Source: Paenibacillaceae bacterium GAS479
Lineage (GTDB): Bacteria; Bacillota; Bacilli; Paenibacillales; Paenibacillaceae
Length of the DNA stretch: 64,000 nucleotides
NCBI GenBank assembly: GCA_900105225.1
Contig: LT629764.1
Coordinates: 2,230,001 to 2,294,000 of the forward strand
Reading direction: 5' to 3'
This document shows, in pieces, positions 1 to 64,000 of the stretch. Position 1 is the first letter of the stretch; each line of letters starts with the position of its first letter. The notes under the pieces are model-generated. The model had not been told where the DNA came from, searched no databases, and was given only the letters and a program-made list of their open reading frames with translations. The position numbers were made by a program, and so were the translations under genes.

Positions 1-67
1 TCCTCACCAATGTAATAACCAGTAGAATAGAAGACAAGCTCAAAACGCTCAGCCAAATCCATTTCAT
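1..67 (-). CDS. bofA: BofA, inhibitor of pro-sigmaK processing (N-terminal part only)
   Basis: The window starts inside this gene, so only the first 22 codons are visible (MKWIWLSVLSLSS..., a hydrophobic first helix). The ATG overlaps the TGA of the preceding yaaL gene as ATGA, and a GGGGG-rich ribosome site lies just upstream. BofA is an integral membrane protein that holds the SpoIVFB protease inactive during sporulation. Identity rests mainly on gene order (recR-yaaL-bofA as in B. subtilis) and on the hydrophobic start. Confidence 0.7.
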   Translation of the reverse strand, partial: MKWIWLSVLSLSSILLVITLVR

Positions 68-351
68 CGCGGAATTCCCCCTTTCCATTCAGGCGAGGCT
101 GTTCCAAGGCGCTTGGCTTGCCGGAGCAGCATTTCATAACGCCTTTGCGTTGCTTCAATTGCATACACCGCGTAATCAATCTGATCGCTGCCAAGTGCCT
201 GTTCAAAATGATACTGTGCATTAATCCAATCCCGGTGAGCTTCTCGAATCTCAGCCAGCAGTTCAGCCCCCCCGATGTCATCGCGCCCCGCTTCCACACT
301 ACTAACAGCCAGCGTCTCCACGCGTCCGTCCAGACGCAGCTTTGCTCCCAT
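64..351 (-). CDS. yaaL: YaaL-like small protein (DUF2508)
   Basis: A 95-residue, charged, mostly helical protein without signal peptide or membrane segment. It contains the EIREAHRDW...YHFEQ pattern typical of the DUF2508/YaaL family, and it lies between recR and bofA exactly as yaaL does in B. subtilis. Its function is unknown. The ATG at 351 follows an AAAGGGTGG ribosome site. The stop codon overlaps the bofA start (ATGA), suggesting translational coupling. A terminator lies between recR and this gene, so yaaL-bofA probably have their own promoter or depend on read-through. Confidence 0.85.
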   Translation of the reverse strand: MGAKLRLDGRVETLAVSSVEAGRDDIGGAELLAEIREAHRDWINAQYHFEQALGSDQIDYAVYAIEATQRRYEMLLRQAKRLGTASPEWKGGIPR

Positions 352-512
352 TCAAACCACCCTTTCGGCTTGTCCTGACCGTTATCTGCCTGTGTAGTTA
401 TTCTATAAACGGGTTTGAACGTTTAGAACGCCGAATAGTGGTTGCGCGATCTATTTTCAACAAAAAGGTGGGCTACCGATACAATTATCTGATCAGCAGA
501 AAATACCGTTCT

Positions 513-550
513 AAAAAAAATGAGGCCAACCAGAATCTCTGGTCAGCCTC
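513..550 (-). terminator. Intrinsic terminator after recR
   Basis: The hairpin at 522-550 has GAGGC/GCCTC and ACCAGA/CTGGT arms. On the minus strand it is followed by eight U residues (A run at 513-520). It ends the dnaX-ebfC-recR unit. Confidence 0.8.
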
Positions 551-574
551 GTTTCTTCTAATAAGAGGAGTATT

Positions 575-1174
575 TCAGGAGAGCTCTCTGCGGCCCTCCA
601 AAGCTTTGGATAGCGTAACTTCGTCCGCATACTCCAAATCGCCTCCTACCGGGAGTCCGTGTGCAATGCGGGTAACGCGAATTCCGAAGGGACGGATCAG
701 GCGAGAAAGATACATCGCTGTCGCTTCTCCTTCAATATTAGGGTTCGTCGCTAAAATAAGCTCCTGTACCCGTTCATCCTCAAGTCTGCGCAGCAGTTCG
801 GCAATGCGAATCTCCTCTGGACCGATGCCCTCGATCGGTGATATCGCACCTTGAAGCACATGGTACTGGCCATTGTATTCCTTAGTGCGTTCCATAGCGA
901 CCAGATCCCTGGACTCCTGCACGACACAGATGGAGGAATGGTCACGGCTCTTGTCCTGACAAATCCGGCAAGGATCGGTATCGGTAATATTGCAGCATAC
1001 GGAGCAGAAATGCAGATTTCTTTTGACACTGACCAATGCCTTGGCAAAATCAATCACATCGTCTTCCTTCATCTTAAGCACATGGAAGGCGAGCCTTGCA
1101 GCCGTCTTAGGCCCGATGCCCGGTAGCCGGGTAAAGGAGTCAATAAGCTTCGCAATCGGTTCGGGGTAATACAA
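575..1174 (-). CDS. recR: RecR recombination mediator
   Basis: RecR acts with RecO/RecF to load RecA at gaps during DNA repair. The protein has the N-terminal helix-hairpin-helix ([17 protein letters not shown]), the four-cysteine zinc motif ([16 protein letters not shown]) and the Toprim region ([16 protein letters not shown]). I chose the TTG at 1174 because it gives [14 protein letters not shown], aligned with the canonical MQYPEPI start; a GAAGGAG site lies 9 bases upstream. The adjacent TTG at 1177 (6-base gap) is equally possible. The length is then 199 residues, as usual for the family. It follows dnaX and ebfC in the conserved order. Confidence 0.95.
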
Positions 1175-1199
1175 CAAGCCCAACTCCTTCAATATAAAT

Positions 1200-1235
1200 C
1201 GGGACGGTCCCCCGTTCGTTCAGGAGACCGTCCCG
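1200..1235. other. Strong hairpin between ebfC and recR
   Basis: A perfect 10-bp stem (CGGGACGGTC/GACCGTCCCG) encloses 16 bases just ahead of the recR ribosome site. On the minus strand it is followed by ATTTATATT rather than a real U run, so it would be a weak terminator or an mRNA processing/stability element lowering recR output relative to dnaX-ebfC. Confidence 0.5.
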
Positions 1236-1296
1236 CAGCTTAGACACAGGAAAGTTCAAGTGCCGCAGCATGCAGCAAGCGCCCTAGGCGCGACGA

Positions 1297-1608
1297 CTAA
1301 AAGAGACCTGGAATTTTCATACCGCCGGTGAATTTACCCATATCCTTGTTCGCCAGTTCGTCGGCTTTGGAGAGGGCATCGTTCACAGCTGTCAGCACGA
1401 GATCCTGCAGCATTTCGACATCTTCTGGATCAACCGCTTCAGGCTTGATAGCGATGCTGACCAGTTTTTTGTGACCATTAACTACAACCGTAACAACGCC
1501 GCCGCCTGCTGTGCCTTCAACACTTTTGGTTTCAAGCTCTTCCTGGGCTTTCAGCATTTGCTCCTGCATTTTCTTAACTTGTTTCATCATTTGGTTCATG
1601 TTATTCAT
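1297..1608 (-). CDS. ebfC: YbaB/EbfC nucleoid-associated protein
   Basis: A 103-residue dimeric DNA-binding protein of the YbaB/EbfC family. It has the Met/Gln/Lys-rich N-terminal coil ([18 protein letters not shown]) and the central [14 protein letters not shown] strand. I start at the ATG at 1608 because GAGG lies 8 bases upstream; the GTG three codons earlier falls inside that ribosome site. It sits between dnaX and recR, the usual arrangement. In B. subtilis it is yaaK. Confidence 0.93.
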
Positions 1609-1686
1609 CTTCGTCACCTCATTAATAGAATTTGAACTGAATTAATTTAGATCCTTATGCATCCAGCATGGGTTAAAATGCAGGTT

Positions 1687-3462
1687 TTACTCCTTCTTAA
1701 GCTCCACTAAATCCTCGCCAAACAACTTAAATGCTTCTTCGACCCATTCCGGCCTAGAAGGCGCGGCTGGCGGTTCATCATGTGAAAGCTCAAGCGGCTC
1801 CGCCTTCCGCTCGGCAGAAACGCCCGACGACGCCTGCTGCCAGTCCTTTTGCATGACGGTGGCAAGCTGGATCGGCCTGCCGAACGTCTCCTGCAGCACC
1901 CGCTCGATCAGCTCGCGGTTGGCTTGCTTCTCGGTCGTCTCTCGGTGCATCGTGTTCTTGAAAGCGATAAGCACCGAATCGCCTGCCCAGGAGACTGGCT
2001 CGCCATCAACGAGCCAGGCATGGACGGTGACGCGCGCATCCTTGACGCGACCGAGCACCTCCGTCCACTTGCCGCGGAGCTGGGCAGTGTCGGCACTTGC
2101 TGCGGCGGAGGCAAAGGGGTCGAGCTTAACGGTCCGGAGGTTACCGCCGGACCGGGGCCCGAACCCGCTGCTGCCGGCGCGGGAGGGTGCGCCGCCCGCA
2201 GCGGCGGCTGGGGCCACTGCGGGAGCGGCGCCTCCGCTGCGCTGAAGCTGCTCCAGCTTGCGTTCAAGCTGGTCAATTCGCTGCTGCAGCGCAGCAACTT
2301 CATGGCCGGAGGCAGCAGGGGCGGAAGCCCCGCGATTGTCCGCAGCGGGCTGCGCACCCGAGCCGGGCGAAGCGCCCTCCGGCAAGGTGCAGATTTTGAG
2401 GAGCGCCACCTCGAATAAGGTTTGGGGATGCGCCGCATGCCTCATTTCATTTTGATACCGGTTCAGCTCGTCAATCATTCGGAAAATGCGCTCCGAGCTG
2501 AAGCCCTCCGCCATGTCGCGGAATACCGCCGGATCTGCCATCCGTCCCATCCCCCCCGCGCTCGCCGGGGCCAGCTTGAGCACGAGCAAATCGCGGAAGT
2601 AATAGATGAGGTTCTCGAGGCATTTATCGGGACTTTTGCCCCCTTGCATAAGCCCTTCAACAAGCGGCAGCACAGCGGCCGCATTGCCGTCCCGCACCGC
2701 CTCAGCGATGCCTGCGAACTGACGGACTGCGAGTCCGCCGGTTACATCAACCGCACCTTCAAGTGTGATCTTTTCGGAGCCGAAGGCTGCAGACTGCTCG
2801 AGCAAGCTGATCGCATCGCGCATCCCGCCATCCGACAAACGGGCAATGTACTCCAGCGCCTCCGGTTCGGCGGCGATGCCCTCCTCTTCGGTAATCTCGC
2901 GCAAGCGCTCGATTTGTTCCTCCAGTGAAACTTGGCGAAAGTCGAAGCGTTGGCAGCGGGAGATAACCGTAGCCGGCAGCTTATGAGGCTCCGTCGTAGC
3001 CAAGATGAAGATGACATGACTCGGCGGCTCTTCCAGCGTCTTCAGAAGCGCGTTGAACGCTTCCGTCGTCAGCATATGGACTTCGTCTATGATGTAGACT
3101 TTGTAGCGGACTTCGGAAGGGGCATACCGAACGTTATCGCGGATGTCACGAATCTCGTCGATCCCCCGGTTGGAGGCGGCATCGATCTCGACGACGTCCA
3201 TAATAGTACCGGCGGTAATTCCCCGGCAAGCCGCACATTCATTGCAGGGCTCCGGCGCCGGGCCATGCTCGCAGTTAACTGCTTTGGCGAAAACTTTGGC
3301 AGTCGTCGTCTTGCCCGTGCCCCTCGGCCCGTTGAACAAGTAAGCATGCGCAATGCGCTGCTCGCGGATCGCGTTCTGCAGCGTCTGCCTAATATGCTGT
3401 TGTCCTACCATGTCCTGGAACGTCTGCGGACGCCAAGCACGGTATAAGGCGATATGGGTCAC
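1687..3462 (-). CDS. dnaX: DNA polymerase III subunits gamma/tau
   Basis: The clamp-loader ATPase of the replisome. Seen: Walker A (GPRGTGKTTTAK), the zinc-binding cysteines (CEHGPAPEPCNECAAC), Walker B (IIDEVHML), the sensor/arginine-finger SRC (ISRCQRFDF), a coiled-coil Leu/Gln region at about 395-415, a Gly/Ala/Pro-rich linker, then a C-terminal domain that in tau contacts the polymerase and DnaB. The length of 591 is normal for Bacillales. The GTG start at 3462 follows AAAGGAAG with a 7-base gap. I did not identify a clear programmed frameshift site for a separate gamma form. Confidence 0.96.
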   Translation of the reverse strand: MTHIALYRAWRPQTFQDMVGQQHIRQTLQNAIREQRIAHAYLFNGPRGTGKTTTAKVFAKAVNCEHGPAPEPCNECAACRGITAGTIMDVVEIDAASNRGIDEIRDIRDNVRYAPSEVRYKVYIIDEVHMLTTEAFNALLKTLEEPPSHVIFILATTEPHKLPATVISRCQRFDFRQVSLEEQIERLREITEEEGIAAEPEALEYIARLSDGGMRDAISLLEQSAAFGSEKITLEGAVDVTGGLAVRQFAGIAEAVRDGNAAAVLPLVEGLMQGGKSPDKCLENLIYYFRDLLVLKLAPASAGGMGRMADPAVFRDMAEGFSSERIFRMIDELNRYQNEMRHAAHPQTLFEVALLKICTLPEGASPGSGAQPAADNRGASAPAASGHEVAALQQRIDQLERKLEQLQRSGGAAPAVAPAAAAGGAPSRAGSSGFGPRSGGNLRTVKLDPFASAAASADTAQLRGKWTEVLGRVKDARVTVHAWLVDGEPVSWAGDSVLIAFKNTMHRETTEKQANRELIERVLQETFGRPIQLATVMQKDWQQASSGVSAERKAEPLELSHDEPPAAPSRPEWVEEAFKLFGEDLVELKKE

Positions 3463-3799
3463 TAGGTGGCTTCCTTTCGCGCCGCTCAGAGGCGGCCGAT
3501 AATCGTTCTTTTATTATACATCACCTGGGGGTTCGGCAAAAGGGAGGGGTTGCGGAATGCTGAGAAGGTATGGCTGGGGAGAGAAAGATGATTAATGACG
3601 GACGGGGAGTCAAGGAGCGAAGAGTGGATGACAATGGAGTGGGAATTGGAGATCTAAGAGCCAAGATCGAAGGACGAGAGCCAAGGACGAGAGTCAAGGA
3701 CGGAGAGAAAAGTGATAAAGGGAAAATTCTCACGGAGCAACGCCGCAAGGCAGATGTCGCGAAAAAGAACTGCAAATAGAAGTTGCAAGAATAAGAGAC
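3463..3799. other. dnaX upstream region with pyrimidine-rich tract
   Basis: This 337-base stretch between dnaX and the SRP RNA holds no convincing gene. On the dnaX sense strand, roughly 3570-3730 is strongly pyrimidine-rich, with short reiterated CGTCCTTGG/ACTCT units. The dnaX promoter should lie here, but I could not pick clear -35/-10 boxes. A 69-codon plus-strand ORF at 3570-3779 is the purine-rich complement and is not supported. Confidence 0.4.
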
Positions 3800-3800
3800 A

Positions 3801-3842
3801 AAAAAACGCTTGGAAGCGTCTATTAAAGACGCGCCAAGCGTT
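3801..3842 (-). terminator. SRP RNA terminator
   Basis: On the minus strand AAACGCTTGG...CCAAGCGTTT forms a stem with an inner GCGTC/GACGC stem, followed by a U run. It lies just after the SRP RNA 3' end. Confidence 0.85.
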
Positions 3843-3858
3843 TGAGTCATTATCGTAG

Positions 3859-4127
3859 GACCGTGCACCTGTCCTCGATCCATGCGGTCCAGCAGGCATT
3901 CCTGGTCCTAGCTCAGGTCAGGCACTCCTCCGGCACATGAACAAACTTGCTTACGGCTGCTTCCTTCCGGACCTGACCGGGTTCACAAGCGTTCATTGCG
4001 GAGGACCCATCCGTCAACACTATTCACAGGCGCCAAACACTGCAACGCATAACCTACGACAGGAATTCAACCTCGCTATAGCGGATTGCGAGTTACAGGG
4101 CACCGCTACCTCCCCGTCTAGCACGGC
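3859..4127 (-). ncRNA. ffs: Signal recognition particle RNA, large (Bacillus) type
   Basis: The ~269-base RNA guides SRP (Ffh) to nascent membrane and secreted proteins. The domain IV hairpin is unmistakable: GGTCAGGTCCGGAAGGAAGC followed by AGCCGTAAGC. The 5' end carries the Alu-type segment (GCCGTGCTAGACGGGGAGGT, then GCGGTGCCCTGTAAC) and the 3' end closes with GGTGCACGGT, pairing with GCCGTGC at the 5' end. This is the long 6S-like form found in Bacillus, not the short 4.5S form. It precedes dnaX, as in other Bacillales. Confidence 0.96.
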
Positions 4128-4244
4128 AGATTTTCAGTATAGCCGATTTACAAGGCTTGTGCAACCGATCGCTATTGCCAAGCCAAGCCCCATAACGCAT
4201 AGGAAACAGTAAGCTTGCGCCTTAGCTTCCGGTTTAATCCGCAA

Positions 4245-4400
4245 TGTACGTTACGACCAGCTCTGGCTTATTCCATTATGTGCGTAATGAGCTTGTTCGG
4301 GGTTATTTCGCAAGATGCGTAACGAGCTTGTATGGGCTATCTCGAAAGGTGAGCAACAAGCTTGTTTGGGTTATTCGGCAAGATGTGTAACGACCTTGTA
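4245..4400. repeat. Degenerate 34-35 bp tandem repeat, about five units
   Basis: Units with the core TGCGTAACGAGCTTGT recur at about 4247, 4281, 4316, 4350 and 4384 (spacing 34-35). Between cores is a TGGGTTATTCGGCAAGA-like segment. The last unit runs into the 3' end of the lipoprotein gene and encodes its final residues. I see no ORF or terminator signature in the array. Confidence 0.65.
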
Positions 4401-4784
4401 GCGAGGCATGTTAAATGCCATCTGGGACTGCACTCGGCTGCGAACTTCTTCTTGCTGCAAGGAGTTAAGTCCACTTTTAGGGGTCACATACACACTCATC
4501 GTCGCTCCGTTGAATACGAGGCGGGCCGATTGAACTCCTTTAACTTCCAGCGCTTTCTGCTTGGCGAAGTTGGCGTCCTGTTGGTAATTTTGCGCGTGAG
4601 GAGTGTTAATCAAATGCGGGTTAGTATTGGTCAAGCCAAGCTGACCGTCCTGGCCATAGCTTTTACCCTTCATTGAATTAGGGCTGCCGCCACAGCCGGA
4701 CAATAGCAGCGCGCTAATCAACAGACCGGCAGCAGCAAACGCGAGGCGACTGCTTTGTCGGCGGGAACGAGATGGATTATACAT
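4371..4784 (-). CDS. YhcN/YlaJ-type sporulation lipoprotein
   Basis: A 137-residue lipoprotein: basic N-terminus, hydrophobic segment, lipobox LLSGC, then a ~110-residue domain ending in VQSARLVFNGATMSVYVTPKS, the pattern of the YhcN/YlaJ spore lipoprotein family. It should be anchored on the outside of a membrane during spore formation; family members are made in the forespore and matter for germination. I chose the ATG at 4784 (MYNPSRS) because AAAGGGAGG precedes it. That ribosome site is the 3' arm of the rpmE terminator, so the gene cannot be freely translated from an rpmE read-through transcript unless the stem opens. Its C-terminus is encoded by a repeat unit. Confidence 0.8.
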   Translation of the reverse strand: MYNPSRSRRQSSRLAFAAAGLLISALLLSGCGGSPNSMKGKSYGQDGQLGLTNTNPHLINTPHAQNYQQDANFAKQKALEVKGVQSARLVFNGATMSVYVTPKSGLNSLQQEEVRSRVQSQMAFNMPRYKVVTHLAE

Positions 4785-4787
4785 AGC

Positions 4788-4827
4788 AAAAAACCTCCCT
4801 TTAGCCATAGGATGGCTGAGGGAGGTT
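4788..4827 (-). terminator. rpmE terminator that contains the next gene's ribosome site
   Basis: On the minus strand AACCTCCCT and AGCCAT pair with ATGGCT and AGGGAGGTT, followed by TTTTTT (A run at 4788-4793). The 3' arm AAGGGAGG is also the Shine-Dalgarno sequence of the lipoprotein gene starting at 4784. Confidence 0.8.
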
Positions 4828-4862
4828 CTTCTATACTGCCAATATGAGGCAGTTGCAGTCGA

Positions 4863-5060
4863 TTAGATACCGTATTTCTTTTTGAAACGGTCTACGCGGC
4901 CGCCGGCGTCCAGGAACTTCTGCTTACCCGTGAAGAATGGGTGGCAAGCGGAACAGATCTCCACGCGCAGGTTAGGTTTAACGGAACCCGTCTCGAACGA
5001 GTTGCCGCAAGCGCAAGTTGCCGTAGTCACGTGGTATTTCGGATGAATAGCCTCTTTCAT
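4863..5060 (-). CDS. rpmE: 50S ribosomal protein L31, zinc-binding type
   Basis: A 65-residue ribosomal protein at the subunit interface. It keeps all four zinc-ligand cysteines of the C+ form (C16, C18, C37, C40; [12 protein letters not shown] and ICSACHPF). Paralogues without cysteines replace this form under zinc limitation in other Bacillales; none is seen here. An AAGAGGTGAA ribosome site precedes the ATG. It follows rho, a conserved order, but here one radical SAM gene separates the two. Confidence 0.97.
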
Positions 5061-5163
5061 CGTCTTTCACCTCTTTCTGCCCTGAGCTTCATGCGAGCCC
5101 AGAGTTATCACATACCTGAATAATATATCACGCCTGCCCGTCCTGTGCAACGGCAATCCTTGG

Positions 5164-6420
5164 TCAACGCGGACGCGCTAACTCAGCAGGAGGCACATGC
5201 GTGTAGGAACCGATCACTACATCAGGGAGCTCTTCGCGGAAGATCTGAAGCATTTGCTTCATGCCGTAGATTTCACCTTGCGCCTTTGGAATCAGGTTAA
5301 GGTAACTCTCTGGATCAATATTCAAATTACGCATCTGGATCAGGCGAAGCCCGGTCCGCCGCACAAAATCGATCATCGCCTCCATCTCCTCCTCACGGTC
5401 AGTGACCCCGGGGAAAATCAAATAGTTGATGGAGGTGTAGACGCCTTTGTCCGCCGCGTAGCGGAGAGACTTTTCGACATTTTTGAGCGTGTAGGCCCGC
5501 GGCTTGTAATAGGCATTGTAATGATCATCTAGCGCACTGATGGTGCTGACGCGCATGAGATCAAGCCCAGCATCAACGATCGCCCGCATAAAGTCGGTCA
5601 AACCAGCATTGGTATTGATATTGATATAACCTAGGTTCGTCTGCTGGCGGACGCGCTTCATTGCCTCAACGATGATCTTTGCTTGGGTGGAAGGCTCGCC
5701 TTCGCAACCTTGGCCGAAGCTAATGATGGATTCAGGCCGCTTGAGATGTTCCATCATAATTTCAACCAGTTCATCAACGGTCGGCTTGAAGTTCATACGC
5801 GTCTGCGGCGCAGGAAAAGCACTATCCTCCGGTTGCTCAGAAATACATCCGAAGCAGCCTGCATTGCAGGAATAGGAAACAGGAACGGCTCCTTCCCAAC
5901 GCTGCAAGAACGTATTGGATGCGGTCAGACATTCATAACCAAGGGCGCAATTGGAAAGATGCTTGTACAGCCGGTTATCGGGGTACTTCGCCAGCAGCTC
6001 TTCTACTTTGACGTTCAGCTCGCCGCGATCGCAGTTGAGCGGATTCCAGCGCTCCGGATCGTCGCATTGCTCTGCAGCTACGTAAAATCCACCGTCTTTC
6101 CAGACGACAGCGGTGTAGCCAAACAGCGGCAAAACGGCGGTGCGATCCGCTTTGACATAACCGGGAATCGCAAGTCGTGTATAGCCCTGCGGAAGAAGTG
6201 CTCCTACGGCTTGGTACGAGCCGGGCAACATCTCCATCTTACCGCTCGGGCTAATGCCGATCGGTCTGGTGCCGGGAAGGCCGACTAAGGTCGCACCCTC
6301 CGGTAAAGGAATCAGCTCATCCTCCATCAGCTCGATGACGATGTCCCCGCCGCGGCCGAGTCCGGTCCAGTCGGGATGGTCGAACAATTGGCCTTGTTCG
6401 TCGGCATAGACAAGATTCAT
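5164..6420 (-). CDS. Radical SAM protein of unassigned function
   Basis: A 418-residue cytosolic protein with a radical SAM iron-sulfur motif of the CX3CX2C type (C185, C189, C192, in SYSCNAGCFGC). The barrel follows (SFGQGCEGEPS as the glycine-rich SAM-binding strand, ININTNAGL, MRVSTISA). The first ~180 residues are a family-specific domain with further cysteines (C119, C130, C158, C164) that could hold a second cluster. I do not recognise the substrate. It starts 33 bases after the rho stop, so it is probably cotranscribed with rho, and rpmE follows after ~100 bases. Confidence 0.8.
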   Translation of the reverse strand: MNLVYADEQGQLFDHPDWTGLGRGGDIVIELMEDELIPLPEGATLVGLPGTRPIGISPSGKMEMLPGSYQAVGALLPQGYTRLAIPGYVKADRTAVLPLFGYTAVVWKDGGFYVAAEQCDDPERWNPLNCDRGELNVKVEELLAKYPDNRLYKHLSNCALGYECLTASNTFLQRWEGAVPVSYSCNAGCFGCISEQPEDSAFPAPQTRMNFKPTVDELVEIMMEHLKRPESIISFGQGCEGEPSTQAKIIVEAMKRVRQQTNLGYININTNAGLTDFMRAIVDAGLDLMRVSTISALDDHYNAYYKPRAYTLKNVEKSLRYAADKGVYTSINYLIFPGVTDREEEMEAMIDFVRRTGLRLIQMRNLNIDPESYLNLIPKAQGEIYGMKQMLQIFREELPDVVIGSYTHVPPAELARPR

Positions 6421-6453
6421 GATGTCCTCCTAAATCGGTAAAAGCAAAATCTA

Positions 6454-9255
6454 TTATTCCGTCGGCGAGGTTTTGGACCGCGCCGGGCGGCGAGTCGATG
6501 TCGCAGGCTTAGCCGCGTCATCGGTAGTAGTTGTGGCGGTCGGCTTGCTAGCCGGACGGCCGCGCTTTGGCGGCGCAGCCTCGGCGGTCGGCGCTTCAGT
6601 CGGCGTAGCCGACTGCGCTGTTGGCACGGAAGCCGTTGACGCTGCCGATGGGCGACCGCGTTTTGGCGGCGCTGCTTCAACAATCGGCGCTTCAGTCGGC
6701 TTAGCCGACTGCGCTGTTGGCACGGAAGCCGTTGACGCTGCCGATGGGCGGCCGCGTTTTGCCGGCGCTGCTTCAACAGTCGGCGCTTCAGTCGGCTTAG
6801 CCGACTGCGCTGTTGACGCGGAAGCCGCTGACGCTGCTGACGGACGGCCGCGTTTTGCCGGCGCTGCCTCAGCAGTCAGCGCTTCAGCCGGCTTAGCCGA
6901 CTGCGCTGTTGACGCGGAAGCCGTCGACGCTGCGGCTGGACGGCCGCGTTTTGCCGGCGCTGCCTCAGCAGTCAGCGCTTCAGCCGGCGTAACCGACTGC
7001 GCTGTTGACGCGGAAGCCGTTGACGCTGCCGATGGACGGCCGCGTTTTGCCGGCTCTGCCTCAGCGGTCGGCGCTTCAGTCGGCTTAGCCGACTGCGCTG
7101 TTGACGCGGAGGCCGTTGACGCTGCCGCTGGACGGCCGCGTTTTGCCGGCGCTGCCTCAGCAGTCGGCGCTTCAGTCGGCTTAGCCGACTGCGCTGTTGG
7201 CACGGAAGCCGTGGACGCTGCGGCTGGACGGCCGCGTTTTGCCGGCTCTGCCTCAGCGGTCGACGCTTCAGTCGGCGTAACCGACTGCGCTGTTGGCGCA
7301 GAGGCCGTTGCCTGCGGTGCAGGCAACGCAGCGGCGCCCGCACTGGCGGCTTCGCCTGCGCGCTGCTGCAGCTGCTCCGCCGCAGCGGCGCTTACCGCCG
7401 CTGTCGGCCGCGCCTCGACAGCGCTCTCCGGCTGCGCAACTGGCGCAGCCGCCGTACCGGCTGATGCCGCCGGCTGGCGCTCGTCGGCTGAAGCCGGCTG
7501 CACCGGCGGCTGAGCGTCGCCGGTGCTAGGGCGTGGCGCCGGGCTGTAGCTGCCCGGTCGCATGCTGCCCCCTACTGGGCGAGTCGCACCAGTCGAGGAA
7601 GGCCGGCCCAGCGGCCGTTGGCCGGAAGTTGGCCGGCTGCTGCTATAGGAGCTGCTCTGCCCTGCTCGCTGCGAGCTATACCCATTTTCGCTGCGCGAGT
7701 ATCCAGTCCCGCTGTTGCTGCTGTTGCCACTATCGCTTCGTTGCGAGCTGTAGCCATTCTCGCTGCGCGTGGGCCCAGCACCATTACTAGTACTGCCGCT
7801 CGAGCTGTTCGCGCCAGCGATCTGAGCTGTGCCTCCATTGCCGGAGGAGTAGCTGCGGTAGCCGCTGCCTTGCGTGTTATTGTTGCGATAAGCAGCTGTA
7901 TTGGAAACAATCGGGCTGCCGCCGGCTGGCCCCTTCGGAGCTTGGTTGCCGCTCGAAGTTCCAGGTCTGCTGCCGCTGGATGGAGACGACAGAGCAGGCC
8001 GGTTGCCATTTTTGGATTCCAAGGTAGCCATGAATTCCACATTCGTCTTGGTCTCGCCAAGCTTACGGAGAAACCCGTCGACAAAGTCCGGCGAGTCATT
8101 CATATTTTTGCGGATGACCCAGATTTTATCCAGCTCTTCTTTTGTCAGCAACAGATCCTCCCGGCGCGTGCCGGAACGGCGTATATCCATGGCCGGGAAA
8201 ATCCGGCGTTCGGCCAGCTTGCGGTCCAAATGCAGCTCCATGTTGCCCGTGCCCTTGAATTCTTCATAAATGATGTCATCCATACGCGAACCCGTATCGA
8301 TCAGTGCAGTTGCCAGAATGGTCAGGCTGCCGCCTTCCTCGATATTACGAGCTGAACCAAAAAAGCGCTTCGGACGATGGAACGCCGCGGGATCAATACC
8401 ACCACTCAGCGTCCGTCCAGACGGAGGAATGACTAAATTATAAGCTCGCGCCAAACGAGTGATACTGTCCAGCAGGATGACAACATCCTTCTTGTGCTCA
8501 ACCATGCGCAGTGCTCTCTCAAGCACAAGCTCTGCAACCTTGATATGATTTTCCGGTACTTCATCAAAGGTAGACGCTACAACCTCTCCCCTGACAGAGC
8601 GGGACATGTCCGTTACTTCCTCCGGCCGCTCGTCGATAAGCAGTACGAATAGCTCGATTTCCGGGTTGTTTTCAGAGATGCTATTGGCAATTTCCTTCAA
8701 CAGCAATGTTTTGCCTGCTTTGGGAGGAGCCACAATCAGTCCCCGCTGGCCAAGACCAACCGGAGCGAGCAGATCCATAATCCGAGTAGAAAGACGACCA
8801 GGTGTCGTTTCGAGAACAAGCTTCTTTTGCGGGAAGAGAGGGGTCAGCGCCGGGAAATGCAATCGCTCAGCAGCCGTTTCTGGGCTCATACCGTTAACTG
8901 CATTGACTTGCAAAAGGCCGAAGTAACGCTCGTTTTCTTTAGGAGGACGGCATTTCCCCGATACGAGGTCGCCGCTTCTAAGATCGAATCTACGGATTTG
9001 GGAAGCCGAGATATAAATATCTTCATTACTAGGCAAATAATTAATCGGACGCAAAAATCCAAAACCTTCTGGCAGGATGTCCAAAATTCCCTGCATGAAC
9101 AACAGCCCGCCACGCTCCGCTTGGGCGCGGAGAACAGCAAAAATCAATTCTCTTTTTCTCATCTGATTAAAGCTCGGTACCTCGAACTGCTTCGCGAGCT
9201 TATACAGATCATTCAATGACATTACTTCCAGATCAGCGATCTGAAATTCGCTCAT
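6454..9255 (-). CDS. rho: Transcription termination factor Rho with long C-terminal AT-hook-like tail
   Basis: Residues 1-416 are an ordinary Rho: N-terminal helix bundle, cold-shock RNA-binding domain (about 50-120, with EGFGFLR), Walker A (APPKAGKT, 176-183), Walker B ([10 protein letters not shown]), Q-loop and R-loop ([20 protein letters not shown]). Rho is a hexameric RNA helicase that ends transcripts. Usual length is 420-430 residues; this one is 933. Residues ~417-600 are Ser/Asn/Gly/Tyr-rich and low complexity ([21 protein letters not shown]), and ~600-670 are Ala/Pro/Gln-rich. Residues ~674-903 are a 32-residue repeat each carrying KRGRP, the core of an AT-hook; I count eight. The end is basic ([14 protein letters not shown]). 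The frame is open throughout. The start ATG follows GTGGTGAG. The tail is probably disordered; DNA binding by the KRGRP motifs is inference. Confidence 0.95.
6550..7280. repeat. 96-bp tandem repeat coding for the Rho tail
   Basis: A 96-bp unit, for example GGCGCTTCAGTCGGC at 6591 and again at 6687, recurs across the 3' half of rho and encodes the 32-residue KRGRP units. Copies differ by several substitutions, so the array is not freshly amplified. The period is a multiple of three, so copy-number change would keep the frame. Confidence 0.85.
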
Positions 9256-9568
9256 GATCTCACCACTTTATTCAGTTTTCACACCTTAATCCTTACCTCA
9301 TACTGGGACAATCCGAATCTATAAACTCTATTCTTTCATTGTGTCCGTCAGAGCAAGGCTCTAACCGCCAAGAAGGAAATGACTGTTCATACAGTCTTGG
9401 AAAGTCTGGAGAGAGGAATGCTGGCAGATGCGGGGAAAAGCAAGGCGGGCCAGCGCTCCATAACAGCAGCGCTGACGTAACCGCCAGTCAAGTCAAACAA
9501 ATGTACCCGTCTTATGACAGACGATGCAAAAGAAATGGGTTATCGCCTGGAACATACCAGACAGTCTA
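9256..9568. other. rho upstream region (313 bases)
   Basis: There is no gene here. Read on the minus strand it lies between the murA stop and the rho start and must contain any rho promoter or leader. I see no good -35/-10 pair and no clear intrinsic terminator after murA, so read-through from murA or Rho autoregulation of its own leader are both possible. Confidence 0.35.
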
Positions 9569-10822
9569 TCATTCATTCTCGCGCCAAACATCAGCACCGA
9601 GTCGGCGTAAATTCTCAACCAGGTTATCATACCCACGATCGATATACTCCACACCTGTAATTTCCGTAATGCCTTCGGTCACAGTGAGCCCAGCAACTAC
9701 CAATGAAGCTCCAGCGCGCAGGTCGGCTGCTCTGACCTTAGCCGCATTCAGCGAGCTGCCTTCAATGATGGCAGAGCGGCCTTCAACACGAATGTTGGCG
9801 CCCATGCGGATTAATTCCGGAACATGCTTGAAGCGGTTGCTGTACACATAGTCCGTGAGAATACTTACTCCGTTAGCCTGCGTCAGCAGGCTGGTCATCG
9901 GAGATTGCAAGTCGGTCGCAAATCCGGGATAAACAAGCGCGCGAACATCGATCGGCTCATAAACAGGAGCACCGATGATGCGGATGGATTCATCCATCTC
10001 GATGACCTTGACGCCCATTTCTAGAAGCTTGGCGCTCATTGCCTCCATATGCTTCGGAATGACGCCATCGATGAGCACGTCGCCCCGAGTTGCTGCAGCG
10101 GCAATCATATACGTACCAGCTTGAATCCGGTCTGGAATAATCGAATGACGACAGCCATGCATGCTGTCCACACCTTCGATTCGGATCGTCTCCGTTCCAG
10201 CACCTTTTATTCTAGCACCCATGGCGTTAAGCAATGTGGCCACATCTATGATTTCAGGCTCTTTAGCCGCGTTCTCAATGGTCGTTATGCCTTTGGCGCG
10301 TGACGCCGCTAACATAATATTGATGGTCGCGCCTACGCTGACCACGTCTAGATAAATCTTAGCACCGCGAAGCTCGCGGGCTGAGATACGAATTGAACCA
10401 TGATCGTTGGACACTTCGGCTCCTAAAGCTTCGAAGCCTTTAATATGCTGGTCAATCGGACGGGGCTCGAAATTGCAGCCGCCAGGCAATCCAATAACCG
10501 CTTCACCGAAGCGACCTAGCAGCGCCCCCATTAAATAATAGGAAGCTCTCAACAATTTAACTTTGCCGTCGGGCATAGGGGCTGAGACCAGACGCGATGG
10601 ATCGATGCGCATGGTATCTCCACTCCAAGACACGCCTGCACCAAGCTGCTCCAAAATTTCACCGTACACCGCAACGTCGCTAAGCTGCGGAAGGTTGTCC
10701 AGAACAACTTCCGATTCAGCCAGGATGGCTGCCGGTAACAGTGCGACTGCGCTGTTTTTGGCGCCGCTGATTTGAACCGTGCCTCGTAGCGGCCGTCCGC
10801 CACGAACCATTAATTTCTCCAT
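9569..10822 (-). CDS. murA: UDP-N-acetylglucosamine 1-carboxyvinyltransferase
   Basis: MurA transfers enolpyruvate from PEP to UDP-GlcNAc, the first committed step of peptidoglycan synthesis, in the cytosol. Seen: the catalytic KN pair near the start ([14 protein letters not shown]) and the PEP-binding cysteine loop ([11 protein letters not shown]; Cys is the fosfomycin target). I chose the ATG at 10822 (MEKLMVRGG), giving 417 residues as in the family, with GGGGAGG upstream. The gene order spo0F-murA-rho matches the second copy (murAB/murZ) of B. subtilis. An extended -10 promoter lies about 195 bases upstream. Confidence 0.95.
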
Positions 10823-11016
10823 TGATGCGGTATCCTCCCCGGAAAAAACAGGTATAGTGCCGCTATGCGGCTTACCTGCGGCTGAAAATAACGCAGCGCG
10901 CACCGGCAATCCGAAAGAGAGGGCGCGCGCTCATTATCTTGGTTCGAAAGGAGAAGGCTGCCAGTCGTAAGACTGCAGTCTTCGCTAAAGGAAAAGTAGC
11001 TTGTTCATTCTGAGCC

Positions 11017-11025
11017 ATTATAACA
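11017..11025 (-). promoter_or_regulatory. Candidate extended -10 promoter for murA
   Basis: On the minus strand TGT-TATAAT (TATAAT at 11022-11017 preceded by TGn) stands alone without a good -35 box. It lies between the spo0F terminator and murA. Confidence 0.45.
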
Positions 11026-11084
11026 CACTTGAATAATACATGTGTACTTGGGCGTCCCGCCCAGCAACACGTACTCGTACACGC

Positions 11085-11109
11085 AAAAAAAGGTCCTGCT
11101 CTCAGGACC
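11085..11109 (-). terminator. spo0F terminator overlapping its stop codon
   Basis: On the minus strand GGTCCTG-AGAG-CAGGACC is followed by seven U residues. The TGA of spo0F (11104-11102) lies in the 5' arm and loop of the hairpin. Confidence 0.85.
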
Positions 11110-11503
11110 CGATTGCGTATTTGCTATTGTTCTCTCCATCACGTCGCAGCTGCATGTTGACGGCAAGACGCATTTCGTCGATATCGAACGGCTTGGTAAA
11201 ATGCATAACCGCTCCTAAATCCGTTGCTTCCTTGATCATATCGAGCTCACCATACGCCATCATCATAATAACCTTAATGCTGCGATCGATTGCCTTGACA
11301 TGCTTGAGAATCTCAAGCCCATCCATGCCGGGAATCTTCATGTCCAGCAGTACCAGATCCGGACTTTCATTACGGACAATTTCCAGAGCCAGCTTGCCGT
11401 TGGAAGCTTGGAAGGTCGTGTATCCCTCGCTCGTAAATACCTCCATTAGGAGAACGCGTATTCCATTCTGGTCATCTACGATGAGCACCTTTTTCATGTC
11501 CAA
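11102..11503 (-). CDS. spo0F: Spo0F, sporulation phosphorelay response regulator
   Basis: A single-domain receiver that passes phosphate from sensor kinases to Spo0B and thence Spo0A. Seen: acidic pocket (VDD near the start), phospho-acceptor Asp in [10 protein letters not shown], and the conserved Lys in HFTKPFD; no output domain. Position next to pyrG is the classical spo0F location. I start at the TTG at 11503 because GGGAGG lies 8 bases upstream; the ATG two codons later would leave a 14-base gap. The usual fbaA neighbour is missing here. Confidence 0.92.
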
Positions 11504-11751
11504 CTCTTCTACCTCCCGTTAGGTTTCGTGCTATTCTACAGATCAGGCCCGGGTGGGTCCGTTCTGCTTGAATTCCAGCCCCTTATCCAGTTCGGTTCCA
11601 TCGTTGCACTTTCATCTCGAACTTTTACCTCTCCGATGTCGGGTAGCGGATCCGTCTGTTTGCTACTTGGCGTCTTCATTCCAGAGGTTGGGCAACAGTT
11701 TACTAATCCTGTATATTCGCCCTGCCCTTCTCAACTCCTTCTTGGATATGG

Positions 11752-11789
11752 AAAAAAGCCGCCCGGACCAAGTAGGAGGCCGGGCGGCT
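11752..11789 (-). terminator. pyrG terminator
   Basis: On the minus strand a 9-bp GC stem (GCCGCCCGG/CCGGGCGGC) is followed by TTTTTT (A run 11752-11757). It lies about 55 bases after the pyrG stop. Confidence 0.85.
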
Positions 11790-11845
11790 GATCGAAATAG
11801 TATTAACGTCCGCAGACAGGACTTACGAATGCGAACTAAAGAATG

Positions 11846-13477
<1,632 letters not shown>

Positions 13478-13530
13478 TTAAAGGTTGCCCAGGCCGGCCA
13501 TAAATCATGGCGCGAACCCCATATAAAAAC

Positions 13531-13592
13531 AAAAAAAGTGTCACCCGTATAAGGGGGCACTTTCTTCAATCACCCGTGCAAATATACAGGCT
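13531..13592 (-). promoter_or_regulatory. pyrG promoter and candidate G-slippage attenuator
   Basis: On the minus strand a TATATT -10 box (13586-13581) is followed 5 bases later by GGG (13575-13573), a likely transcript start. The next ~11 bases lead into a hairpin (13562-13536) whose 5' arm is AAGTGCCCCC and 3' arm GGGTGACACTT, then a U run. In B. subtilis pyrG, low CTP makes RNA polymerase add extra G at a GGGC start; the poly-G pairs with the C/U-rich 5' arm and prevents termination. All elements are here except that the base after GGG is U, not C. Confidence 0.55.
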
Positions 13593-13772
13593 GCCCGCAG
13601 CGGCATCCACTTACCGGATCCCTGCGCCTACAGCCTTAAGCTGATGATAAATTTCACAGTACGCTCCAAAAAGCCCATGCAATAGTGTACTTCACGGCAG
13701 ATGTACTGTCAAGGACAAGCAACCACTCCAGTTATGTTGTAAGAAGGTAACCCTATACCTGTTCTGACGCAC

Positions 13773-13809
13773 AAAAGCGCTCTCCGACAAACGCCGGGAG
13801 CGCTCTTTT
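13773..13809 (-). terminator. Terminator after the S9 peptidase gene
   Basis: AAAAGCGCTC ... GAGCGCTCTTTT forms a strong stem with U-rich flanks in both directions, just beyond the minus-strand S9 peptidase stop. Confidence 0.75.
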
Positions 13810-13834
13810 GTTAGTCCCTTGAATCTGACTTGGG

Positions 13835-16276
13835 TTATGGGTTTAAATGGCGGGCGAGGAACTTCTCCAAGGCACGATAGAAATCAAGCTGATTTTCCAA
13901 ATTGGCAAAACCATGGCCTTCATCCAGTTTCAGCATATAAGGCACATCAACGCCTCTTGCGTTCAGCGCATTGACGATTTGATCCGACTCGGCCTGTTTG
14001 ACGCGAGGATCATTGGCACCTTGAACAACAAACAGGGGCGCCTTGATTGTATCAACGGAGAACAGCGGCGAGATTTCAGTCAGAAGCTCCTTCTCTTTGA
14101 CAGGATCGCCTATACGCTGGTACATCATCGTACGCTGGGATTCCCAGTAAGCGGGCAATGAGTCAAGCAGCGTGAACAAGTTGGAAGGACCGACGTAGCT
14201 TACTCCCGCTGCGTATACATCAGGTGTGTAAGCTAAACCAGCGAGCGCAGCATAACCTCCGTATGAAGTTCCGTATATGGCTACCCGCTCTTTATCCGCA
14301 ATTCCTTCCTGAACGAGCCAATTGACGCCATCTGTTAGGTCATTTTGCATCGCTTTGCCCCATTGCTTGTTGCCTGCATCCAGGAACTCTTTGCCGTATC
14401 CAGTTGAACCGCGGAAGTTCACCTGCAGCACCGCGTAACCTCTGCTGGCCAAAAACTGGACTTCCGGATTATAACCCCATACATCGCGAGCCCATGGGCC
14501 TCCGTGCGGATTCACAATAAGAGGAAGGTTTTTCGGATCGGCACCTTTAGGAAGGGTCAGGTAGCCATTAAGTGTCATTCCGTCTCTTGTTTTATAAGAA
14601 ATCGGCTTCATATCGGCTAACTTGTTCTCGTCCAGCCAGCCAGTCGACTCCGAGATTTTCTCCAGCGATCCCGACTTCGTATCGTAAATGTAGTTGATAC
14701 CGCCATTTTTATCGCTGTAGGCCGTAAATTGAACTTTGCCGTTTTTGTCCGGGACGTTCAGGGAAATTTCTTTGCCAGGCACTTTAGCCCGAAGAGTAAC
14801 GTACAGCTGCTCGAACTCCGGATCAAAGAAGGAATAGTTCACTTTATCCGTCATATAAACAGCAGCCGCGATGGTTTGCTTTTGTACGGATGGAATAATG
14901 CCGGCAACGTCAACTTCTTTATTTTCAAAAATCGTTTTAACGACTTTTTTGGCAACCGGATCATATTCCTCGATCGCCACTTTGTCCCGCCCGATGTTTG
15001 AAGCCACATACAGATTTTTGTTATCAAAAGTAAACATGACTGGATTGAAGCTATCGCCAAGCTTCGTATCCATCAGAGGCTTGAATGGTTGGTCTTCCGT
15101 ATCGCGGTAAAGTAAGGACGATACATTGCCATCACTTGAAATCGCGATACGCAGCTTGCCAGCGTTGTCAGTCATCCAACCGGTAATGTTTCCAGGGTTT
15201 TCAGCAACCAATTTCGTCGCACCTGTACGTATGTTGATCCGGTATACATCAAATATGCGGGCGTCCCGCTTGTTCATGCCGACAAGCAGTTCATCGGGAA
15301 TTCCAGGCAGCGCATCAATGATCATCGCCGTTGTATTTTCGTAAGGGGTCAAATTGCGCTGCTCTTTGCCATCCAGATTAACGGCGAACAGCTGATAGTT
15401 TTCATCGCCCCCAGTGTCTCTCGCATAAATCAGCCGATCATTGGCTGCCCATGCGAATCCGGCAACGCTGCGTTCCTTTTCACTAGTGATTCGGACTCCG
15501 TTGTTCTCACCGACTTTTTTGACGAAAATATTCAATCGATTCTCCCACATGCTGAGGTACGCAATATGGGTATTATCAGGGGATAGACTGAATTGAAGCT
15601 GATCAGCAGGCCGGAAAATATCTTCCAGCGGAATAGCACCCGTAGGGGCTACGCCCAGCCCAAGAGCTTGATAGAGCGAGCCGGCGAATTCCGCACGCGT
15701 AACCGGCCCTTTAGGAGCGAACTTTGTGCTGCTAAGAATAAAATGCTGCTTAAGACGGATCGCATCCTCAAGATGAGCCGGGGCAATCGACTTTTGATCC
15801 TCGTATACGACCTGAATATCATTATCTCCAAGCTTGAAAGAGCGGGTCAGCAGCGAAGCCATCTGCTGGCGGGTCAGCGGCGCGGCAGGCATAAAGCCGT
15901 TTGCCCCTCCCTTGATGATGCCTCGCTCTTTAAGAGCAGCTACAGCAGCTGCAACGTCCCCGTCTTGCACTAGATCTGCAAAGCCGCTTGAAACGGCTGT
16001 TGCTTCAAGCTTCAGTGCGCGTTGCAGCACTAATGCTGCCTCAGCGCGTGTGATAGGCTCAAGCGGCGCGTTCATGCCGTCTTTTATCCCATCTATGTAT
16101 CCCAATTGCCGGAGCGCTTCAATCGCTTTATTTTCAAATTCAGCGGAGACGCTTCCAGCGGCCTGAATCGGTAAAGCAGCTACAGGTGCGGGCGGCATTG
16201 CGGTGAGCAATAAAGCCAATGCAATGACCGCGGCACCCGTTTTACGCTTGACTTGCTTGAACATTAACCTTTCCAA
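13835..16276 (-). CDS. SLH-anchored S9 (prolyl oligopeptidase family) peptidase
   Basis: An 813-residue exported serine peptidase. Order of domains: signal peptide (KRKTGAAVIALALLLTA); three S-layer homology domains at about 46-90, 106-150 and 165-210 (each with an ITRAE/LTRQQ/VTRAE motif), which would tether it to secondary cell-wall polymer; a WD40/TolB-like beta-propeller of ~350 residues; then a C-terminal alpha/beta hydrolase with GTSYGGYAA (Ser ~667), GANDPRV (Asp ~755) and DEGHGF (His ~787). Such enzymes cleave acyl- or prolyl-peptides. TTG at 16276 is chosen because AGGAGG lies 8 bases upstream; the ATG four codons on is possible. Confidence 0.9.
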   Translation of the reverse strand: MERLMFKQVKRKTGAAVIALALLLTAMPPAPVAALPIQAAGSVSAEFENKAIEALRQLGYIDGIKDGMNAPLEPITRAEAALVLQRALKLEATAVSSGFADLVQDGDVAAAVAALKERGIIKGGANGFMPAAPLTRQQMASLLTRSFKLGDNDIQVVYEDQKSIAPAHLEDAIRLKQHFILSSTKFAPKGPVTRAEFAGSLYQALGLGVAPTGAIPLEDIFRPADQLQFSLSPDNTHIAYLSMWENRLNIFVKKVGENNGVRITSEKERSVAGFAWAANDRLIYARDTGGDENYQLFAVNLDGKEQRNLTPYENTTAMIIDALPGIPDELLVGMNKRDARIFDVYRINIRTGATKLVAENPGNITGWMTDNAGKLRIAISSDGNVSSLLYRDTEDQPFKPLMDTKLGDSFNPVMFTFDNKNLYVASNIGRDKVAIEEYDPVAKKVVKTIFENKEVDVAGIIPSVQKQTIAAAVYMTDKVNYSFFDPEFEQLYVTLRAKVPGKEISLNVPDKNGKVQFTAYSDKNGGINYIYDTKSGSLEKISESTGWLDENKLADMKPISYKTRDGMTLNGYLTLPKGADPKNLPLIVNPHGGPWARDVWGYNPEVQFLASRGYAVLQVNFRGSTGYGKEFLDAGNKQWGKAMQNDLTDGVNWLVQEGIADKERVAIYGTSYGGYAALAGLAYTPDVYAAGVSYVGPSNLFTLLDSLPAYWESQRTMMYQRIGDPVKEKELLTEISPLFSVDTIKAPLFVVQGANDPRVKQAESDQIVNALNARGVDVPYMLKLDEGHGFANLENQLDFYRALEKFLARHLNP

Positions 16277-16437
16277 ATATGATTCCTCCTAGAATGACTA
16301 GTTCTCCACATTGGCTCGGCCTCCAAACATCTAAACCTCTTAGCATGAAGAAGGATTTCAAAGAGAGCGCAGGGTGGTAGACGTATACTAAAACGTATGG
16401 GATTGGAAACAGTTTCAATATTTTCCCTTTACTGCTG

Positions 16438-16482
16438 AAAAAAAAGGCCCCGAGACAACCTTCGGAAAGGTTGCCCGGAGCC
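16438..16482 (-). terminator. rpoE terminator
   Basis: On the minus strand AGGCTCCGGGCAACCTT pairs with GAAGGTTGTCTCGGGGCCT, followed by a run of eight U. Confidence 0.85.
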
Positions 16483-16497
16483 TCTAGAGCTTAGTCC

Positions 16498-17067
16498 TTA
16501 TTTCTTGTCGTCGTCATCCGAATCGTCTTCGTCCTCATCGTCGAAGTCTTCCTCGTCGTCATCCGATTCCTCAGCCACCGCATCGGCATCATCGTCTTCT
16601 TCGATAGTCTCGTCAACAGCGGTTTCTTCCTCGTCTTCGCTCTCTTCAAACTCGCGATCTTCATCGAACAGATCGAAGTCCTCTTCGGTTTCGGTGTAGT
16701 TGTCGTCCTCTTCGGCTTCGAACACTTCCTCATCCTCAAGATCATCTTCATCGTTGATGATACGCGGACGTTTGGCATTGCTGATTGGATCTTCATTTTT
16801 CTCAACTGGGTACCAGCGTTTCAGGCCCCAAGTGTTGCTGCCAACACAGGCGAAACGGCCGTCGATGTTGATCTCCGTATAAACCTGGGCGATGACATTG
16901 TTCACTTCATCATCCTTGAGCCCACGATATTTGGCAATTTCCTTCATCAGATCGCGGTAGTAGAACGGCGTATTTGCCGACTTCAGCACCTCGAATGCCA
17001 AGTCAACCATCGGCATCTCGCGCAAGCGCTCCGCATCGAATTTTTGGGATAAGTTAGTCGTGCTCAT
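16498..17067 (-). CDS. rpoE: RNA polymerase delta subunit
   Basis: RpoE of Gram-positive bacteria speeds RNA polymerase recycling and affects promoter selectivity. Residues ~15-90 form the HARE-HTH domain (MPMVDLAFEVLKSANTPFYY, YTEINIDGRFACVG, WGLKRWYP). Residues ~110-189 are an extreme Asp/Glu tail, the nucleic-acid-mimicking region. The length of 189 is usual. It stands alone: its own terminator follows and another minus-strand terminator lies upstream at 17221-17255. Confidence 0.95.
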   Translation of the reverse strand: MSTTNLSQKFDAERLREMPMVDLAFEVLKSANTPFYYRDLMKEIAKYRGLKDDEVNNVIAQVYTEINIDGRFACVGSNTWGLKRWYPVEKNEDPISNAKRPRIINDEDDLEDEEVFEAEEDDNYTETEEDFDLFDEDREFEESEDEEETAVDETIEEDDDADAVAEESDDDEEDFDDEDEDDSDDDDKK

Positions 17068-17220
17068 CTAATCCAGACACATCCTCTCGGATAATCATAC
17101 GCAAGTAGTCTTCTTCCATCATGTCCACAGTCAACCTTTAGTAAAACCTATTTGACCCAAAAAATCAAGGCGGTTTAGAGCCGTTGGCATGGTTCTGCGT
17201 GTGAACTTAAGCCGCCCCAT

Positions 17221-17255
17221 AAAAAAAGACGGGCATGCGCCCATGCGCAAGCCCG
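17221..17255 (-). terminator. Terminator-like hairpin upstream of rpoE
   Basis: On the minus strand CGGGC-TT-GCGC ... GCGC-AT-GCCCG is followed by seven U. No minus-strand gene ends just before it: upstream lies a plus-strand gene. It may stop antisense transcripts from the argS side, or be a leader attenuator of rpoE. Confidence 0.65.
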
Positions 17256-17570
17256 CGGTTAGCCAACTGAAATGAGTCAGTTTGAGCTATATTTTTAGCG
17301 TACTTGTCCACTTCCTACAAACATATCGCCCTTACTGGGCAAAAGGGAAGAACGAAGGGCCTCCCCTTCGCTCCTGACTGTATCCTTCCGCGAGAGCGCT
17401 GCCCCCCGGCTTGCAAGAGCCCTTCGACTCTTGATCCATTGTATGAAGACAGTCGGGCGATTGACACGAGTCGCGGCCCAAATTGTTTTAAAACGGGCAG
17501 GTGGCTCTATCGGGCAACGGCAGACTGCTCATACATTATCCAAGCATTGTCCGTCAGGAGGGACATTAAC

Positions 17571-18686
17571 TTGGATCAACTGCTCCGCTGGCTGCGCGAA
17601 ATCCCTGCCTCCGCGGGCGTTCCGACAAAGCGGCTTATGCTTTCTTTCCGGCGCCCCGACGAATATCATTCTTTCCTCCATGCCTGCGAGGGAACTTTAC
17701 CTGCCCTGGAGTTGACTCCGATACCGCTCATCCAGTCGCTTAGCTTACTGCTGCCCAAGAAGGCGGAGCTGCCTCCGCTTCCCAAAGGGATTACCATTGA
17801 AAAAGACAGCTTGATTTATATGAATGCGGCTGGGCTGCCTAAAGCTATGCCTGAAAAAGGGCTGCCCTGGGGCGTCCAGCAAATTCGAGCTCCTCTTGCA
17901 TGGAACCGTACCACAGGTCATCGCATCAAAATCGGTGTCATCGATACCGGCATCGATCATTCTCATCCCGATCTAAAATCATCGCTCGGGCGTGGTATCA
18001 ATCTCGTCGACCGTACCCAACTTCCCCATGATGACAATGGCCACGGAACCCATATCGCCGGAACGATTGCTGCAGCAAACCAACCCACCGGCATGATCGG
18101 AGTCGCTCCGCGTTCCATCGTCTATCCCGTCAAAGCGTTCGATCAGAACGGCAGCGCCTTCGTGTCCGACATTATCCTCGGCATTGAATGGTGCGTCCGC
18201 AGCGGCATCAATATCATTAACATGAGCTTCGGTATGAAATCACGCAGCAAGTCATTGCATACCGCCTGCATCAACGCGACCAATGCCGGAGTCATCATCA
18301 TTGCCTCCTCCGGTAATGACGGCAGGCGCCGATCCATCGATTATCCCGCGCGTTATCCACAAACGATATCCGTTGGGGCGACGAATCGGATGCGTCGCAT
18401 CGCTTCCTTCAGCAACCGCGGGCCTTATATCGACATTTATGCTCCAGGCGACCACATCCATTCCGCCTGGCTGAAAGGCAAGTACCATGAAATGAGCGGC
18501 ACATCGATGGCCACTTCCCATGTAAGTGGTGCTGTCGCCTTGCTGCTTGCGCATCAACCCGGCCTCACACCGGCTGAGATCAAAGCCATTCTGAAGCGCT
18601 CCATGGTGCCGCTGCGCGGAGCTAAAGACCGACTCGCGCCAGGCGAGCTAGATGTGCCCAAAATGATGAAAGCCGCTGAAGCTTAG
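17571..18686 (+). CDS. Subtilisin-family (S8) serine peptidase without signal peptide
   Basis: A 371-residue subtilase with a complete catalytic triad: Asp125 (VIDTGIDHSHPDL), His158 (NGHGTHIAGT) and Ser312 (GTSMATSHVSG). Residues 1-~100 resemble an inhibitor-I9-type propeptide. I chose the TTG at 17571 because GGAGG stands 8-9 bases upstream; the open frame extends further 5' but that part is unstructured and lacks a ribosome site. With this start no signal peptide is seen, suggesting an intracellular or non-classically exported protease. It is the only plus-strand gene in this region. Its TAG stop lies in the loop of the terminator. Confidence 0.85.
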   Translation: MDQLLRWLREIPASAGVPTKRLMLSFRRPDEYHSFLHACEGTLPALELTPIPLIQSLSLLLPKKAELPPLPKGITIEKDSLIYMNAAGLPKAMPEKGLPWGVQQIRAPLAWNRTTGHRIKIGVIDTGIDHSHPDLKSSLGRGINLVDRTQLPHDDNGHGTHIAGTIAAANQPTGMIGVAPRSIVYPVKAFDQNGSAFVSDIILGIEWCVRSGINIINMSFGMKSRSKSLHTACINATNAGVIIIASSGNDGRRRSIDYPARYPQTISVGATNRMRRIASFSNRGPYIDIYAPGDHIHSAWLKGKYHEMSGTSMATSHVSGAVALLLAHQPGLTPAEIKAILKRSMVPLRGAKDRLAPGELDVPKMMKAAEA

Positions 18687-18706
18687 GCTTCAACGGCTTT
18701 CTTTTG
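18670..18706 (+). terminator. Terminator of the subtilase gene containing its stop codon
   Basis: AAAGCCGCTGAAGC-TTAG-GCTTCAACGGCTTTCTTTT: a near-perfect 14-bp stem with the TAG stop in the four-base loop. It may also act on transcripts from argS. Confidence 0.75.
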
Positions 18707-18722
18707 GACTTATATGGATAGG

Positions 18723-20399
18723 CTACATGCGATCAGGCGCAGAAACGCCGATCAGGCGCAGCGTGTTAGCGATGACGGTACGAACGGCGTCCAGCAGCGC
18801 CAACCGGGCCTGCGTCTGAGCCGCATCCTCGGTAATGGCGCGCTCGGCACGGTAGTAGCTGTGCAGCTGGGAAGCCAGCTCATACACATAGCGGACCAGG
18901 CGATGCGGCGCATACTGCTCCGCCGACTGGCGAATTTCCTGCGGGAATTCAGCCAGCTTAAGCATCAAGTCATATTCATGCTCCGAGGTCAGACGGGACA
19001 GCTCTACCTGCTCCAGCGGCAGCAAAGCAACGCCTTGCTCTTGGGCTTGGCGCAAAATGCTGCAGATGCGTGCATGAGCGTACTGAACATAGTAGACCGG
19101 ATTCTCATTGGAGGTAGACACGGCCAAATCCATGTCAAAGTCCAAATGTGAATCCATGCTGCGCATAGTGAAGAAGTAGCGGATTGCATCCACGCCAACT
19201 TCGTCCATCAAATCTTCCATCGTCACGGCTTTGCCCGTACGCTTGGACATTTTGACCTTCTCGCCATTTTGGAACAGGCTGACCATTTGAGCAATCAGCA
19301 CGACCAGCTTATTCGGATCGTTGCCGAGTGCTTCCATAGCGGCCTTCATCCGCGGAATATAGCCATGGTGATCGGCGCCCCAGATGTTAATCATCGTGTC
19401 GTAGCCACGGCCATACTTGTCTCTATGGTAAGCAACGTCCGGCGTCAAATACGTGTATGAGCCGTCGTTTTTGATGAGGACGCGGTTTTTGTCGTCGCCG
19501 TAGGCGGTCGTGTTGAGCCAAGTCGCGCCTTCCTCTTCATAGACTTGACCTTTTTCGCGCAGTGCGTCCAAAGCTTGTGTCACAAGGCCTTTTTCATACA
19601 GGGATGTCTCGCTGTACCAAAGATCAAACGGGACGCGGAAGCGCTCCAGATCACGCTTGATCTTGCCGAGCTCACGCTCCAGACCGTACGCCTTGAAAAA
19701 GGCAAAGCGCTCCTCGTCGGTCATGGCGAGCAGAGCATCTCCACGCTCCGCCGACAGCTCCCGCGCGAAACCGATAACATCCTCGCCGTGGTAGCCATCC
19801 TCAGGAAGCTCCGCCTGTTGGCCGAGCTGCTGGCGATAGCGGGCTTCAATCGACTTGGCCAGGTTGTTCACCTGTGCGCCTGCATCATTGATATAGTACT
19901 CCCGCGTCACTTCATTACCGGCAAAATCAAGCACATTGCACAGCGCATCGCCAACTGCAGCTCCACGGGCATGGCCAAGATGCAGGTTGCCGGTTGGATT
20001 GGCGCTGACAAACTCGATTTCAACGCGTTTGCCGGTGCTTTCGCCGCGGCCGTAGTCCTCACCTGCCGACTGAACCTGGCCGATGACCGGGTACAGATAG
20101 GCGCGATCGAGACGGAAGTTAATAAAGCCCGGGCCAGCGATGTCTGCCGACAGGATGGAGGCTTTGTTTTTGTCTAAATGCTCCAAAATCGCCTCGGCGA
20201 TTTGGCGCGGATTTTTGCGGGCGAGCTTGGTCAACTGCATTGCAGCGTTGGTCGCCAGGTCGCCATGGGACTTGTCCCGCGGCACCTCCAGTACAAATTC
20301 AGGCAGATCCTCGCGGGCTGCCAGACCTGCGGCAACTACCGCATCGGCGATTCCCTCGCGGATCGTTGTGTATACTAGCTCAAGTACGTTCTGACTCAT
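18723..20399 (-). CDS. argS: Arginyl-tRNA synthetase
   Basis: A class I synthetase charging tRNA-Arg. Seen: the N-terminal additional domain, HLGH signature ([18 protein letters not shown]), KMSKR loop ([12 protein letters not shown]) and the C-terminal DALR anticodon-binding domain ending in [11 protein letters not shown]. The length of 558 is normal. Its ATG overlaps the TGA of the DUF1934 gene (ATGA), as in the ywiB-argS pair of B. subtilis. Confidence 0.97.
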
Positions 20400-20950
20400 G
20401 ATTGGTTAGCCTCCTGTATCGTAAGCCGCAATTGAAAGCGGCCGCTTATCTCATCTTCCATACGCAGCCGGTACGTCCATGCGAGCGTCAACGGCAATAA
20501 GCCTTCGTCGCTGGCCATTGTCACCGACAAATCCTCCGTCTCCGTTACTAGCGGAAACGAAAGATGCGCCGAGCTGTACCGTCCTCCGCGCGCCTGTCCG
20601 GCCGCGAAAGTCTGATCCGACTCCACTCCGCCTCTGCGAGTGAGCGTCAGCTCCTCCCCGCTCCAGCGGATCATCGTGCGTACCGAGCCGTGCAGCTCGT
20701 CCTGCTCCTCGTAGCGAATATATAACGTCCGCCCTTTGGGAATCAATTCACCGGTATACATCGCGACAGGTGCTTGTTGCCCGTCCTGCGTGCTGTTTAC
20801 AGTGACGGTTATCTCTCGCCTGCCGTCCCTTTGCGGCGAGACGTCTCGGCCGCTTCCGCCTGCTGCGGGCGAGCTCGCATCGCTGGACGCTCTGTTGGAC
20901 TCCTTCTCCCCCGCTTGCGAGCTTGGAGCCTCTTCATTCCACTGTTCCAT
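20396..20950 (-). CDS. ywiB: YwiB-like beta-barrel protein (DUF1934)
   Basis: A 184-residue cytosolic protein. After a ~45-residue Ser/Glu-rich N-terminus comes the DUF1934 domain ([11 protein letters not shown]... YIRYEEQ... [13 protein letters not shown] ... TWTYRL-like strands), a calycin-like barrel of unknown role. I use the ATG at 20950 (MEQWNEE) because an AGAGG site precedes it; the upstream TTG has none. Overlap with argS indicates an operon. Confidence 0.85.
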
Positions 20951-21172
20951 GTTAAATCCGCAACCTCTCCGCCCCAATGGCCGGCGTTATGCATCTTTAT
21001 CTCCATAACTATATACAGGATGGCTCTAAGTTTCAATCAACTACGACGACTTCGTTCCTTGTATAAGGCTCCATAATAACGCCCCACAACAGCGATCCAC
21101 AACTAACTTTGATTCTAGCGAACCTCACAAGCCTTATTCCATCAAAATTTAGGTGCGGAATCCAAAAACAGC

Positions 21173-21205
21173 AAAAACCGTCCGGCTGTGGGTACAGTCA
21201 GACGG
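21173..21205 (-). terminator. Terminator of the DNA glycosylase gene
   Basis: On the minus strand CCGTCTGACTGT-ACCC-ACAGCCGGACGG followed by TTTTT, about 45 bases past the stop. Confidence 0.8.
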
Positions 21206-21250
21206 CGTGTGCCCTCTTTGCATCAGAGGATGTTGCGAAAAAAACTCCAC

Positions 21251-21778
21251 CTAAATCGCGGCAGTGCCGCGCAGATATGGCTTCAAGCGGACCCATTCCG
21301 CCAACCGATCCTCCAGCGTGCGCATAGCCGGCGTCGGGATCGGGCTCGTTGAAGGCATCCGCAGCAGCTCCAAGTTCGCTAGAGCGGGATGATTTTTGAA
21401 GTGTTTTTGATACGTCGCAAAGGACTTCGTCCCATTAAATATAAGTGCACGCAGGGACGGATGCGCCTGCACTAGGCCCACCAAATCATTAGGCACGGCA
21501 TCCCGAATATTCATGTCCAAGCTGCCCGGGCGCACGCAGGAACTGATCATATCCCACATACCGACGCCGATACTTGCTGCATAAGCGAGCCGATCCTCGT
21601 AAGCCTCATCCGGTACTCGACCGGATAAAGCATACAGGATGCGCCACATATAATTGCGGTCATTAGCGTAATATCGCTGTTCCTGCAACGACTTTACGCC
21701 GGGCATACTGCCCAGTATAAGCACGGTCGCCCCGGGCTGAACAAGCGGCGGAAAAGAATAAACCTTATCCTCGTCCAG
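21251..21778 (-). CDS. Uracil-DNA-glycosylase-fold DNA-deoxyinosine glycosylase, probable CTG start
   Basis: A 175-residue monofunctional glycosylase of the UDG superfamily, removing deaminated bases. Seen: motif 1 LILGSMPGVKSL and motif 2 region RMPSTSP; also NDRNYMWRIL and VGMWDMISSC. Homologues begin with a VYSFPP segment; here that segment (DEDKVYSFPPLVQPGATV) lies upstream of the first conventional start (GTG at 21724, no ribosome site). In frame, a TAA stands at 21793-21791, and between it and VYSFPP only CTG (21778) or ATT could initiate. AGGAGGG sits 6 bases before the CTG. I therefore annotate a CTG start. Stand-alone gene with its own terminator. Confidence 0.75.
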   Translation of the reverse strand: MDEDKVYSFPPLVQPGATVLILGSMPGVKSLQEQRYYANDRNYMWRILYALSGRVPDEAYEDRLAYAASIGVGMWDMISSCVRPGSLDMNIRDAVPNDLVGLVQAHPSLRALIFNGTKSFATYQKHFKNHPALANLELLRMPSTSPIPTPAMRTLEDRLAEWVRLKPYLRGTAAI

Positions 21779-21839
21779 CTTAATCCCTCCTTAGCGGCAA
21801 ATGAAGCTCTCGCCGGAGCCGACAGGCATAGGGCTACGG

Positions 21840-22112
21840 TTACACCTGGCCGTTTTTGCCGCGGAAGGCGGGTGGCGTCCCGTCAAGCTTCTCGATTTTG
21901 CCGCATATTTCGTGATGCCACTCCGTATCGTCCGTCATGGACGCCAGCAGAGACATATTGTACAAATTGGCCAGACGCCTGCAATGGGAGGCATTCACCG
22001 CCAAACAATGCTCAAAGTCCGCTTGCTCCTCAACGTTAAGCGGACGGCGTTCGCGGATGGTCCACAGCTCCGCCAAATGCTCGTGAATCGGCAGTAACCC
22101 CATAACGCTCAT
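21840..22112 (-). CDS. Small conserved helical protein (DUF7667-like)
   Basis: A 90-residue soluble protein with HEHLAELWTIRERRPL, HCLAVNASHCRRLANLYNMSLLASMTDDTEWHHEIC; it resembles small Paenibacillaceae proteins I believe are grouped as DUF7667, function unknown. AAGGAGG lies upstream, with two in-frame ATGs (22112 and 22103), neither at ideal spacing. Located between the glycosylase and speB; a terminator separates it from speB. Confidence 0.65.
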   Translation of the reverse strand: MSVMGLLPIHEHLAELWTIRERRPLNVEEQADFEHCLAVNASHCRRLANLYNMSLLASMTDDTEWHHEICGKIEKLDGTPPAFRGKNGQV

Positions 22113-22175
22113 GCACCTCCTTGTATTCTATCAGCCAGTATGGCCAAAGAAATAGAGGTCCAAGCACAACAAGCG

Positions 22176-22223
22176 AAAAAAATCCCCGCCCTTCCCCCCA
22201 AAGGGAGAGAAGAGACGGGGATT
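22176..22223 (-). terminator. Terminator after speB
   Basis: On the minus strand AATCCCCG ... CGGGGATT followed by TTTTTTT. The loop holds CTCCCTTTGGGGGGAAGGG, similar to the G-rich core inside the GNAT gene at 57330-57360. Confidence 0.75.
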
Positions 22224-22269
22224 CGCAGACAACGAGCTTGCGGCTCAAAATAACCGTGCTAGATTCTGC

Positions 22270-23139
22270 TTACTTGATGAAGCCGAGCAGCATTTCGCGG
22301 ATGACTTTGGCAGCGACGATCTGCGTCTGCTCCGTTGGGTCATAGGCAGGTGCCACTTCTACGAGGTCGCAGCCAACGACGTTCACACCGGAACGCGCGA
22401 TCGCGTGAACCGCGTCGATCAGCTCCTTGCTCGTGATGCCGCCTGCTTCCGCAGTGCCGGTACCCGGCGCAGCGGAAGGGTCGAGAACATCGATGTCGAT
22501 CGTCAAGTAGACGGGACGACCTTCCAACTCTGGCAGAACCTTTTTCAGGGGCTCAAGCACTTCGAACGGATGGAAATTGATGTTCTCACGCGCATATTGC
22601 CACTCCTCACGGGAACCGGAACGAATACCGAACTGGTAAATGTTCTGGCCGCCCATAAGACCAGCCGCCTTGCGCAGCGGCGTGGAGTGGGACAATGGCT
22701 CACCCTCGTACGACTCGCGCAGATCGGCATGAGCATCAAAGTGGATGATCGCGAGATCCGGGTACTTCTTGTAAACCTCTTGGAAAATAGGCCAGCTAAC
22801 GAGATGCTCGCCGCCGAGACCGACTGGCATCTTGTCATCAGCCAGCACGCCAGCTACGAACTCGCCGATAATGTCGAGCGAACGGGCAGCGTTGCCGAAC
22901 GGCAGCAGCAGATCGCCGGCATCGAAGTACTCGATGTCTTCAAGGCTGCGGTCCAGGTAAGGGCTGTACTCCTCAAGACCGATCGATACCTCGCGGATAC
23001 GAGGCGGACCAAAGCGGGAGCCGGGACGGAAGCTCACGGTGAAGTCCATCGGCATGCCGTAAATGACAGCACGCGATGCTTCATAATTCTCGGAGCTCAG
23101 GATAAAAACGTTGCCGGAGTATTTTTGGTCGATTTTCAT
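22270..23139 (-). CDS. speB: Agmatinase (ureohydrolase)
   Basis: SpeB hydrolyses agmatine to putrescine and urea. The binuclear manganese motifs are intact: GGEHL, DAHADLR and DIDVLDPSAAPGTG followed by AEAGG. The length of 289 is normal. The ATG overlaps the speE stop by one base (TAATG), so the two are translationally coupled. Together they make putrescine and spermidine, as in the B. subtilis speE-speB operon. Confidence 0.95.
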   Translation of the reverse strand: MKIDQKYSGNVFILSSENYEASRAVIYGMPMDFTVSFRPGSRFGPPRIREVSIGLEEYSPYLDRSLEDIEYFDAGDLLLPFGNAARSLDIIGEFVAGVLADDKMPVGLGGEHLVSWPIFQEVYKKYPDLAIIHFDAHADLRESYEGEPLSHSTPLRKAAGLMGGQNIYQFGIRSGSREEWQYARENINFHPFEVLEPLKKVLPELEGRPVYLTIDIDVLDPSAAPGTGTAEAGGITSKELIDAVHAIARSGVNVVGCDLVEVAPAYDPTEQTQIVAAKVIREMLLGFIK

Positions 23140-23966
23140 TATTTCACCAGATCCTCGACGAACTTAGGCAGCACGAATGCAGCCTTGTGCAGGCGCGGCG
23201 TGTAATACTTCGTTTCGCGCTCTGGAATCGCCGTCTCGTCAACTTGGAGCGGATCATGTTTTTTGGAGCCCATCGTGAACGTCCAAAGGCCGGACGGGTA
23301 GGTTGGTACATTGGCCCAGAAGACACGTACGATCGGGAAAACTTCCTTCACATCGCGGTTAACGCTGGTGATCAGGTCAGCTTTGAACCAAGGGTTGTCC
23401 GTTTGGGCAACGAACAGACCGTCTTCCTTCAACGCCTCGTAGATGCCTTGGTAGAAGCCGCGCGTAAACAGGTTGGCTGCAGGGCCGACCGGCTCCGTGG
23501 AATCGACCATGATAACATCGTAGACGTTTTTGTGGTCATGGATATGCATGAATCCGTCGTTCACATGCACTTCAACGCGCTCGTCGTCGAGGCCGGATGC
23601 GATGTTCGGCAAATACTTTTTGGAATATTCGATAACCTTGCCGTCGATGTCGACGAGCACGGCGCGTTTTACTTTAGGATGTTTGAGGATTTCACGGATA
23701 ACGCCGCCGTCGCCGCCGCCCACAACAAGCACTTGCTCAGGGTTCGGATGCGTGTTGAGCGCCGGATGAGCGACCATCTCATGGTAAACGAACTCGTCCT
23801 TGTCCGTCGTCATAACCATACCGTCGAGCACGAGCATCGTGCCGAACTCCTCGGTTTCGATCATAGCGAGCTGTTGGAAGTCCGTTTGCTCGTTGACATA
23901 GGTTTCCTTGACTTTAGCCGTGATGCCATACGACTCGGTTTGTTTCTCTGTGTACCACAATTCCAT
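23139..23966 (-). CDS. speE: Spermidine synthase
   Basis: SpeE transfers aminopropyl from decarboxylated SAM to putrescine. Seen: [16 protein letters not shown] (dcSAM binding), [15 protein letters not shown] and [10 protein letters not shown] (catalytic Asp and substrate loop). The length of 275 is normal. It is the first gene of the speE-speB unit, transcribed divergently from pbpG, with a ~290-base structured leader. Confidence 0.96.
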
Positions 23967-24286
23967 AGTAAGAGTCCTTCTTTCTTCTTCAGGTTGGGGA
24001 CGGGAGACCCGTCCATCGGATTACCGCCCCGGCCTGCCGGCCGGCCCGAGCGGCACGCACCCGACGTCCTTGGACGGCGGGCGTGCGCGGCGGAGCAGCA
24101 AGAATCTATATCAGGTTCGGATATATTCAAGCGTGAGAACTCGAAGCGCAGGGATGCCTGCAAAGGCTCTTACGCATACATTTCTCCCATTCGAAAGGCG
24201 ATTCGACAATAGTAGCTTTGTCGGATTTGCCCCCTTAAGGTCGACGGTTCAACCTGTATTATAGTCAAATACCCCCCTCAACACAA
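23967..24286 (-). promoter_or_regulatory. speE promoter and long structured leader
   Basis: The minus-strand promoter is TTGTGT (24286-24281), 17 bases, TATAAT (24263-24258), giving a ~290-base leader. Within it a 16-codon reading frame (ATG 24177 to TGA 24127, MRKSLCRHPCASSSHA) has a GGGAG site 6 bases upstream. Closer to speE lies a very stable GC hairpin (GCACGC...GCGTGC with inner CGTCC/GGACG, about 24051-24086). No U run follows it. Regulation by leader translation is conjecture. Confidence 0.5.
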
Positions 24287-24389
24287 ACCTTTCCTCCGTG
24301 TTTTACAGCACTTTTAAGATGGCCGTATAACAGCTCCTCCCAATATCCATACTATGGAAAATGATGTCGAATCCTCGGGAGGAACGCTC

Positions 24390-26573
24390 GTGAACAAACG
24401 TTCATCGCCACGCCGCAAATCGGCACTAGAGTCTCTATTTCGCCCGCTGGGTGAGTGGGTTAGCTCGCTGGAACGTAAAAAAGAGAGGCCAGCAGCAGGC
24501 GAAGGGTTCATCCGCTTCCCACGTCTTCGCGGCCTGCTCCGTCTTGCGGCGCTGCTGGCGGGAACGACGTTGTCCCTGCTGCTGCTTGGTCTCAGCATCC
24601 TGCTGCTGACGCTGCGCCTGCAATCGCTGCCCGCTACGTCTGCTGCGCAGGAATCGCAAATCTATGACGCCTCCGGCAATCTGCTGGACTCGTTCCATGC
24701 CGGCCAAAGCCGGGAAAGCGTGCCGCTGCAGCGCATTTCCCCTTACCTCATCGACGCAACGCTCGCGATTGAGGATCGGCGCTTTTACGAGCATAATGGC
24801 TTTGATCTCCGCGGCATGGCGCGGGCGGCGCTTGTTAATCTGGAGAGTGGCCGAGCGCGCCAAGGGGCCAGCACGATTACCCAGCAGCTTGCTCGAAACT
24901 TGTACCTGAACCATGAGCGCACCTGGAAGCGCAAAATCAAGGAAGCTGCCTACACCGCCCAACTGGAGATGAATTTGAGCAAGGAGGAGATTCTGGGGCA
25001 GTATTTCAACCAGATTTACTACGGGCATGGAGCTTACGGCATCGAGAAGGCGGCGAAAATGTATTACAGCAAACACGCCTCCGAGCTGACGCTGGCTGAG
25101 AGCGCAATGCTGGCTGGCGTGCCTAAAGGGCCGAAATATTACTCGCCTTATATGAATATGGAAAACGCCGTTCATCGTCAGCGGCTCATTCTTGCTGCTA
25201 TGCAGACAGCGGGAACGATTACGCCGCAGCAAGCGGCGGCCGCCAAAGCCGAGAAGCTCCAGCTGCAGCCGCTGCAGCCGGCTGGATCGGACGGAAGCGC
25301 GCCTTATTTTCGCGATTATGTACGGCAAACAGCAGTTGATGAGCTTGGACTGGACGAGCATCTGATTAGCGAGGGTGGTGTGCGCATTTACACCACCCTC
25401 GACCCTGCTATGCAGCAGGCCGCCGAGGAGGCCATGCAAAAAGCCATCCCATCCAGCTCCGAGCAACAGGCGGCGCTTGTCGCCATCGAGCCGGAGACGG
25501 GATACATCCGGGCTATGGTCGGGGGGCGCGATTATCGCAAAGGGCCGTTCAATCGAGCGCTCGCCCGTCGGCAGCCCGGCTCGTCGTTCAAGCCTGTGCT
25601 CTATTTGACCGCGCTGCAGAGCGGCATGACCGCCGTGACGCCGTTCACCAGCGCACCGACAATTTTCACCTATGATGATGGCCGTAAAACGTATTCCCCA
25701 CGCAACTACAACAACCATTACGCTGGTGGAAATATTACAATGCGCGACGCGATTGCCAGCTCCGACAACACCTACGCGGTCAACACCATCATGCGGGTTG
25801 GAGCGAATAAAGTTGTCGCCACAGCTCGGCAGCTCGGCCTAGACGGCGACATGCAGCCGCTACCTTCCCTGGCGCTGGGTACGTACCCCGCCAGCCCGCT
25901 TGAGATGGCCTCGGCCTTCAGCGCACTGGCCGCAGGTGGCGTACGCGCCGAGCCGACCGCGATTTTGCGCGTTGAGGACAGCAAGGGCGAGGTGCTTTAC
26001 CGCGCCGAGCAGCGCCTGTCGCGGGTCGCCGACGCCGCCCATGCCTATGTGCTGACAAGCCTCATGGAGAGCGTGTTTGAAAATGGCGGCACCGGCAGCC
26101 GCGTCTCCGCTATGATCCACCGGCCCGTCGCCGGAAAAACCGGTACGACGGCGGACGACGCCTGGCTCGTCGGATACACGCCTGACCTGGCGACAGCGGT
26201 ATGGACCGGCTACGATAAGGGCCGCCAGCTGACAACGGCGGAATCGCATCGTGCGGCGCCTATTTTCGCCGCTTTTACAGAGCATGCACTTACGGGCCGA
26301 CCAGCGCGGCCGTTCACGGTGCCGGATGGCATCGTCAGTGTGGCGGTCGATCCCGCCAGCGGCCTGCGCTACGGCCCCCGCTGCAGCGGCTGGCGCATGG
26401 AGCTGTTCGTCGCCGGCACGGAGCCGATCGGCTCCTGCGACGGCAGCAAGGCCGGAACGGCCGGAGCCGCTGACATTGCGTCAGCAGAAGGAGCAGCCTC
26501 TAACCCGCCCGCCTCCAATGAGAGCAAGGGCAGCGGCTGGCTGAAGGGCCTGTCCCGCTGGCTGCGGCACTAA
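24390..26573 (+). CDS. pbpG: Class A penicillin-binding protein (PBP1A/PbpG type)
   Basis: A bifunctional peptidoglycan synthase. Order: basic cytosolic N-terminus, one membrane helix at about 50-75 (LLRLAALLAGTTLSLLLLGL), glycosyltransferase GT51 (AIEDRRFYEHNGFD, GASTITQQLARNLYL, KIKEAAYTAQLE), then transpeptidase with SSFK (PGSSFKPV), SDN (ASSDNTYAVN) and KTG (AGKTGTTADDAW). GTG at 24390 is chosen because GGGAGG lies 7 bases upstream; the ATG 12 codons earlier has no site. In B. subtilis pbpG (ywhE) is likewise beside speE-speB and ywhD. PbpG there acts in sporulation. Confidence 0.92.
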   Translation: MNKRSSPRRKSALESLFRPLGEWVSSLERKKERPAAGEGFIRFPRLRGLLRLAALLAGTTLSLLLLGLSILLLTLRLQSLPATSAAQESQIYDASGNLLDSFHAGQSRESVPLQRISPYLIDATLAIEDRRFYEHNGFDLRGMARAALVNLESGRARQGASTITQQLARNLYLNHERTWKRKIKEAAYTAQLEMNLSKEEILGQYFNQIYYGHGAYGIEKAAKMYYSKHASELTLAESAMLAGVPKGPKYYSPYMNMENAVHRQRLILAAMQTAGTITPQQAAAAKAEKLQLQPLQPAGSDGSAPYFRDYVRQTAVDELGLDEHLISEGGVRIYTTLDPAMQQAAEEAMQKAIPSSSEQQAALVAIEPETGYIRAMVGGRDYRKGPFNRALARRQPGSSFKPVLYLTALQSGMTAVTPFTSAPTIFTYDDGRKTYSPRNYNNHYAGGNITMRDAIASSDNTYAVNTIMRVGANKVVATARQLGLDGDMQPLPSLALGTYPASPLEMASAFSALAAGGVRAEPTAILRVEDSKGEVLYRAEQRLSRVADAAHAYVLTSLMESVFENGGTGSRVSAMIHRPVAGKTGTTADDAWLVGYTPDLATAVWTGYDKGRQLTTAESHRAAPIFAAFTEHALTGRPARPFTVPDGIVSVAVDPASGLRYGPRCSGWRMELFVAGTEPIGSCDGSKAGTAGAADIASAEGAASNPPASNESKGSGWLKGLSRWLRH

Positions 26574-26708
26574 CCAAGCGAACCCGCCGTATCTGGCGAT
26601 GGCTGGCAAACGAGCGCTGGATGATTAACCCAACATAGTGAAGTATAATGAAGAGGTATAGGCATAGATGTTAGCTTGCGACTATGAGAAGAAGGCAGGT
26701 GTCGATTC

Positions 26709-27194
26709 ATGAAAGACCTCTTGAACAAGGCGTTTTCCCTCGGGCTTGGTTTGGCCGCTTCTACAAGAGAGCAGGCAGAAAAGCTCGCGCAGGAGTTGTC
26801 ATCCAGAAGCGACATGAGCAAGGCCGATTCACAGCAGTTTGTCAGCAGCATGATTTCACGGGGACAGGAAGCCCGCAGCAGCATGGAGACATTTATCCGC
26901 GAGCGGGTCAAGGACATTACAGATGAGCTGCAGCTCGTTCATCGCGGTGAGCTCGACAGGTTGGAATCGCGCATCGCGGAGCTAGAATCCCGGCTCGGTC
27001 TATCGTCCGAATATGCAGCCGCCGCCGTTCCTACTGACGCTCAGCTCGATACTGGAACCTATGAGGGTACCGGCAAAGCCGGCCCTGGCGTACCTTTAGT
27101 CGTCCACCCCGAGACGCCTCGGCATGAAACAACGGAAGGAGCCGAGCTGTACCGGGCGGATTCCAGCGAGTCGCAGCACGGCAAGGGAGAATGA
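26709..27194 (+). CDS. Phasin-family-like coiled-coil protein
   Basis: A 161-residue acidic protein. Residues 1-100 are helical (LLNKAFSLGLGLAASTREQAEKLAQEL ... coiled coil ELDRLESRIAELESRL), the layout of PhaF/PhaI-type phasin-family proteins; the last 60 residues are a polar disordered tail. Such proteins often precede an AarF/UbiB kinase gene. No polyhydroxyalkanoate synthase gene is in the window. Its TGA overlaps the next ATG (ATGA). Confidence 0.75.
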   Translation: MKDLLNKAFSLGLGLAASTREQAEKLAQELSSRSDMSKADSQQFVSSMISRGQEARSSMETFIRERVKDITDELQLVHRGELDRLESRIAELESRLGLSSEYAAAAVPTDAQLDTGTYEGTGKAGPGVPLVVHPETPRHETTEGAELYRADSSESQHGKGE

Positions 27195-29032
27195 CGCTGG
27201 GACGCCAGCTGCGTCATTTGCAACGCTATCGCGAGATCGCGCTTGCCTTTGCGCGCAATGGCTTCGGTTATTTCGTCCGGGAGCTCGGCCTGATGAAGCT
27301 CATCCCCCACTGGCGCAGCGTGGAGAGCCGGCATCATAGCGAGGTGCGTACGACCGGAGAACGCCTCCGGTCTTTTTTGCAAGAGCTGGGTCCGACCTTC
27401 GTCAAGCTTGGCCAAATCGCTAGCACGCGGCATGACATTTTCCCTCCGGATATCATTGCCGAACTGCAAAAGCTTCAGGACAAAGTCCCGCCAGTTCCGT
27501 TCGATGAGATTAAACGAGTGCTTGAGGAAGAGCTTGGCGCACCGCTGGAATCGGTCTACCGTGACTTCCGCAAGGAGGCTGTAGCCGCGGCTTCTATTGG
27601 CCAGGTACATTACGCTCGGCTACGCTCCGGGGAGGAAGTCGCCGTCAAAGTGCAGCGTCCTGGCATCCGCAAAACAGTGGAGACCGATCTGGAAATTCTA
27701 CGCAACCTGGCCCGAATAGCGGAGCATCGGCTGCACTGGGCCAAGCAGTATGGCGCGGTCGAGCTTGTGGAGGAGCTCAGTTCGTCACTAACGGCCGAGC
27801 TGGATTATACGCTGGAGGGAAGAAGCGCCGAGCGGATCGCGGCCCATTTCACCGATCGTTCAAACGTGCATATTCCAACCATCTGGTGGGATCTGTCGAC
27901 CCGGCGTGTGCTTACGATGGAGTTCATGCACGGCATTCAACTGCATGACGTGCATGCGTTAGAGCAAGCTGGCTACGATTTAACGGAGATCGCCGAAGCG
28001 GTGGCAAACCTCATTTTGGAGCAAGTTTTTATCTCCGGGCATTTTCACGCTGATCCCCATCCAGGCAATGTGCTGGTCATGCCCCAGGCCCCTGGTAACA
28101 AGCATAAACATCGCCGTGGGGACAGATCAGGCGGTGCTTCAGCTCGCACTTCAAGCTCCAATCAAGAGCCGAACTCGGACCGCCACTCCGGCCATGATTC
28201 ACATCCACAGTCGGATGCCGAGCGGGACTGGGACGCCGCCTCCAGTCCCGCTCCGGTCATCGGGCTGCTCGACTTCGGCATGACGGGACGGCTAACGCCA
28301 GGCCTGAAAGGCCATTTTGCCTCCCTGATCATCGCGCTGCGCCGCCAGAGCACGGACGGTGTGATTAAAGCGATCGAGGCGATGGGCCTGATCCCAGACT
28401 CCGTCGACTGGCAGGAGCTGCGGCGCGATGTCGATCATCTCCGCGAAAAGTATTACCAAGTACCATTTAGTGATATCAGCCTGGGAGAAGCAGTTACCGA
28501 CTTATTCCATGTCTCTTATCACCACCGAATTCGCATGCCAGCCGACTTCATGCTGCTCGGCAAAGCTTTGCTGACGCTCGAAGGCGTCATCACCTCGCTT
28601 GATCCCGAGTTCAGCGTTGTAGCTGTGGCGGAGCCCTTTGGCAAAAAACTTTTCCTGGAACGGCTAAAGCCGGACAGGCTGGCGGAGTCAGCCGCGAATT
28701 ACGCCGCTGAATATGTAGATTTGCTCGCAGATCTGCCCTCCCGGCTGCGCAGTTTTGGCCGATTGCTGGCTCGCGGCAAGCTACCGCTTGAATTGTCGGT
28801 CCGGGATGTGGACCGCATGATGCAAAAGCTCGACCGCATCAGCGGACGGCTCAGCTTCAGCATCGTGCTGCTCAGCTTCAGCATCATTATGGCCGGCCTC
28901 GTCATCGGCTCGTCCGTCGGACGACAGCCTGGATTGCTCTCCCGTTTTCCCGTGCTGGAAATCGGCTTCACGATTGCCGCCGTTATGTTTTTGTATATGA
29001 TTGTATCCATATTTCGCTCCGGCAAAAAATAA
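27191..29032 (+). CDS. UbiB/AarF (ABC1/ADCK) family kinase-like protein with insertion before DFG
   Basis: A 613-residue atypical kinase-like ATPase linked in other organisms to isoprenoid quinone metabolism. Seen: KxGQ motif (FVKLGQIAS), AAASIGQVH, VAVKVQRPG, catalytic HADPHPGN (~284-291) and DFGMTGR (~361). Two C-terminal membrane segments (SIVLLSFSIIMAGLVIGSS; IAAVMFLYMIVSIF). Between HADPHPGN and DFG there are ~66 residues instead of the usual 10-20: a hydrophilic His/Ser/Asp-rich insert (KHKHRRGDRSGG ... SDRHSGHDSHPQSD). It overlaps the phasin-like gene by 4 bases. A terminator follows the stop directly. Confidence 0.9.
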   Translation: MTLGRQLRHLQRYREIALAFARNGFGYFVRELGLMKLIPHWRSVESRHHSEVRTTGERLRSFLQELGPTFVKLGQIASTRHDIFPPDIIAELQKLQDKVPPVPFDEIKRVLEEELGAPLESVYRDFRKEAVAAASIGQVHYARLRSGEEVAVKVQRPGIRKTVETDLEILRNLARIAEHRLHWAKQYGAVELVEELSSSLTAELDYTLEGRSAERIAAHFTDRSNVHIPTIWWDLSTRRVLTMEFMHGIQLHDVHALEQAGYDLTEIAEAVANLILEQVFISGHFHADPHPGNVLVMPQAPGNKHKHRRGDRSGGASARTSSSNQEPNSDRHSGHDSHPQSDAERDWDAASSPAPVIGLLDFGMTGRLTPGLKGHFASLIIALRRQSTDGVIKAIEAMGLIPDSVDWQELRRDVDHLREKYYQVPFSDISLGEAVTDLFHVSYHHRIRMPADFMLLGKALLTLEGVITSLDPEFSVVAVAEPFGKKLFLERLKPDRLAESAANYAAEYVDLLADLPSRLRSFGRLLARGKLPLELSVRDVDRMMQKLDRISGRLSFSIVLLSFSIIMAGLVIGSSVGRQPGLLSRFPVLEIGFTIAAVMFLYMIVSIFRSGKK

Positions 29033-29073
29033 GGCATAGTCCCGTGGATACCCACGTGGATCATGCCTTTTTC
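29031..29073 (+). terminator. Terminator after the UbiB-like gene
   Basis: AAGGCAT ... ATGCCTT with an inner CGTGG/CCACG stem, followed by TTTTTCC. It could also serve the converging glycosyltransferase gene. Confidence 0.7.
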
Positions 29074-29105
29074 CGTGTCCATATTGTCGTCGCATTAAGG
29101 GATCA

Positions 29106-30335
29106 TCATCCCCCATTCACGATGCTTTCGAGCAACTGTTGCAAGCTTTCCGTGCGAAATATCTCGTGAAAAATGTCCGGCTTTTCGACTACCCCCTGCC
29201 CCGAGCTCAGCCGGCTGCTAGTAAGCCTCGGTACTTGTCCCCGGGAAAAAAACCAGGAGATTTCATTCAGCTGTCCTTTTTGATTGGCATGATCCAGCAA
29301 GTTTTCTAGGTCTACGGCCTCCTGGAACAGCTTCGGTCCGAGCACGAGCGTATACGGAGTCGAAATCGAATACGACGCATAGAGTAAGGAATTCGTAACT
29401 TTCATCCCTGGGAATGAATTAAAGCTCGTCGTCGGATGCGAAATGTTGGAGAGCACTTCGGTCGGCTGGCCTGACTCGGATAAATCCAGCACCGTGCAGA
29501 TGTAATTGCTGTATGTTTGCTCATACAGATTTTCTATGATGGCAATCTCATGCTCCCTCGCATGTACTAGCGGGAATAGAACGGTCAGCTGTGAAGCGAT
29601 TCCTCTCCTTTTCCGTGCTTGATAGCGAGTCAGATGATAGGCATAACGCCAGCGCCGATGGGCATGTTCAGACTTCAGAGAAGCTGATATGCTGAACGAC
29701 GAATTCACCCGATAATCGACCAGTTCCACCGGTAAGTGTTCCATCCGGCAGTGTTCAGTCAGCCGCAGCCAATAGTCATAGTCCTCAACAGGCTGCATAC
29801 CGTAGAGACCTGTTAAGCGGGCATAATTCGATCTGTACATAAAAGAAATGCCTACAATGGAAGAGTCCAGTAGCTTTTCCTCCGGCTGGGACTGGTACCG
29901 GTGCATTGAAGCCAGCTCTGCCTCAGAATTCAGTTGCCGTCCCTCGTCGTCGATGCTGCGAAAGGAGCTGTACACGAGGCCGAGCTCAGGCGAACCTTTG
30001 ACTAAAGCAGCCCGCAGCAACTCTAAATAATGAGGGTCATAAATATTATCTGACGAAACCCAAGTCAGGTATTGAATCCGATTATCTCTCAGTAGCGGCT
30101 CAAAACCCGTATTAAGCGCATGCGCCACACCTTTGTTGTCTGGATAAGCGAGAATCTCCACCCTCTGGTCCTGGCCTACCTGCGTTTGAACGAGAGGTTC
30201 CATCTCCGGCGCACCGTCAATAACTAGAATGAAGCGAAACTTCTGGTAGGTCTGGGCAAGCACCGATTGAATAGCTAAAGCCAGAAATTCGGGCTTTTGC
30301 TTGTATACCGGCATGACAATTCCGACATCCGTCAA
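29106..30335 (-). CDS. Family 2 glycosyltransferase
   Basis: A 409-residue cytosolic glycosyltransferase: N-terminal GT-A fold with GIVMPVYKQKPEFLALAIQSVLAQT, LVIDGAP and the metal-binding VSSDNIYD; an EDYDYWLRL motif follows (~residue 200). The C-terminal ~150 residues are not recognised. The TTG at 30335 is chosen because GGAGGG lies 7 bases upstream. The target is unknown; the neighbour downstream of its promoter side encodes a small surface-type protein, so glycosylation of a surface or spore protein is a possibility. Confidence 0.82.
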   Translation of the reverse strand: MTDVGIVMPVYKQKPEFLALAIQSVLAQTYQKFRFILVIDGAPEMEPLVQTQVGQDQRVEILAYPDNKGVAHALNTGFEPLLRDNRIQYLTWVSSDNIYDPHYLELLRAALVKGSPELGLVYSSFRSIDDEGRQLNSEAELASMHRYQSQPEEKLLDSSIVGISFMYRSNYARLTGLYGMQPVEDYDYWLRLTEHCRMEHLPVELVDYRVNSSFSISASLKSEHAHRRWRYAYHLTRYQARKRRGIASQLTVLFPLVHAREHEIAIIENLYEQTYSNYICTVLDLSESGQPTEVLSNISHPTTSFNSFPGMKVTNSLLYASYSISTPYTLVLGPKLFQEAVDLENLLDHANQKGQLNEISWFFSRGQVPRLTSSRLSSGQGVVEKPDIFHEIFRTESLQQLLESIVNGG

Positions 30336-30427
30336 ACGGGTTCCCTCCTCGGAACAGACTCGACCATCTTCCACTATATGTGGATCACAACCTCTTCATG
30401 AAAAACCGCTCTCCTAAACACTGACTC

Positions 30428-30859
30428 TTAGTTGCTGTAACCGCTAAAGTTGAAGCTTTCCGGTCCGACCCGAAGCATTCCAGCTACGCTAGAGGTGGCA
30501 AACACGGAGTAAGCGGCAGAGGCGCTCACCGGCGCTCCAAAGTCCGATCCGTTGAAACTGACTGCTCGAGGGCCCGTCTGAGCTGCCAGAATTTGCTCAC
30601 TGAGCGAAAACACGACAACGCCCCCAGAGGTTAATCCCCTCATAACATAAATGGTCACCATCGCATTAACAGGTGAGCTCGGCTGCTGGAATGTCACCGT
30701 CCCGGCAAACTCGACCCGTGTGCTGCCGGGAGTGCCGAGTGCGAGATTCAGCGTTTGCTGTGCGACCAGTTGCAAGCTCCCCGACGTGGGAATAGCAATG
30801 GCGATCGAACTGCCATAACTTGCGTTTTGTGAGGCTCTAGAATCAAGCCATGTAGACAT
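30428..30859 (-). CDS. Hypothetical beta-rich protein
   Basis: A 143-residue protein with no signal peptide and a high content of Ser, Ala, Val and Gly in alternating strands (LQLVAQQTLNLALGT, RVEFAGTVTFQQPSSPV, MVTIYVMRG). This suggests a beta-sandwich, perhaps like the C-terminal heads of spore-surface proteins; I cannot assign a family. ATG at 30859 with GGAGGG 7 bases upstream. It lies directly upstream of the glycosyltransferase, likely in one transcript. Confidence 0.65.
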   Translation of the reverse strand: MSTWLDSRASQNASYGSSIAIAIPTSGSLQLVAQQTLNLALGTPGSTRVEFAGTVTFQQPSSPVNAMVTIYVMRGLTSGGVVVFSLSEQILAAQTGPRAVSFNGSDFGAPVSASAAYSVFATSSVAGMLRVGPESFNFSGYSN

Positions 30860-31242
30860 ATTCAATCCCTCCAATAGCTAAAATATGGAATATCATATGC
30901 TGGACAGGCCATCCTGCAACGGACAAGCGCCTTCCGGGACACTCCCTGTTTCCTTAGCTTTTTTGAGAAAAAGAATAGCCCGCCCCGGAAACCGGAGCGG
31001 ACTGAATCTTGAGCCGATGGAACGCAGCAGCGGCATAACTTGCCGCTCCCCAGTTGTTAATTGCTTTGCGTGCTTGCTGCTCTACTCCTGCTCGCTATGC
31101 GGCTGTCTCTTGCTTACTGCTAAAGATGAGCCTGCTGGAACCATAAGCAACTTCAACAGCCGATTGATTGCCGACCCTAGTCGGTTTCGGCGAACCAGCT
31201 GAAGCTGCAAACAGCTTTCGGAACCGGCTGGACTGCATGACT
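30860..31242. other. Intergenic region with a terminator
   Basis: This ~380-base stretch separates the family-10 glycosidase from the small beta protein. It contains a minus-strand terminator (30967-31003) and otherwise no gene I can support; the ~31040-31240 part has no recognisable motif. Confidence 0.4.
30967..31003 (-). terminator. Terminator downstream of the glycosidase gene
   Basis: On the minus strand AGTCCGCTCCGG-TTT-CCGGGGCGGGCT followed by ATTCTTTTT. Confidence 0.65.
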
Positions 31243-33015
31243 CTAGTCGGCGTCAGCGTAGTAGGATCGCAGCGCGTCGGCGATGCCGAGCGGATTGCGA
31301 CGTAAGTCTTTGGCGCTGAAGAACAGCTCGCCTGGTACAGCACCCGTGAGTTGGTTGTAGTCTAGCTGGCGCGTAACTTCAGCAGATGATTGCCAGCCAG
31401 ACTCCGATGTACCGAGCTTGTAAGGCGAGTGGCCGATGTACAGGTCTACACCGGTTCCCTTCACTGTTTTGAGCCACCATTCTGCGACTTTATCATAAGG
31501 TACTGTTGGATGGGCGAAGCTCCAGTAAATCTGTGGAGCGACATAGTCGATCCAGCCTTGCTGCACCCATAGGCGCACATCCGCATACATGCTATCGTAC
31601 GTCGTGACCCCTGCCTTAGTATCTGAGCCGGTAGGATCGACTGACTTGTTACGCCACACACCAAACGGGCTAATGCCAAAGCTCACAGAAGGTTTTGCAG
31701 CTTTGACGGACCGATCCAGCTCCTGCACGAATGCGTTGATGTTGGAGCGCCTCCAGTCGGCCTTGGACATCAGCGTACCAGCGCTGTATAACTTGTAAAT
31801 TGCTTCATCGTCAAAAGCCGACCCCGATGGATAAAAATAATCATCCAAATGAATGCCGTCCACATCATAACGGGCCGCTACTTCCGTAATGGCGTCGATA
31901 ATGGCTTGTCGGGCAGCCGGTATTCCCGGATTCACATAGAGCTTGCCTCCGGAATTAACAATCCACTCGGGCTGCTGGCGGACGAGACTGAGAGGGTCTA
32001 GCTGCGCCTTATCAGTAGTGGTGGAAGCCCGGAATGGGTTGAACCAAGCATGGAATTCCATGCCCCGCCGATGCGTCTCCTCGATCATGAAAGCTAGCGG
32101 ATCGTAATCCGGCTTCAAGCCCTGCTTACCCGTCAAAAACGCTGACCACGGGCTGAGCAATGTCGGATACAGAGCGTCGCCTGCTGGCCGCACCTGCACG
32201 AATACCGCATTCATGCCCATCCCTTTCAGCTCATCCAGCAATTGAGTGAACTCCAGCTTCTGCTTCGCACTGTCCTTTGCTTTGGCGGAGGTAGCGGTCG
32301 GCCAGTCCAAATTGTAAACGGTCGAGATCCAGGCGCCGCGCAGCTTGGCCGGTTTACCGGGACCCGGCACAACAGCGCCAGGGTTCGTTCCCGTTCCGGG
32401 TTGCGTACCTGTTCCCGTTCCGGGTTGCGTGCCTGTTCCCGTTCCGGGCTGCGTGCCTGTTCCCGTTCCGGGCTGCGTACCTGTTCCCGTTCCGGGTTGC
32501 GTACCCGTTCCCGTTCCTGGCGACGGTTCGCCGCCCTCTCCACCCGGCGAAGTCAAACGGATGGTTTGTGTGCCTTTGTTCCAATCGACTACTAGGCCGA
32601 GCTGTTCGCTCACGAAACGAAGCGGCACCATTGTCCGGTTCCCTTTCATCTGGACAGAAGTGTCTAGCTTGACCCGGGTTCCATTCACAAGAGCGTAGGT
32701 TTGTCCCATGGTGAGTGAAATCGTGCTGCCAGACATGGCGATGTCTGCCCGGCGCTGTTTGCTAGACCAGCTAACCGAGGCCCCGAGGCCTTCGCTCACG
32801 ACTCGTAATGGCACCATCGTCACATTCGCTTTCGCTACGATATAAGGGGGCGAATCAGACGATAACTGTTGCCCGTCCAGATAAATTTGAATGGTAGATG
32901 CAGCAGTCGCATCGCCAGACAAAACTGCCGTCCCGGCTGCAAGCGCAGCAATCAGCGGAAGCGCGACGAGTTTACGCAGCCCCGATCGGGCCGGCATTTT
33001 TCTTTTTTGATCCAC
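31243..33015 (-). CDS. Secreted family-10 glycosidase-like protein (GHL10/DUF187) with stalk domains
   Basis: A 590-residue exported protein. Order: signal peptide; two copper-amine-oxidase-like stalk repeats (VPLRVVSEGLGASVSW, VPLRFVSEQLGLVVDW), common cell-surface modules in Paenibacillus; a Gly/Thr/Pro linker of about five GTGTQPGT units; then the GHL10 TIM barrel (LRGAWISTVYNLDWP, GMNAVFVQVRPAGDALYP, DGIHLDDYFYP with likely catalytic acids, YVAPQIYWSF). Relatives such as YngK act on cell-wall or polysaccharide glycans; substrate unknown. GTG start at 33015 with GGAAGGA 8 bases upstream. Confidence 0.88.
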   Translation of the reverse strand: MDQKRKMPARSGLRKLVALPLIAALAAGTAVLSGDATAASTIQIYLDGQQLSSDSPPYIVAKANVTMVPLRVVSEGLGASVSWSSKQRRADIAMSGSTISLTMGQTYALVNGTRVKLDTSVQMKGNRTMVPLRFVSEQLGLVVDWNKGTQTIRLTSPGGEGGEPSPGTGTGTQPGTGTGTQPGTGTGTQPGTGTGTQPGTGTGTQPGTGTNPGAVVPGPGKPAKLRGAWISTVYNLDWPTATSAKAKDSAKQKLEFTQLLDELKGMGMNAVFVQVRPAGDALYPTLLSPWSAFLTGKQGLKPDYDPLAFMIEETHRRGMEFHAWFNPFRASTTTDKAQLDPLSLVRQQPEWIVNSGGKLYVNPGIPAARQAIIDAITEVAARYDVDGIHLDDYFYPSGSAFDDEAIYKLYSAGTLMSKADWRRSNINAFVQELDRSVKAAKPSVSFGISPFGVWRNKSVDPTGSDTKAGVTTYDSMYADVRLWVQQGWIDYVAPQIYWSFAHPTVPYDKVAEWWLKTVKGTGVDLYIGHSPYKLGTSESGWQSSAEVTRQLDYNQLTGAVPGELFFSAKDLRRNPLGIADALRSYYADAD

Positions 33016-33234
33016 TTTCTCATTCCTTCCACAAGTCCTTGTATGAATGCCTCAAAGGTCAGGCCAACGCTAAGTTAGACGCCTAACGGGCATTGGAAGT
33101 TGCTAACCTTTGCCATAACGAGGAAAACTGGAGAATAACGGCGAAAAACCGTCTGCCATTGCAGAAAGATGGTGTTGGTGCTCGAGGAAGGCGATTTTTT
33201 GCCGATAAATGCCCATTACTGAATTTTCTGATTA

Positions 33235-33263
33235 TTTAAATAATTGTAAAGATAGGTTATACT
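33235..33263 (+). promoter_or_regulatory. Candidate sigmaA-type promoter
   Basis: TTTAAA (33235-33240), 17 bases, TATACT (33258-33263) in an AT-rich patch upstream of a small ORF at 33298. The remaining 33016-33234 holds no gene I recognise. Confidence 0.4.
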
Positions 33264-33297
33264 TAAGTCACTCCCACAGAGGAAAGGGGATAGTCCA

Positions 33298-33516
33298 ATG
33301 GAGACGGTTAGCGAAGCATGTCCCCGACTAGACGGCATATCCGTCCGATCGGTGAAGCTTATCCCACGTGCAGGGTCAAGCGGACATGCGGGTACTGAAA
33401 CGGAAATCTGTTGTGCACACGAACCGGTAATTCATTCTGTATGGAGAAAACGAAATCTGAGAAGGAAGCAAGCGTTAGGTTACGCAAGCTGCTGGGAATG
33501 GAGTGTCAGTGTCTAA
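33298..33516 (+). CDS. Small hypothetical ORF
   Basis: A 72-codon frame with ATG after GAAAGGGG and behind a plausible promoter. The product (METVSEACPRLDGISVRS...) matches nothing I know and has no clear domain. In another frame the 3' part encodes a 27-residue peptide from 33440 (MEKTKSEKEASVRL...). A hairpin with AAATAGGGC/GCCCTATTT arms follows at 33541-33586. The transcript may be real, but the protein is doubtful. Confidence 0.3.
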   Translation: METVSEACPRLDGISVRSVKLIPRAGSSGHAGTETEICCAHEPVIHSVWRKRNLRRKQALGYASCWEWSVSV

Positions 33517-33596
33517 TTGAATAAGAAACGGTTAAGCAGGAAATAGGGCTTCTGGTTGTCAGCGGACAAGCGGAGGCCCTATTTGTGTTTGTGCCT

Positions 33597-34118
33597 TTAT
33601 TTCCAATTCCAATATTCTTGCCCTTGGCACGTAATTAAGCGTTCAAACCATTCTGTAAATGTTAATGGAATGGGTATGGCTTCTTCCATAAAATCCATTG
33701 CGTCAAGAAAAAATAGATATGGTTTCTCCCCTTCTCTACATCTAATTGAGTCCATACAAACGGCACCGATTCTATGGTCCGTCCAAGCAAATGGAAAGCA
33801 ATGCGGAGGGATATTTTCATACGTTTGGGAAATGATCTGCATTTTTTCGATGCTTAGCAACTCTGTTCCACCGCCATAGTAAGGTTCTTTAAATAAAACC
33901 GCACCATTGTGTTGAAGAAGGAACTTCTTGTAGTCTTCTGGGAAAAACCAGTTATTAGTGCTCAAACACTTACTTATATCTACTTCAGTCGCAGCTGTTT
34001 CCCAAGTGCATTCTAGCGGAGCAACATCCATCCCAGGAACTAATCGTTGAAAATGATGTTCGCTGGAAGCATGTTGCTTTAAAAACTGAATGAGATTTAA
34101 TACACGGGTATCACTCAT
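33597..34118 (-). CDS. SMI1/KNR4 family protein (orphan immunity-type)
   Basis: A 173-residue cytosolic protein with the SMI1/KNR4 fold pattern (WFFPEDYKKFLLQHNGAVLF, YGGGTELLSIEKM, FPFAWTDHRIGAVCMD, PIPLTFTEWFERLI). In bacteria many such proteins are immunity partners of polymorphic toxins; no toxin gene is adjacent. ATG at 34118 with AAGGAGG 5 bases upstream. The gene is visibly more AT-rich than its neighbours, suggesting acquisition. Its upstream region is entirely the 51-bp repeat array, so any promoter must lie in or beyond the array. Confidence 0.82.
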   Translation of the reverse strand: MSDTRVLNLIQFLKQHASSEHHFQRLVPGMDVAPLECTWETAATEVDISKCLSTNNWFFPEDYKKFLLQHNGAVLFKEPYYGGGTELLSIEKMQIISQTYENIPPHCFPFAWTDHRIGAVCMDSIRCREGEKPYLFFLDAMDFMEEAIPIPLTFTEWFERLITCQGQEYWNWK

Positions 34119-34140
34119 GTTTTCCTCCTTACTCCCGAGC

Positions 34141-34713
34141 CACATTTTCGCTTCTCAAGTAACTTCGACTACTTGCTTTGGCATCCCGAGCCACTTTCCC
34201 GCTTCTCAAGTAACTTCGACTACTTGCTTCGCCATCCCGAGCCACTTTCCCGCTTCTCAAGTAACTTCGACTACTTGCTTCGCCATCCCGAGCCACTTTC
34301 CCGCTTCTCAAGTAACTTCGACTACTTGCTTCGCCATCCCGAGCCACTTTCCCGCTTCTCAAGTAACTTCGACTACTTGCTTTGGCATCCCGAGCCAATT
34401 TCCCGCTTCTCAAGTAACTTCGACTACTTGCTTCGCCATCCCGAGCCACTTTCCCGCTTCTCAAGTAACTTCGACTACTTGCTTCGCCATCCCGAGCCAC
34501 TTTCCCGGTTCTCAAGTAACTTCGACTACTTGCTTCGCCATCCCGAGCCACTTTCCCGCTTCTCAAGTAACTTCGACTACTTGCTTTGGCATCCCGAGCC
34601 ACTTTCCCGCTTCTCAAGTAACTTCGACTACTTGCTTCGCCATCCCGAGCCACTTTTCCGGTTCTCAAGTAACTTCGACTACTTGCTTTGGCATCCCGAG
34701 CCACTTTCCCGCT
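34141..34713. repeat. 51-bp tandem repeat array, 11 copies
   Basis: The core AAGTAACTTCGACTACTTGC recurs exactly every 51 bases from 34157 to 34667. Between cores is TTCGCCATCCCGAGCCACTT-TCCCGCTTCTC with two variant forms (TTTGGCATCC vs TTCGCCATCC; CCCGC vs CCCGG). CAAGTA/TACTTG arms in each core can form a short hairpin. As 51 is a multiple of three, several frames stay open on both strands, producing spurious 17-residue-repeat ORFs. It lies between the ywhD terminator and the SMI1-like gene. One diverged copy occurs at 54880-54934. Confidence 0.92.
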
Positions 34714-34731
34714 TACTCCAACAAATCCAAC

Positions 34732-34782
34732 AAAAAATGGTGTCCCAAAGGCAGGCCGCAGCCTGCTCTTAGGACACCATTT
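34732..34782 (-). terminator. ywhD terminator
   Basis: On the minus strand AAATGGTGTCC ... GGACACCATTT with inner AGGCTG/CAGCCT-like pairing (AGCAGGCT ... GGCCTGCCT), then TTTTTTG. Confidence 0.8.
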
Positions 34783-34784
34783 AT

Positions 34785-35390
34785 TTATGCTCCCAGCTGA
34801 TCCTTCAGCGTCTGGGGAGAATGCTCCCACCACTCACTGTTGTGGGAAATGAGCAGATCGCGGAGAATCTGCTTCTCCTCATCGGAAAGCCCATCCAGTA
34901 CGAAACGACGCTTAATCGCGTAGTCGAGGTTGTTAACGTGCTGCGCGAGAATTTTCCAGCCACGGCGCGCCTCGGTGTCCACGAGCATCGGACAGGCCGT
35001 CACTCCCGCATAAAAAGAGCCTTCCTCGTCACGGTCGACAGCTACCCATACAATCCACACCGGACGGCCATTCGGCACGTCCTCCTTGTTAGGAATGAAC
35101 TTGATGCCCTTTTCCACTTTGCTCTTAGCATGCATAGCACCGTTGTCGATGTAAGCCTCGCTACCGTCCAGAATGACGGAGGAAACACGGCTAAGATCGA
35201 TTGTGCCTGCTCCAAAACCGCGATGCTCCTTATTACTCACAACATTCAGCGACAGCGAGCGCTTGCCTTTGGCCGGCTGCTCCGCCACGTTCTGTGCACC
35301 CTGTGGTTGCTCCGCACTCTGTATGCCCTGTGGTTGCTCCGCACCGCTCTGAGCGCCCTCTGGCTGACCTGTTCCTTTATTCTCTTCCAT
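34785..35390 (-). CDS. ywhD: YwhD family protein
   Basis: A 201-residue cytosolic protein of unknown function. After a ~40-residue low-complexity Gln/Gly/Glu N-terminus, it has the YwhD core GFGAGTIDLSRVSSVILDG, GAMHAKSKVEKGIKF, PNGRPVWIVWVAVDR, YAGVTACPMLVD. Its presence near pbpG and speE-speB matches the B. subtilis ywh cluster. ATG at 35390 with GGGAG 6 bases upstream; own terminator. Confidence 0.9.
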   Translation of the reverse strand: MEENKGTGQPEGAQSGAEQPQGIQSAEQPQGAQNVAEQPAKGKRSLSLNVVSNKEHRGFGAGTIDLSRVSSVILDGSEAYIDNGAMHAKSKVEKGIKFIPNKEDVPNGRPVWIVWVAVDRDEEGSFYAGVTACPMLVDTEARRGWKILAQHVNNLDYAIKRRFVLDGLSDEEKQILRDLLISHNSEWWEHSPQTLKDQLGA

Positions 35391-35569
35391 GCCCTGCTCC
35401 CTTCCAAGCTTGCTTTAACCAAGCTGATCTATAGTCCGAAGCCGCCTGCAAACTACCATCAATGGTACAGGCAGGGGCTTGTATCCGATATTTTTCATTT
35501 TAGCTAATAATCCTGCAAAAGCAAACATATAGATGCCTTAGAAGCTTGTCAACGGGAGGGAACCGGTTC

Positions 35570-37717
35570 ATGATCTGTCGCCGATCATTTAAAAATTTGC
35601 TGCTCGCAGCACTCTTGCTAACCCTCTTGCCGCTCCCGCTCATTGGGAACGCCAATATCGCCTATGCGAAGTCCGCCCTTACAGAGGTTCGCACCTCTCC
35701 AACCGGACATGCTCCCAACCTATCGCTCGATCTTTTTGCTATTTCCAATCTTTCGAACGGTCTGTTCACTTCTCTCAATCCTTCGTCCACTCTTGCCTCG
35801 AATACCGATGCCGCACCTAGTCTTGCTTCCATCCTCAACGAGGCTACCGGAAAAACCGGGAAGAAAAGCGGTAAGTCAACTAAAGAAACGCCCCCAGCGC
35901 CAACTCCGACACCACGGCCGCAGCCACAACCGCTGTCTGAGCGCATCACAGACTACCAGATTCAGGTCAAGCTTGATGGTAAAATGCTGATCGGCACAGA
36001 AACAGTAACCTGGAAAAACCCCGGAAAGAAGACCGTATCGGATATGTATCTTCATCTGTATCCCAACGCCTTCCTCTCGGACAAAACCACTTTCATGAAA
36101 GAGTCCGGCGGCATGTTGCGCGAGGACAGGGCAACAGAGGCGAGCCAAGGATACATGCGTCTGGAATCGCTGAAGACGGAGGACGGAACGAGTTTGCTGC
36201 CGCGCGTGCACTTTGTACAGCCGGATGACGGCAACAAAGACGACTTCACGTTGGCTAAGTTCAAGCTACCGGAGCCGGTCGCTCCCGGCGGAGAGATTAC
36301 ATTGCAAATCGGCTTCAGTGTCAGCATGCCGGAGGTATTTGCGCGCATGGGCTATTCCGGCAAGTTCGTCATGGCCGGACAATGGTTCCCGAAAATCGCC
36401 GCCTACAACACCGCCTCCAGCTCCCGCCCTGAGGGCTGGAATATCCATCAATATCATGGCAATTCCGAATTCTATAGCGATTTTGGCCTCTACACCGTCA
36501 AAGTCGAGGTACCTGAAGGTTATAAAGTAGCTGCGACCGGCGTGCAGGTCAAGCCTGCCGAGCCATCCAACGGAGGACAGCTCTATACCTTCTATGCTGA
36601 AGATGTGCATGACTTCGCTTGGTCGGCTTCTCCCAACTTTATCGTCAGTGAGGAAGCATTCTCGGCTCCCGGCGTTCCAGGAGTGCGAATCAAGCTCTAT
36701 CTCGATCCGCTCCAAAAACCGCTTGCCGATCGCTACATGCATGCCGCCAAATCAGCTCTGGCGAAGTATTCCCAGTGGTATGGAACCTATCCATATAGCA
36801 GCCTCTCCATCGTTGTTCCACCGGCTGGAGCCGGAGGAGCCGGCGGCATGGAATATCCGACCCTAGTAACTGCCTTTGCCGCAGATACGGACAATCCCGG
36901 ATACAGCTTGGAGCGCGCGGTCGTCCATGAAATCGGCCATCAATATTGGTATGGCATGGTTGCCTCCAATGAATTCGAGGAAGCTTGGCTGGACGAAGGC
37001 TTCACCTCCTATTCCGAAGACAAAATCATGGAGAGCGTGTACGGCGTTGAGCCACGCACCGCTCTGGAGGCAAGCTATGTGACCGATCCAGCTCCGCTCA
37101 AGCTGCCCTCATGGTCGTACGGCTCGCACGGCCGCTACGCCGACAATGTTTACAGCCGAGCGAAGCTCGTGCTGACTGGCATCGAGAACCGCACCGGACC
37201 AACGGTGATGAACAAGATTTTGCGGACCTATTTTAACAAGTACAAATTCAAGCATCCAACAACGGCCGACTTCAAGCGAGTTGTGGAGCAGGTAACCAAA
37301 GACAAATGGGATGATTACTTCAGCCAGTTCATATATGGCGGTCAGATGGCCGATTACGCGGTAGACTCGATTCGGATCTCCTCTTCCAAGGGACCTTCCG
37401 GCAAACGTGCCTACGAATCCCATGTTGTTATCCGCCGCATGGACGGTGTGTACGGGCCTGTGCCGGTCACTTTCCGCTTCGCCGATGGCCGAACGGTGCA
37501 GCGAACCTGGGACGGCGTAGAGGACAACGTCCTCTACAAGCTGGGCTCCTCCTCCCCACTGCTGTGGGCGGCGGTTGATCCAGAGCGTACCAACGCACTT
37601 GATAACCGGCAAATCAACAACTATTTAAGGGCCGAAGCACCCGCAGATCAAAGGGTGCGGATCAGTCTTGGCATCGTCAAAGTACTGGAATGGATTGCAG
37701 GAGCGTTCGCCTGGTAG
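35570..37717 (+). CDS. Exported M1-family zinc metallopeptidase
   Basis: A 715-residue secreted gluzincin. Signal peptide (FKNLLLAALLLTLLPLPLIGNANIAYA), a ~90-residue low-complexity linker with PTPTPRPQPQP, an N-terminal beta saddle, the substrate motif GGMEYPTLV, and the zinc site HEIGHQYWYG with downstream Glu in EEAWLDEGF. M1 enzymes are aminopeptidases. ATG at 35570 has GGGAGGG 9 bases upstream. A polytopic membrane protein gene follows after 27 bases, probably in the same transcript. Confidence 0.9.
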   Translation: MICRRSFKNLLLAALLLTLLPLPLIGNANIAYAKSALTEVRTSPTGHAPNLSLDLFAISNLSNGLFTSLNPSSTLASNTDAAPSLASILNEATGKTGKKSGKSTKETPPAPTPTPRPQPQPLSERITDYQIQVKLDGKMLIGTETVTWKNPGKKTVSDMYLHLYPNAFLSDKTTFMKESGGMLREDRATEASQGYMRLESLKTEDGTSLLPRVHFVQPDDGNKDDFTLAKFKLPEPVAPGGEITLQIGFSVSMPEVFARMGYSGKFVMAGQWFPKIAAYNTASSSRPEGWNIHQYHGNSEFYSDFGLYTVKVEVPEGYKVAATGVQVKPAEPSNGGQLYTFYAEDVHDFAWSASPNFIVSEEAFSAPGVPGVRIKLYLDPLQKPLADRYMHAAKSALAKYSQWYGTYPYSSLSIVVPPAGAGGAGGMEYPTLVTAFAADTDNPGYSLERAVVHEIGHQYWYGMVASNEFEEAWLDEGFTSYSEDKIMESVYGVEPRTALEASYVTDPAPLKLPSWSYGSHGRYADNVYSRAKLVLTGIENRTGPTVMNKILRTYFNKYKFKHPTTADFKRVVEQVTKDKWDDYFSQFIYGGQMADYAVDSIRISSSKGPSGKRAYESHVVIRRMDGVYGPVPVTFRFADGRTVQRTWDGVEDNVLYKLGSSSPLLWAAVDPERTNALDNRQINNYLRAEAPADQRVRISLGIVKVLEWIAGAFAW

Positions 37718-37744
37718 GGCGGCGAAGAGAGGGGTGACTCATCC

Positions 37745-38569
37745 GTGTCCACATTTCTTAAGCAAGGCTGGGGACTGACCGTCAAACATTTGCCTATCGC
37801 GGCCTTCCTATTCCTGTACCGCCTGCTATGGGGCTTTTTCCTCTATCGCTGCATTGATGCGATCGTGCGTCCACTCCTGCAGCGCTACCCTGGAGCGGAC
37901 GGCCCTACCTTGGGTGGTGATGCCATCTTTTGGGCCGAATCACAGTTCCGTCTGATGAAAACGGGGCTCGCCGACCCGTATCTATGGCTACTCGGCAGCT
38001 TGTTGCTTGCTCGCCTGCTTCTAACACCACTGATGAACGCCGGCCTCTATTACTCCATTCAACAAGTCGCAGAAGCCGGTGGCCAAGGAAGCACTAAGTT
38101 TCTAGAGGGCATCCGCAAAAAGTGGAAACCGGTCCTTCTGCTGTATGGGGTAGAACTACTGTTGGCGCTGGCGCCGACCTGGTGGCTTGCCAAGCAAGCC
38201 ATCGAGCGCTTCCAGCATTACTCCTCGCTGCCTGAGATGGCTGCTGCCGCACTACCATGGCTCGGTGGCTGGCTGCTCTGGATCGGCCTGCTTCACCTGG
38301 TGACGCTGGGCCTGCAATTCGGTGCGGTATCCGGAATGGGTACCGGAGCAAGCATGAAAATGGCGATGAATCGCCTGCTGCCGCTGGTCGGTATCAGCCT
38401 TGTCCTTCTACTGTTATCCGCAGCCGTTTCGGCAGGTGTTAGTTCGGGGGCATTGGCTTTAGGAGGATTGGCTGCGCTCATTATTCAGCAATCCTATCAA
38501 TTTGTGCGCACGCTGATAGACATGTGGATTCTATGCTCCCAGTTCAGCTGTTGGTCAAACAAGCGTTGA
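37745..38569 (+). CDS. Polytopic membrane protein of unknown function
   Basis: A 274-residue protein with about five to six hydrophobic segments (IAAFLFLYRLLWGFFLY; LWLLGSLLLARLLLTPLM; PVLLLYGVELLLALAPTWWLA; GGWLLWIGLLHLVTLGL; LVGISLVLLLLSAAVSAGV). I do not recognise a family motif. GTG start at 37745 with GAGGGGTGA upstream. Position directly after the M1 peptidase suggests a joint function at the membrane. Confidence 0.7.
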   Translation: MSTFLKQGWGLTVKHLPIAAFLFLYRLLWGFFLYRCIDAIVRPLLQRYPGADGPTLGGDAIFWAESQFRLMKTGLADPYLWLLGSLLLARLLLTPLMNAGLYYSIQQVAEAGGQGSTKFLEGIRKKWKPVLLLYGVELLLALAPTWWLAKQAIERFQHYSSLPEMAAAALPWLGGWLLWIGLLHLVTLGLQFGAVSGMGTGASMKMAMNRLLPLVGISLVLLLLSAAVSAGVSSGALALGGLAALIIQQSYQFVRTLIDMWILCSQFSCWSNKR

Positions 38570-38589
38570 TCCGACCAACGTCAGCTTAG

Positions 38590-38618
38590 TTGACAAATGT
38601 TTATCACCATCGTACAAT
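38590..38618 (+). promoter_or_regulatory. sigmaA promoter
   Basis: TTGACA (38590-38595), 17 bases, TACAAT (38613-38618): a near-consensus promoter. The transcript would carry a ~210-base leader before the small gene at 38838; in it I see AT-rich sequence, no terminator and no known riboswitch. Confidence 0.75.
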
Positions 38619-38837
38619 TGTGTAAATTCTCTGACAATTTTGTCTTGTTTTCTTTGCTCGACAACGGTTTATATAACGTTCAGACAGATACAGCTCCGAG
38701 CAAGATCACCTCTACAAGATCTTCATTCGCAGCTAACCTTACTCTTACATTCATGTGCGTTAATAAGGATAGATCAAGCTGATAACAGGGCATACTAGCA
38801 CGAGAGTTAATATTTAGATAGAGAGGAAAGAACCGTT

Positions 38838-39065
38838 ATGACCGAACAGACTCATACCTATTACGAGCGGCTACATCAAACGATTGGCGAGCTGCTGAGC
38901 CGTGCTGGCGCTTATCGCAACACGGAAGAGCTGCAGACGCTGCAAAGCGAGCATGCCAGATTGAACCCTGAAGCCGGAGAGCTTCAAGAGGAAGCGCTAA
39001 TGTCGCTTATGGGCATGCGCACCAAGCTGGTGACGATGATGGAGAACGCGCTTTACACTATTTAA
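38838..39065 (+). CDS. Small hypothetical helical protein
   Basis: A 75-residue acidic protein, predicted all-helical (YYERLHQTIGELLSRAG, EELQTLQSEHARL, MSLMGMRTKLVTMMENAL). No family is recognised. ATG preceded by AGAGGAAAG. It has a strong promoter upstream and its own terminator, so it is a monocistronic, probably well-expressed gene. Confidence 0.7.
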   Translation: MTEQTHTYYERLHQTIGELLSRAGAYRNTEELQTLQSEHARLNPEAGELQEEALMSLMGMRTKLVTMMENALYTI

Positions 39066-39112
39066 GTACAAGCTGCGGCCCATCAACCTCAATACTAGTT
39101 CACCAATAGCAG

Positions 39113-39140
39113 AAAAGCGCCCGCTGCGGCGCTTTTTTTT
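39113..39140 (+). terminator. Terminator of the small helical protein gene
   Basis: AAAAGCGC-CCGCTGCG-GCGCTTTTTTTT. Confidence 0.85.
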
Positions 39141-39277
39141 CATTTTAGGCGCAGCCTGACCTTGAAGGGACTGCCTCTATTTCCTATTTAAATCATGAGA
39201 ATTATGAGAAAACGCAAATTTTGGGAGGAGTATAAGTTAAAATGAAGAAAATCTTGCTTCACGAAAGTTCAAATAAT

Positions 39278-39420
39278 GCCGAATGCCGAATTCCATCGAA
39301 CATGGAAACGGGGGAACCATTTCTGGGTGAATTGATTTTGGGCATCATGCCGCAGACAGCGGATGCCGGATAAATCATAGGGAACCTTCAACCGAACCCC
39401 ACAGCTAACCTCGTAGGCTC
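39278..39420 (+). promoter_or_regulatory. Cyclic di-AMP riboswitch (ydaO/yuaA type)
   Basis: The conserved aptamer blocks are all present in order: GGGGGAACCA (39310s), GGGTGAAT, an apical GGCATCATGCC-type stem, CCGAACCCCACAGCTAACCT and CGTAGGC. This class senses c-di-AMP and usually turns genes off; typical targets are cell-wall hydrolases and potassium transporters, matching the NlpC/P60 gene downstream. No U-run terminator lies between aptamer and start codon. The ribosome site GGAAGGAG begins two bases after the aptamer and can pair as GCTC...GAGC, so control at translation initiation is likely. Ends are approximate. Confidence 0.92.
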
Positions 39421-39437
39421 TGGAAGGAGCACATCGT

Positions 39438-39941
39438 TTGAAAAAGCAAGCTGTCAGCATCGCTCTCGGATTCACCCTGCTATTCTCAGCAGGCTCGCAA
39501 GGCGCGTCAGCCGGCTCCACAATGGACGGCGTTATCGACGGCGTGATCGGTACCCCTTATAAGGCAGCCGGAACAACGACCAAAGGCTTCGACTGCTCGG
39601 GCTTTACGTCTTACGTATTCAAGCAATTCAAAATCAAGCTTCCCCACTCTTCCTCCTCCCAGTCAGCCATGGGCAAAAAAGTGGCCAAGGGTGACTTGCA
39701 ACCGGGAGATCTCGTATTTTTCAATACGAGTGGTAGAGGTGTGTCCCATGTTGGGGTTTATGTAGGAGACGGCCAGTTCGCCCACTCCTCCAGCAGCAAG
39801 GGAGTCATTATCAGCGAGCTCAGCGAGTCCTACTACGCCAAACGTTATCTGTCCGCTCGACGGATCATGGACGACAAGACTTTCGAGAAATTCGCTGACG
39901 ATGCCGTAGACCAGCAAGATGGCGGTCCGGACGTCGACTAG
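39438..39941 (+). CDS. Secreted NlpC/P60 peptidoglycan endopeptidase
   Basis: A 167-residue exported hydrolase cutting the peptide stems of peptidoglycan. Signal peptide (KKQAVSIALGFTLLFSAGSQGASA) followed directly by the NlpC/P60 domain: catalytic Cys in FDCSGFTSYV, His in VSHVGVYVGDG, third polar residue near FAHSSS. There is no separate binding module. TTG at 39438 with AAGGAG 8 bases upstream. It is preceded by the c-di-AMP riboswitch. Confidence 0.92.
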   Translation: MKKQAVSIALGFTLLFSAGSQGASAGSTMDGVIDGVIGTPYKAAGTTTKGFDCSGFTSYVFKQFKIKLPHSSSSQSAMGKKVAKGDLQPGDLVFFNTSGRGVSHVGVYVGDGQFAHSSSSKGVIISELSESYYAKRYLSARRIMDDKTFEKFADDAVDQQDGGPDVD

Positions 39942-40155
39942 CAATATTTTGGCGCGCTATGCACCAAGCCTGCAAGCCGTAAGAAACCTCCTGCCGGAGC
40001 GTTTCCTGCGGTTTGTTTGTTTTTTTGGGCAGAGTAATGTCTCTCAGGCATGGACGGGTTCACAGGAATGGATAGCTTTTACTGAAGCCAATAGGCTTCC
40101 CCACTCGTAGTAAAGGGATGGAATTCACCATAGAAAAGCTAAAAGGAGATAAAAG

Positions 40156-40830
40156 ATGGGAATGCCACAACCGGCGCGAAGGACGCGTCCCGCTTCAGCC
40201 GCCACAACCACTGTGCGGGCGAAGGCCCGCCGAAAGCAGCGGAGACTGGGCTGGTTCATACTTGTTCTCGGATTCATTGCGACGGCAGGCGCGCTGATCA
40301 AGCTTGAGCTGCCCCGTGTTTTTGATAAAGCCATACCGCAAGGCCTTTACCGGGAAGTACCGGCGGTGTCCGCCCTTCATCCCGAGGTATCTACGGCCGC
40401 TAAGGAGCTAACTCGAAAAGCCAAGGCAGCAGGCATCACGGTTGTTTACACCGACGACTTCCGCAGCTCGGAGGCGCAGGACAAGCTTTACGAGAAAGGG
40501 CGCAGCCAAGGCGGCTCTGTCGTCACGCATGCCAAAGGCGGCGAATCTTACCACAACTACGGGCTGGCGATAGATTTTGCCCTGAAGGACAAACGCGGGG
40601 AAATCATCTGGGACATGGAATATGACGGCAACCGAAACGGCAAGGCTGACTGGCTGGAAGTCGCCTCGCTCGGCAAAGGACTAGGCTTCACTTGGGGTGG
40701 TGACTGGCCGGACTTCAAGGACAACCCGCATTTGCAGATGGACTTCGGCTACTCGATCTGGGAACTGCAAAAAGGCAATCGCCCACCTGGCTCCCTGCTC
40801 GCAGACGGGACAACAGCCGGGGGCAAGTAG
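40156..40830 (+). CDS. CwlK/VanY-like M15 peptidase, membrane-anchored
   Basis: A 224-residue protein: very basic N-terminus, one membrane helix (LGWFILVLGFIATAGALI, ~31-48), then an M15 zinc peptidase domain with TDDFRSSEAQDKLY, SYHNYGLAIDFAL (zinc His and Asp) and DNPHLQM (last zinc His). Family members are L-Ala-D-Glu endopeptidases or D,D-carboxypeptidases acting on peptidoglycan. An extra segment DMEYDGNRNGKADW looks like a calcium-loop sequence. AAAAGGAG lies 7 bases before the ATG. Confidence 0.9.
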   Translation: MGMPQPARRTRPASAATTTVRAKARRKQRRLGWFILVLGFIATAGALIKLELPRVFDKAIPQGLYREVPAVSALHPEVSTAAKELTRKAKAAGITVVYTDDFRSSEAQDKLYEKGRSQGGSVVTHAKGGESYHNYGLAIDFALKDKRGEIIWDMEYDGNRNGKADWLEVASLGKGLGFTWGGDWPDFKDNPHLQMDFGYSIWELQKGNRPPGSLLADGTTAGGK

Positions 40831-40882
40831 ATTTACCAATTCTTCATGCAATTTTATTATTCGTCGCATACTACCCTCTTAA

Positions 40883-40915
40883 GATAACGATGAACAGTCA
40901 CTCATACTCGTTATC
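40883..40915 (+). promoter_or_regulatory. Inverted repeat just before the alkaline phosphatase ribosome site
   Basis: GATAACGA (40883-40890) and TCGTTATC (40908-40915) form a perfect 8-bp inverted repeat with a 17-base loop, ending one base before TGGGAGGG. It could be an operator or an mRNA hairpin influencing initiation; no clear Pho box was identified. Confidence 0.5.
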
Positions 40916-40933
40916 CTGGGAGGGTTTTTCAGA

Positions 40934-42997
40934 ATGAAGAGACAGACTAGGACAGGCAAAATTCTGCTCGGCGCTATGCTGGCAGCAACGACAGCCATTG
41001 GCGGCACAGGGCTGACAGAGCTCGGTACAAGACCGGCAGCGGCAGCCCAAGCGTCGACGGAAAAAGGGGATGCCGCCGCGATCTACATTGCGCCGATCCA
41101 CAATGCCAAGTTCCTGGCAGCCGCTAAGTTCGACTTCCGCGTGGAACTGAACAACTGGACTGGTAAAGCGTCCGACGTCAGCATCCTTATTAACGGCAAG
41201 AGCCCGGAAGCTGTCTTTGGCAAAAAGCTTGAAGCAACCTCCACCGATAAAAGCCGCGAATTCACTATTCGCGACGTCGCCTTTGCCAAGGCGGGCAGCT
41301 ATACAGTCAGCGTGAAGGCGGGCAGCCTGAGCCGTACCGTTTCCTACCAAGTCGTGAACAGCACCGAGACGGGCAAAAAGGCTAAAAACGTCATCATGTT
41401 CATCGGTGACGGCATGGGTGTTTCCAGCGTTACGATCGCCCGCGCAATGTCCAAGGGTCTTACAGAAGGCAAGTACAATGGCTTGCTTGAAATGGACAAG
41501 CTGGAGCAGCGCGCCTATGTGACGACCTCCGGCATGGACTCCATCGTCACGGACTCCGCTAACAGCGCCAGCGCCTATATGACCGGCCACAAATCGGCCG
41601 TTAACGCACTCGGTGTTTATCCGGATAATACCGAAAGCTCGCTCGACGATCCAAAAGTCGAAACGATTGCCGAAATGCTGAAGCGCTCGCGCGGCATGTC
41701 GGTCGGCATTGTGACGACCTCTGAGCTGCAAGACGCCACGCCGGCATCGCTCGTATCCCATACTCGCCGCAGAGCGGACAAGCCTGAAATCTCCGAAATG
41801 CTGCTGAAGCTGCAGCCGGAAGTAGTTCTCGGTGGCGGCTCTGCTTATTTCCTGCCGAAGTCCACGGCTGGCAGCAAACGCGTTGATGAGAAAAATATTG
41901 TCGACGGCTTCAAAAAGGCTGGTTACAGCTATGTAGAAAATGCAGCCGGACTAAAAACGGTCGGCAAGCCGGACAAATTGCTCGGACTGTTCCAAAGCAG
42001 CGATATGAACGTGTATTACGACCGTTCTACGAACAATACGGCGGCTTTGAAATCTTTTACGGATCAACCTACGCTGTGGGACATGACGAGCAAAGCCATC
42101 GAGGTGCTGAGCAAAAACGAGAACGGCTTCTTCCTGATGGTTGAAGGCGCCAGCATCGACAAGCAGCTGCATACGATGGACTGGGAGCGCTCCGCTTACG
42201 ATACGATTGAAATGGACAAGGCGATCGGCCTCGCTCGTGCGTTCGCGGATAAGAGCGGCGACACGCTCGTCGTTGCTACCGCCGACCACTCCCATACGGC
42301 AAGTATTGCCGGCACCTACAAAAAGACCGAGACGGAAACGGGCCGTGATGCCTTGCGCACGTACGATGCCTCCAGCTTCCCGAGCTACACCGATGCCAAT
42401 AAAGACGGCTTCCCCGACTCCCCGGATGTCGATCGCAAGCTGGCTGTAACTTTCGGCGCGACTCCGGACTACTATGAGGACTATATTTTCAACTCTGTGC
42501 CAGTGCCTCCTGCTATCAAAGAAGGGGATAACTACGTCGCCAACCCGGCCACGCTCGCTGATCCCGATGCCCCTGACAAGGAGAAGTATCATCATACGGG
42601 CACGTTGCCTCATGATGAGTCGACCGAGGTGCATTCCGCCGATGATGTACCCCTGATGGCTCATGGCCCAGGCGCGAGCTTTTTCACCGGCACTATGGAC
42701 AACACCGAGGTGTTCTACGCCATGGCAAATGCCATCGGACTACGTCTGGACGGCTCCAAGCCTGCAGCTGGCTCCTGGATCGTGCTGGATGACTTCTTGA
42801 GCCTTGTCGGCGGCAGCACTACCTACGACTCCAAGAAGAACGTCACCTTCATCAAAGCCGGCGGCAGCATGATCACGCTGTACCACAGCCAAGGCGTCGC
42901 CAAGAAAAACAACAAACCTGTCGCTTTGAAATTCAAACAAGAAAACGGCAAGCTGATCGTCACTAGCGAATCTTTGCTGGCAGCTCTCGGCAAGTAG
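40934..42997 (+). CDS. Secreted alkaline phosphatase (PhoA superfamily) with stalk domain
   Basis: A 687-residue exported phosphomonoesterase. Signal peptide; an Ig-like ~100-residue N-terminal domain; then the alkaline phosphatase core: FIGDGMGVSSV (metal Asp), TDSANSASAYMTGHK (nucleophile Ser), EGASIDKQLHTMDW, ATADHSHTAS and HTGTLPHDES-type metal ligands. DANKDGFPDSPD resembles a calcium-binding loop. The C-terminal ~70 residues (FIKAGGSMITLYHSQGVAKK) look like a copper-amine-oxidase-like stalk unit. It is larger than E. coli PhoA (~470). ATG 9-10 bases after GGAGGG. Confidence 0.92.
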   Translation: MKRQTRTGKILLGAMLAATTAIGGTGLTELGTRPAAAAQASTEKGDAAAIYIAPIHNAKFLAAAKFDFRVELNNWTGKASDVSILINGKSPEAVFGKKLEATSTDKSREFTIRDVAFAKAGSYTVSVKAGSLSRTVSYQVVNSTETGKKAKNVIMFIGDGMGVSSVTIARAMSKGLTEGKYNGLLEMDKLEQRAYVTTSGMDSIVTDSANSASAYMTGHKSAVNALGVYPDNTESSLDDPKVETIAEMLKRSRGMSVGIVTTSELQDATPASLVSHTRRRADKPEISEMLLKLQPEVVLGGGSAYFLPKSTAGSKRVDEKNIVDGFKKAGYSYVENAAGLKTVGKPDKLLGLFQSSDMNVYYDRSTNNTAALKSFTDQPTLWDMTSKAIEVLSKNENGFFLMVEGASIDKQLHTMDWERSAYDTIEMDKAIGLARAFADKSGDTLVVATADHSHTASIAGTYKKTETETGRDALRTYDASSFPSYTDANKDGFPDSPDVDRKLAVTFGATPDYYEDYIFNSVPVPPAIKEGDNYVANPATLADPDAPDKEKYHHTGTLPHDESTEVHSADDVPLMAHGPGASFFTGTMDNTEVFYAMANAIGLRLDGSKPAAGSWIVLDDFLSLVGGSTTYDSKKNVTFIKAGGSMITLYHSQGVAKKNNKPVALKFKQENGKLIVTSESLLAALGK

Positions 42998-43138
42998 GCT
43001 AGCGGCTGTTGCTCGGGGGACGTTACTCGGGAGACTGTATATCTGATGGCAGTGGCTACGGTGAGATTAGCAATGGCGACAAGAGGTATGTCGGCTGCTG
43101 CGTCTACGACGTTGGATACAGCGCCTCATACTAATAAC

Positions 43139-43188
43139 AAAAAAGACAGAAGGAAGCTGAGCCGAACTCAGCTTCCTTCTGTCTTTTT
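43139..43188. terminator. Bidirectional terminator after the phosphatase gene
   Basis: AAAAGACAGAAGGAAGCTGAG-CCGAA-CTCAGCTTCC..TTTTT: a perfect ~20-bp stem with A run before and T run after. Confidence 0.9.
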
Positions 43189-43406
43189 GTGAAAGTGAAA
43201 GTTCTATCGCATCGCTTCAACACTAGCAAAACTCAGAGCACCTCAGCTTGTCCATGCACATACTAGCGAAACTGAGAGAGCTTATTCCCCCTCAAAACAG
43301 GCTAAGAACTATCTAACGAATAGCATGAATGTCCGCCCTTCGCTGACAGCCCCGTCCTCCCATGCTACACTGGACAAACAAGCAAGACATCAGGGGGAGA
43401 ATGGAT

Positions 43407-44174
43407 TTGAAGCTGGTATCATGGAACGTCAACGGCTTGCGGGCCTGTGTCAAAAAAGGATTCGCCGACTACTTCGAGGCGATGGATGCCGATGTGTTCT
43501 GCGTACAGGAAACAAAACTGCAGGAAGGCCAGATTGAGCTCCAGCATGGCGAGGACTATCATCTGTTCTGGAACTATGCGGCACGTAAAGGCTACTCCGG
43601 CACAGCGGTATGGACTCGCAAACAGCCGCTTTCCGTGCGTTATGGGCTGGAGGACGATTTTGAAGAGGAAGGCCGAATTCTTACGCTGGAGTTCGAGGGC
43701 TGTTACCTGATCAACGTGTATACGCCCAACTCTCGGCGCGATCTGTCCCGCCTCCCCTATCGGCTGGAATGGGAAGCTCGCATGCTGGACTATTTGCGGA
43801 AGTTGGATGCCGTTAAGCCGGTTATTATGTGCGGTGATCTCAACGTAGCTCATCAGGAAATCGATCTCAAAAACGCACGCTCCAACCGTGGAAACTCCGG
43901 TTTTACGGAAGAGGAACGCGGCTGCATGAGCACCTTGCTGGAATCAGGCTTCACCGACACATTCCGCTACCTGCATCCGGATCGGACCGACGCTTATTCC
44001 TGGTGGTCGTTCATGCCGAAGGTGCGGGAGCGAAATATCGGCTGGCGCATCGACTACTTCCTTGTCTCCGACAGGCTACGGCCGCTTGTGACCGTCGCCG
44101 AGATCGACAGCGCGACGCTTGGCAGCGACCATTGTCCCGTTATACTGGAGCTGGCAGATGAGCCGCGAGCATAA
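43407..44174 (+). CDS. exoA: Exodeoxyribonuclease III family AP endonuclease
   Basis: A base-excision-repair enzyme cutting at abasic sites. Seen: SWNVNGLRA, QETKLQ (metal Glu), GDLNVAHQEIDL (catalytic Asp/Asn) and GSDHCPV (catalytic His). The TTG at 43407 gives the canonical MKLVSWNVNG start with GGGGGAG 7 bases upstream; the ATG two codons earlier is too close to that site. Length then is 255, normal for ExoA. Monocistronic between two terminators. The 43189-43400 region upstream holds a ~50-bp-spaced imperfect pair of TAGCGAAACT-GAGAG elements. Confidence 0.93.
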   Translation: MKLVSWNVNGLRACVKKGFADYFEAMDADVFCVQETKLQEGQIELQHGEDYHLFWNYAARKGYSGTAVWTRKQPLSVRYGLEDDFEEEGRILTLEFEGCYLINVYTPNSRRDLSRLPYRLEWEARMLDYLRKLDAVKPVIMCGDLNVAHQEIDLKNARSNRGNSGFTEEERGCMSTLLESGFTDTFRYLHPDRTDAYSWWSFMPKVRERNIGWRIDYFLVSDRLRPLVTVAEIDSATLGSDHCPVILELADEPRA

Positions 44175-44208
44175 ACAACTTACACAGCTGAACTGAAGCA
44201 AACACAAA

Positions 44209-44260
44209 AATAGGAGGCTCCCCCATTCGGCAGCAACGCCGGACGGGGGAGTCTCCTATT
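44209..44260. terminator. Bidirectional terminator between exoA and the exonuclease gene
   Basis: AATAGGAG...CTCCTATT with inner CTCCCCC/GGGGGAG; A run before (44206-44210). Confidence 0.8.
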
Positions 44261-44274
44261 CGTTCACCAACTCC

Positions 44275-44398
44275 GATTGGCAGTGGCAAGCCAGTTCTCA
44301 CAACAAGTTCGCCACTCGGCAACGGCAAGCCTGCTCTTACAACCGTTCGCCACTCAATCCGGCAACGGCAAGCCTGCTCTTATTGCTGTTCACCTTCC
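44275..44398. repeat. Degenerate ~40-bp repeat, three units
   Basis: The segment CGGCAACGGCAAGCCTGCTC occurs at 44317 and 44360 with a diverged copy at 44278, joined by ACAACCGTTCGCCACT. As at 4245-4400, the last unit overlaps the 3' end of a minus-strand gene. Confidence 0.6.
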
Positions 44399-45276
44399 GG
44401 CAAAGCAGCATCAACCTCGCCCGAATCCGTTTCAGTGTCTGCTGCACCCTCCGGTTGAGCTTTGGCGGAAGCTTCAGGCTGCTCGCCATCAGGCTTCCGT
44501 TCCGGCCGCGGTGGGCGGGGCTTAATCGGCTTCTCCACCTCAACGTCGTAGTAGGCCTTGAGCTCCGCGGCTTTTTTGACATTGTCCATGTCTACCTTGG
44601 CCTTGGCCAGCTTCTCCGCGACAATGTCCCAGGTCGGCTGAACCTTTTGCACCACCAAACCTCGAAGCGCGTTTTTGACCATACGCCGTTCCTTGGCGTT
44701 GGAGTACATATCTTTATATCGGCGCGCATCCGTCTCCGGCTGGATATCAGGGAACACGCTGCGGAAAATTTCCGCGGTCATCCGCGCATCATCCAGTGCC
44801 CGGTGTGCCGTGCCCTGAGCGGGTATACCAAGCTCCTCCAGCGCCTTTTCGACGCTGACGTCGTTGGTCAGCCCGCGGGTACGCAGATAAATTTTGAGCA
44901 AATCATAATAGTCGGACTGTAACCAGTAAGCGTCATCCATTCGGTGCATTCGGGTATCAAGCACGATGCGCTTCATATCCTCCCCGCCCCAGGTGACAAA
45001 GGTGCATGCCTCGCTACGGTCCAGCCACTCACGGAAAGCGCGGAATACGGGTACGCAGCCCTTGGCCACATCGATATCCTCCTGCGCAATGCCGGTTTTC
45101 TCGCGGATGAAGCTATTTAGCTTAGAAAAGTATACGGGCTTGATGAGAGAAGAAAACTCGTCAACCTGCTGCAGGCTCTCATTCAACCGCACCGCGCCGA
45201 TCTCGATAACCTCCATCGGTTTGTCGCTGGCGAATTTTCTCCCATTGAATTCAATATCGAGAATGATGTAATCCAT
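44380..45276 (-). CDS. DnaQ-family 3'-5' exonuclease (KapD-like)
   Basis: A 298-residue DEDDh exonuclease: Exo I DIEFNG, Exo II region with DMKRIVLD, and Exo III AHRALDDARMTAEIF. Residues 1-~200 form the nuclease domain, like KapD/ERI-1-type RNases. The C-terminal ~100 residues are a charged Pro/Glu/Ala-rich disordered tail that normal KapD (~205 residues) lacks. ATG at 45276 with GGAGG 6 bases upstream. The final codons overlap a short repeat. Confidence 0.85.
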   Translation of the reverse strand: MDYIILDIEFNGRKFASDKPMEVIEIGAVRLNESLQQVDEFSSLIKPVYFSKLNSFIREKTGIAQEDIDVAKGCVPVFRAFREWLDRSEACTFVTWGGEDMKRIVLDTRMHRMDDAYWLQSDYYDLLKIYLRTRGLTNDVSVEKALEELGIPAQGTAHRALDDARMTAEIFRSVFPDIQPETDARRYKDMYSNAKERRMVKNALRGLVVQKVQPTWDIVAEKLAKAKVDMDNVKKAAELKAYYDVEVEKPIKPRPPRPERKPDGEQPEASAKAQPEGAADTETDSGEVDAALPEGEQQ

Positions 45277-45548
45277 CGTAGACCTCCATAACTTAGGTCT
45301 ATCCATCATACACGAAGTAGGAGAGGGAAAGACAGCCGAGCAGAACCTGCATCAGCCGAATGGCAAATTAGGCAAGCTCTAATCTATATCGAAAATGAAC
45401 CGGAGTCCTTGCCCTCGAGGGCTAGCCGGCAGCTCCCCGGCTTCCTCTCCTCCCCCAACGGGGCTTCGTATCCAGTATGATGTCCACTCCCTGCATGGGG
45501 TTGACACACATATGGTCAAAATAGATCGGGCATTGTATCTGCCTTCGT

Positions 45549-45992
45549 TCAGGAAACCTTGTTGGCTACCGTCTGCTCCACGATCAGCTGCGGACAACGC
45601 TCGCAGAGCTCTCCCATGAATCGTTCCTCTTGAAGCGGCACAACTTGATAGCTGTCGTACCGCCCGGCAGTTAACTCAATATGATGAGTAGCAAACAGAC
45701 TGAATAGCACCGAGCGTACACGCCGGGCACGGGTGAGCTTGCGGTACGGGATTCGCTTCACAATCGGGCCCGCTCGAAACACGAGATGCTCATCTCCAAG
45801 CACATAGGAGGTTGCCGTCCAGATCCAGATGAGCAACCCCGCCGTTATCAGGATGATTATTGCAACAAACTTCTGGACCAGCCCACCTCCCTCACTATCA
45901 ATGAGCCCGATTACACCGGCAAACATCAAGAAGCCGATTACGGTCCAAGTGACGCAAGCTGGCCGCAGCTCTCTTTTTGGCACAAATTTCAT
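45549..45992 (-). CDS. Membrane-anchored bacterial PH-domain protein
   Basis: A 147-residue protein with two hydrophobic helices (VTWTVIGFLMFAGVIGLI; FVAIIILITAGLLIWIW) and a C-terminal PH-like domain (TSYVLGDEHLVFRAGPIVKRIPYRKLTRARR) of the YdbT/DUF1200 type. Role unknown. No obvious partner gene in the neighbourhood; 45310-45548 upstream of exonuclease holds no supported gene. Confidence 0.78.
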   Translation of the reverse strand: MKFVPKRELRPACVTWTVIGFLMFAGVIGLIDSEGGGLVQKFVAIIILITAGLLIWIWTATSYVLGDEHLVFRAGPIVKRIPYRKLTRARRVRSVLFSLFATHHIELTAGRYDSYQVVPLQEERFMGELCERCPQLIVEQTVANKVS

Positions 45993-46150
45993 TCCCTAAC
46001 TCAAACGCTCCTTTTCCGTTAAATTTTTCCATAAACACAACAATAGATTTTACCATATCGAATGCCGTATCGGCTCCTTATTTTCAAAAACTTTATCAAA
46101 ACCACTTGATAACAATAATCATTATTGAGTATAGTATAGAAAGCGAAACA

Positions 46151-46176
46151 AAAAGACAGCCGCTGGCACGGCTGCC
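46151..46176 (-). terminator. Terminator of the DUF1540 gene
   Basis: On the minus strand CAGCCG-TGCCAG-CGGCTG followed by TCTTTTTG. Confidence 0.7.
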
Positions 46177-46194
46177 TGAACTAATGATGAAACA

Positions 46195-46347
46195 TTAAGC
46201 TTTGATTTCAAAGGTTTTGCAGTCGGTTTCTTCCGAGTTGCTCGCTTGTCCACGATTGCTTGTCACATAGATGGAAGAAGCGTTGCATTTGTTGCCGGAA
46301 GCCCAGTTTTTGCAGCTATCCACTTCGCATAATACATCTTTAGCCAT
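46195..46347 (-). CDS. DUF1540 small cysteine protein
   Basis: A 50-residue protein (MAKDVLCEVDSCKNWASG..., ...TDCKTFEIKA) with four cysteines in the DUF1540 pattern (C-x-V-x-x-C ... N-x-C ... D-C-x-T-F), likely a metal-binding mini-domain; function unknown, common in spore-forming Firmicutes. AGGAGG lies 8 bases before the ATG and a terminator follows. Confidence 0.88.
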   Translation of the reverse strand: MAKDVLCEVDSCKNWASGNKCNASSIYVTSNRGQASNSEETDCKTFEIKA

Positions 46348-46370
46348 AAGTTTCACCTCCTAAGCCGTAG

Positions 46371-46571
46371 TTACGACAGCGGCCTGACACGTGAAGCACA
46401 TTCAAGCTCGTCCGGAATTTGCAGATTCCGACGGGCTATTTCTTGTTTTAGCGTGTTAGACCTTTTCCTATCATAATCCATATTAAGCCTATTAGCAATT
46501 GCCCACCAGTAAAAAGAGACCTCAAAAGGAGTGAACCGCGTCATTTCTGCAATGACTACGGGACACTCCAA
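46371..46571 (-). CDS. Doubtful ORF or gene remnant downstream of the SRPBCC gene
   Basis: Sixty-six codons from a TTG without ribosome site. The sequence (TRFTPFEVSFYWWAIANRLN, DYDRKRSNTLKQEIARRNLQIPDELE) looks protein-like, and the same frame stays open upstream to 46659, where it meets the TAA of the SRPBCC gene in the same frame. It could be a decayed gene, a read-through extension or chance. No family recognised. Confidence 0.3.
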   Translation of the reverse strand: MECPVVIAEMTRFTPFEVSFYWWAIANRLNMDYDRKRSNTLKQEIARRNLQIPDELECASRVRPLS

Positions 46572-46658
46572 GTTAGCAGTTGTCTCTAGCGGATAGCTTC
46601 GGCGGACTGGCCCAGCCTGCTCACTACCTGTGATGCAATGAGGATGAGTGTTAATGAA

Positions 46659-47111
46659 TTACCAGCCAAAGTCCATCGTTTTCCCTGTCTCAACAAACGT
46701 CTTGGCACTGCTCAAAATAATCGGCCAGCTCCCGCGCGCGTTGTCGTAAGACGGATGGTTGTCCGGCCAGCGGTCGTTGACAAGCGTCAGCTTCGTTGTG
46801 CTGCCGACTGGCTCCAGCGTCAATGTAACTCTCGTTTCCAATTCGGCATGATTGTCCCGATAAGAGGGGCCAGGATGCTCCATGTAGCTCATGCGGACAT
46901 TTTCCTCAACTTCCAAAAGCGTCCCGTACACATGTACGGTATGATCTCCATCATTGCCCGGGCCTACATATTTGAACTCCGAGCCCGGCTTAAGATCCGT
47001 TTCCAGTACGGTCCCGAAAAAAATCGCGCGCGTACCTTCAGGTTCCACAAAAGCCCGCCAAACTTCATTTGGGGAAGCATTGATATAAATCATGTAGCTC
47101 AGCTCATCCAT
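46659..47111 (-). CDS. SRPBCC/AHSA1-type protein
   Basis: A 150-residue START/Bet v1-like fold protein: IYINASPNEVWRAFVEPEG at the start, HPGPSYRD, RVTLTLEPVGSTTKLTLVNDRW near the C-terminal helix. These bind hydrophobic ligands or act as stress proteins; ligand unknown. ATG at 47111 with AGAGG 8 bases upstream; GTG three codons earlier lies within the site. Confidence 0.85.
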   Translation of the reverse strand: MDELSYMIYINASPNEVWRAFVEPEGTRAIFFGTVLETDLKPGSEFKYVGPGNDGDHTVHVYGTLLEVEENVRMSYMEHPGPSYRDNHAELETRVTLTLEPVGSTTKLTLVNDRWPDNHPSYDNARGSWPIILSSAKTFVETGKTMDFGW

Positions 47112-47217
47112 CCCTGTCACCTCTTCGCAAAAATGGTTGATTCCTTTTTAGCTTAGCATGAGCAGTCATTAGCGGGATTGGATAAATGCGACAAGCAAAC
47201 ATTCTTTAGGCTGCCGG

Positions 47218-48732
47218 TCAAGCCGATTCCTGCCGAATGCCAGAAGCAGAAGCATGGGAGGGCTTATTGCGATAATGAGCCGGATTAGCCAGCGGCAGTG
47301 TTACGGTAACGACCGCACCGCTTCCGCTGCCATTGCTGGCGGCAACTGCGCCGCCGCTTCGTTCCACGATTGCGCGCGAGATAGCGAGCCCAAGTCCCGT
47401 ATCGCCGCCCTTTCCTTTGACAAAACGCTGGAATAAATTCGAGAGCATTCCTTCCGGGAAACCTGCACCATCGTCCTGGACTCGTACGGTGAGCGTCTCT
47501 TTGCTAAATGCGGCCTCCACTGTGATGACCGAATTTGCGTGACGAGAAGCATTGGACATCAGGTTAAGGAACGCCTGAAGCAGCTTGTCCCGGTCAGCAG
47601 CAACCAAATGACGCTTCGGCTCGGCCTCGGGCCATTTTATCTCCATTCGGAGATTTCGCTTCGCGAGCAATGGGTTTACCCGCTCTGCTGTATCATCAAC
47701 TAGCTCTCGAACGTCCACATTCGACACTTGAAAAATATCTTCCTCGCTCTCCAGCTTGGCCAGCAGCGTCATCTCCGTCACAATACGGGTAAGCCTTCCG
47801 GCTTCGCTGAGGATAATCCCCAGTCCCTTCTGAGAACTTTCCCCTTGGAAGACTCCATCCCGAATCCCTTCCGCATAACCGGCAATGGACATTAGAGGCG
47901 TCTTGAGCTCATGAGAAGCATTTTGGAAAAATTGCTTTTGTGCGCGGTTGTGTCGATCCAGCTCCCCCGCCAGCTCATGAACCGTGCGCGCTACAGCGCC
48001 GATCTCTCCCCCAGCCTTCACCAAAGCAACCTCACCGAAACGCCGTTCGCGAACTTTTTTCAGCTCGCCGCGAAGCCTTACGAGAGGGCTGATGAGCTTT
48101 CGGGTAAGCAGCAAACTCAGCAGGAAAGCAACTAGGCCACCGGCTATAAGCACGAGCAGCAGACGTCCCATCAGCGCTTGTTCAACTTCTTTAATCTGGC
48201 TGAATGGCGTAACGAGCGCCAGATTGCCCTGAGGTACTTTAATCACATCAGTCAGATAACGATCTGAACTGCCGAAGGCATTAGCGAAGCGGCTTTGATT
48301 CGAAGCAGCTTCAGCTATAGGGGCGTTCGATCCCACTACGCCCTCTGGCAGCCCGGAAGCCCAGCTGCTCTCTCGCAGGATTTTCCCTGATTCATCAACG
48401 AGATATACCTCCATACCCGAATAGGCGTCAAAAATTTGGGAGGAATCAGCGGGCAGCTCATCTATTTTAGTAGCAGCCCCTTCGGTCTCAGTTCGTGGAA
48501 GGGGAGTATCTTGATTCTCTTTACTATTGGAAGGCTCAGGATTCTGCGCATTCACACCAGTTCCGGAAGCCTCCAGCTTCGCTGCCAAAGCTGTGCTGAC
48601 GGAGCGCATTTCTTGCTTTTGAGTCGTAACCAGGTAGTCCATCAATACAAAGTGAATCAGGATGGCCGCAAATCCCAAGACGAACACGAGCAGCAGACCG
48701 AACGCCAGGTTAACCTGATGCTGTAGCTTCAT
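47218..48732 (-). CDS. Sensor histidine kinase (OmpR-partner type)
   Basis: A 504-residue membrane kinase. Helix 1 (~10-32), an extracytoplasmic region of ~130 residues, helix 2 (LLLVLIAGGLVAFLLSLLL), HAMP, HisKA with FFQNASHELKTPLMSIAGY (phospho-His), HATPase with NLMSNASRHA, VQDDGAGFPE and GLGLAISRAI. ATG at 48732 overlaps the response regulator's TGA (ATGA); AAGGAGAA precedes it. Signal unknown. Confidence 0.92.
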   Translation of the reverse strand: MKLQHQVNLAFGLLLVFVLGFAAILIHFVLMDYLVTTQKQEMRSVSTALAAKLEASGTGVNAQNPEPSNSKENQDTPLPRTETEGAATKIDELPADSSQIFDAYSGMEVYLVDESGKILRESSWASGLPEGVVGSNAPIAEAASNQSRFANAFGSSDRYLTDVIKVPQGNLALVTPFSQIKEVEQALMGRLLLVLIAGGLVAFLLSLLLTRKLISPLVRLRGELKKVRERRFGEVALVKAGGEIGAVARTVHELAGELDRHNRAQKQFFQNASHELKTPLMSIAGYAEGIRDGVFQGESSQKGLGIILSEAGRLTRIVTEMTLLAKLESEEDIFQVSNVDVRELVDDTAERVNPLLAKRNLRMEIKWPEAEPKRHLVAADRDKLLQAFLNLMSNASRHANSVITVEAAFSKETLTVRVQDDGAGFPEGMLSNLFQRFVKGKGGDTGLGLAISRAIVERSGGAVAASNGSGSGAVVTVTLPLANPAHYRNKPSHASASGIRQESA

Positions 48733-49439
48733 TCTCCTTCTCCTCCTTCTTCTAAGCGCAACCGATACCCGTGACCCCAGACCGCTTCCAGCGGCAATTC
48801 GACACACTTTTTCCGCAGTCTTTTGATTAGATGGTCCACAGCCCGATCACTGCCGAAATAATCATCTCCCCAAATCATTACAAGCAGCTCTTCCCTATTA
48901 AAGGCCCGGTTGGGATGCCGTGCGAATACATGCAGCAGCTCGAATTCCTTGAACGTCAGCTCAAGCTCGTGATCCTCCCAGAAAGCGCGGCGTTCCTCCG
49001 GTAAAATCCGTAAGCTGCCGAGCACGAGTCCTTCTTCTGAATTTGATTGTTGCTGTGGGGCGAGACGGCTTCGGTACCAGCGCTGAATCTGGCGTTTCAC
49101 ACGAGCGACAAGCTCGCGGGGACTGAACGGCTTGACGAGATAATCATCGCTGCCGAGCTCAAGTCCTAATATTTTGTCCACTTCGCTGTCCTTTGCGGAA
49201 ATCATAATAATCGGAACCTCAGCCTCATCGCGAATCCGTCGGCACAGCTCATAACCATCCATGCCTGGCAGCATAATATCCAACACCCACAAATCCGGCG
49301 GATTGCTGCGGTAAAGGGTCCATGCTTCCTCGGCGGAAGCAAGCCCGATTGTATGGTAGCTTTCCTTATTCAAATAAGCTTCGACCAGATGACGGATATT
49401 CTCGTCGTCATCCACGACTGCGACCGTAATACCCTGCAT
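48729..49439 (-). CDS. OmpR-family response regulator
   Basis: A 236-residue regulator: receiver domain with VDDDENIRH, phospho-acceptor in LWVLDIMLPGMDG, Lys in DYLVKPFSPRE; C-terminal winged helix (LTFKEFELLHVFARHPNRAFNREELL, DRAVDHLIKRLRKK). ATG at 49439 with AGGAGG 8 bases upstream. Forms an operon with the kinase. A secreted protein is encoded divergently. Confidence 0.93.
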   Translation of the reverse strand: MQGITVAVVDDDENIRHLVEAYLNKESYHTIGLASAEEAWTLYRSNPPDLWVLDIMLPGMDGYELCRRIRDEAEVPIIMISAKDSEVDKILGLELGSDDYLVKPFSPRELVARVKRQIQRWYRSRLAPQQQSNSEEGLVLGSLRILPEERRAFWEDHELELTFKEFELLHVFARHPNRAFNREELLVMIWGDDYFGSDRAVDHLIKRLRKKCVELPLEAVWGHGYRLRLEEGGEGE

Positions 49440-49474
49440 AGTTCGAGCCTCCTGTTTCGAAATCAACTAAGACC

Positions 49475-49483
49475 ATTATAACA
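49475..49483 (-). promoter_or_regulatory. Extended -10 promoter of the two-component operon
   Basis: On the minus strand TGT-TATAAT (TATAAT at 49480-49475) about 36 bases before the response regulator start. No consensus -35 box at the expected distance. Confidence 0.5.
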
Positions 49484-49602
49484 AGCTTGCTCCTTCCAAT
49501 AGCTTGTGCCATCGTTTTTCCACAAATACACCAATGGCTTGCCACAGTTCGGGCGTAGTATGAATCTTGCAACACACACTACACGAACAGGAGCTGTTAC
49601 CT

Positions 49603-50280
49603 ATGAAAAGAAACTACATCGCAAGCAAAGTTGCTGTCGCCTCCCTGATGTTCGCCGCTATTGCCAGCCCACTGGTCGCGAACGCTGCCGTTAATCCGCT
49701 TAGCGACAGCATTGCTGCTGCCGTCATTAGCGATGAGAACACGAAGGCCAATGGGGCCAAGGATGAGATATCGAACGCTAAGAGTACTGGAATCAAGGAT
49801 GAGAGCTCGAAACACAAGGGAACTGAAATCAAGAAAAAGCAGCCGACGACTGCCACCATCTCTGTAAAAGCAACCCTCCAAAGAGATCCGCTGGAGCTCG
49901 CCAAAAAATATGCGCCTAATACCGTAGGAGAATGGAAGAAAACGCTGGGTGATCTTGAACAGCTTGTCCAGGTCGATAAAGACTCAGCGTGGATAAAAGT
50001 AGACCGGGATACTAAAGCTAAACCATCCGGTGATCACAAGAAAGCTCTTGTGGACAAGCCAGCTCTAGAAGGAAAAACAACGTCTAAGATTATCGATACA
50101 GCCGATGGGGAAATGAAGTATATTCCAGCCACAAAGTTGATTAGCGGAGTGTCAAAAGCCGAGGAAGCTTTGAATGCTGCCGTTAAGGCCGGCGATAAAG
50201 CCGAAATTGAGGACTGTCTGGGCAACCTGCTGGACGCCTACCAGGTGGCGCTGAGCGAGAATGATCCTGCTAATAAATAG
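49603..50280 (+). CDS. Secreted hypothetical protein divergent from the two-component system
   Basis: A 225-residue exported protein: signal peptide (NYIASKVAVASLMFAAIASPLVANAA), a Lys/Ser/Glu-rich linker, and a C-terminal helical region (LELAKKYAPNTVGEWKKTLGDLEQL, KAEEALNAAVKAGDKAEIEDCLGNLLDAYQVALSE). No family recognised. ATG at 49603 after AGGAGCTG. It could be a target or an extracellular ligand-sensing partner of the adjacent kinase. Confidence 0.7.
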   Translation: MKRNYIASKVAVASLMFAAIASPLVANAAVNPLSDSIAAAVISDENTKANGAKDEISNAKSTGIKDESSKHKGTEIKKKQPTTATISVKATLQRDPLELAKKYAPNTVGEWKKTLGDLEQLVQVDKDSAWIKVDRDTKAKPSGDHKKALVDKPALEGKTTSKIIDTADGEMKYIPATKLISGVSKAEEALNAAVKAGDKAEIEDCLGNLLDAYQVALSENDPANK

Positions 50281-50302
50281 TTGAGTCACAATTGAAAATA
50301 AA

Positions 50303-50343
50303 CAAAGCGACTGCTCCCCGGTAAAATACCGTGGGGCAATCGC
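50303..50343 (+). terminator. Terminator-like hairpin after the secreted protein gene
   Basis: AGCGA-TGC-CC-CGGT ... ACCG-GG-GCA-TCGCT forms a long stem with small bulges; the downstream tail is ATATAATG, so U-poor. Confidence 0.5.
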
Positions 50344-50409
50344 TATATAATGAGTCGTTATTACGGTCTACATGAAATGGAGGACGGGGCCATTGGGTTT
50401 TGTCCGCCG

Positions 50410-50571
50410 TCAGTTGCCGGCAGCCAGCTCTCGGGCTTGGCTCGTAAGCCATTCCAGCAAGCCCGGTAAGTTGATGTTCTCCTGGACGATACCTACGATA
50501 GCTACGACAATCGCAGTACTGATCAATGCCACTAATTTTCTTTCTACTCTTCGTTTAACCTTGCGAATCAT
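50410..50571 (-). CDS. Small membrane peptide, 53 residues
   Basis: MIRKVKRRVERKL, then a hydrophobic helix (VALISTAIVVAIVGIV) and a polar tail (ENINLPGLLEWLTSQARELAAGN). AAGGGGAG lies 11 bases before the ATG. Basic N-terminus plus single helix suggests a small inner-membrane protein. It lies just downstream of the GAF/PAS kinase gene on the same strand (66-base gap), so may be cotranscribed. Confidence 0.55.
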   Translation of the reverse strand: MIRKVKRRVERKLVALISTAIVVAIVGIVQENINLPGLLEWLTSQARELAAGN

Positions 50572-50637
50572 CAGAAATCCGACTCCCCTTAAATTTGTGT
50601 CCGATTGCCTATGCCGGAGAAATGGTATTACGAGATG

Positions 50638-52251
50638 TTAATGGGGAGCTAGTGGAAGCTCCGCTTCCAGCGTTCCTTGTCCTTGCATAGCAAATTCCAG
50701 CACAACCGTCGTACCCTGCCCTGGCTCGCTTATGAAGCGTAGCCGTCCGCCATGCGAGTCCATGATCCGCTTGACGATGGCAAGACCGAGGCCGCTGCCC
50801 CCTTTTTTGCTCGTACGGAAAGGCTCGCCGATTCTTGCTATTTGGACGGAGGTCATGCCTACTCCCGTATCGATGATTTCTATGCGCTGCCAGCCCGCTT
50901 CCTCTGCAAGCCGGACTGTGATCTGACCGCCTTCCGACATGGCGTCGGTCGCATTTCGGAGCACATTAAGCAGCACCTGCTTAATCTGATTGCGGTCGCA
51001 GAGCACCTGCCCGTACGTTTCGTACTTCCGATGCAATGCAATTCCGTCCAAGCGGCACTGGAACTCCACAACTTGAAGGGTCTCCTCCACCAGTTTGCTT
51101 GTCTCCTCTAACTGCAGGGCGGGAGGCTGTTTTTTGCCCAATCCCATGAAATCTCCGACAATCAGATTGATACGGTCCAGCTCGTCCATGATGAGCTCGT
51201 AATGCTCTTTTTTGATCCGAGCGGAAGTAAATTGCAGCATGCCTCGAATAACCGTCAATGGATTGCGGATCTCATGAGCGATGCTGACAGCGAGCTGTCC
51301 AGCAAAAACAAGCTTCTCCGCTCCTTGCAGCATCTCATAGGCTTGTCTGGCGGCAGTCATATCTCGCAACATCGCTACCGCGAACAGCATGCCGCCATCT
51401 TCATCCGTAACGGGCAACAAATCAAGCAGGTAATGGCGCTGCCCTTCCGCTCGCTCCGCCGTCATCTCTAGCCCAAGCACGGGATCGCCCCCTCCCTCCA
51501 GCATCACTTTTAAGGAAGGGCCGATCAATGGGAGCTTATCGCACGGTTCGCCTTCGACAGCCTTCTCTAGCTGTAGCAGCTCCAGAACCGGCTCGTTCAT
51601 CAACACAATGCTGCCTTCCGGGTCCACTAGCACAACTCCGTAATACGGGGTTTGCAGGAGCGCCTGGGTCAGAATCCGTTGCCTGCTGTTTCGCTGTCTC
51701 AGCTCCAATTCTCTCTCCATCGATCCAGTCATGGAACGCAGGAGCGCCATCAACTGCGGATGAGAGTTCTCCGCCATCATCATAAAACTAACCGCCGCCC
51801 ACGGCTTCGTATCCTCCCGGCTTAGGAATAGCGGGGAAGTATAACAGGCGCTGCCTTGCAGAGCGAGATGATAATGGTCCTCGGCAATGAGATTCACCGG
51901 CTTGCCGATGCTCAAGCACAGGGAAATGGCATTAGGCCCTACTGCCTCTGAAAAACGTACACCTGGGACGATGCCGAGTTGCTCAAGTATACCCTCCATT
52001 GATTTATTACCAAAAAAGCCCAGGATATAGCCCTCAGCATCATTGATAGCGACCAGCATGGGATTATCCGGCAAGAAGGAAAGAAATTCATCCGTAAAGG
52101 AACGGCATACACCCATCAGCTCCGCATAACGCTTCAGATGGCTGCTTAGCTGCTCCGGGGTATACCGCTCATTAAATTCAGGCATGGAGGAGGGATCCAT
52201 GCCGGATTCACGGCATAAGCGCTTCCAATCCTCGATACGCGACTCTGTCAT
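50638..52251 (-). CDS. GAF/PAS sensor histidine kinase, sporulation-kinase type
   Basis: A 537-residue soluble kinase. Residues ~50-190 form a GAF-like sensor as in AcoR-type regulators (FSEAVGPNAISLCL), ~200-310 a PAS domain (TPYYGVVLVDPEGSIVLMNEP), HisKA with SIAHEIRNPLTVIRGMLQF (phospho-His) and HATPase (LLNVLRNATDAM, DTGVGM, SGLGLAIV). No membrane helices. HisKA resembles that of KinA-E, so it may feed the Spo0F present in this window. ATG with AGGAG 8 bases upstream. Confidence 0.88.
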   Translation of the reverse strand: MTESRIEDWKRLCRESGMDPSSMPEFNERYTPEQLSSHLKRYAELMGVCRSFTDEFLSFLPDNPMLVAINDAEGYILGFFGNKSMEGILEQLGIVPGVRFSEAVGPNAISLCLSIGKPVNLIAEDHYHLALQGSACYTSPLFLSREDTKPWAAVSFMMMAENSHPQLMALLRSMTGSMERELELRQRNSRQRILTQALLQTPYYGVVLVDPEGSIVLMNEPVLELLQLEKAVEGEPCDKLPLIGPSLKVMLEGGGDPVLGLEMTAERAEGQRHYLLDLLPVTDEDGGMLFAVAMLRDMTAARQAYEMLQGAEKLVFAGQLAVSIAHEIRNPLTVIRGMLQFTSARIKKEHYELIMDELDRINLIVGDFMGLGKKQPPALQLEETSKLVEETLQVVEFQCRLDGIALHRKYETYGQVLCDRNQIKQVLLNVLRNATDAMSEGGQITVRLAEEAGWQRIEIIDTGVGMTSVQIARIGEPFRTSKKGGSGLGLAIVKRIMDSHGGRLRFISEPGQGTTVVLEFAMQGQGTLEAELPLAPH

Positions 52252-52451
52252 AAAAGTTCTCCTGTGCCTTTCTAAAAGCGTTCTCCGTTGTATTGAGATA
52301 AGGATACCACATTTTACCTATCTTTTTGAGAATTAATTATGCTCGTTCATTGTGCAAATGTGATACGAATGGAATGTAAATGGGATGCCAATGGGATGCA
52401 AAATAAAGGAACCGTTTCGCAATAAGGTCGCGGATTGGTGCCCAATGGAAG

Positions 52452-52472
52452 AAAAAAAGCCCTGAGCAGGGC
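52452..52472 (-). terminator. Terminator of the murein-recycling operon
   Basis: On the minus strand GCCCTG-CT-CAGGGC followed by TTTTTTT; about 110 bases after the anmK stop. Confidence 0.85.
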
Positions 52473-52582
52473 GCGATTAGTAATTGTATCGGGAGCTATT
52501 GTCTCCATCTCTTGTTCAAAGGTATCCCGCTTGGACATCCTTCTAACCGTTCCATCCCATACGATCTCAGTCGCTTGTCCAG

Positions 52583-53770
52583 TTATGGGAGTGCGAGTTT
52601 GCCGAGCAGAGCAGGACGGGAAGCTCCCGTCACCTTCGGTAAATTGTTCGGAATGCCCAGTAGAAAATGGTACCCCAACAAAGCAAATAGCACCGCCTCT
52701 TTGGCATCGCTGTCTAGTCCGATCTCCCCTGAGCTGAGGACCCGCAGCTCGGGCAACAGCTCAGCTAGCTGACGGAGCAGCGTTCGGTTATGCGCCCCTC
52801 CGCCGCTGACGATAATCTCATCGATGCGGCACTGAGGCATCACGAGACGGCGGCAGGCATCCGCGATGGACCGCGCCGTAAGCGCGGTCGCCGTCGCTAT
52901 TGTGTCCGCGTCCGACAAACCAAGCTCCTCAGCGCGCTTCAGAAGTGATTCCGCGTATGCCGCGCCAAACAGCTCGCGGCCAGTCGACTTGGGCGGCGGC
53001 TGAAGGAAATAAGGATGCTGGAGCAACTCTGCCAGCAAGCGACTGTCCGGCGTTCCAAGCGCAGCAAGCTCTCCGCCTTCATCGAAGCGGAGTTTGCCTC
53101 CCGACAATCGCTGCACAACGCGGTCAATGACCATGTTACCGGGACCAGTGTCGAAGCCGAACACATCATCCGGGCCCGCTCCGGCAGGCAGCACGGTACA
53201 GTTGCCGATGCCTCCGATGTTTTGCAGCAGCCGTCCACGCTCTGGATGACGCAGCAGCACAAGGTCGCCATAGGGTACAAGTGGAGCTCCCTGGCCTCCA
53301 ACAGCCAGATCGGCGGGACGGAAATCACCAACCGTCGGTCTACCTGTGCGCGCCGCAATAAACGCCAGGTCGCCAAGTTGAAGCGTAGAAGGAGCAAGGT
53401 AAGGCGCGCCTGCTGGTGCCTCCGGCATATGCCAGATGGTCTGTCCATGTGAGCTGACAAAATCTATCTCATTCATCGTTAAGCCAGCCTCCCTTACGGC
53501 GTCCAATACCGCATCCGCAAAGCGCTCGCCCAGCCAGGCGTTCATGCCGCAAATCGTTTGCACATCGGACTGCGCCGGATCGCAAAGTCGGCGCAACGCT
53601 TCCTGAAGCGGCTCCTCATACGGCCGCGTGTGGAAGTGTAGAAGCTTGGCGGTCGTGTCCAGCCCCTCGCCTTCGAGTCGGACGACTGCGGCGTCCACTC
53701 CGTCCAGCGAGGTGCCGGACATAAGTCCGACCGCCAGTGCGTAACCCCTGCGGGGCCGCCAGCTTAACAT
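52583..53770 (-). CDS. anmK: Anhydro-N-acetylmuramic acid kinase
   Basis: AnmK opens and phosphorylates 1,6-anhydroMurNAc to MurNAc-6-P. ASKHA-fold motifs: GLMSGTSLDGVDAAVV at the start, SSHGQTIWHMP, QNIGGIGNCTVLP, FDTGPGNMVID, VSGGGAHN. Length 395 (family ~370-390). Its ribosome site is within the murK 3' end and the start overlaps the murK stop (ATGTTAA). Anhydro-sugar arises from lytic transglycosylases; the product feeds MurQ at the head of this operon. Confidence 0.94.
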   Translation of the reverse strand: MLSWRPRRGYALAVGLMSGTSLDGVDAAVVRLEGEGLDTTAKLLHFHTRPYEEPLQEALRRLCDPAQSDVQTICGMNAWLGERFADAVLDAVREAGLTMNEIDFVSSHGQTIWHMPEAPAGAPYLAPSTLQLGDLAFIAARTGRPTVGDFRPADLAVGGQGAPLVPYGDLVLLRHPERGRLLQNIGGIGNCTVLPAGAGPDDVFGFDTGPGNMVIDRVVQRLSGGKLRFDEGGELAALGTPDSRLLAELLQHPYFLQPPPKSTGRELFGAAYAESLLKRAEELGLSDADTIATATALTARSIADACRRLVMPQCRIDEIIVSGGGAHNRTLLRQLAELLPELRVLSSGEIGLDSDAKEAVLFALLGYHFLLGIPNNLPKVTGASRPALLGKLALP

Positions 53771-54810
53771 GGCGGCTCCTCGCCGTCGTGCAGCGACGGC
53801 GCCGCCGCAGACGCCGCGGGCATTGCCGGCGGCGCGAGTTGGGACGCACCGCCAAGCGTGAACGCGGCGGTGCTTGAAGCGGCAGAGCTGGGCGCTGCCG
53901 CCAGCTCTCGCTGCGCGAGCAGCACCGCGCCGTAGGCGGCGTCGCGGTGAGCGCCCGTAAGGCGCAGCCGCGGCAGCCGCTGCGCTAGCCGTGCGGCAAA
54001 AGCGGCGCGCAACGGCGCGCAGAGCAATAGCACGCTGCCAAGCGGCGCGAGCTGGCCGTCCGCGAGATCGAGGCGGACGGCCACCGCCTCGGCGAGCTCT
54101 GCGAGCGCGGCGGCGCTATGCTCCGCGATGGCCAGCGCAGCTGCATCGCCCGCGTTACAAGCGGCGGCGAGCAATGGTGCTAGCCCCGCGATGTCCTTTT
54201 TGACCCGTGCCGGGTCATATACCCAACGGACCAACTCCGCCAAGCCATTCAGCTCAAGCTGGCCGAATACCGGCGCAGCAAGCGCGGTTGGTCCGCTGCT
54301 GCGACCATCCGCCGCACGCACAATCGCGCTCAGCATAGCGCGCCCGATGCTATATCCACTTCCCTCGTCGTCGATCAGATGGCCGAAGCCGCCCGCTCGA
54401 TGCGTCTCGCCTGATACGCCTCGCCCATAACAAATTGAGCCCGTACCAGCTATCAACACGAGCCCCGGCTGCCCCTCCAATGCTCCCCACAAAGCCGTTT
54501 CATGGTCTCCTGCCAACGTCAATATGCCCCGAAAGCCATGTAGCTCCAGCGCAGCCGCAAGCCTATTTGGCGCCTCCGGATTACTAATACCGGCCGCGCC
54601 GATGCACAAGGAGATGCAGTCAGCAAGCGGCACTCCACGCCGTACTAGCTCATGCGCCACTGCAGCCAACGTCTGCTCGGCCGCGCCTTCACGCTGGCCA
54701 TTAATGTTCAACGGTCCAACCTCGAAGCGCTGAAGCTCCAAGCCAGACTCGTCGGCCACGCATATAGTCGTACGAGTGCCACCACCGTCTAGTCCAAGGA
54801 TATAGGTCAT
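53764..54810 (-). CDS. BadF/BcrA-type amino-sugar kinase (MurK-like GlcNAc/MurNAc kinase)
   Basis: A 348-residue ASKHA kinase: phosphate-1 LGLDGGGTRTTICV, CIGAAGI, adenosine loop LIAGTGSICYG, and GGFGHLIDDEGSGYSIGR. The length and motifs fit MurK/NagK proteins that phosphorylate GlcNAc and MurNAc at C6. The context (murQ, namZ, ABC importer, no PTS) supports MurNAc as a substrate. The last ~45 residues are a low-complexity Ala/Pro/Ser tail and are very GC-rich. GGAGGAG precedes the ATG. Confidence 0.88.
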   Translation of the reverse strand: MTYILGLDGGGTRTTICVADESGLELQRFEVGPLNINGQREGAAEQTLAAVAHELVRRGVPLADCISLCIGAAGISNPEAPNRLAAALELHGFRGILTLAGDHETALWGALEGQPGLVLIAGTGSICYGRGVSGETHRAGGFGHLIDDEGSGYSIGRAMLSAIVRAADGRSSGPTALAAPVFGQLELNGLAELVRWVYDPARVKKDIAGLAPLLAAACNAGDAAALAIAEHSAAALAELAEAVAVRLDLADGQLAPLGSVLLLCAPLRAAFAARLAQRLPRLRLTGAHRDAAYGAVLLAQRELAAAPSSAASSTAAFTLGGASQLAPPAMPAASAAAPSLHDGEEPPC

Positions 54811-54879
54811 CTGTTCTCCTCCCCCAAGCTATGCGGAAACTCTTAACACGTTTCAAAACAAACTGCGATGCCCCTAATT

Positions 54880-54934
54880 CCGCTCTCTAGTAACTTCGAC
54901 TACTTGCTTTCGCTTCCGGAACTCCATTTCGCGG
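54880..54934. repeat. Diverged single copy of the 51-bp repeat
   Basis: AGTAACTTCGACTACTTGCT (54889-54908) is identical to the core of the array at 34141-34713, and the following TTCCGGAACTCCATTTCGC is a degraded form of its flank. It lies in the 188-base gap between namZ and murK. Confidence 0.85.
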
Positions 54935-54998
54935 TGTTTTTCCACATGGATTCTATTAATCTATACAGTGGCAGACTTCTACCCCTTCAGATGGCACG

Positions 54999-56156
54999 CT
55001 AATAAAGATGATAGACCTTCTTCCGTTCCACGAACGCTTCGCTCTCCCTGCGGAACCGTTCCAGCAGCGCTTCCGCATCCGACAAGCTTTCCATGCCCCG
55101 GTAAAGTTCACCGCCAGCGAGCAGGTCGATGAACGGTCGGCCGCCCTCTCGCAAAGGCGGCAGAAACTGCGCTTCGGAAAATAGACAACGCACCGTTAAC
55201 AGCAGTCTGACGCCAATTTCCACGGGCTTGACGGCCCATCCGTCCAAAACATGAATGTACACACCGCCGCAAAGCATCCCCTGATGCTTGGACGCACTCG
55301 GCTTAAAGTGCATGGGCCGGAACTGTACACCCGGCAGCTTTTGCCCGTTCATTTCTTCTGCCAGAAGCTCTGCATCGACAAACGGTGCTCCAATCAGCTC
55401 AAAAGGCGCCGTTGTACCGCGTCCCTCCGACAGATTCATGCCCTCGAAAAGACATGTGCCGGGATAAAGCAGCGCCGTATGATAGCTTGGGATATTCATC
55501 GAGGGAGCGATCCATACGCGGCCCGTTTCGGGAAATCGCATGCTCCGTTTCCAGCCCCGGCAGCGTATGACATGAAGCTTCGCTCCCCATCCCTGCTCAG
55601 CGTTCGCCATTTCAGCCACTTCCCCCGCCGTCAGCCCGTATCGCACCGCAAGCGGATAATCGCCAACGAACGAACGGAAGCCATCCTCCAGAACGCTCCC
55701 TTCAACAGTGGCGCCATCCAGAGGATTGGGGCGATCCAGCACGACAAACGGAATACCAGCAACCGCGCAATCCTCCAATGCATAGAGCATTGTATAAATG
55801 AACGTATAATAGCGTGTGCCAATATCCTGAATATCGTATACCAGCACATCGATCCTCTCTAACATCTCGGGGGTAAGCCGCTTGGAATCCCGACGGTACA
55901 GACTGTACACTGGCACACCGCTGCGCTCGTCAATATACGTTTCCACAAGTGCACCGGCTTCCAAGTCGCCCCGCACACCATGCTCTGGCGAGAACAGCGC
56001 CGTTAGGCCAAAACGCTCCTGTAACACATCGATCGTGGGCCGAAAAGCCGCGTTAATACCGGTTGGGCTCGTAATCAGCCCGATCCGTTTGCCCTGCAGC
56101 AGGGATGCCGCTTCATCAATCCGATCAATCCCGCATTCCAACGATATGATGCCCAT
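54999..56156 (-). CDS. namZ: Exo-beta-N-acetylmuramidase NamZ (DUF1343, GH171)
   Basis: NamZ releases MurNAc from the non-reducing ends of peptidoglycan fragments. Family motifs: IGLITSPTGIN, FSPEHGVRGDLEAG, VYDIQDIGTRYYTFIYTM, VLDRPNPLDG, NIPSYHTALLYPGTCLFEG-N-SEGRGTT. 385 residues. There is no N-terminal signal peptide in this reading, unlike the exported B. subtilis protein, so it may act on imported disaccharides in the cytosol. AAGGAG is only 2 bases from the ATG at 56156, an odd spacing; no better start is visible. Confidence 0.9.
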   Translation of the reverse strand: MGIISLECGIDRIDEAASLLQGKRIGLITSPTGINAAFRPTIDVLQERFGLTALFSPEHGVRGDLEAGALVETYIDERSGVPVYSLYRRDSKRLTPEMLERIDVLVYDIQDIGTRYYTFIYTMLYALEDCAVAGIPFVVLDRPNPLDGATVEGSVLEDGFRSFVGDYPLAVRYGLTAGEVAEMANAEQGWGAKLHVIRCRGWKRSMRFPETGRVWIAPSMNIPSYHTALLYPGTCLFEGMNLSEGRGTTAPFELIGAPFVDAELLAEEMNGQKLPGVQFRPMHFKPSASKHQGMLCGGVYIHVLDGWAVKPVEIGVRLLLTVRCLFSEAQFLPPLREGGRPFIDLLAGGELYRGMESLSDAEALLERFRRESEAFVERKKVYHLY

Positions 56157-56229
56157 CACTCCTTGCAGTAGATTACATCAGAGCAGTCAGGATAGCGGCT
56201 GCAAAAAGCTAATCTACTCAGCATTACAG

Positions 56230-56934
56230 CTAAAGCTCCGACTGCCGCAGCCGCATCGACTCCGCCGGGATCATAAACGTCTCCGCATACAGCTTGCGGG
56301 CCTCGCAGCCGCGCATTCGCGCTAGGCTTTTGTAATAGTCGAGGTATGCGAACGACTTGCTGCCGGTAACGAACCAGTGGGTTGATAAAGCCTCGATCCA
56401 TAGGTCAAACGCCTGCTGGTCGAAGTCAACGTACACATACGGCACGTAGCCAACTGCATCCTCCCAGTTCTCACCATAGTACAGCTTCCCGACAAAATGC
56501 GCCGGATGCTCCCGCTCCATCGCCTTCAGGCTGGCAAAAAAACGAGCATCGTTCACGATGCGATGCGTCGTTGCATGGTCTTTATGCATGCTGTTGCTAT
56601 GGTGGGTGATGATAATGTCCGGCTTCACCTCGCGGATTAAATCGCCAACTCTCAGCCGGATCGCCTCGTTATCGGGAATTTCGCCGTCGGGGATGTCCCA
56701 CACGCGGGCCTCCCCTCCAAGCATTCCAGCAAAAGCATGCGCCTCCCGCACTTTTTGCTCGCGGTACTCCTTTACACACTGACCCTCAGGCACACCACGC
56801 TCTCCGGCGGTCAAAGCCAGAGTGACGATCCGGTCTCCCTTTAGATAATGACTGGCCATTACCCCTCCGGCAACCAGCTCCACATCCCCAACATGCGCAC
56901 CGATTCCAAATATCGTCAGTTGCTTTCGACTCAT
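56230..56934 (-). CDS. PIG-L family deacetylase with altered AHPDD motif
   Basis: A 234-residue LmbE/PIG-L fold protein, normally zinc N-acetylglucosamine deacetylases (BshB, MshB). The canonical AHPDDxE reads AHVGDVE here: zinc ligands H14 and D17 are kept, and MHKDH supplies the third His, but the catalytic-base Asp is Gly16. Either the base is elsewhere or this is a distinct subfamily. Its ATG overlaps the GNAT gene's TGA (ATGA). Placement in the recycling operon suggests an amino-sugar substrate. Confidence 0.85.
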   Translation of the reverse strand: MSRKQLTIFGIGAHVGDVELVAGGVMASHYLKGDRIVTLALTAGERGVPEGQCVKEYREQKVREAHAFAGMLGGEARVWDIPDGEIPDNEAIRLRVGDLIREVKPDIIITHHSNSMHKDHATTHRIVNDARFFASLKAMEREHPAHFVGKLYYGENWEDAVGYVPYVYVDFDQQAFDLWIEALSTHWFVTGSKSFAYLDYYKSLARMRGCEARKLYAETFMIPAESMRLRQSEL

Positions 56935-58178
56935 GAGGTGAACTCCTTTCTCATGACTGCGAATCGCTTTACCGTCCGGAATCCGGCTTTGTCATAGATG
57001 CGCAGCGCAGGGTTCTCGCTCCCTGTGAATAGAGTCATATAATCCGTGCCAATCTCTTTAAAAGCCTCGCATAACCCATAGAATAACAGGCTGCCCAGCC
57101 CATGTCCTTCATGCTCAGGGTGTACGCCGATTCCGGCAAAATAACCCCGTCCGCTCTCCTCACGGATGACCGGGCCGGCGAAGCCGACTACCCGGCCAGC
57201 TGTTGCATGCCGTCCTGATAAAAACATGCCGGGATGTTCCGGCTGACCGCTTAACTGGAACTCAGCAGAATTCCTCAGCTTGGACCCTGACCGAAGCTCC
57301 CGAGGACTCCCCGACCGAGCGTCTACACTCTCCCCTCCCCCTAAAGGGAGCGCGCTATGCTTTACGCCACTTATCCCTTCTGGCGGCGGGAGTTCCGCAA
57401 GCTTCACACTCGCCGTACTGTTCCCTCTCAGCCGAGGCGCAACTCCTTCCACTTGCTGCGCGCCCACGAGCACGGCTGCAACGACCGGCAGGCCACGCTC
57501 CACGCAAGCGGCGATTTCGCGCTGCCAGACCGGGTTGCCGAGCGCTGTCAGCAGCTCGCTCAGCCCTTCATGCCGCGCAGCGTCCAGCAGTTCTACCGCG
57601 TAGCCCTGATCCCCTGCGCGGCACTCCTTATCCCGGATTTCATCCGGGATAACAAACTTAGCAAGCGGCAAATACATGCCGCATTGCAGCGACCGCTCGG
57701 CGTAGCCTGCGGCGAGCAGCAGCCGATGCAGCGCACCGCTCTCTGGAGCGCCGGGCGCGTTGTTATGCTCATGGCCGGACGTATTCGGCACGAGCCACGG
57801 CAGACGCATCGGATTGAAAAAAAGCAGGTCGGCCTGCTTTTTCCCAAGCTCTCTAAACCTGTCCTCCAGTCTCTCAAGCAGCCTAAGTGCAAGCTCCTCG
57901 CCCTCCGCGCCGAGGCGGCTTTTCACGATGATGCAGGTGATGTAGCCCGATCCAGCGCCTAGCGGCAGATCGTCGCCGGTGCAACCGCAAGCGAAGCCGA
58001 CAGCTTCACCGTTACACCGCGCGACAAAGGTCGTGTTGGCATCAAAATATGGGCTACCGCAAATCAACGAGGCGAAACTATCCCGGCTGAGCGGCTTGTA
58101 TCCGTCGTGGACTGCCTCCTCGTTCCACAGTGAAATGACACTGTCCGTGTAGGAATCTTCCCAAGTGCAAATCTCCAC
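56931..58178 (-). CDS. Double-GNAT acetyltransferase with internal low-complexity insertion
   Basis: A 415-residue protein with two GNAT halves: residues ~1-170 (ATFVARCNGEAVGFACGC-type core, ITCIIVKSRLGAEGEELALRLL) and ~325-415 (GRVVGFAGPVIRE, GIGVHPEHEGHGLGSLLFYGL). Between VVAAVLVG (~239) and GRVVGFAG (~328) is a ~85-residue insert rich in Gly/Pro/Ser/Arg (VAPRLRGNSTASVKLAELPP...ALPLGGGESVDARSG) that interrupts what should be a continuous beta region. GTG start at 58178 after GGAGG. Acetyl acceptor unknown. Confidence 0.82.
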   Translation of the reverse strand: MEICTWEDSYTDSVISLWNEEAVHDGYKPLSRDSFASLICGSPYFDANTTFVARCNGEAVGFACGCTGDDLPLGAGSGYITCIIVKSRLGAEGEELALRLLERLEDRFRELGKKQADLLFFNPMRLPWLVPNTSGHEHNNAPGAPESGALHRLLLAAGYAERSLQCGMYLPLAKFVIPDEIRDKECRAGDQGYAVELLDAARHEGLSELLTALGNPVWQREIAACVERGLPVVAAVLVGAQQVEGVAPRLRGNSTASVKLAELPPPEGISGVKHSALPLGGGESVDARSGSPRELRSGSKLRNSAEFQLSGQPEHPGMFLSGRHATAGRVVGFAGPVIREESGRGYFAGIGVHPEHEGHGLGSLLFYGLCEAFKEIGTDYMTLFTGSENPALRIYDKAGFRTVKRFAVMRKEFTS

Positions 58179-58217
58179 CTGTGCACACCTCCTAACCGTT
58201 CCTAACCTCTACTACCC

Positions 58218-59078
58218 TCACCCTTTTACCGCCCCAACCGTGACCCCTTCCAGGAAGTATTTCTGCAGGCTGAAAAACAGAATAAACATCGGTACAGCCG
58301 AGATCGTAGCTCCCGCCATCATCGGCGAGAAATAGGTCGTGTTGGCGAAGCGGAAGTTTTTGAGGCCGACCTGGATCGTCTGCATATCCATCGTGTTCGT
58401 GACGAGGAACGGCCAGAAGAAGGTGTTCCACGCATCCATGAACGTCAGGATCGCCATGACGGCCATGACGGTTTTTGAGAGAGGCATGATGATACGGGTG
58501 AGAATCTGGAGCTGGCTGCAGCCTTCCACCTTGGCGCTCTCGATAATCTCATTTGGAATGGAGCTCATGAACTGTTTGGCCAGAAAAATATTGTAGACGG
58601 TGACTAGGCTTGGCAGGATGAGCGCGCTGTACGTATTCGGAATATCGAAAATATTAACGACTAGAATATACAGCGGCACCTGCGTCACCTGGTAAGGAAT
58701 CATCATGGCGACGAGCAGCATGCCGAACAGGAACTTGCTGCCGCGGAACCGCACCTTGGCGAACGAATAGCCCGCAGCCGTAGCAAAAATAACATTGGAC
58801 ACCATAATGACGGTCGCCACGATAAGCGAGTTCCACAACCAGCGGTAAGAATGCTCGCTGAAGTCGAAGAAGAATCTATACGAATCCAGTGTGAACTTGC
58901 CGGGCCAGATGGAATAACTGACCGCCCCGGCTTCCACCGGATCGCCAAAGGAAGAAATAATCATGAAGTAAATCGGAAACAGCGTTGCGAGGGCGAATAG
59001 CAGAAGGAGGAGAATCAGAATCATGTTGCGTAAGAACTTGAACAGTGGGTTGCCTAGATGATTATTATAGAGGCTCAA
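58218..59078 (-). CDS. Sugar ABC transporter permease, MalG type
   Basis: A 286-residue CUT1 inner-membrane permease with six helices; the cytoplasmic EAA loop is EGCSQLQILTRIIMPLSK. TTG at 59078 is chosen: GGAGGG lies 8 bases upstream. Partner of the MalF-type permease. The ATPase is missing from the operon, so a shared MsmX-type ATPase elsewhere is expected. Confidence 0.92.
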   Translation of the reverse strand: MSLYNNHLGNPLFKFLRNMILILLLLLFALATLFPIYFMIISSFGDPVEAGAVSYSIWPGKFTLDSYRFFFDFSEHSYRWLWNSLIVATVIMVSNVIFATAAGYSFAKVRFRGSKFLFGMLLVAMMIPYQVTQVPLYILVVNIFDIPNTYSALILPSLVTVYNIFLAKQFMSSIPNEIIESAKVEGCSQLQILTRIIMPLSKTVMAVMAILTFMDAWNTFFWPFLVTNTMDMQTIQVGLKNFRFANTTYFSPMMAGATISAVPMFILFFSLQKYFLEGVTVGAVKG

Positions 59079-59098
59079 AGCTCATGCCCTCCTTCTGC

Positions 59099-60001
59099 TT
59101 AATATTCCACGTCTTTGCCCAGGAATTTGAACTGGAGAAAAGCCATGAAGGCGATCATGAGCGCCAGCACAAGCGACTGAGCAGCGGCCTCGCCAAACTC
59201 GAAGTATTTGAATGCTGTATCAAAGATAAGCAATCCGACCATCGTTGTGGAATGATCGGGTCCGCCGCCGGTCATCAGATAGGCGTTCTGGAACACCTGG
59301 AACGAGCCGATGACGCCGGTCACGAGCAGGAACAATGTAGTTGGCTTCAGGCAGGGAACGACGATATGCCACATCTTTTGCAAAAAGCTGGCTCCATCAA
59401 TATCCGCAGCCTCATAATAGCTGTCATCGATGCCGAGCAAAGCCGCCACATAAATGATGATGCTCGTGCCGTGGCTGGACAGCCAGGACATGAGCACGAG
59501 AGAGAACATCGAGGTCGAGCTGGCGCCGAGCCAATTCTGACTGTCGATGCCAAATGCGCCGATCAATTGGTTCAAAATACCGCCCTGCATCGGATCAAAA
59601 ATCCAAAGCCAAACGACGGACAGCGCAACGCCGGAGGCGACAGCCGGCAAGTAGTAGACGGCTTTGAACGTTGTTTGCATCCATTTGCGAAGCGGCATGA
59701 TCATAACCGCTACGGCGAAGCTGAGAATCAGAGCGACTGGAACGGTCAGAATCGTGTACACAACCGTGTTGCCGATCGCTTTCCAGAACAGAGAGCTCTT
59801 GAAAATCTCGCTGTAGTTGTCCAAGCCGATATAGGTAGAGCCCAGTGGTTTGTACTCCTGAAAGCTGATGAGGAATGCGCTGACGACCGGATAGGCCGTG
59901 AACAGCGCATAAACGACGAGCGCAACAGCAATGAAGGCGTAGCCCCATGCTCCGTCTCCTTGGTTAAGCCGGTTTCGGTTGGATGATGCGGTTCGGGCCA
60001 T
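59099..60001 (-). CDS. Sugar ABC transporter permease, MalF type
   Basis: A 300-residue CUT1 permease: six membrane helices and the EAA-like loop DIDGASFLQKMWHIVVPCLKP. ATG with AAAGGAG upstream. Substrate presumed MurNAc or a muropeptide sugar from context. Confidence 0.92.
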   Translation of the reverse strand: MARTASSNRNRLNQGDGAWGYAFIAVALVVYALFTAYPVVSAFLISFQEYKPLGSTYIGLDNYSEIFKSSLFWKAIGNTVVYTILTVPVALILSFAVAVMIMPLRKWMQTTFKAVYYLPAVASGVALSVVWLWIFDPMQGGILNQLIGAFGIDSQNWLGASSTSMFSLVLMSWLSSHGTSIIIYVAALLGIDDSYYEAADIDGASFLQKMWHIVVPCLKPTTLFLLVTGVIGSFQVFQNAYLMTGGGPDHSTTMVGLLIFDTAFKYFEFGEAAAQSLVLALMIAFMAFLQFKFLGKDVEY

Positions 60002-60032
60002 GCTGTGATCTCCTTTCCATATACCGCTTGCC

Positions 60033-60085
60033 AGCCCTCCTAATAGGGCTTCGGCCAGCCTCCCTGCTTGGGGGGCCGGCCGAAG
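60033..60085 (-). other. Stem-loops between binding-protein and permease genes
   Basis: Two adjacent hairpins: CTTCGGCC...GGCCGAAG (60049-60085) and AGCCCT-CCTAAT-AGGGCT (60033-60050). No U run follows. Such structures after ABC binding-protein genes typically protect the upstream mRNA, making binding protein more abundant than permeases. Confidence 0.6.
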
Positions 60086-60109
60086 AACCGATTAAACTGG
60101 ACGGGCTGT

Positions 60110-61555
60110 TTACTTGAAGACACCATCTTCACCGAATGTATCAATGGCGGCTTTTTTCACGTCTTCAAACATTTTCTCCGGTGTGGTCTCGCCTGCGAGC
60201 AAAGCCTGGAACTTCGGCACGATGACCTCGGTCTCCAGCTTGATCGCTTTGGCACCAAGCTCAGCTGGAATATCCGGGCGGGCCGGCGCTGCCGTGGACA
60301 GCAGATGCTGGACGGCGGCTTTATTGTAGTCACTTTGCTTGCTTGGAAGGCTTTCGGACGCCTTGCGCCCGCTGTCCGTAATCTGAGCCGCGAACAGGTC
60401 GCCGTTCGTCTGCGCCGCTACTTGGCCGCTCGCCAGGAAGTACGCCGCTTTTACGACATTGGCTTTGTGCTCGGCTGTTGGCTCTTTTTTGCCGCGGAAA
60501 GCAACGTAACCGTCGACGACAGCAGCCGATGCTGCTGGCTGACCAGCGAAGGAAGGCACCGGCAACACGACGTAATCCGTCTTAACGCTGTCCTTGACTG
60601 CGCTTCCATCATTGGCGTCGATCTTTTCGTTATTTTTCATCGATGAGTTCTCAAATACAGCCAGGCCCTTGCCGGTAATCATCGTCTGTCCCGTCAGGAA
60701 CATGTTCCAGCGCTTGCCGGCGTCAACGGAGCTGATCTCTTTAGGCATCGAGCCGTCGTCGATCATCTGACGAATCGCCTTGAGCACCTCTAAATAGTTC
60801 GGGCTCGTATAAGCATACTTCAGATCCTTGGTAAATGGAGAAGGCATTCCGGCATTTTTGACGAGTATGGCCAGGTAATCCTTAGACGCAACTCCTGCCG
60901 TCGCGAACACGAAACCGTACCGCTTTGTTGTGTCGCCTTCTTTGACGACGCCCTTCTTAATCGCCTCACGGAATTCCTCATAGGTCCAGCCGCTTTGCTG
61001 CACCTTCTTCCAGTCGATGCCCGCTTCCTCCAGGAACGGCTTGTTGCCGCCGATTGCATGCACTTCCATGTAAGCCGGTAAGCCGTACAGTCCGTCGCCA
61101 TTTTTCATGTACTCCAGCGGCGCTTCATCGATATCCGCGACCATTTCCGGGGTCACTGTGTCGGTAATATCAAGTACCATGTCCAGCTGTTTATACTTTG
61201 AAATGCCCTCAGAGCCAATGAACGCGATGTCAGGCGGACTGCCCGCGTTGACTTGGGTGTCCAGCTTTTGGGTCATATCCTCCCAGCTGGCTGGTTCGAT
61301 TTTGAGCGTCAAGTTCGGATAGAGCTTGTTGAAATCAGCTTCCATTTGCTTAAAATTTTCCTGGTAAGTTGGAGATACCGGAGGCAGCAGCGCGGTAATC
61401 GTATCTTTGGCAGCAACAGCACCTTCTCCGCCTGCGTTGCCTGCGGCGTTGTTAACCGCTGAATCATTGCCGTTGTTCGAGCCGCAGGCGCCCAGCACGC
61501 CAGCTGTTACCATGAGAGCGAGTACGCTTGCGCTAAATCTTGATCCCTTTTTCAT
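60110..61555 (-). CDS. Extracellular sugar-binding lipoprotein of an ABC transporter
   Basis: A 481-residue CUT1 solute-binding protein: signal peptide with lipobox GVLGACGSN, then a family-1 binding fold (TALLPPVSPTYQENFKQME, PPDIAFIGSEGISKY, GLYGLPAYMEV). Anchored outside the membrane, it would capture the sugar. ATG with GGGAGG upstream. Follows murQ after 84 bases. Confidence 0.92.
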   Translation of the reverse strand: MKKGSRFSASVLALMVTAGVLGACGSNNGNDSAVNNAAGNAGGEGAVAAKDTITALLPPVSPTYQENFKQMEADFNKLYPNLTLKIEPASWEDMTQKLDTQVNAGSPPDIAFIGSEGISKYKQLDMVLDITDTVTPEMVADIDEAPLEYMKNGDGLYGLPAYMEVHAIGGNKPFLEEAGIDWKKVQQSGWTYEEFREAIKKGVVKEGDTTKRYGFVFATAGVASKDYLAILVKNAGMPSPFTKDLKYAYTSPNYLEVLKAIRQMIDDGSMPKEISSVDAGKRWNMFLTGQTMITGKGLAVFENSSMKNNEKIDANDGSAVKDSVKTDYVVLPVPSFAGQPAASAAVVDGYVAFRGKKEPTAEHKANVVKAAYFLASGQVAAQTNGDLFAAQITDSGRKASESLPSKQSDYNKAAVQHLLSTAAPARPDIPAELGAKAIKLETEVIVPKFQALLAGETTPEKMFEDVKKAAIDTFGEDGVFK

Positions 61556-61639
61556 TTTTCAAGATCCTCCCTTTGAATGAACATTTATCTATGGAATCGC
61601 ATGACGCCCTGGTCGACCCTCAGCCTTCAGCCTGCAGCT

Positions 61640-62554
61640 TCAGCCCGTTCCGGCGCAGATACGAATTGCCTCCTTGAGATTGCCGGAGCTTCCTTGCAGC
61701 ATCTTGCGCGCCTCGTCGGCGTCAAGCCCGGTTTGCAGCATCATGATGGCGAGCTTGCTGTCCTTGGACGCCCGCTTCAGCATCTCTGCCGCTGTCGCTT
61801 CGTCGGTTCCTGTCGCCCGGCAAATGATCCGCAGGGAGCGGTCATGCAGCTTGTTATTACTAGCTTTGAGATCGACCATTAGATTATTGTACGTCTTGCC
61901 CAGCTTCACCATCGTACACGTACTAAGCATATTGAGCACGAGCTTCTGAGCCGTTCCCGCTTTGAGTCTCGTGGACCCCGCAATCACCTCGTTGCCGACG
62001 ACAGGCGCGATGCAAATGTTGCATACCTCGCTAATCTTAGTGTTTTTGTTGTTGACCAGTCCGATGGAGACGGCGCCGATTTCCTGTGTTCTTCTCAGAG
62101 CCTCTATGACAAAAGCCGCGCTGCCGCTAGCCGAAATGCCAACAACCGCATCGCTTGCCGTCACTCCAATCCGATCGATCAGAGCGCGCCCTGCGTCTCC
62201 ATCGTCCTCGCAGCCCTCAACCGCGGTCCTCAACGCTACATCGCCGCCGGCGATATAACCTTGGACGAGGCTCGGCTCCGTGCCGAATGTCGGCGGACAT
62301 TCCGAAGCGTCTAACACGCCGAGTCTGCCGGAAGTACCAGCACCGATATAAAATAATCTTCCACCCTGCGAGAGAGCCCCATGGATGGCATCAACAGCTT
62401 GCGTGATGCGGGGAATTTCCGCCGCCACCGCTGCGGGCACCTTCGCATCCTCTTCGTTCAGCAGCCGCAGCATCTCCTCGGTTGTACATTCGTCTATAGA
62501 CATCGTAGCGGGGTTAATCCCCTCCGTAGTCAAGCCGGCAAGGTATTCGTTCAT
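61640..62554 (-). CDS. murQ: N-acetylmuramic acid 6-phosphate etherase
   Basis: MurQ cleaves D-lactate from MurNAc-6-P, giving GlcNAc-6-P. SIS-domain motifs GAGTSGRLGVLDASECPPTFG and GISASGSAAFVIEAL are present, plus the C-terminal helical UBA-like part. I chose ATG at 62554 (MNEYLAGL): AGGGG stands 7 bases upstream, while the ATG two codons earlier abuts it. 304 residues, the family length. First gene of the operon, under the operator/cre promoter. Confidence 0.95.
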   Translation of the reverse strand: MNEYLAGLTTEGINPATMSIDECTTEEMLRLLNEEDAKVPAAVAAEIPRITQAVDAIHGALSQGGRLFYIGAGTSGRLGVLDASECPPTFGTEPSLVQGYIAGGDVALRTAVEGCEDDGDAGRALIDRIGVTASDAVVGISASGSAAFVIEALRRTQEIGAVSIGLVNNKNTKISEVCNICIAPVVGNEVIAGSTRLKAGTAQKLVLNMLSTCTMVKLGKTYNNLMVDLKASNNKLHDRSLRIICRATGTDEATAAEMLKRASKDSKLAIMMLQTGLDADEARKMLQGSSGNLKEAIRICAGTG

Positions 62555-62580
62555 TCCCATTCCCCTAACCTGCGATCGCC

Positions 62581-62594
62581 TGTAAGCGCTTTAA
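62581..62594 (-). promoter_or_regulatory. cre-like site (CcpA) in the murQ leader
   Basis: TGTAAGCGCTTTAA on the plus strand (TTAAAGCGCTTACA on the minus) matches the cre consensus TGWAANCGNTNWCA with one mismatch. It is ~35-50 bases downstream of the predicted transcript start, a roadblock position for carbon catabolite repression. Confidence 0.6.
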
Positions 62595-62624
62595 ATATGC
62601 CGAGGCGGATCTTGATGAACTTCG

Positions 62625-62667
62625 TTTGATTTACCATTATGGTAATCAAAGCCATGGAGATGGTCAA
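62625..62667 (-). promoter_or_regulatory. murQ promoter with overlapping palindromic operator
   Basis: Minus-strand promoter: TTGACC (62667-62662), 17 bases, TACCAT (62644-62639). An almost perfect palindrome covers the -10: TTTGAT-T-TACCAT (62625-62637) and ATGGTA-ATCAAA (62639-62650). Binding there would exclude RNA polymerase. The obvious candidate ligand-responsive repressor is the MurR/RpiR protein encoded next door. Confidence 0.65.
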
Positions 62668-62921
62668 TAGTTTTTGGAATTTAATTTTATTTTGAAATAT
62701 AAAACTGTAATATTAGTTCAAAATATGTCGGAACGAATGTTATTGAGAGGGATAGGCTAGCAGAGTTGGGGGTCTGTTGCTGGCACTGGGGGACAGGGCT
62801 GGTAGGACAACCTGGTTCGCTCGGGGACTGGTTTGGTTCCACGACAAGCCGGAATGGGCTCGTAGTCTAGCGAATCCTACTGACGCAGTGAGTGACTGCT
62901 CCTTCCCCCAACCCCAGCGAG
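62668..62921. other. AT-rich spacer between murR terminator and murQ promoter
   Basis: About 250 bases without a supported gene; strongly AT-rich at 62670-62750 (possible UP-element), ordinary composition beyond. Confidence 0.4.
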
Positions 62922-62952
62922 AAAAAAGCGTTCGGCCTTGGCCGAACGCTTA
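62922..62952 (-). terminator. murR terminator
   Basis: On the minus strand AAGCGTTCGGCC-AA-GGCCGAACGCTT followed by TTTT. Confidence 0.88.
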
Positions 62953-62969
62953 CCAACCACTACAAGCAG

Positions 62970-63836
62970 CTATCTGCGACGCCGCTTGCTGGCGATGATG
63001 TTGCGGCTGCGAGTAAGATAATGCTTCACCTGCTGGTAGTCTGCGCTAGCCACGCCGGTAAAAAGCATGTCGATTACAGTCAGCATCGCGATGCGCGAGC
63101 CCATCGCTCCGCTCCGAATCGTAATTTCCGGCGTGGAAATGCTGAGCAGCAGCTCGGCTCGCTCGGACAGCTCGCTTTTGCCATATTTCGTAATCGCGAT
63201 CGTCCGTGCACCGGTCTTGGAGACGATGTCCAGCGCGTCCAGAATCTCATCTGTACCACCGGAATTAGAAACGAAAATCGCCGCATCCTGGTCCGTGACA
63301 AGCGTCGCTGCCGTTAGTTGGCTATGCCCGTCCAAATAAGCGTGGCAATTTTTATTGATGCGAGTGAACTTCTGCTCTGCGTCGAGGCAGATGAGTCCCG
63401 ATGCGCCAATGCCGAACAGGAAAATCCGGTTGGAAGTAAGCAGCGCCTGTACCGCCTTGTCCACCGCCTCGCGGTCGATTAGGCTGAGCGTGTCCTCGAT
63501 AGAGCGTATATTGTTCCTTGCCGTATTAGAAATAATCGACTGCAAATCATCCCCTGGCTGAATATCGGTATATTGACCGCCATCGGGATCTTCCTTGCCC
63601 CCCATCGCCGCCGATATGCTGACAATGAAGCTACGGTAGCCATTGTAGCCCATCGTTTTGCAAAAACGAAGCACCGAAGCATCGCTCGTCCGACTACCTA
63701 AAGCTAAATTTTTGATGGAAAGATGGGGTACTTCTTCCTTGTTATCGAGGATATACTCCGCGACCCTGCGCTCGACAGGAGTGAGACTTTCCTTACGTTC
63801 TCGGATCTTGATCAGTACGTTGTCATTGATTCCCAT
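62970..63836 (-). CDS. murR: MurR/RpiR-family transcriptional regulator
   Basis: A 288-residue regulator: N-terminal HTH (LTPVERRVAEYILDNKEEVPHLSIKNLALGSRTSDASVLRFCKTMGY) and C-terminal SIS sugar-phosphate-binding domain (IFLFGIGASGLICLDAEQKF, VSNSGGTDEILDAL). Family members repress amino-sugar catabolic genes and respond to MurNAc-6-P or GlcNAc-6-P. ATG at 63836 with AGGAGG upstream. It has its own terminator, so it is transcribed separately from the operon it probably controls. Confidence 0.9.
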   Translation of the reverse strand: MGINDNVLIKIRERKESLTPVERRVAEYILDNKEEVPHLSIKNLALGSRTSDASVLRFCKTMGYNGYRSFIVSISAAMGGKEDPDGGQYTDIQPGDDLQSIISNTARNNIRSIEDTLSLIDREAVDKAVQALLTSNRIFLFGIGASGLICLDAEQKFTRINKNCHAYLDGHSQLTAATLVTDQDAAIFVSNSGGTDEILDALDIVSKTGARTIAITKYGKSELSERAELLLSISTPEITIRSGAMGSRIAMLTVIDMLFTGVASADYQQVKHYLTRSRNIIASKRRRR

Positions 63837-64000
63837 AAGCCGCCTCCTGCCGCTTGACTGGTACAGCGCCATTATCGTATACGCTTGGCCCATTAATTTC
63901 AATAGTACGAATACGAAATTTTACATTGAGTCCAGCGCATTCCAAGCGGGTTTATTGATTTAAACTAAAATTGAAAAACATTTCCTCAAGTGGCTTCAGC
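63837..64000. other. murR upstream region, to the window edge
   Basis: AT-rich sequence with no supported gene; the murR promoter should be here but I could not choose boxes confidently. Confidence 0.35.

Follow-up and report, generated by a model that had tools for sequence, protein, structure and literature searches.

A long C-terminal tail on transcription termination factor Rho of Paenibacillaceae bacterium GAS479, a candidate multivalent nucleic-acid-binding arm

We analyzed a 64,000-nucleotide stretch of the genome of Paenibacillaceae bacterium GAS479 (contig LT629764.1, positions 2,230,001 to 2,294,000), referred to here as the window; all coordinates are positions within it. One gene in the window encodes transcription termination factor Rho with a normal core, continued in the same open frame by a long C-terminal tail (Table 1). 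In our best reading, which draws on analogy with known Rho proteins, the tail would have evolved independently as a C-terminal equivalent of the disordered N-terminal insertions found in Bacteroides and actinobacterial Rho: an arm that binds nucleic acid at many points, probably promotes condensation and, in GAS479, may also hold AT-rich DNA.

Table 1. Features of the rho gene and its tail in the window
Feature	Position	Strand	Remark
rho gene	6454..9255	minus	933 codons and stop; the only Rho of the genome above the family cut-off
Rho core, residues 1-412	8020..9255	minus	Rho_N, RNA-binding domain, ATPase
C-terminal tail, residues 413-933 and stop	6454..8019	minus	521 residues
Proximal segment, residues 413-620 (first 40%)	7396..8019	minus	SGNQ 49%
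Conserved 14-residue motif, residues 444-457	7885..7926	minus	12-residue part in 7/8 genus members
Ala-rich stretch preceding the repeat array, residues 621-645	7321..7395	minus	
Eight 32-residue repeats, each ending in KRGRP, residues 646-901	6553..7320	minus	
Terminal basic motif RRPAR, residues 922-926	6478..6492	minus	counterpart of the RRxxR-type motif of the family's short tails

The product of positions 6454-9255 is Rho, as judged from a full-length equivalog match in its sequence. The NCBIfam rho model TIGR00767 gave 656.5 bits against a cut-off of 509.45, covering residues 5-413 of the protein and positions 2-414 of the 415-position profile, and the Rho_N, Rho_RNA_bind and ATP-synt_ab domains all fell within the same residues as this equivalog. 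According to the Pfam domain positions, Rho_N (residues 8-50) and the RNA-binding domain (Rho_RNA_bind, residues 54-126) adjoin directly, and no N-terminal insertion was found between them. The GAS479 genome is one 5.52-Mb contig, in which the rho model had four matches, one of them above the cut-off. The original prediction described a single open frame with a complete, normal core up to about residue 416 and 517 further residues. We recovered the frame (933 aa) and the normal core but placed the core end at residue 412, which leaves 521 residues for the tail; the prediction was thus right in substance and a few residues off.

Genes of the murA, spo0F and pyrG type lie upstream of rho in Bacillota. 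A neighbourhood of this type was present in the window: Pfam identified an EPSP-synthase family gene at 9569-10909 and a response regulator at 11102-11503, and a CTP-synthase-like frame at 11846-13447 was recognized by eye. On the other side, a radical-SAM gene (5164-6420, minus strand) begins 33 bases past the rho stop and is apparently followed by an rpmE-like frame, also recognized by eye. Positions 13835-16276 (minus strand) encode an 813-aa protein combining S-layer-homology and prolyl oligopeptidase.

The tail has a net charge of +22, a pI of 10.5 and an ILVFWMC content of 4.4%. The expected mass of Rho is about 97 kDa with the tail and about 46 kDa without it. Its proximal segment contains all eight tail tyrosines (residues 456-570), 16 Arg and 2 Lys, with no pair of basic residues within two residues of each other. 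The eight predicted 32-residue KRGRP repeats were confirmed. KRGRP occurs at residues 673, 705, 737, 769, 801, 833, 865 and 897, a spacing of exactly 32, and its minus-strand codons start at 7239, 7143, 7047, 6951, 6855, 6759, 6663 and 6567. Tandem Repeats Finder returned a period of 96, 7.9 copies and 91% matches for the array, in agreement with eight evenly spaced units. A second copy of the tail was sought in the GAS479 genome and not found; every match fell on the rho gene, on one strand or the other. On the plus strand, an antisense frame of 346 aa (6473-7513) overlies the tail and probably does no more than mirror the GC-rich repeats. The tail is probably disordered, as judged solely from its composition. 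AlphaFold2, run on a 23-sequence alignment, placed no helix or strand past residue 416, with a mean pLDDT of 44.3 in a model in which the known core was poorly reproduced as well. Among the 14 PDB sequences matched at E ≤ 1e-20, no solved Rho had more than 11 residues past the matched part.

Comparison with related genomes identified the tail as coding sequence on which purifying selection imposes a moderate constraint. In eight genome pairs, which share members and include some with high synonymous distances, dN/dS was 0.11-0.48 in the tail halves versus 0.008-0.031 in the cores. In each of the eight pairs, both halves of the tail had a higher synonymous than nonsynonymous rate per site. This excess, together with a long frame in all eight genomes compared from the genus to which GAS479 belongs, indicates that the tail is no assembly artefact. 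In the pair of GAS479 and Paenibacillus herberti (G000/G003), the distal synonymous distance (0.33) was larger than that of the core (0.14), so the repeat units were perhaps aligned out of register. Within the arrays of these two genomes, four of the five KRGRP codons varied synonymously and none of the five residues changed, whereas spacer residues changed at 15/27 and 16/27 positions, respectively (Fisher p = 0.008 and 0.007, with units anchored on KRGRP itself, so that degenerate units outside the run would escape). One spacing in the P. herberti array was 47.

At the nucleotide level, each of the eight 96-bp units was predicted to form a short hairpin (AGTCGGC-TAA-GCCGACT type, with G-U pairs in part of the units) where the codons read QSAKPT or QSVTPT. 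This hairpin is a possible cause of repeat growth or a possible RNA element. The repeats might then act as RNA or DNA, for example as a hairpin array or as a Rho site on the gene's own mRNA, rather than as protein, and the coding strand of the array does carry more C (0.362) than G (0.327). This is nevertheless very hard to credit, as the frame is kept, the synonymous rate lies above the nonsynonymous rate, and the repeat array was matched in only 2 of the 98 genomes searched.

The original prediction had proposed mapping the extension by comparing Rho across the Paenibacillaceae. This comparison located long tails in the whole genus of GAS479 and in part of the genus containing Cohnella (g12; hereafter the Cohnella group). 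All eight genomes compared from the GAS479 genus have an open Rho frame, of 588-961 aa; the shortest, that of G004 (588 aa), is truncated where its contig stops. Across the family, 148 genomes from 19 genera were sampled, and 14 of them had frames of at least 550 aa, namely these eight and 6 of the 14 Cohnella-group genomes sampled. Frames of this length were present in 16 of 37 Cohnella-group genomes; in four of the 16 (G055, G164, G169 and G170) the contig stops within the tail. Tail sequence was read in all 24 long-frame genomes. Other frames in the family reached at most 529 aa; in those examined, the extra length lay upstream of the core and the tails comprised about 20-50 residues.

At the level of the order, 149 genomes were sampled, of which 148 have Rho, and the sole frame of at least 550 aa outside the genus was that of G175, which has a 167-residue C-terminal tail. 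A Rho match was obtained in at least 181 of the 249 genomes of a phylum sample. Five long proteins compared from this sample (G278, G450, G324, G499 and G425) owe their length to the N-terminal side, which measures 243-586 residues back to the previous stop, and reach only 4-9 residues past the core; among the matches listed, G362 and G408 were also long and stood outside this five-protein comparison. N-terminal Rho extensions of this size were recorded for the loci L162-L166 of other Bacillota, and those of L162-L164 appeared by eye to be similar in Ala/Pro/Thr and Arg-patch composition.

Several Rho frames in the samples were irregular. Two of the 16 long Cohnella frames, in G153 (TAA) and G160 (TGA), have an in-frame stop inside the matched Rho region, and in G019 the Rho match ends at profile position 285 of 415 in a frame of 291 aa; these three genomes are rated 91-100% complete. 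The loci L152 and L139 (Cohnella kolymensis, G156) showed a short Rho tail with an odd hydrophobic end, perhaps resulting from a frame change. In L007 (G007), the tail frame breaks before the C-terminal end and enters the next gene, either through a sequencing error or in reality.

We then considered whether the long tails go back to one gain or to several. In a Rho-core tree, the eight genus members formed one clade (100/99) and the 15 long Cohnella rows another (99/97), and all 31 Cohnella rows together formed a single clade (100/96). The Rho trees left out G153 and G163, and G158, whose contig ends 23 residues into a tail sharing a motif with G164, was labelled long by hand. A single long-tailed clade was not rejected by the Rho cores alone (AU p = 0.18). 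In an RpoB tree of 30 genomes, nine long-tailed Cohnella genomes formed one clade (99/96) inside Cohnella (100/99), and a single clade of long-tailed genomes was rejected (p = 2e-8); G175 was absent from both of these one-origin tests. Since the RpoB tree rejects a single clade, the long tails appear from these sequence comparisons to have been gained separately in the genus and in Cohnella, which is the better reading. P. herberti was the row nearest GAS479 in both the Rho and the RpoB trees. G002, which has an ambiguous place relative to the other seven genus members in the RpoB tree, lacks the conserved proximal motif and may have gained its tail with them or apart from them. An octapeptide present in tails of both groups, SYSSSRPT, was considered as a sign of homology and discarded, as the longest match between the tails was no better than that between shuffled tails (p = 0.33).

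The tails of the two groups share a layout, which we compared over 18 complete long tails of the 24, leaving aside five cut by contig ends and one with a broken frame. The first 40% of these tails had an SGNQ fraction of 0.43-0.68, versus 0.09-0.36 later. It also contained 3-8 tyrosines; two of the 18 tails have a single tyrosine farther along, and the others none. Within the first 40%, Arg was nearly the sole basic residue (Lys 0-2). The later parts consisted of 38-63% Ala and Pro, along with Lys, Arg, Asp and Glu. ILVFWMC content was 1.5-5.9% across the 18 tails. Proximal basic residues tended to avoid one another (summed p = 2e-4 over 15 non-independent tails); taken individually, p fell below 0.05 in 2 of the 15, those of the close relatives GAS479 and P. 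herberti. Clustering of basic residues into patches was also considered as a universal feature and rejected: in the distal part it reached significance in just 4 of 19 tails, so such patches are not general.

Within this variable sequence, short elements were conserved. The 12-residue proximal motif showed synonymous differences only among the seven genus members that carry it. In Cohnella, a 31-residue Arg/Tyr-rich block was invariant at six loci (L045, L145, L146, L148, L149 and L150) despite many synonymous changes, and the four carriers present in the Rho tree formed one clade. Furthermore, of the 137 distinct closed Rho proteins compared, with long or short tails, 135 carry a terminal RRxxR-type motif, sought as a loose pattern in the last 32 residues; this count includes one out-of-frame match in L007 and omits seven extra-family loci (L161-L165, L167 and L168). 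As long and short tails have this motif in common, the long tail appears to have expanded between the core and a terminal motif that was already there.

Such short invariant elements, and an RRxxR-type motif shared by almost every Rho of the family that was compared, would also be expected if the 12-residue motif and the terminal motif docked onto another protein, for instance RNA polymerase or an elongation factor, with the low-complexity rest of the tail serving as a spacer. We consider this improbable: the elements are unlike between the genus and Cohnella, the repeat array would be left unexplained, and we know of no partner of the Rho tail.

Slippage in GC-rich genomes is another way for low-complexity tails to lengthen. 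The tail might accordingly be a weakly constrained product of slippage and biased mutation, of little function, which the C-terminus tolerates. The tandem copies are alike, each unit is hairpin-capable, and the complete unbroken long tails range widely in length, from 336 to 545 residues, as such growth would predict. Long tails also tend to occur at higher GC, with Spearman coefficients of 0.22 for core GC3 and 0.32 for locus GC (155 closed loci, some from the same genome, kinship ignored), and median GC3 in Cohnella was 0.773 at long versus 0.643 at short loci (16 each). This higher GC would suit a tail that assists Rho on structured RNA and, equally, growth driven by GC; the GC3 of GAS479 (0.547) speaks against both. 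Its tail is the second-longest of the genus, yet its GC3 is the lowest. Purifying selection across the tail, the segregation of tyrosine and Lys in both groups, and the elements kept invariant through synonymous change in seven of the eight genus members and at six Cohnella loci likewise argue against mere slippage, and we regard this explanation as unlikely.

The original prediction read the KRGRP repeats as AT-hooks that may tether Rho to AT-rich DNA and so link termination to position in the nucleoid or to the silencing of AT-rich genes. Its premise was correct: RGRP is the core of the AT-hook, with bacterial precedents in Myxococcus xanthus CarD and in WhiB7 according to the portions of the sources available, and KRGRP is invariant in the array. 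As a general account of the tails, the reading was not supported. KRGRP was found in three of the eight genus members, with eight copies in GAS479, eight in P. herberti and one in G006; none was read in the other five, among which the G004 tail is cut and the G007 tail loses its frame toward the end. None of the 16 long Cohnella tails, four of which are cut, contained it. The Pfam AT_hook model (PF02178) scored the tail alone at 14.4 bits (E = 0.036), below its cut-off of 17.4, and at E ≤ 10 it matched 2 of 23 aligned Rho proteins, with a best score of 4.4.

The flanks of the motif bear on the same question. In the part of the source available, the WhiB7 hook KRPRGRPRKDAV has basic residues on both sides, and basic flanks of this kind on both sides of the GRP core were not found in the GAS479 tail. 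Its first seven repeats have basic residues before RGRP and none within 14 residues after it; the last repeat has one Lys after it (RGRPASKP), and the right side in the inner repeats is Ala/Ser. G006 carries PPKRGRPPGSTRKPR, which is nearer to a classical hook. When the genus members are ranked by core GC3, KRGRP occurs in three of the lower four (0.547, 0.562 and 0.635; G002, at 0.603, is without it), and the upper four all lack it, even though the KRGRP codons themselves are GC-rich.

CarD binds AT-rich DNA through a C-terminal domain that is unfolded and comprises an acidic segment and four RGRP hooks, according to the available text (PMC4374960). That the Rho tail is a DNA-binding arm of this type is doubtful in our judgement. 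The precedent of an unfolded RGRP-repeat tail, the eight motifs in both GAS479 and P. herberti with synonymous changes only, the leaning toward low-GC3 members and the form found in G006 speak for it. The absence of the motif from most of the tails read, the Pfam score and the bare right flanks of the first seven repeats speak against it, and the eight copies look like tandem duplication of one motif. Judged by sequence, a tether to AT-rich DNA is possible in the GAS479 species and unsupported as the general role of the tail. A further elaboration, in which the 48 AT-hook-like motifs of a hexamer on flexible arms would bind AT-rich DNA and RNA together, strikes us as rather unlikely. It would concentrate termination at AT-rich genes, for example horizontally acquired ones, or in a nucleoid-bound Rho condensate, on an arm with an origin separate from that of the N-terminal insertions.

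With moderate confidence, we propose instead that the tail may be a disordered, multivalent nucleic-acid-binding and self-associating C-terminal arm on an ordinary Rho, the disorder being read from composition and the function inferred throughout. Six tails per hexamer would bring together 48 KRGRP motifs and a net charge of about +130. The distal Ala/Pro/Glu/Lys/Arg segment would provide weak multivalent binding of RNA, and possibly DNA, while the proximal Ser/Gly/Tyr/Arg segment would mediate self-association; acting together, they would increase transcript capture by Rho and promote its condensation. In GAS479 and P. herberti, distal units would have been amplified into AT-hook-like KRGRP repeats. 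The proposal draws on the purifying selection, the similar layout in groups that stand apart in RpoB, the short conserved elements, the constancy of KRGRP beside changing spacers, and the published Rho insertions that bind RNA or condense with it. Counting against it are the small number of tails with distal basic clustering, the proximal spacing that is individually significant in two close relatives alone, the Rho cores, which permit one origin, the capacity of low-complexity tails to lengthen by slippage, the N-terminal position of the published parallels, and the stops inside the Rho region of G153 and G160.

The original prediction had also stated that size variation in bacterial Rho usually lies in N-terminal or internal insertions, which is true of the published cases that we found, so far as the available text describes them. 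In the literature available to us, the disordered regions described for Rho are inserted on the N-terminal side, and Firmicutes are reported mostly to lack them (PMC10284900). The Bacillota relatives examined here add a comparable region at the opposite end, in at least two groups that are separate in RpoB. Among the open-access papers listed, we found no description of a C-terminal Rho extension or of an AT-hook Rho. The layout shared by separate groups provides a natural test of what Rho arms do. If the C-terminal arm condenses or binds RNA like the N-terminal ones, multivalency would be critical and position would not. The KRGRP array, in turn, raises the question of whether a bacterial terminator can grip DNA and RNA together. 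That similar tails appear to have arisen separately hints at a useful extra arm that grips nucleic acid or clusters Rho.

Among the closest known counterparts of the long tail are the short Rho tails of other Paenibacillaceae, which share its terminal RRxxR-type motif. The short tails are Gly/Ser/Thr-rich and mostly of about 20-50 residues, and those read lack both the KRGRP array and the long Ala/Pro-rich distal segment. M. xanthus CarD resembles GAS479 Rho in that a bacterial transcription protein bears a C-terminal domain with repeated RGRP motifs. CarD, however, is not a Rho, has four hooks and measured AT-rich DNA binding, and is described in the available text without mention of 32-residue tandem repeats (PMC4374960). 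The insertion in Rho of Mycobacterium tuberculosis and Micrococcus luteus is likewise a long, polar, Arg-rich extension, itself predicted to be disordered, and M. tuberculosis Rho, which bears it, migrated anomalously in gels. It differs from the GAS479 tail in being N-terminal and in its measured RNA binding; such actinobacterial insertions aid Rho on structured or GC-rich transcripts, and that of these two species is linked to structured or GC-rich RNA, according to the parts of the sources at hand (PMC8828861, PMC4167861).

The Bacteroides protein BtRho offers the fullest comparison. In the accessible portions of its descriptions, BtRho condenses with RNA through short positive motifs in a largely unconserved disordered region, which has a prion-like part and a Lys/Glu-rich part, the latter holding the motifs that drive RNA-dependent condensation (PMC13269538, PMC10284900). 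Its condensation has been demonstrated, whereas the GAS479 tail is known from sequence only. The BtRho region is N-terminal, linking the helix bundle to the RNA-binding domain, and the GAS479 tail follows the ATPase domain, carries KRGRP repeats and does not match the BtRho region in Asn/Gln richness, so that the two are likened by description. Like the BtRho region, the GAS479 tail is a long low-complexity region in which composition is kept while length and sequence are not, with short conserved elements, and it contains ingredients analogous to the prion-like part and to the Lys/Glu-rich part with its short positive motifs.
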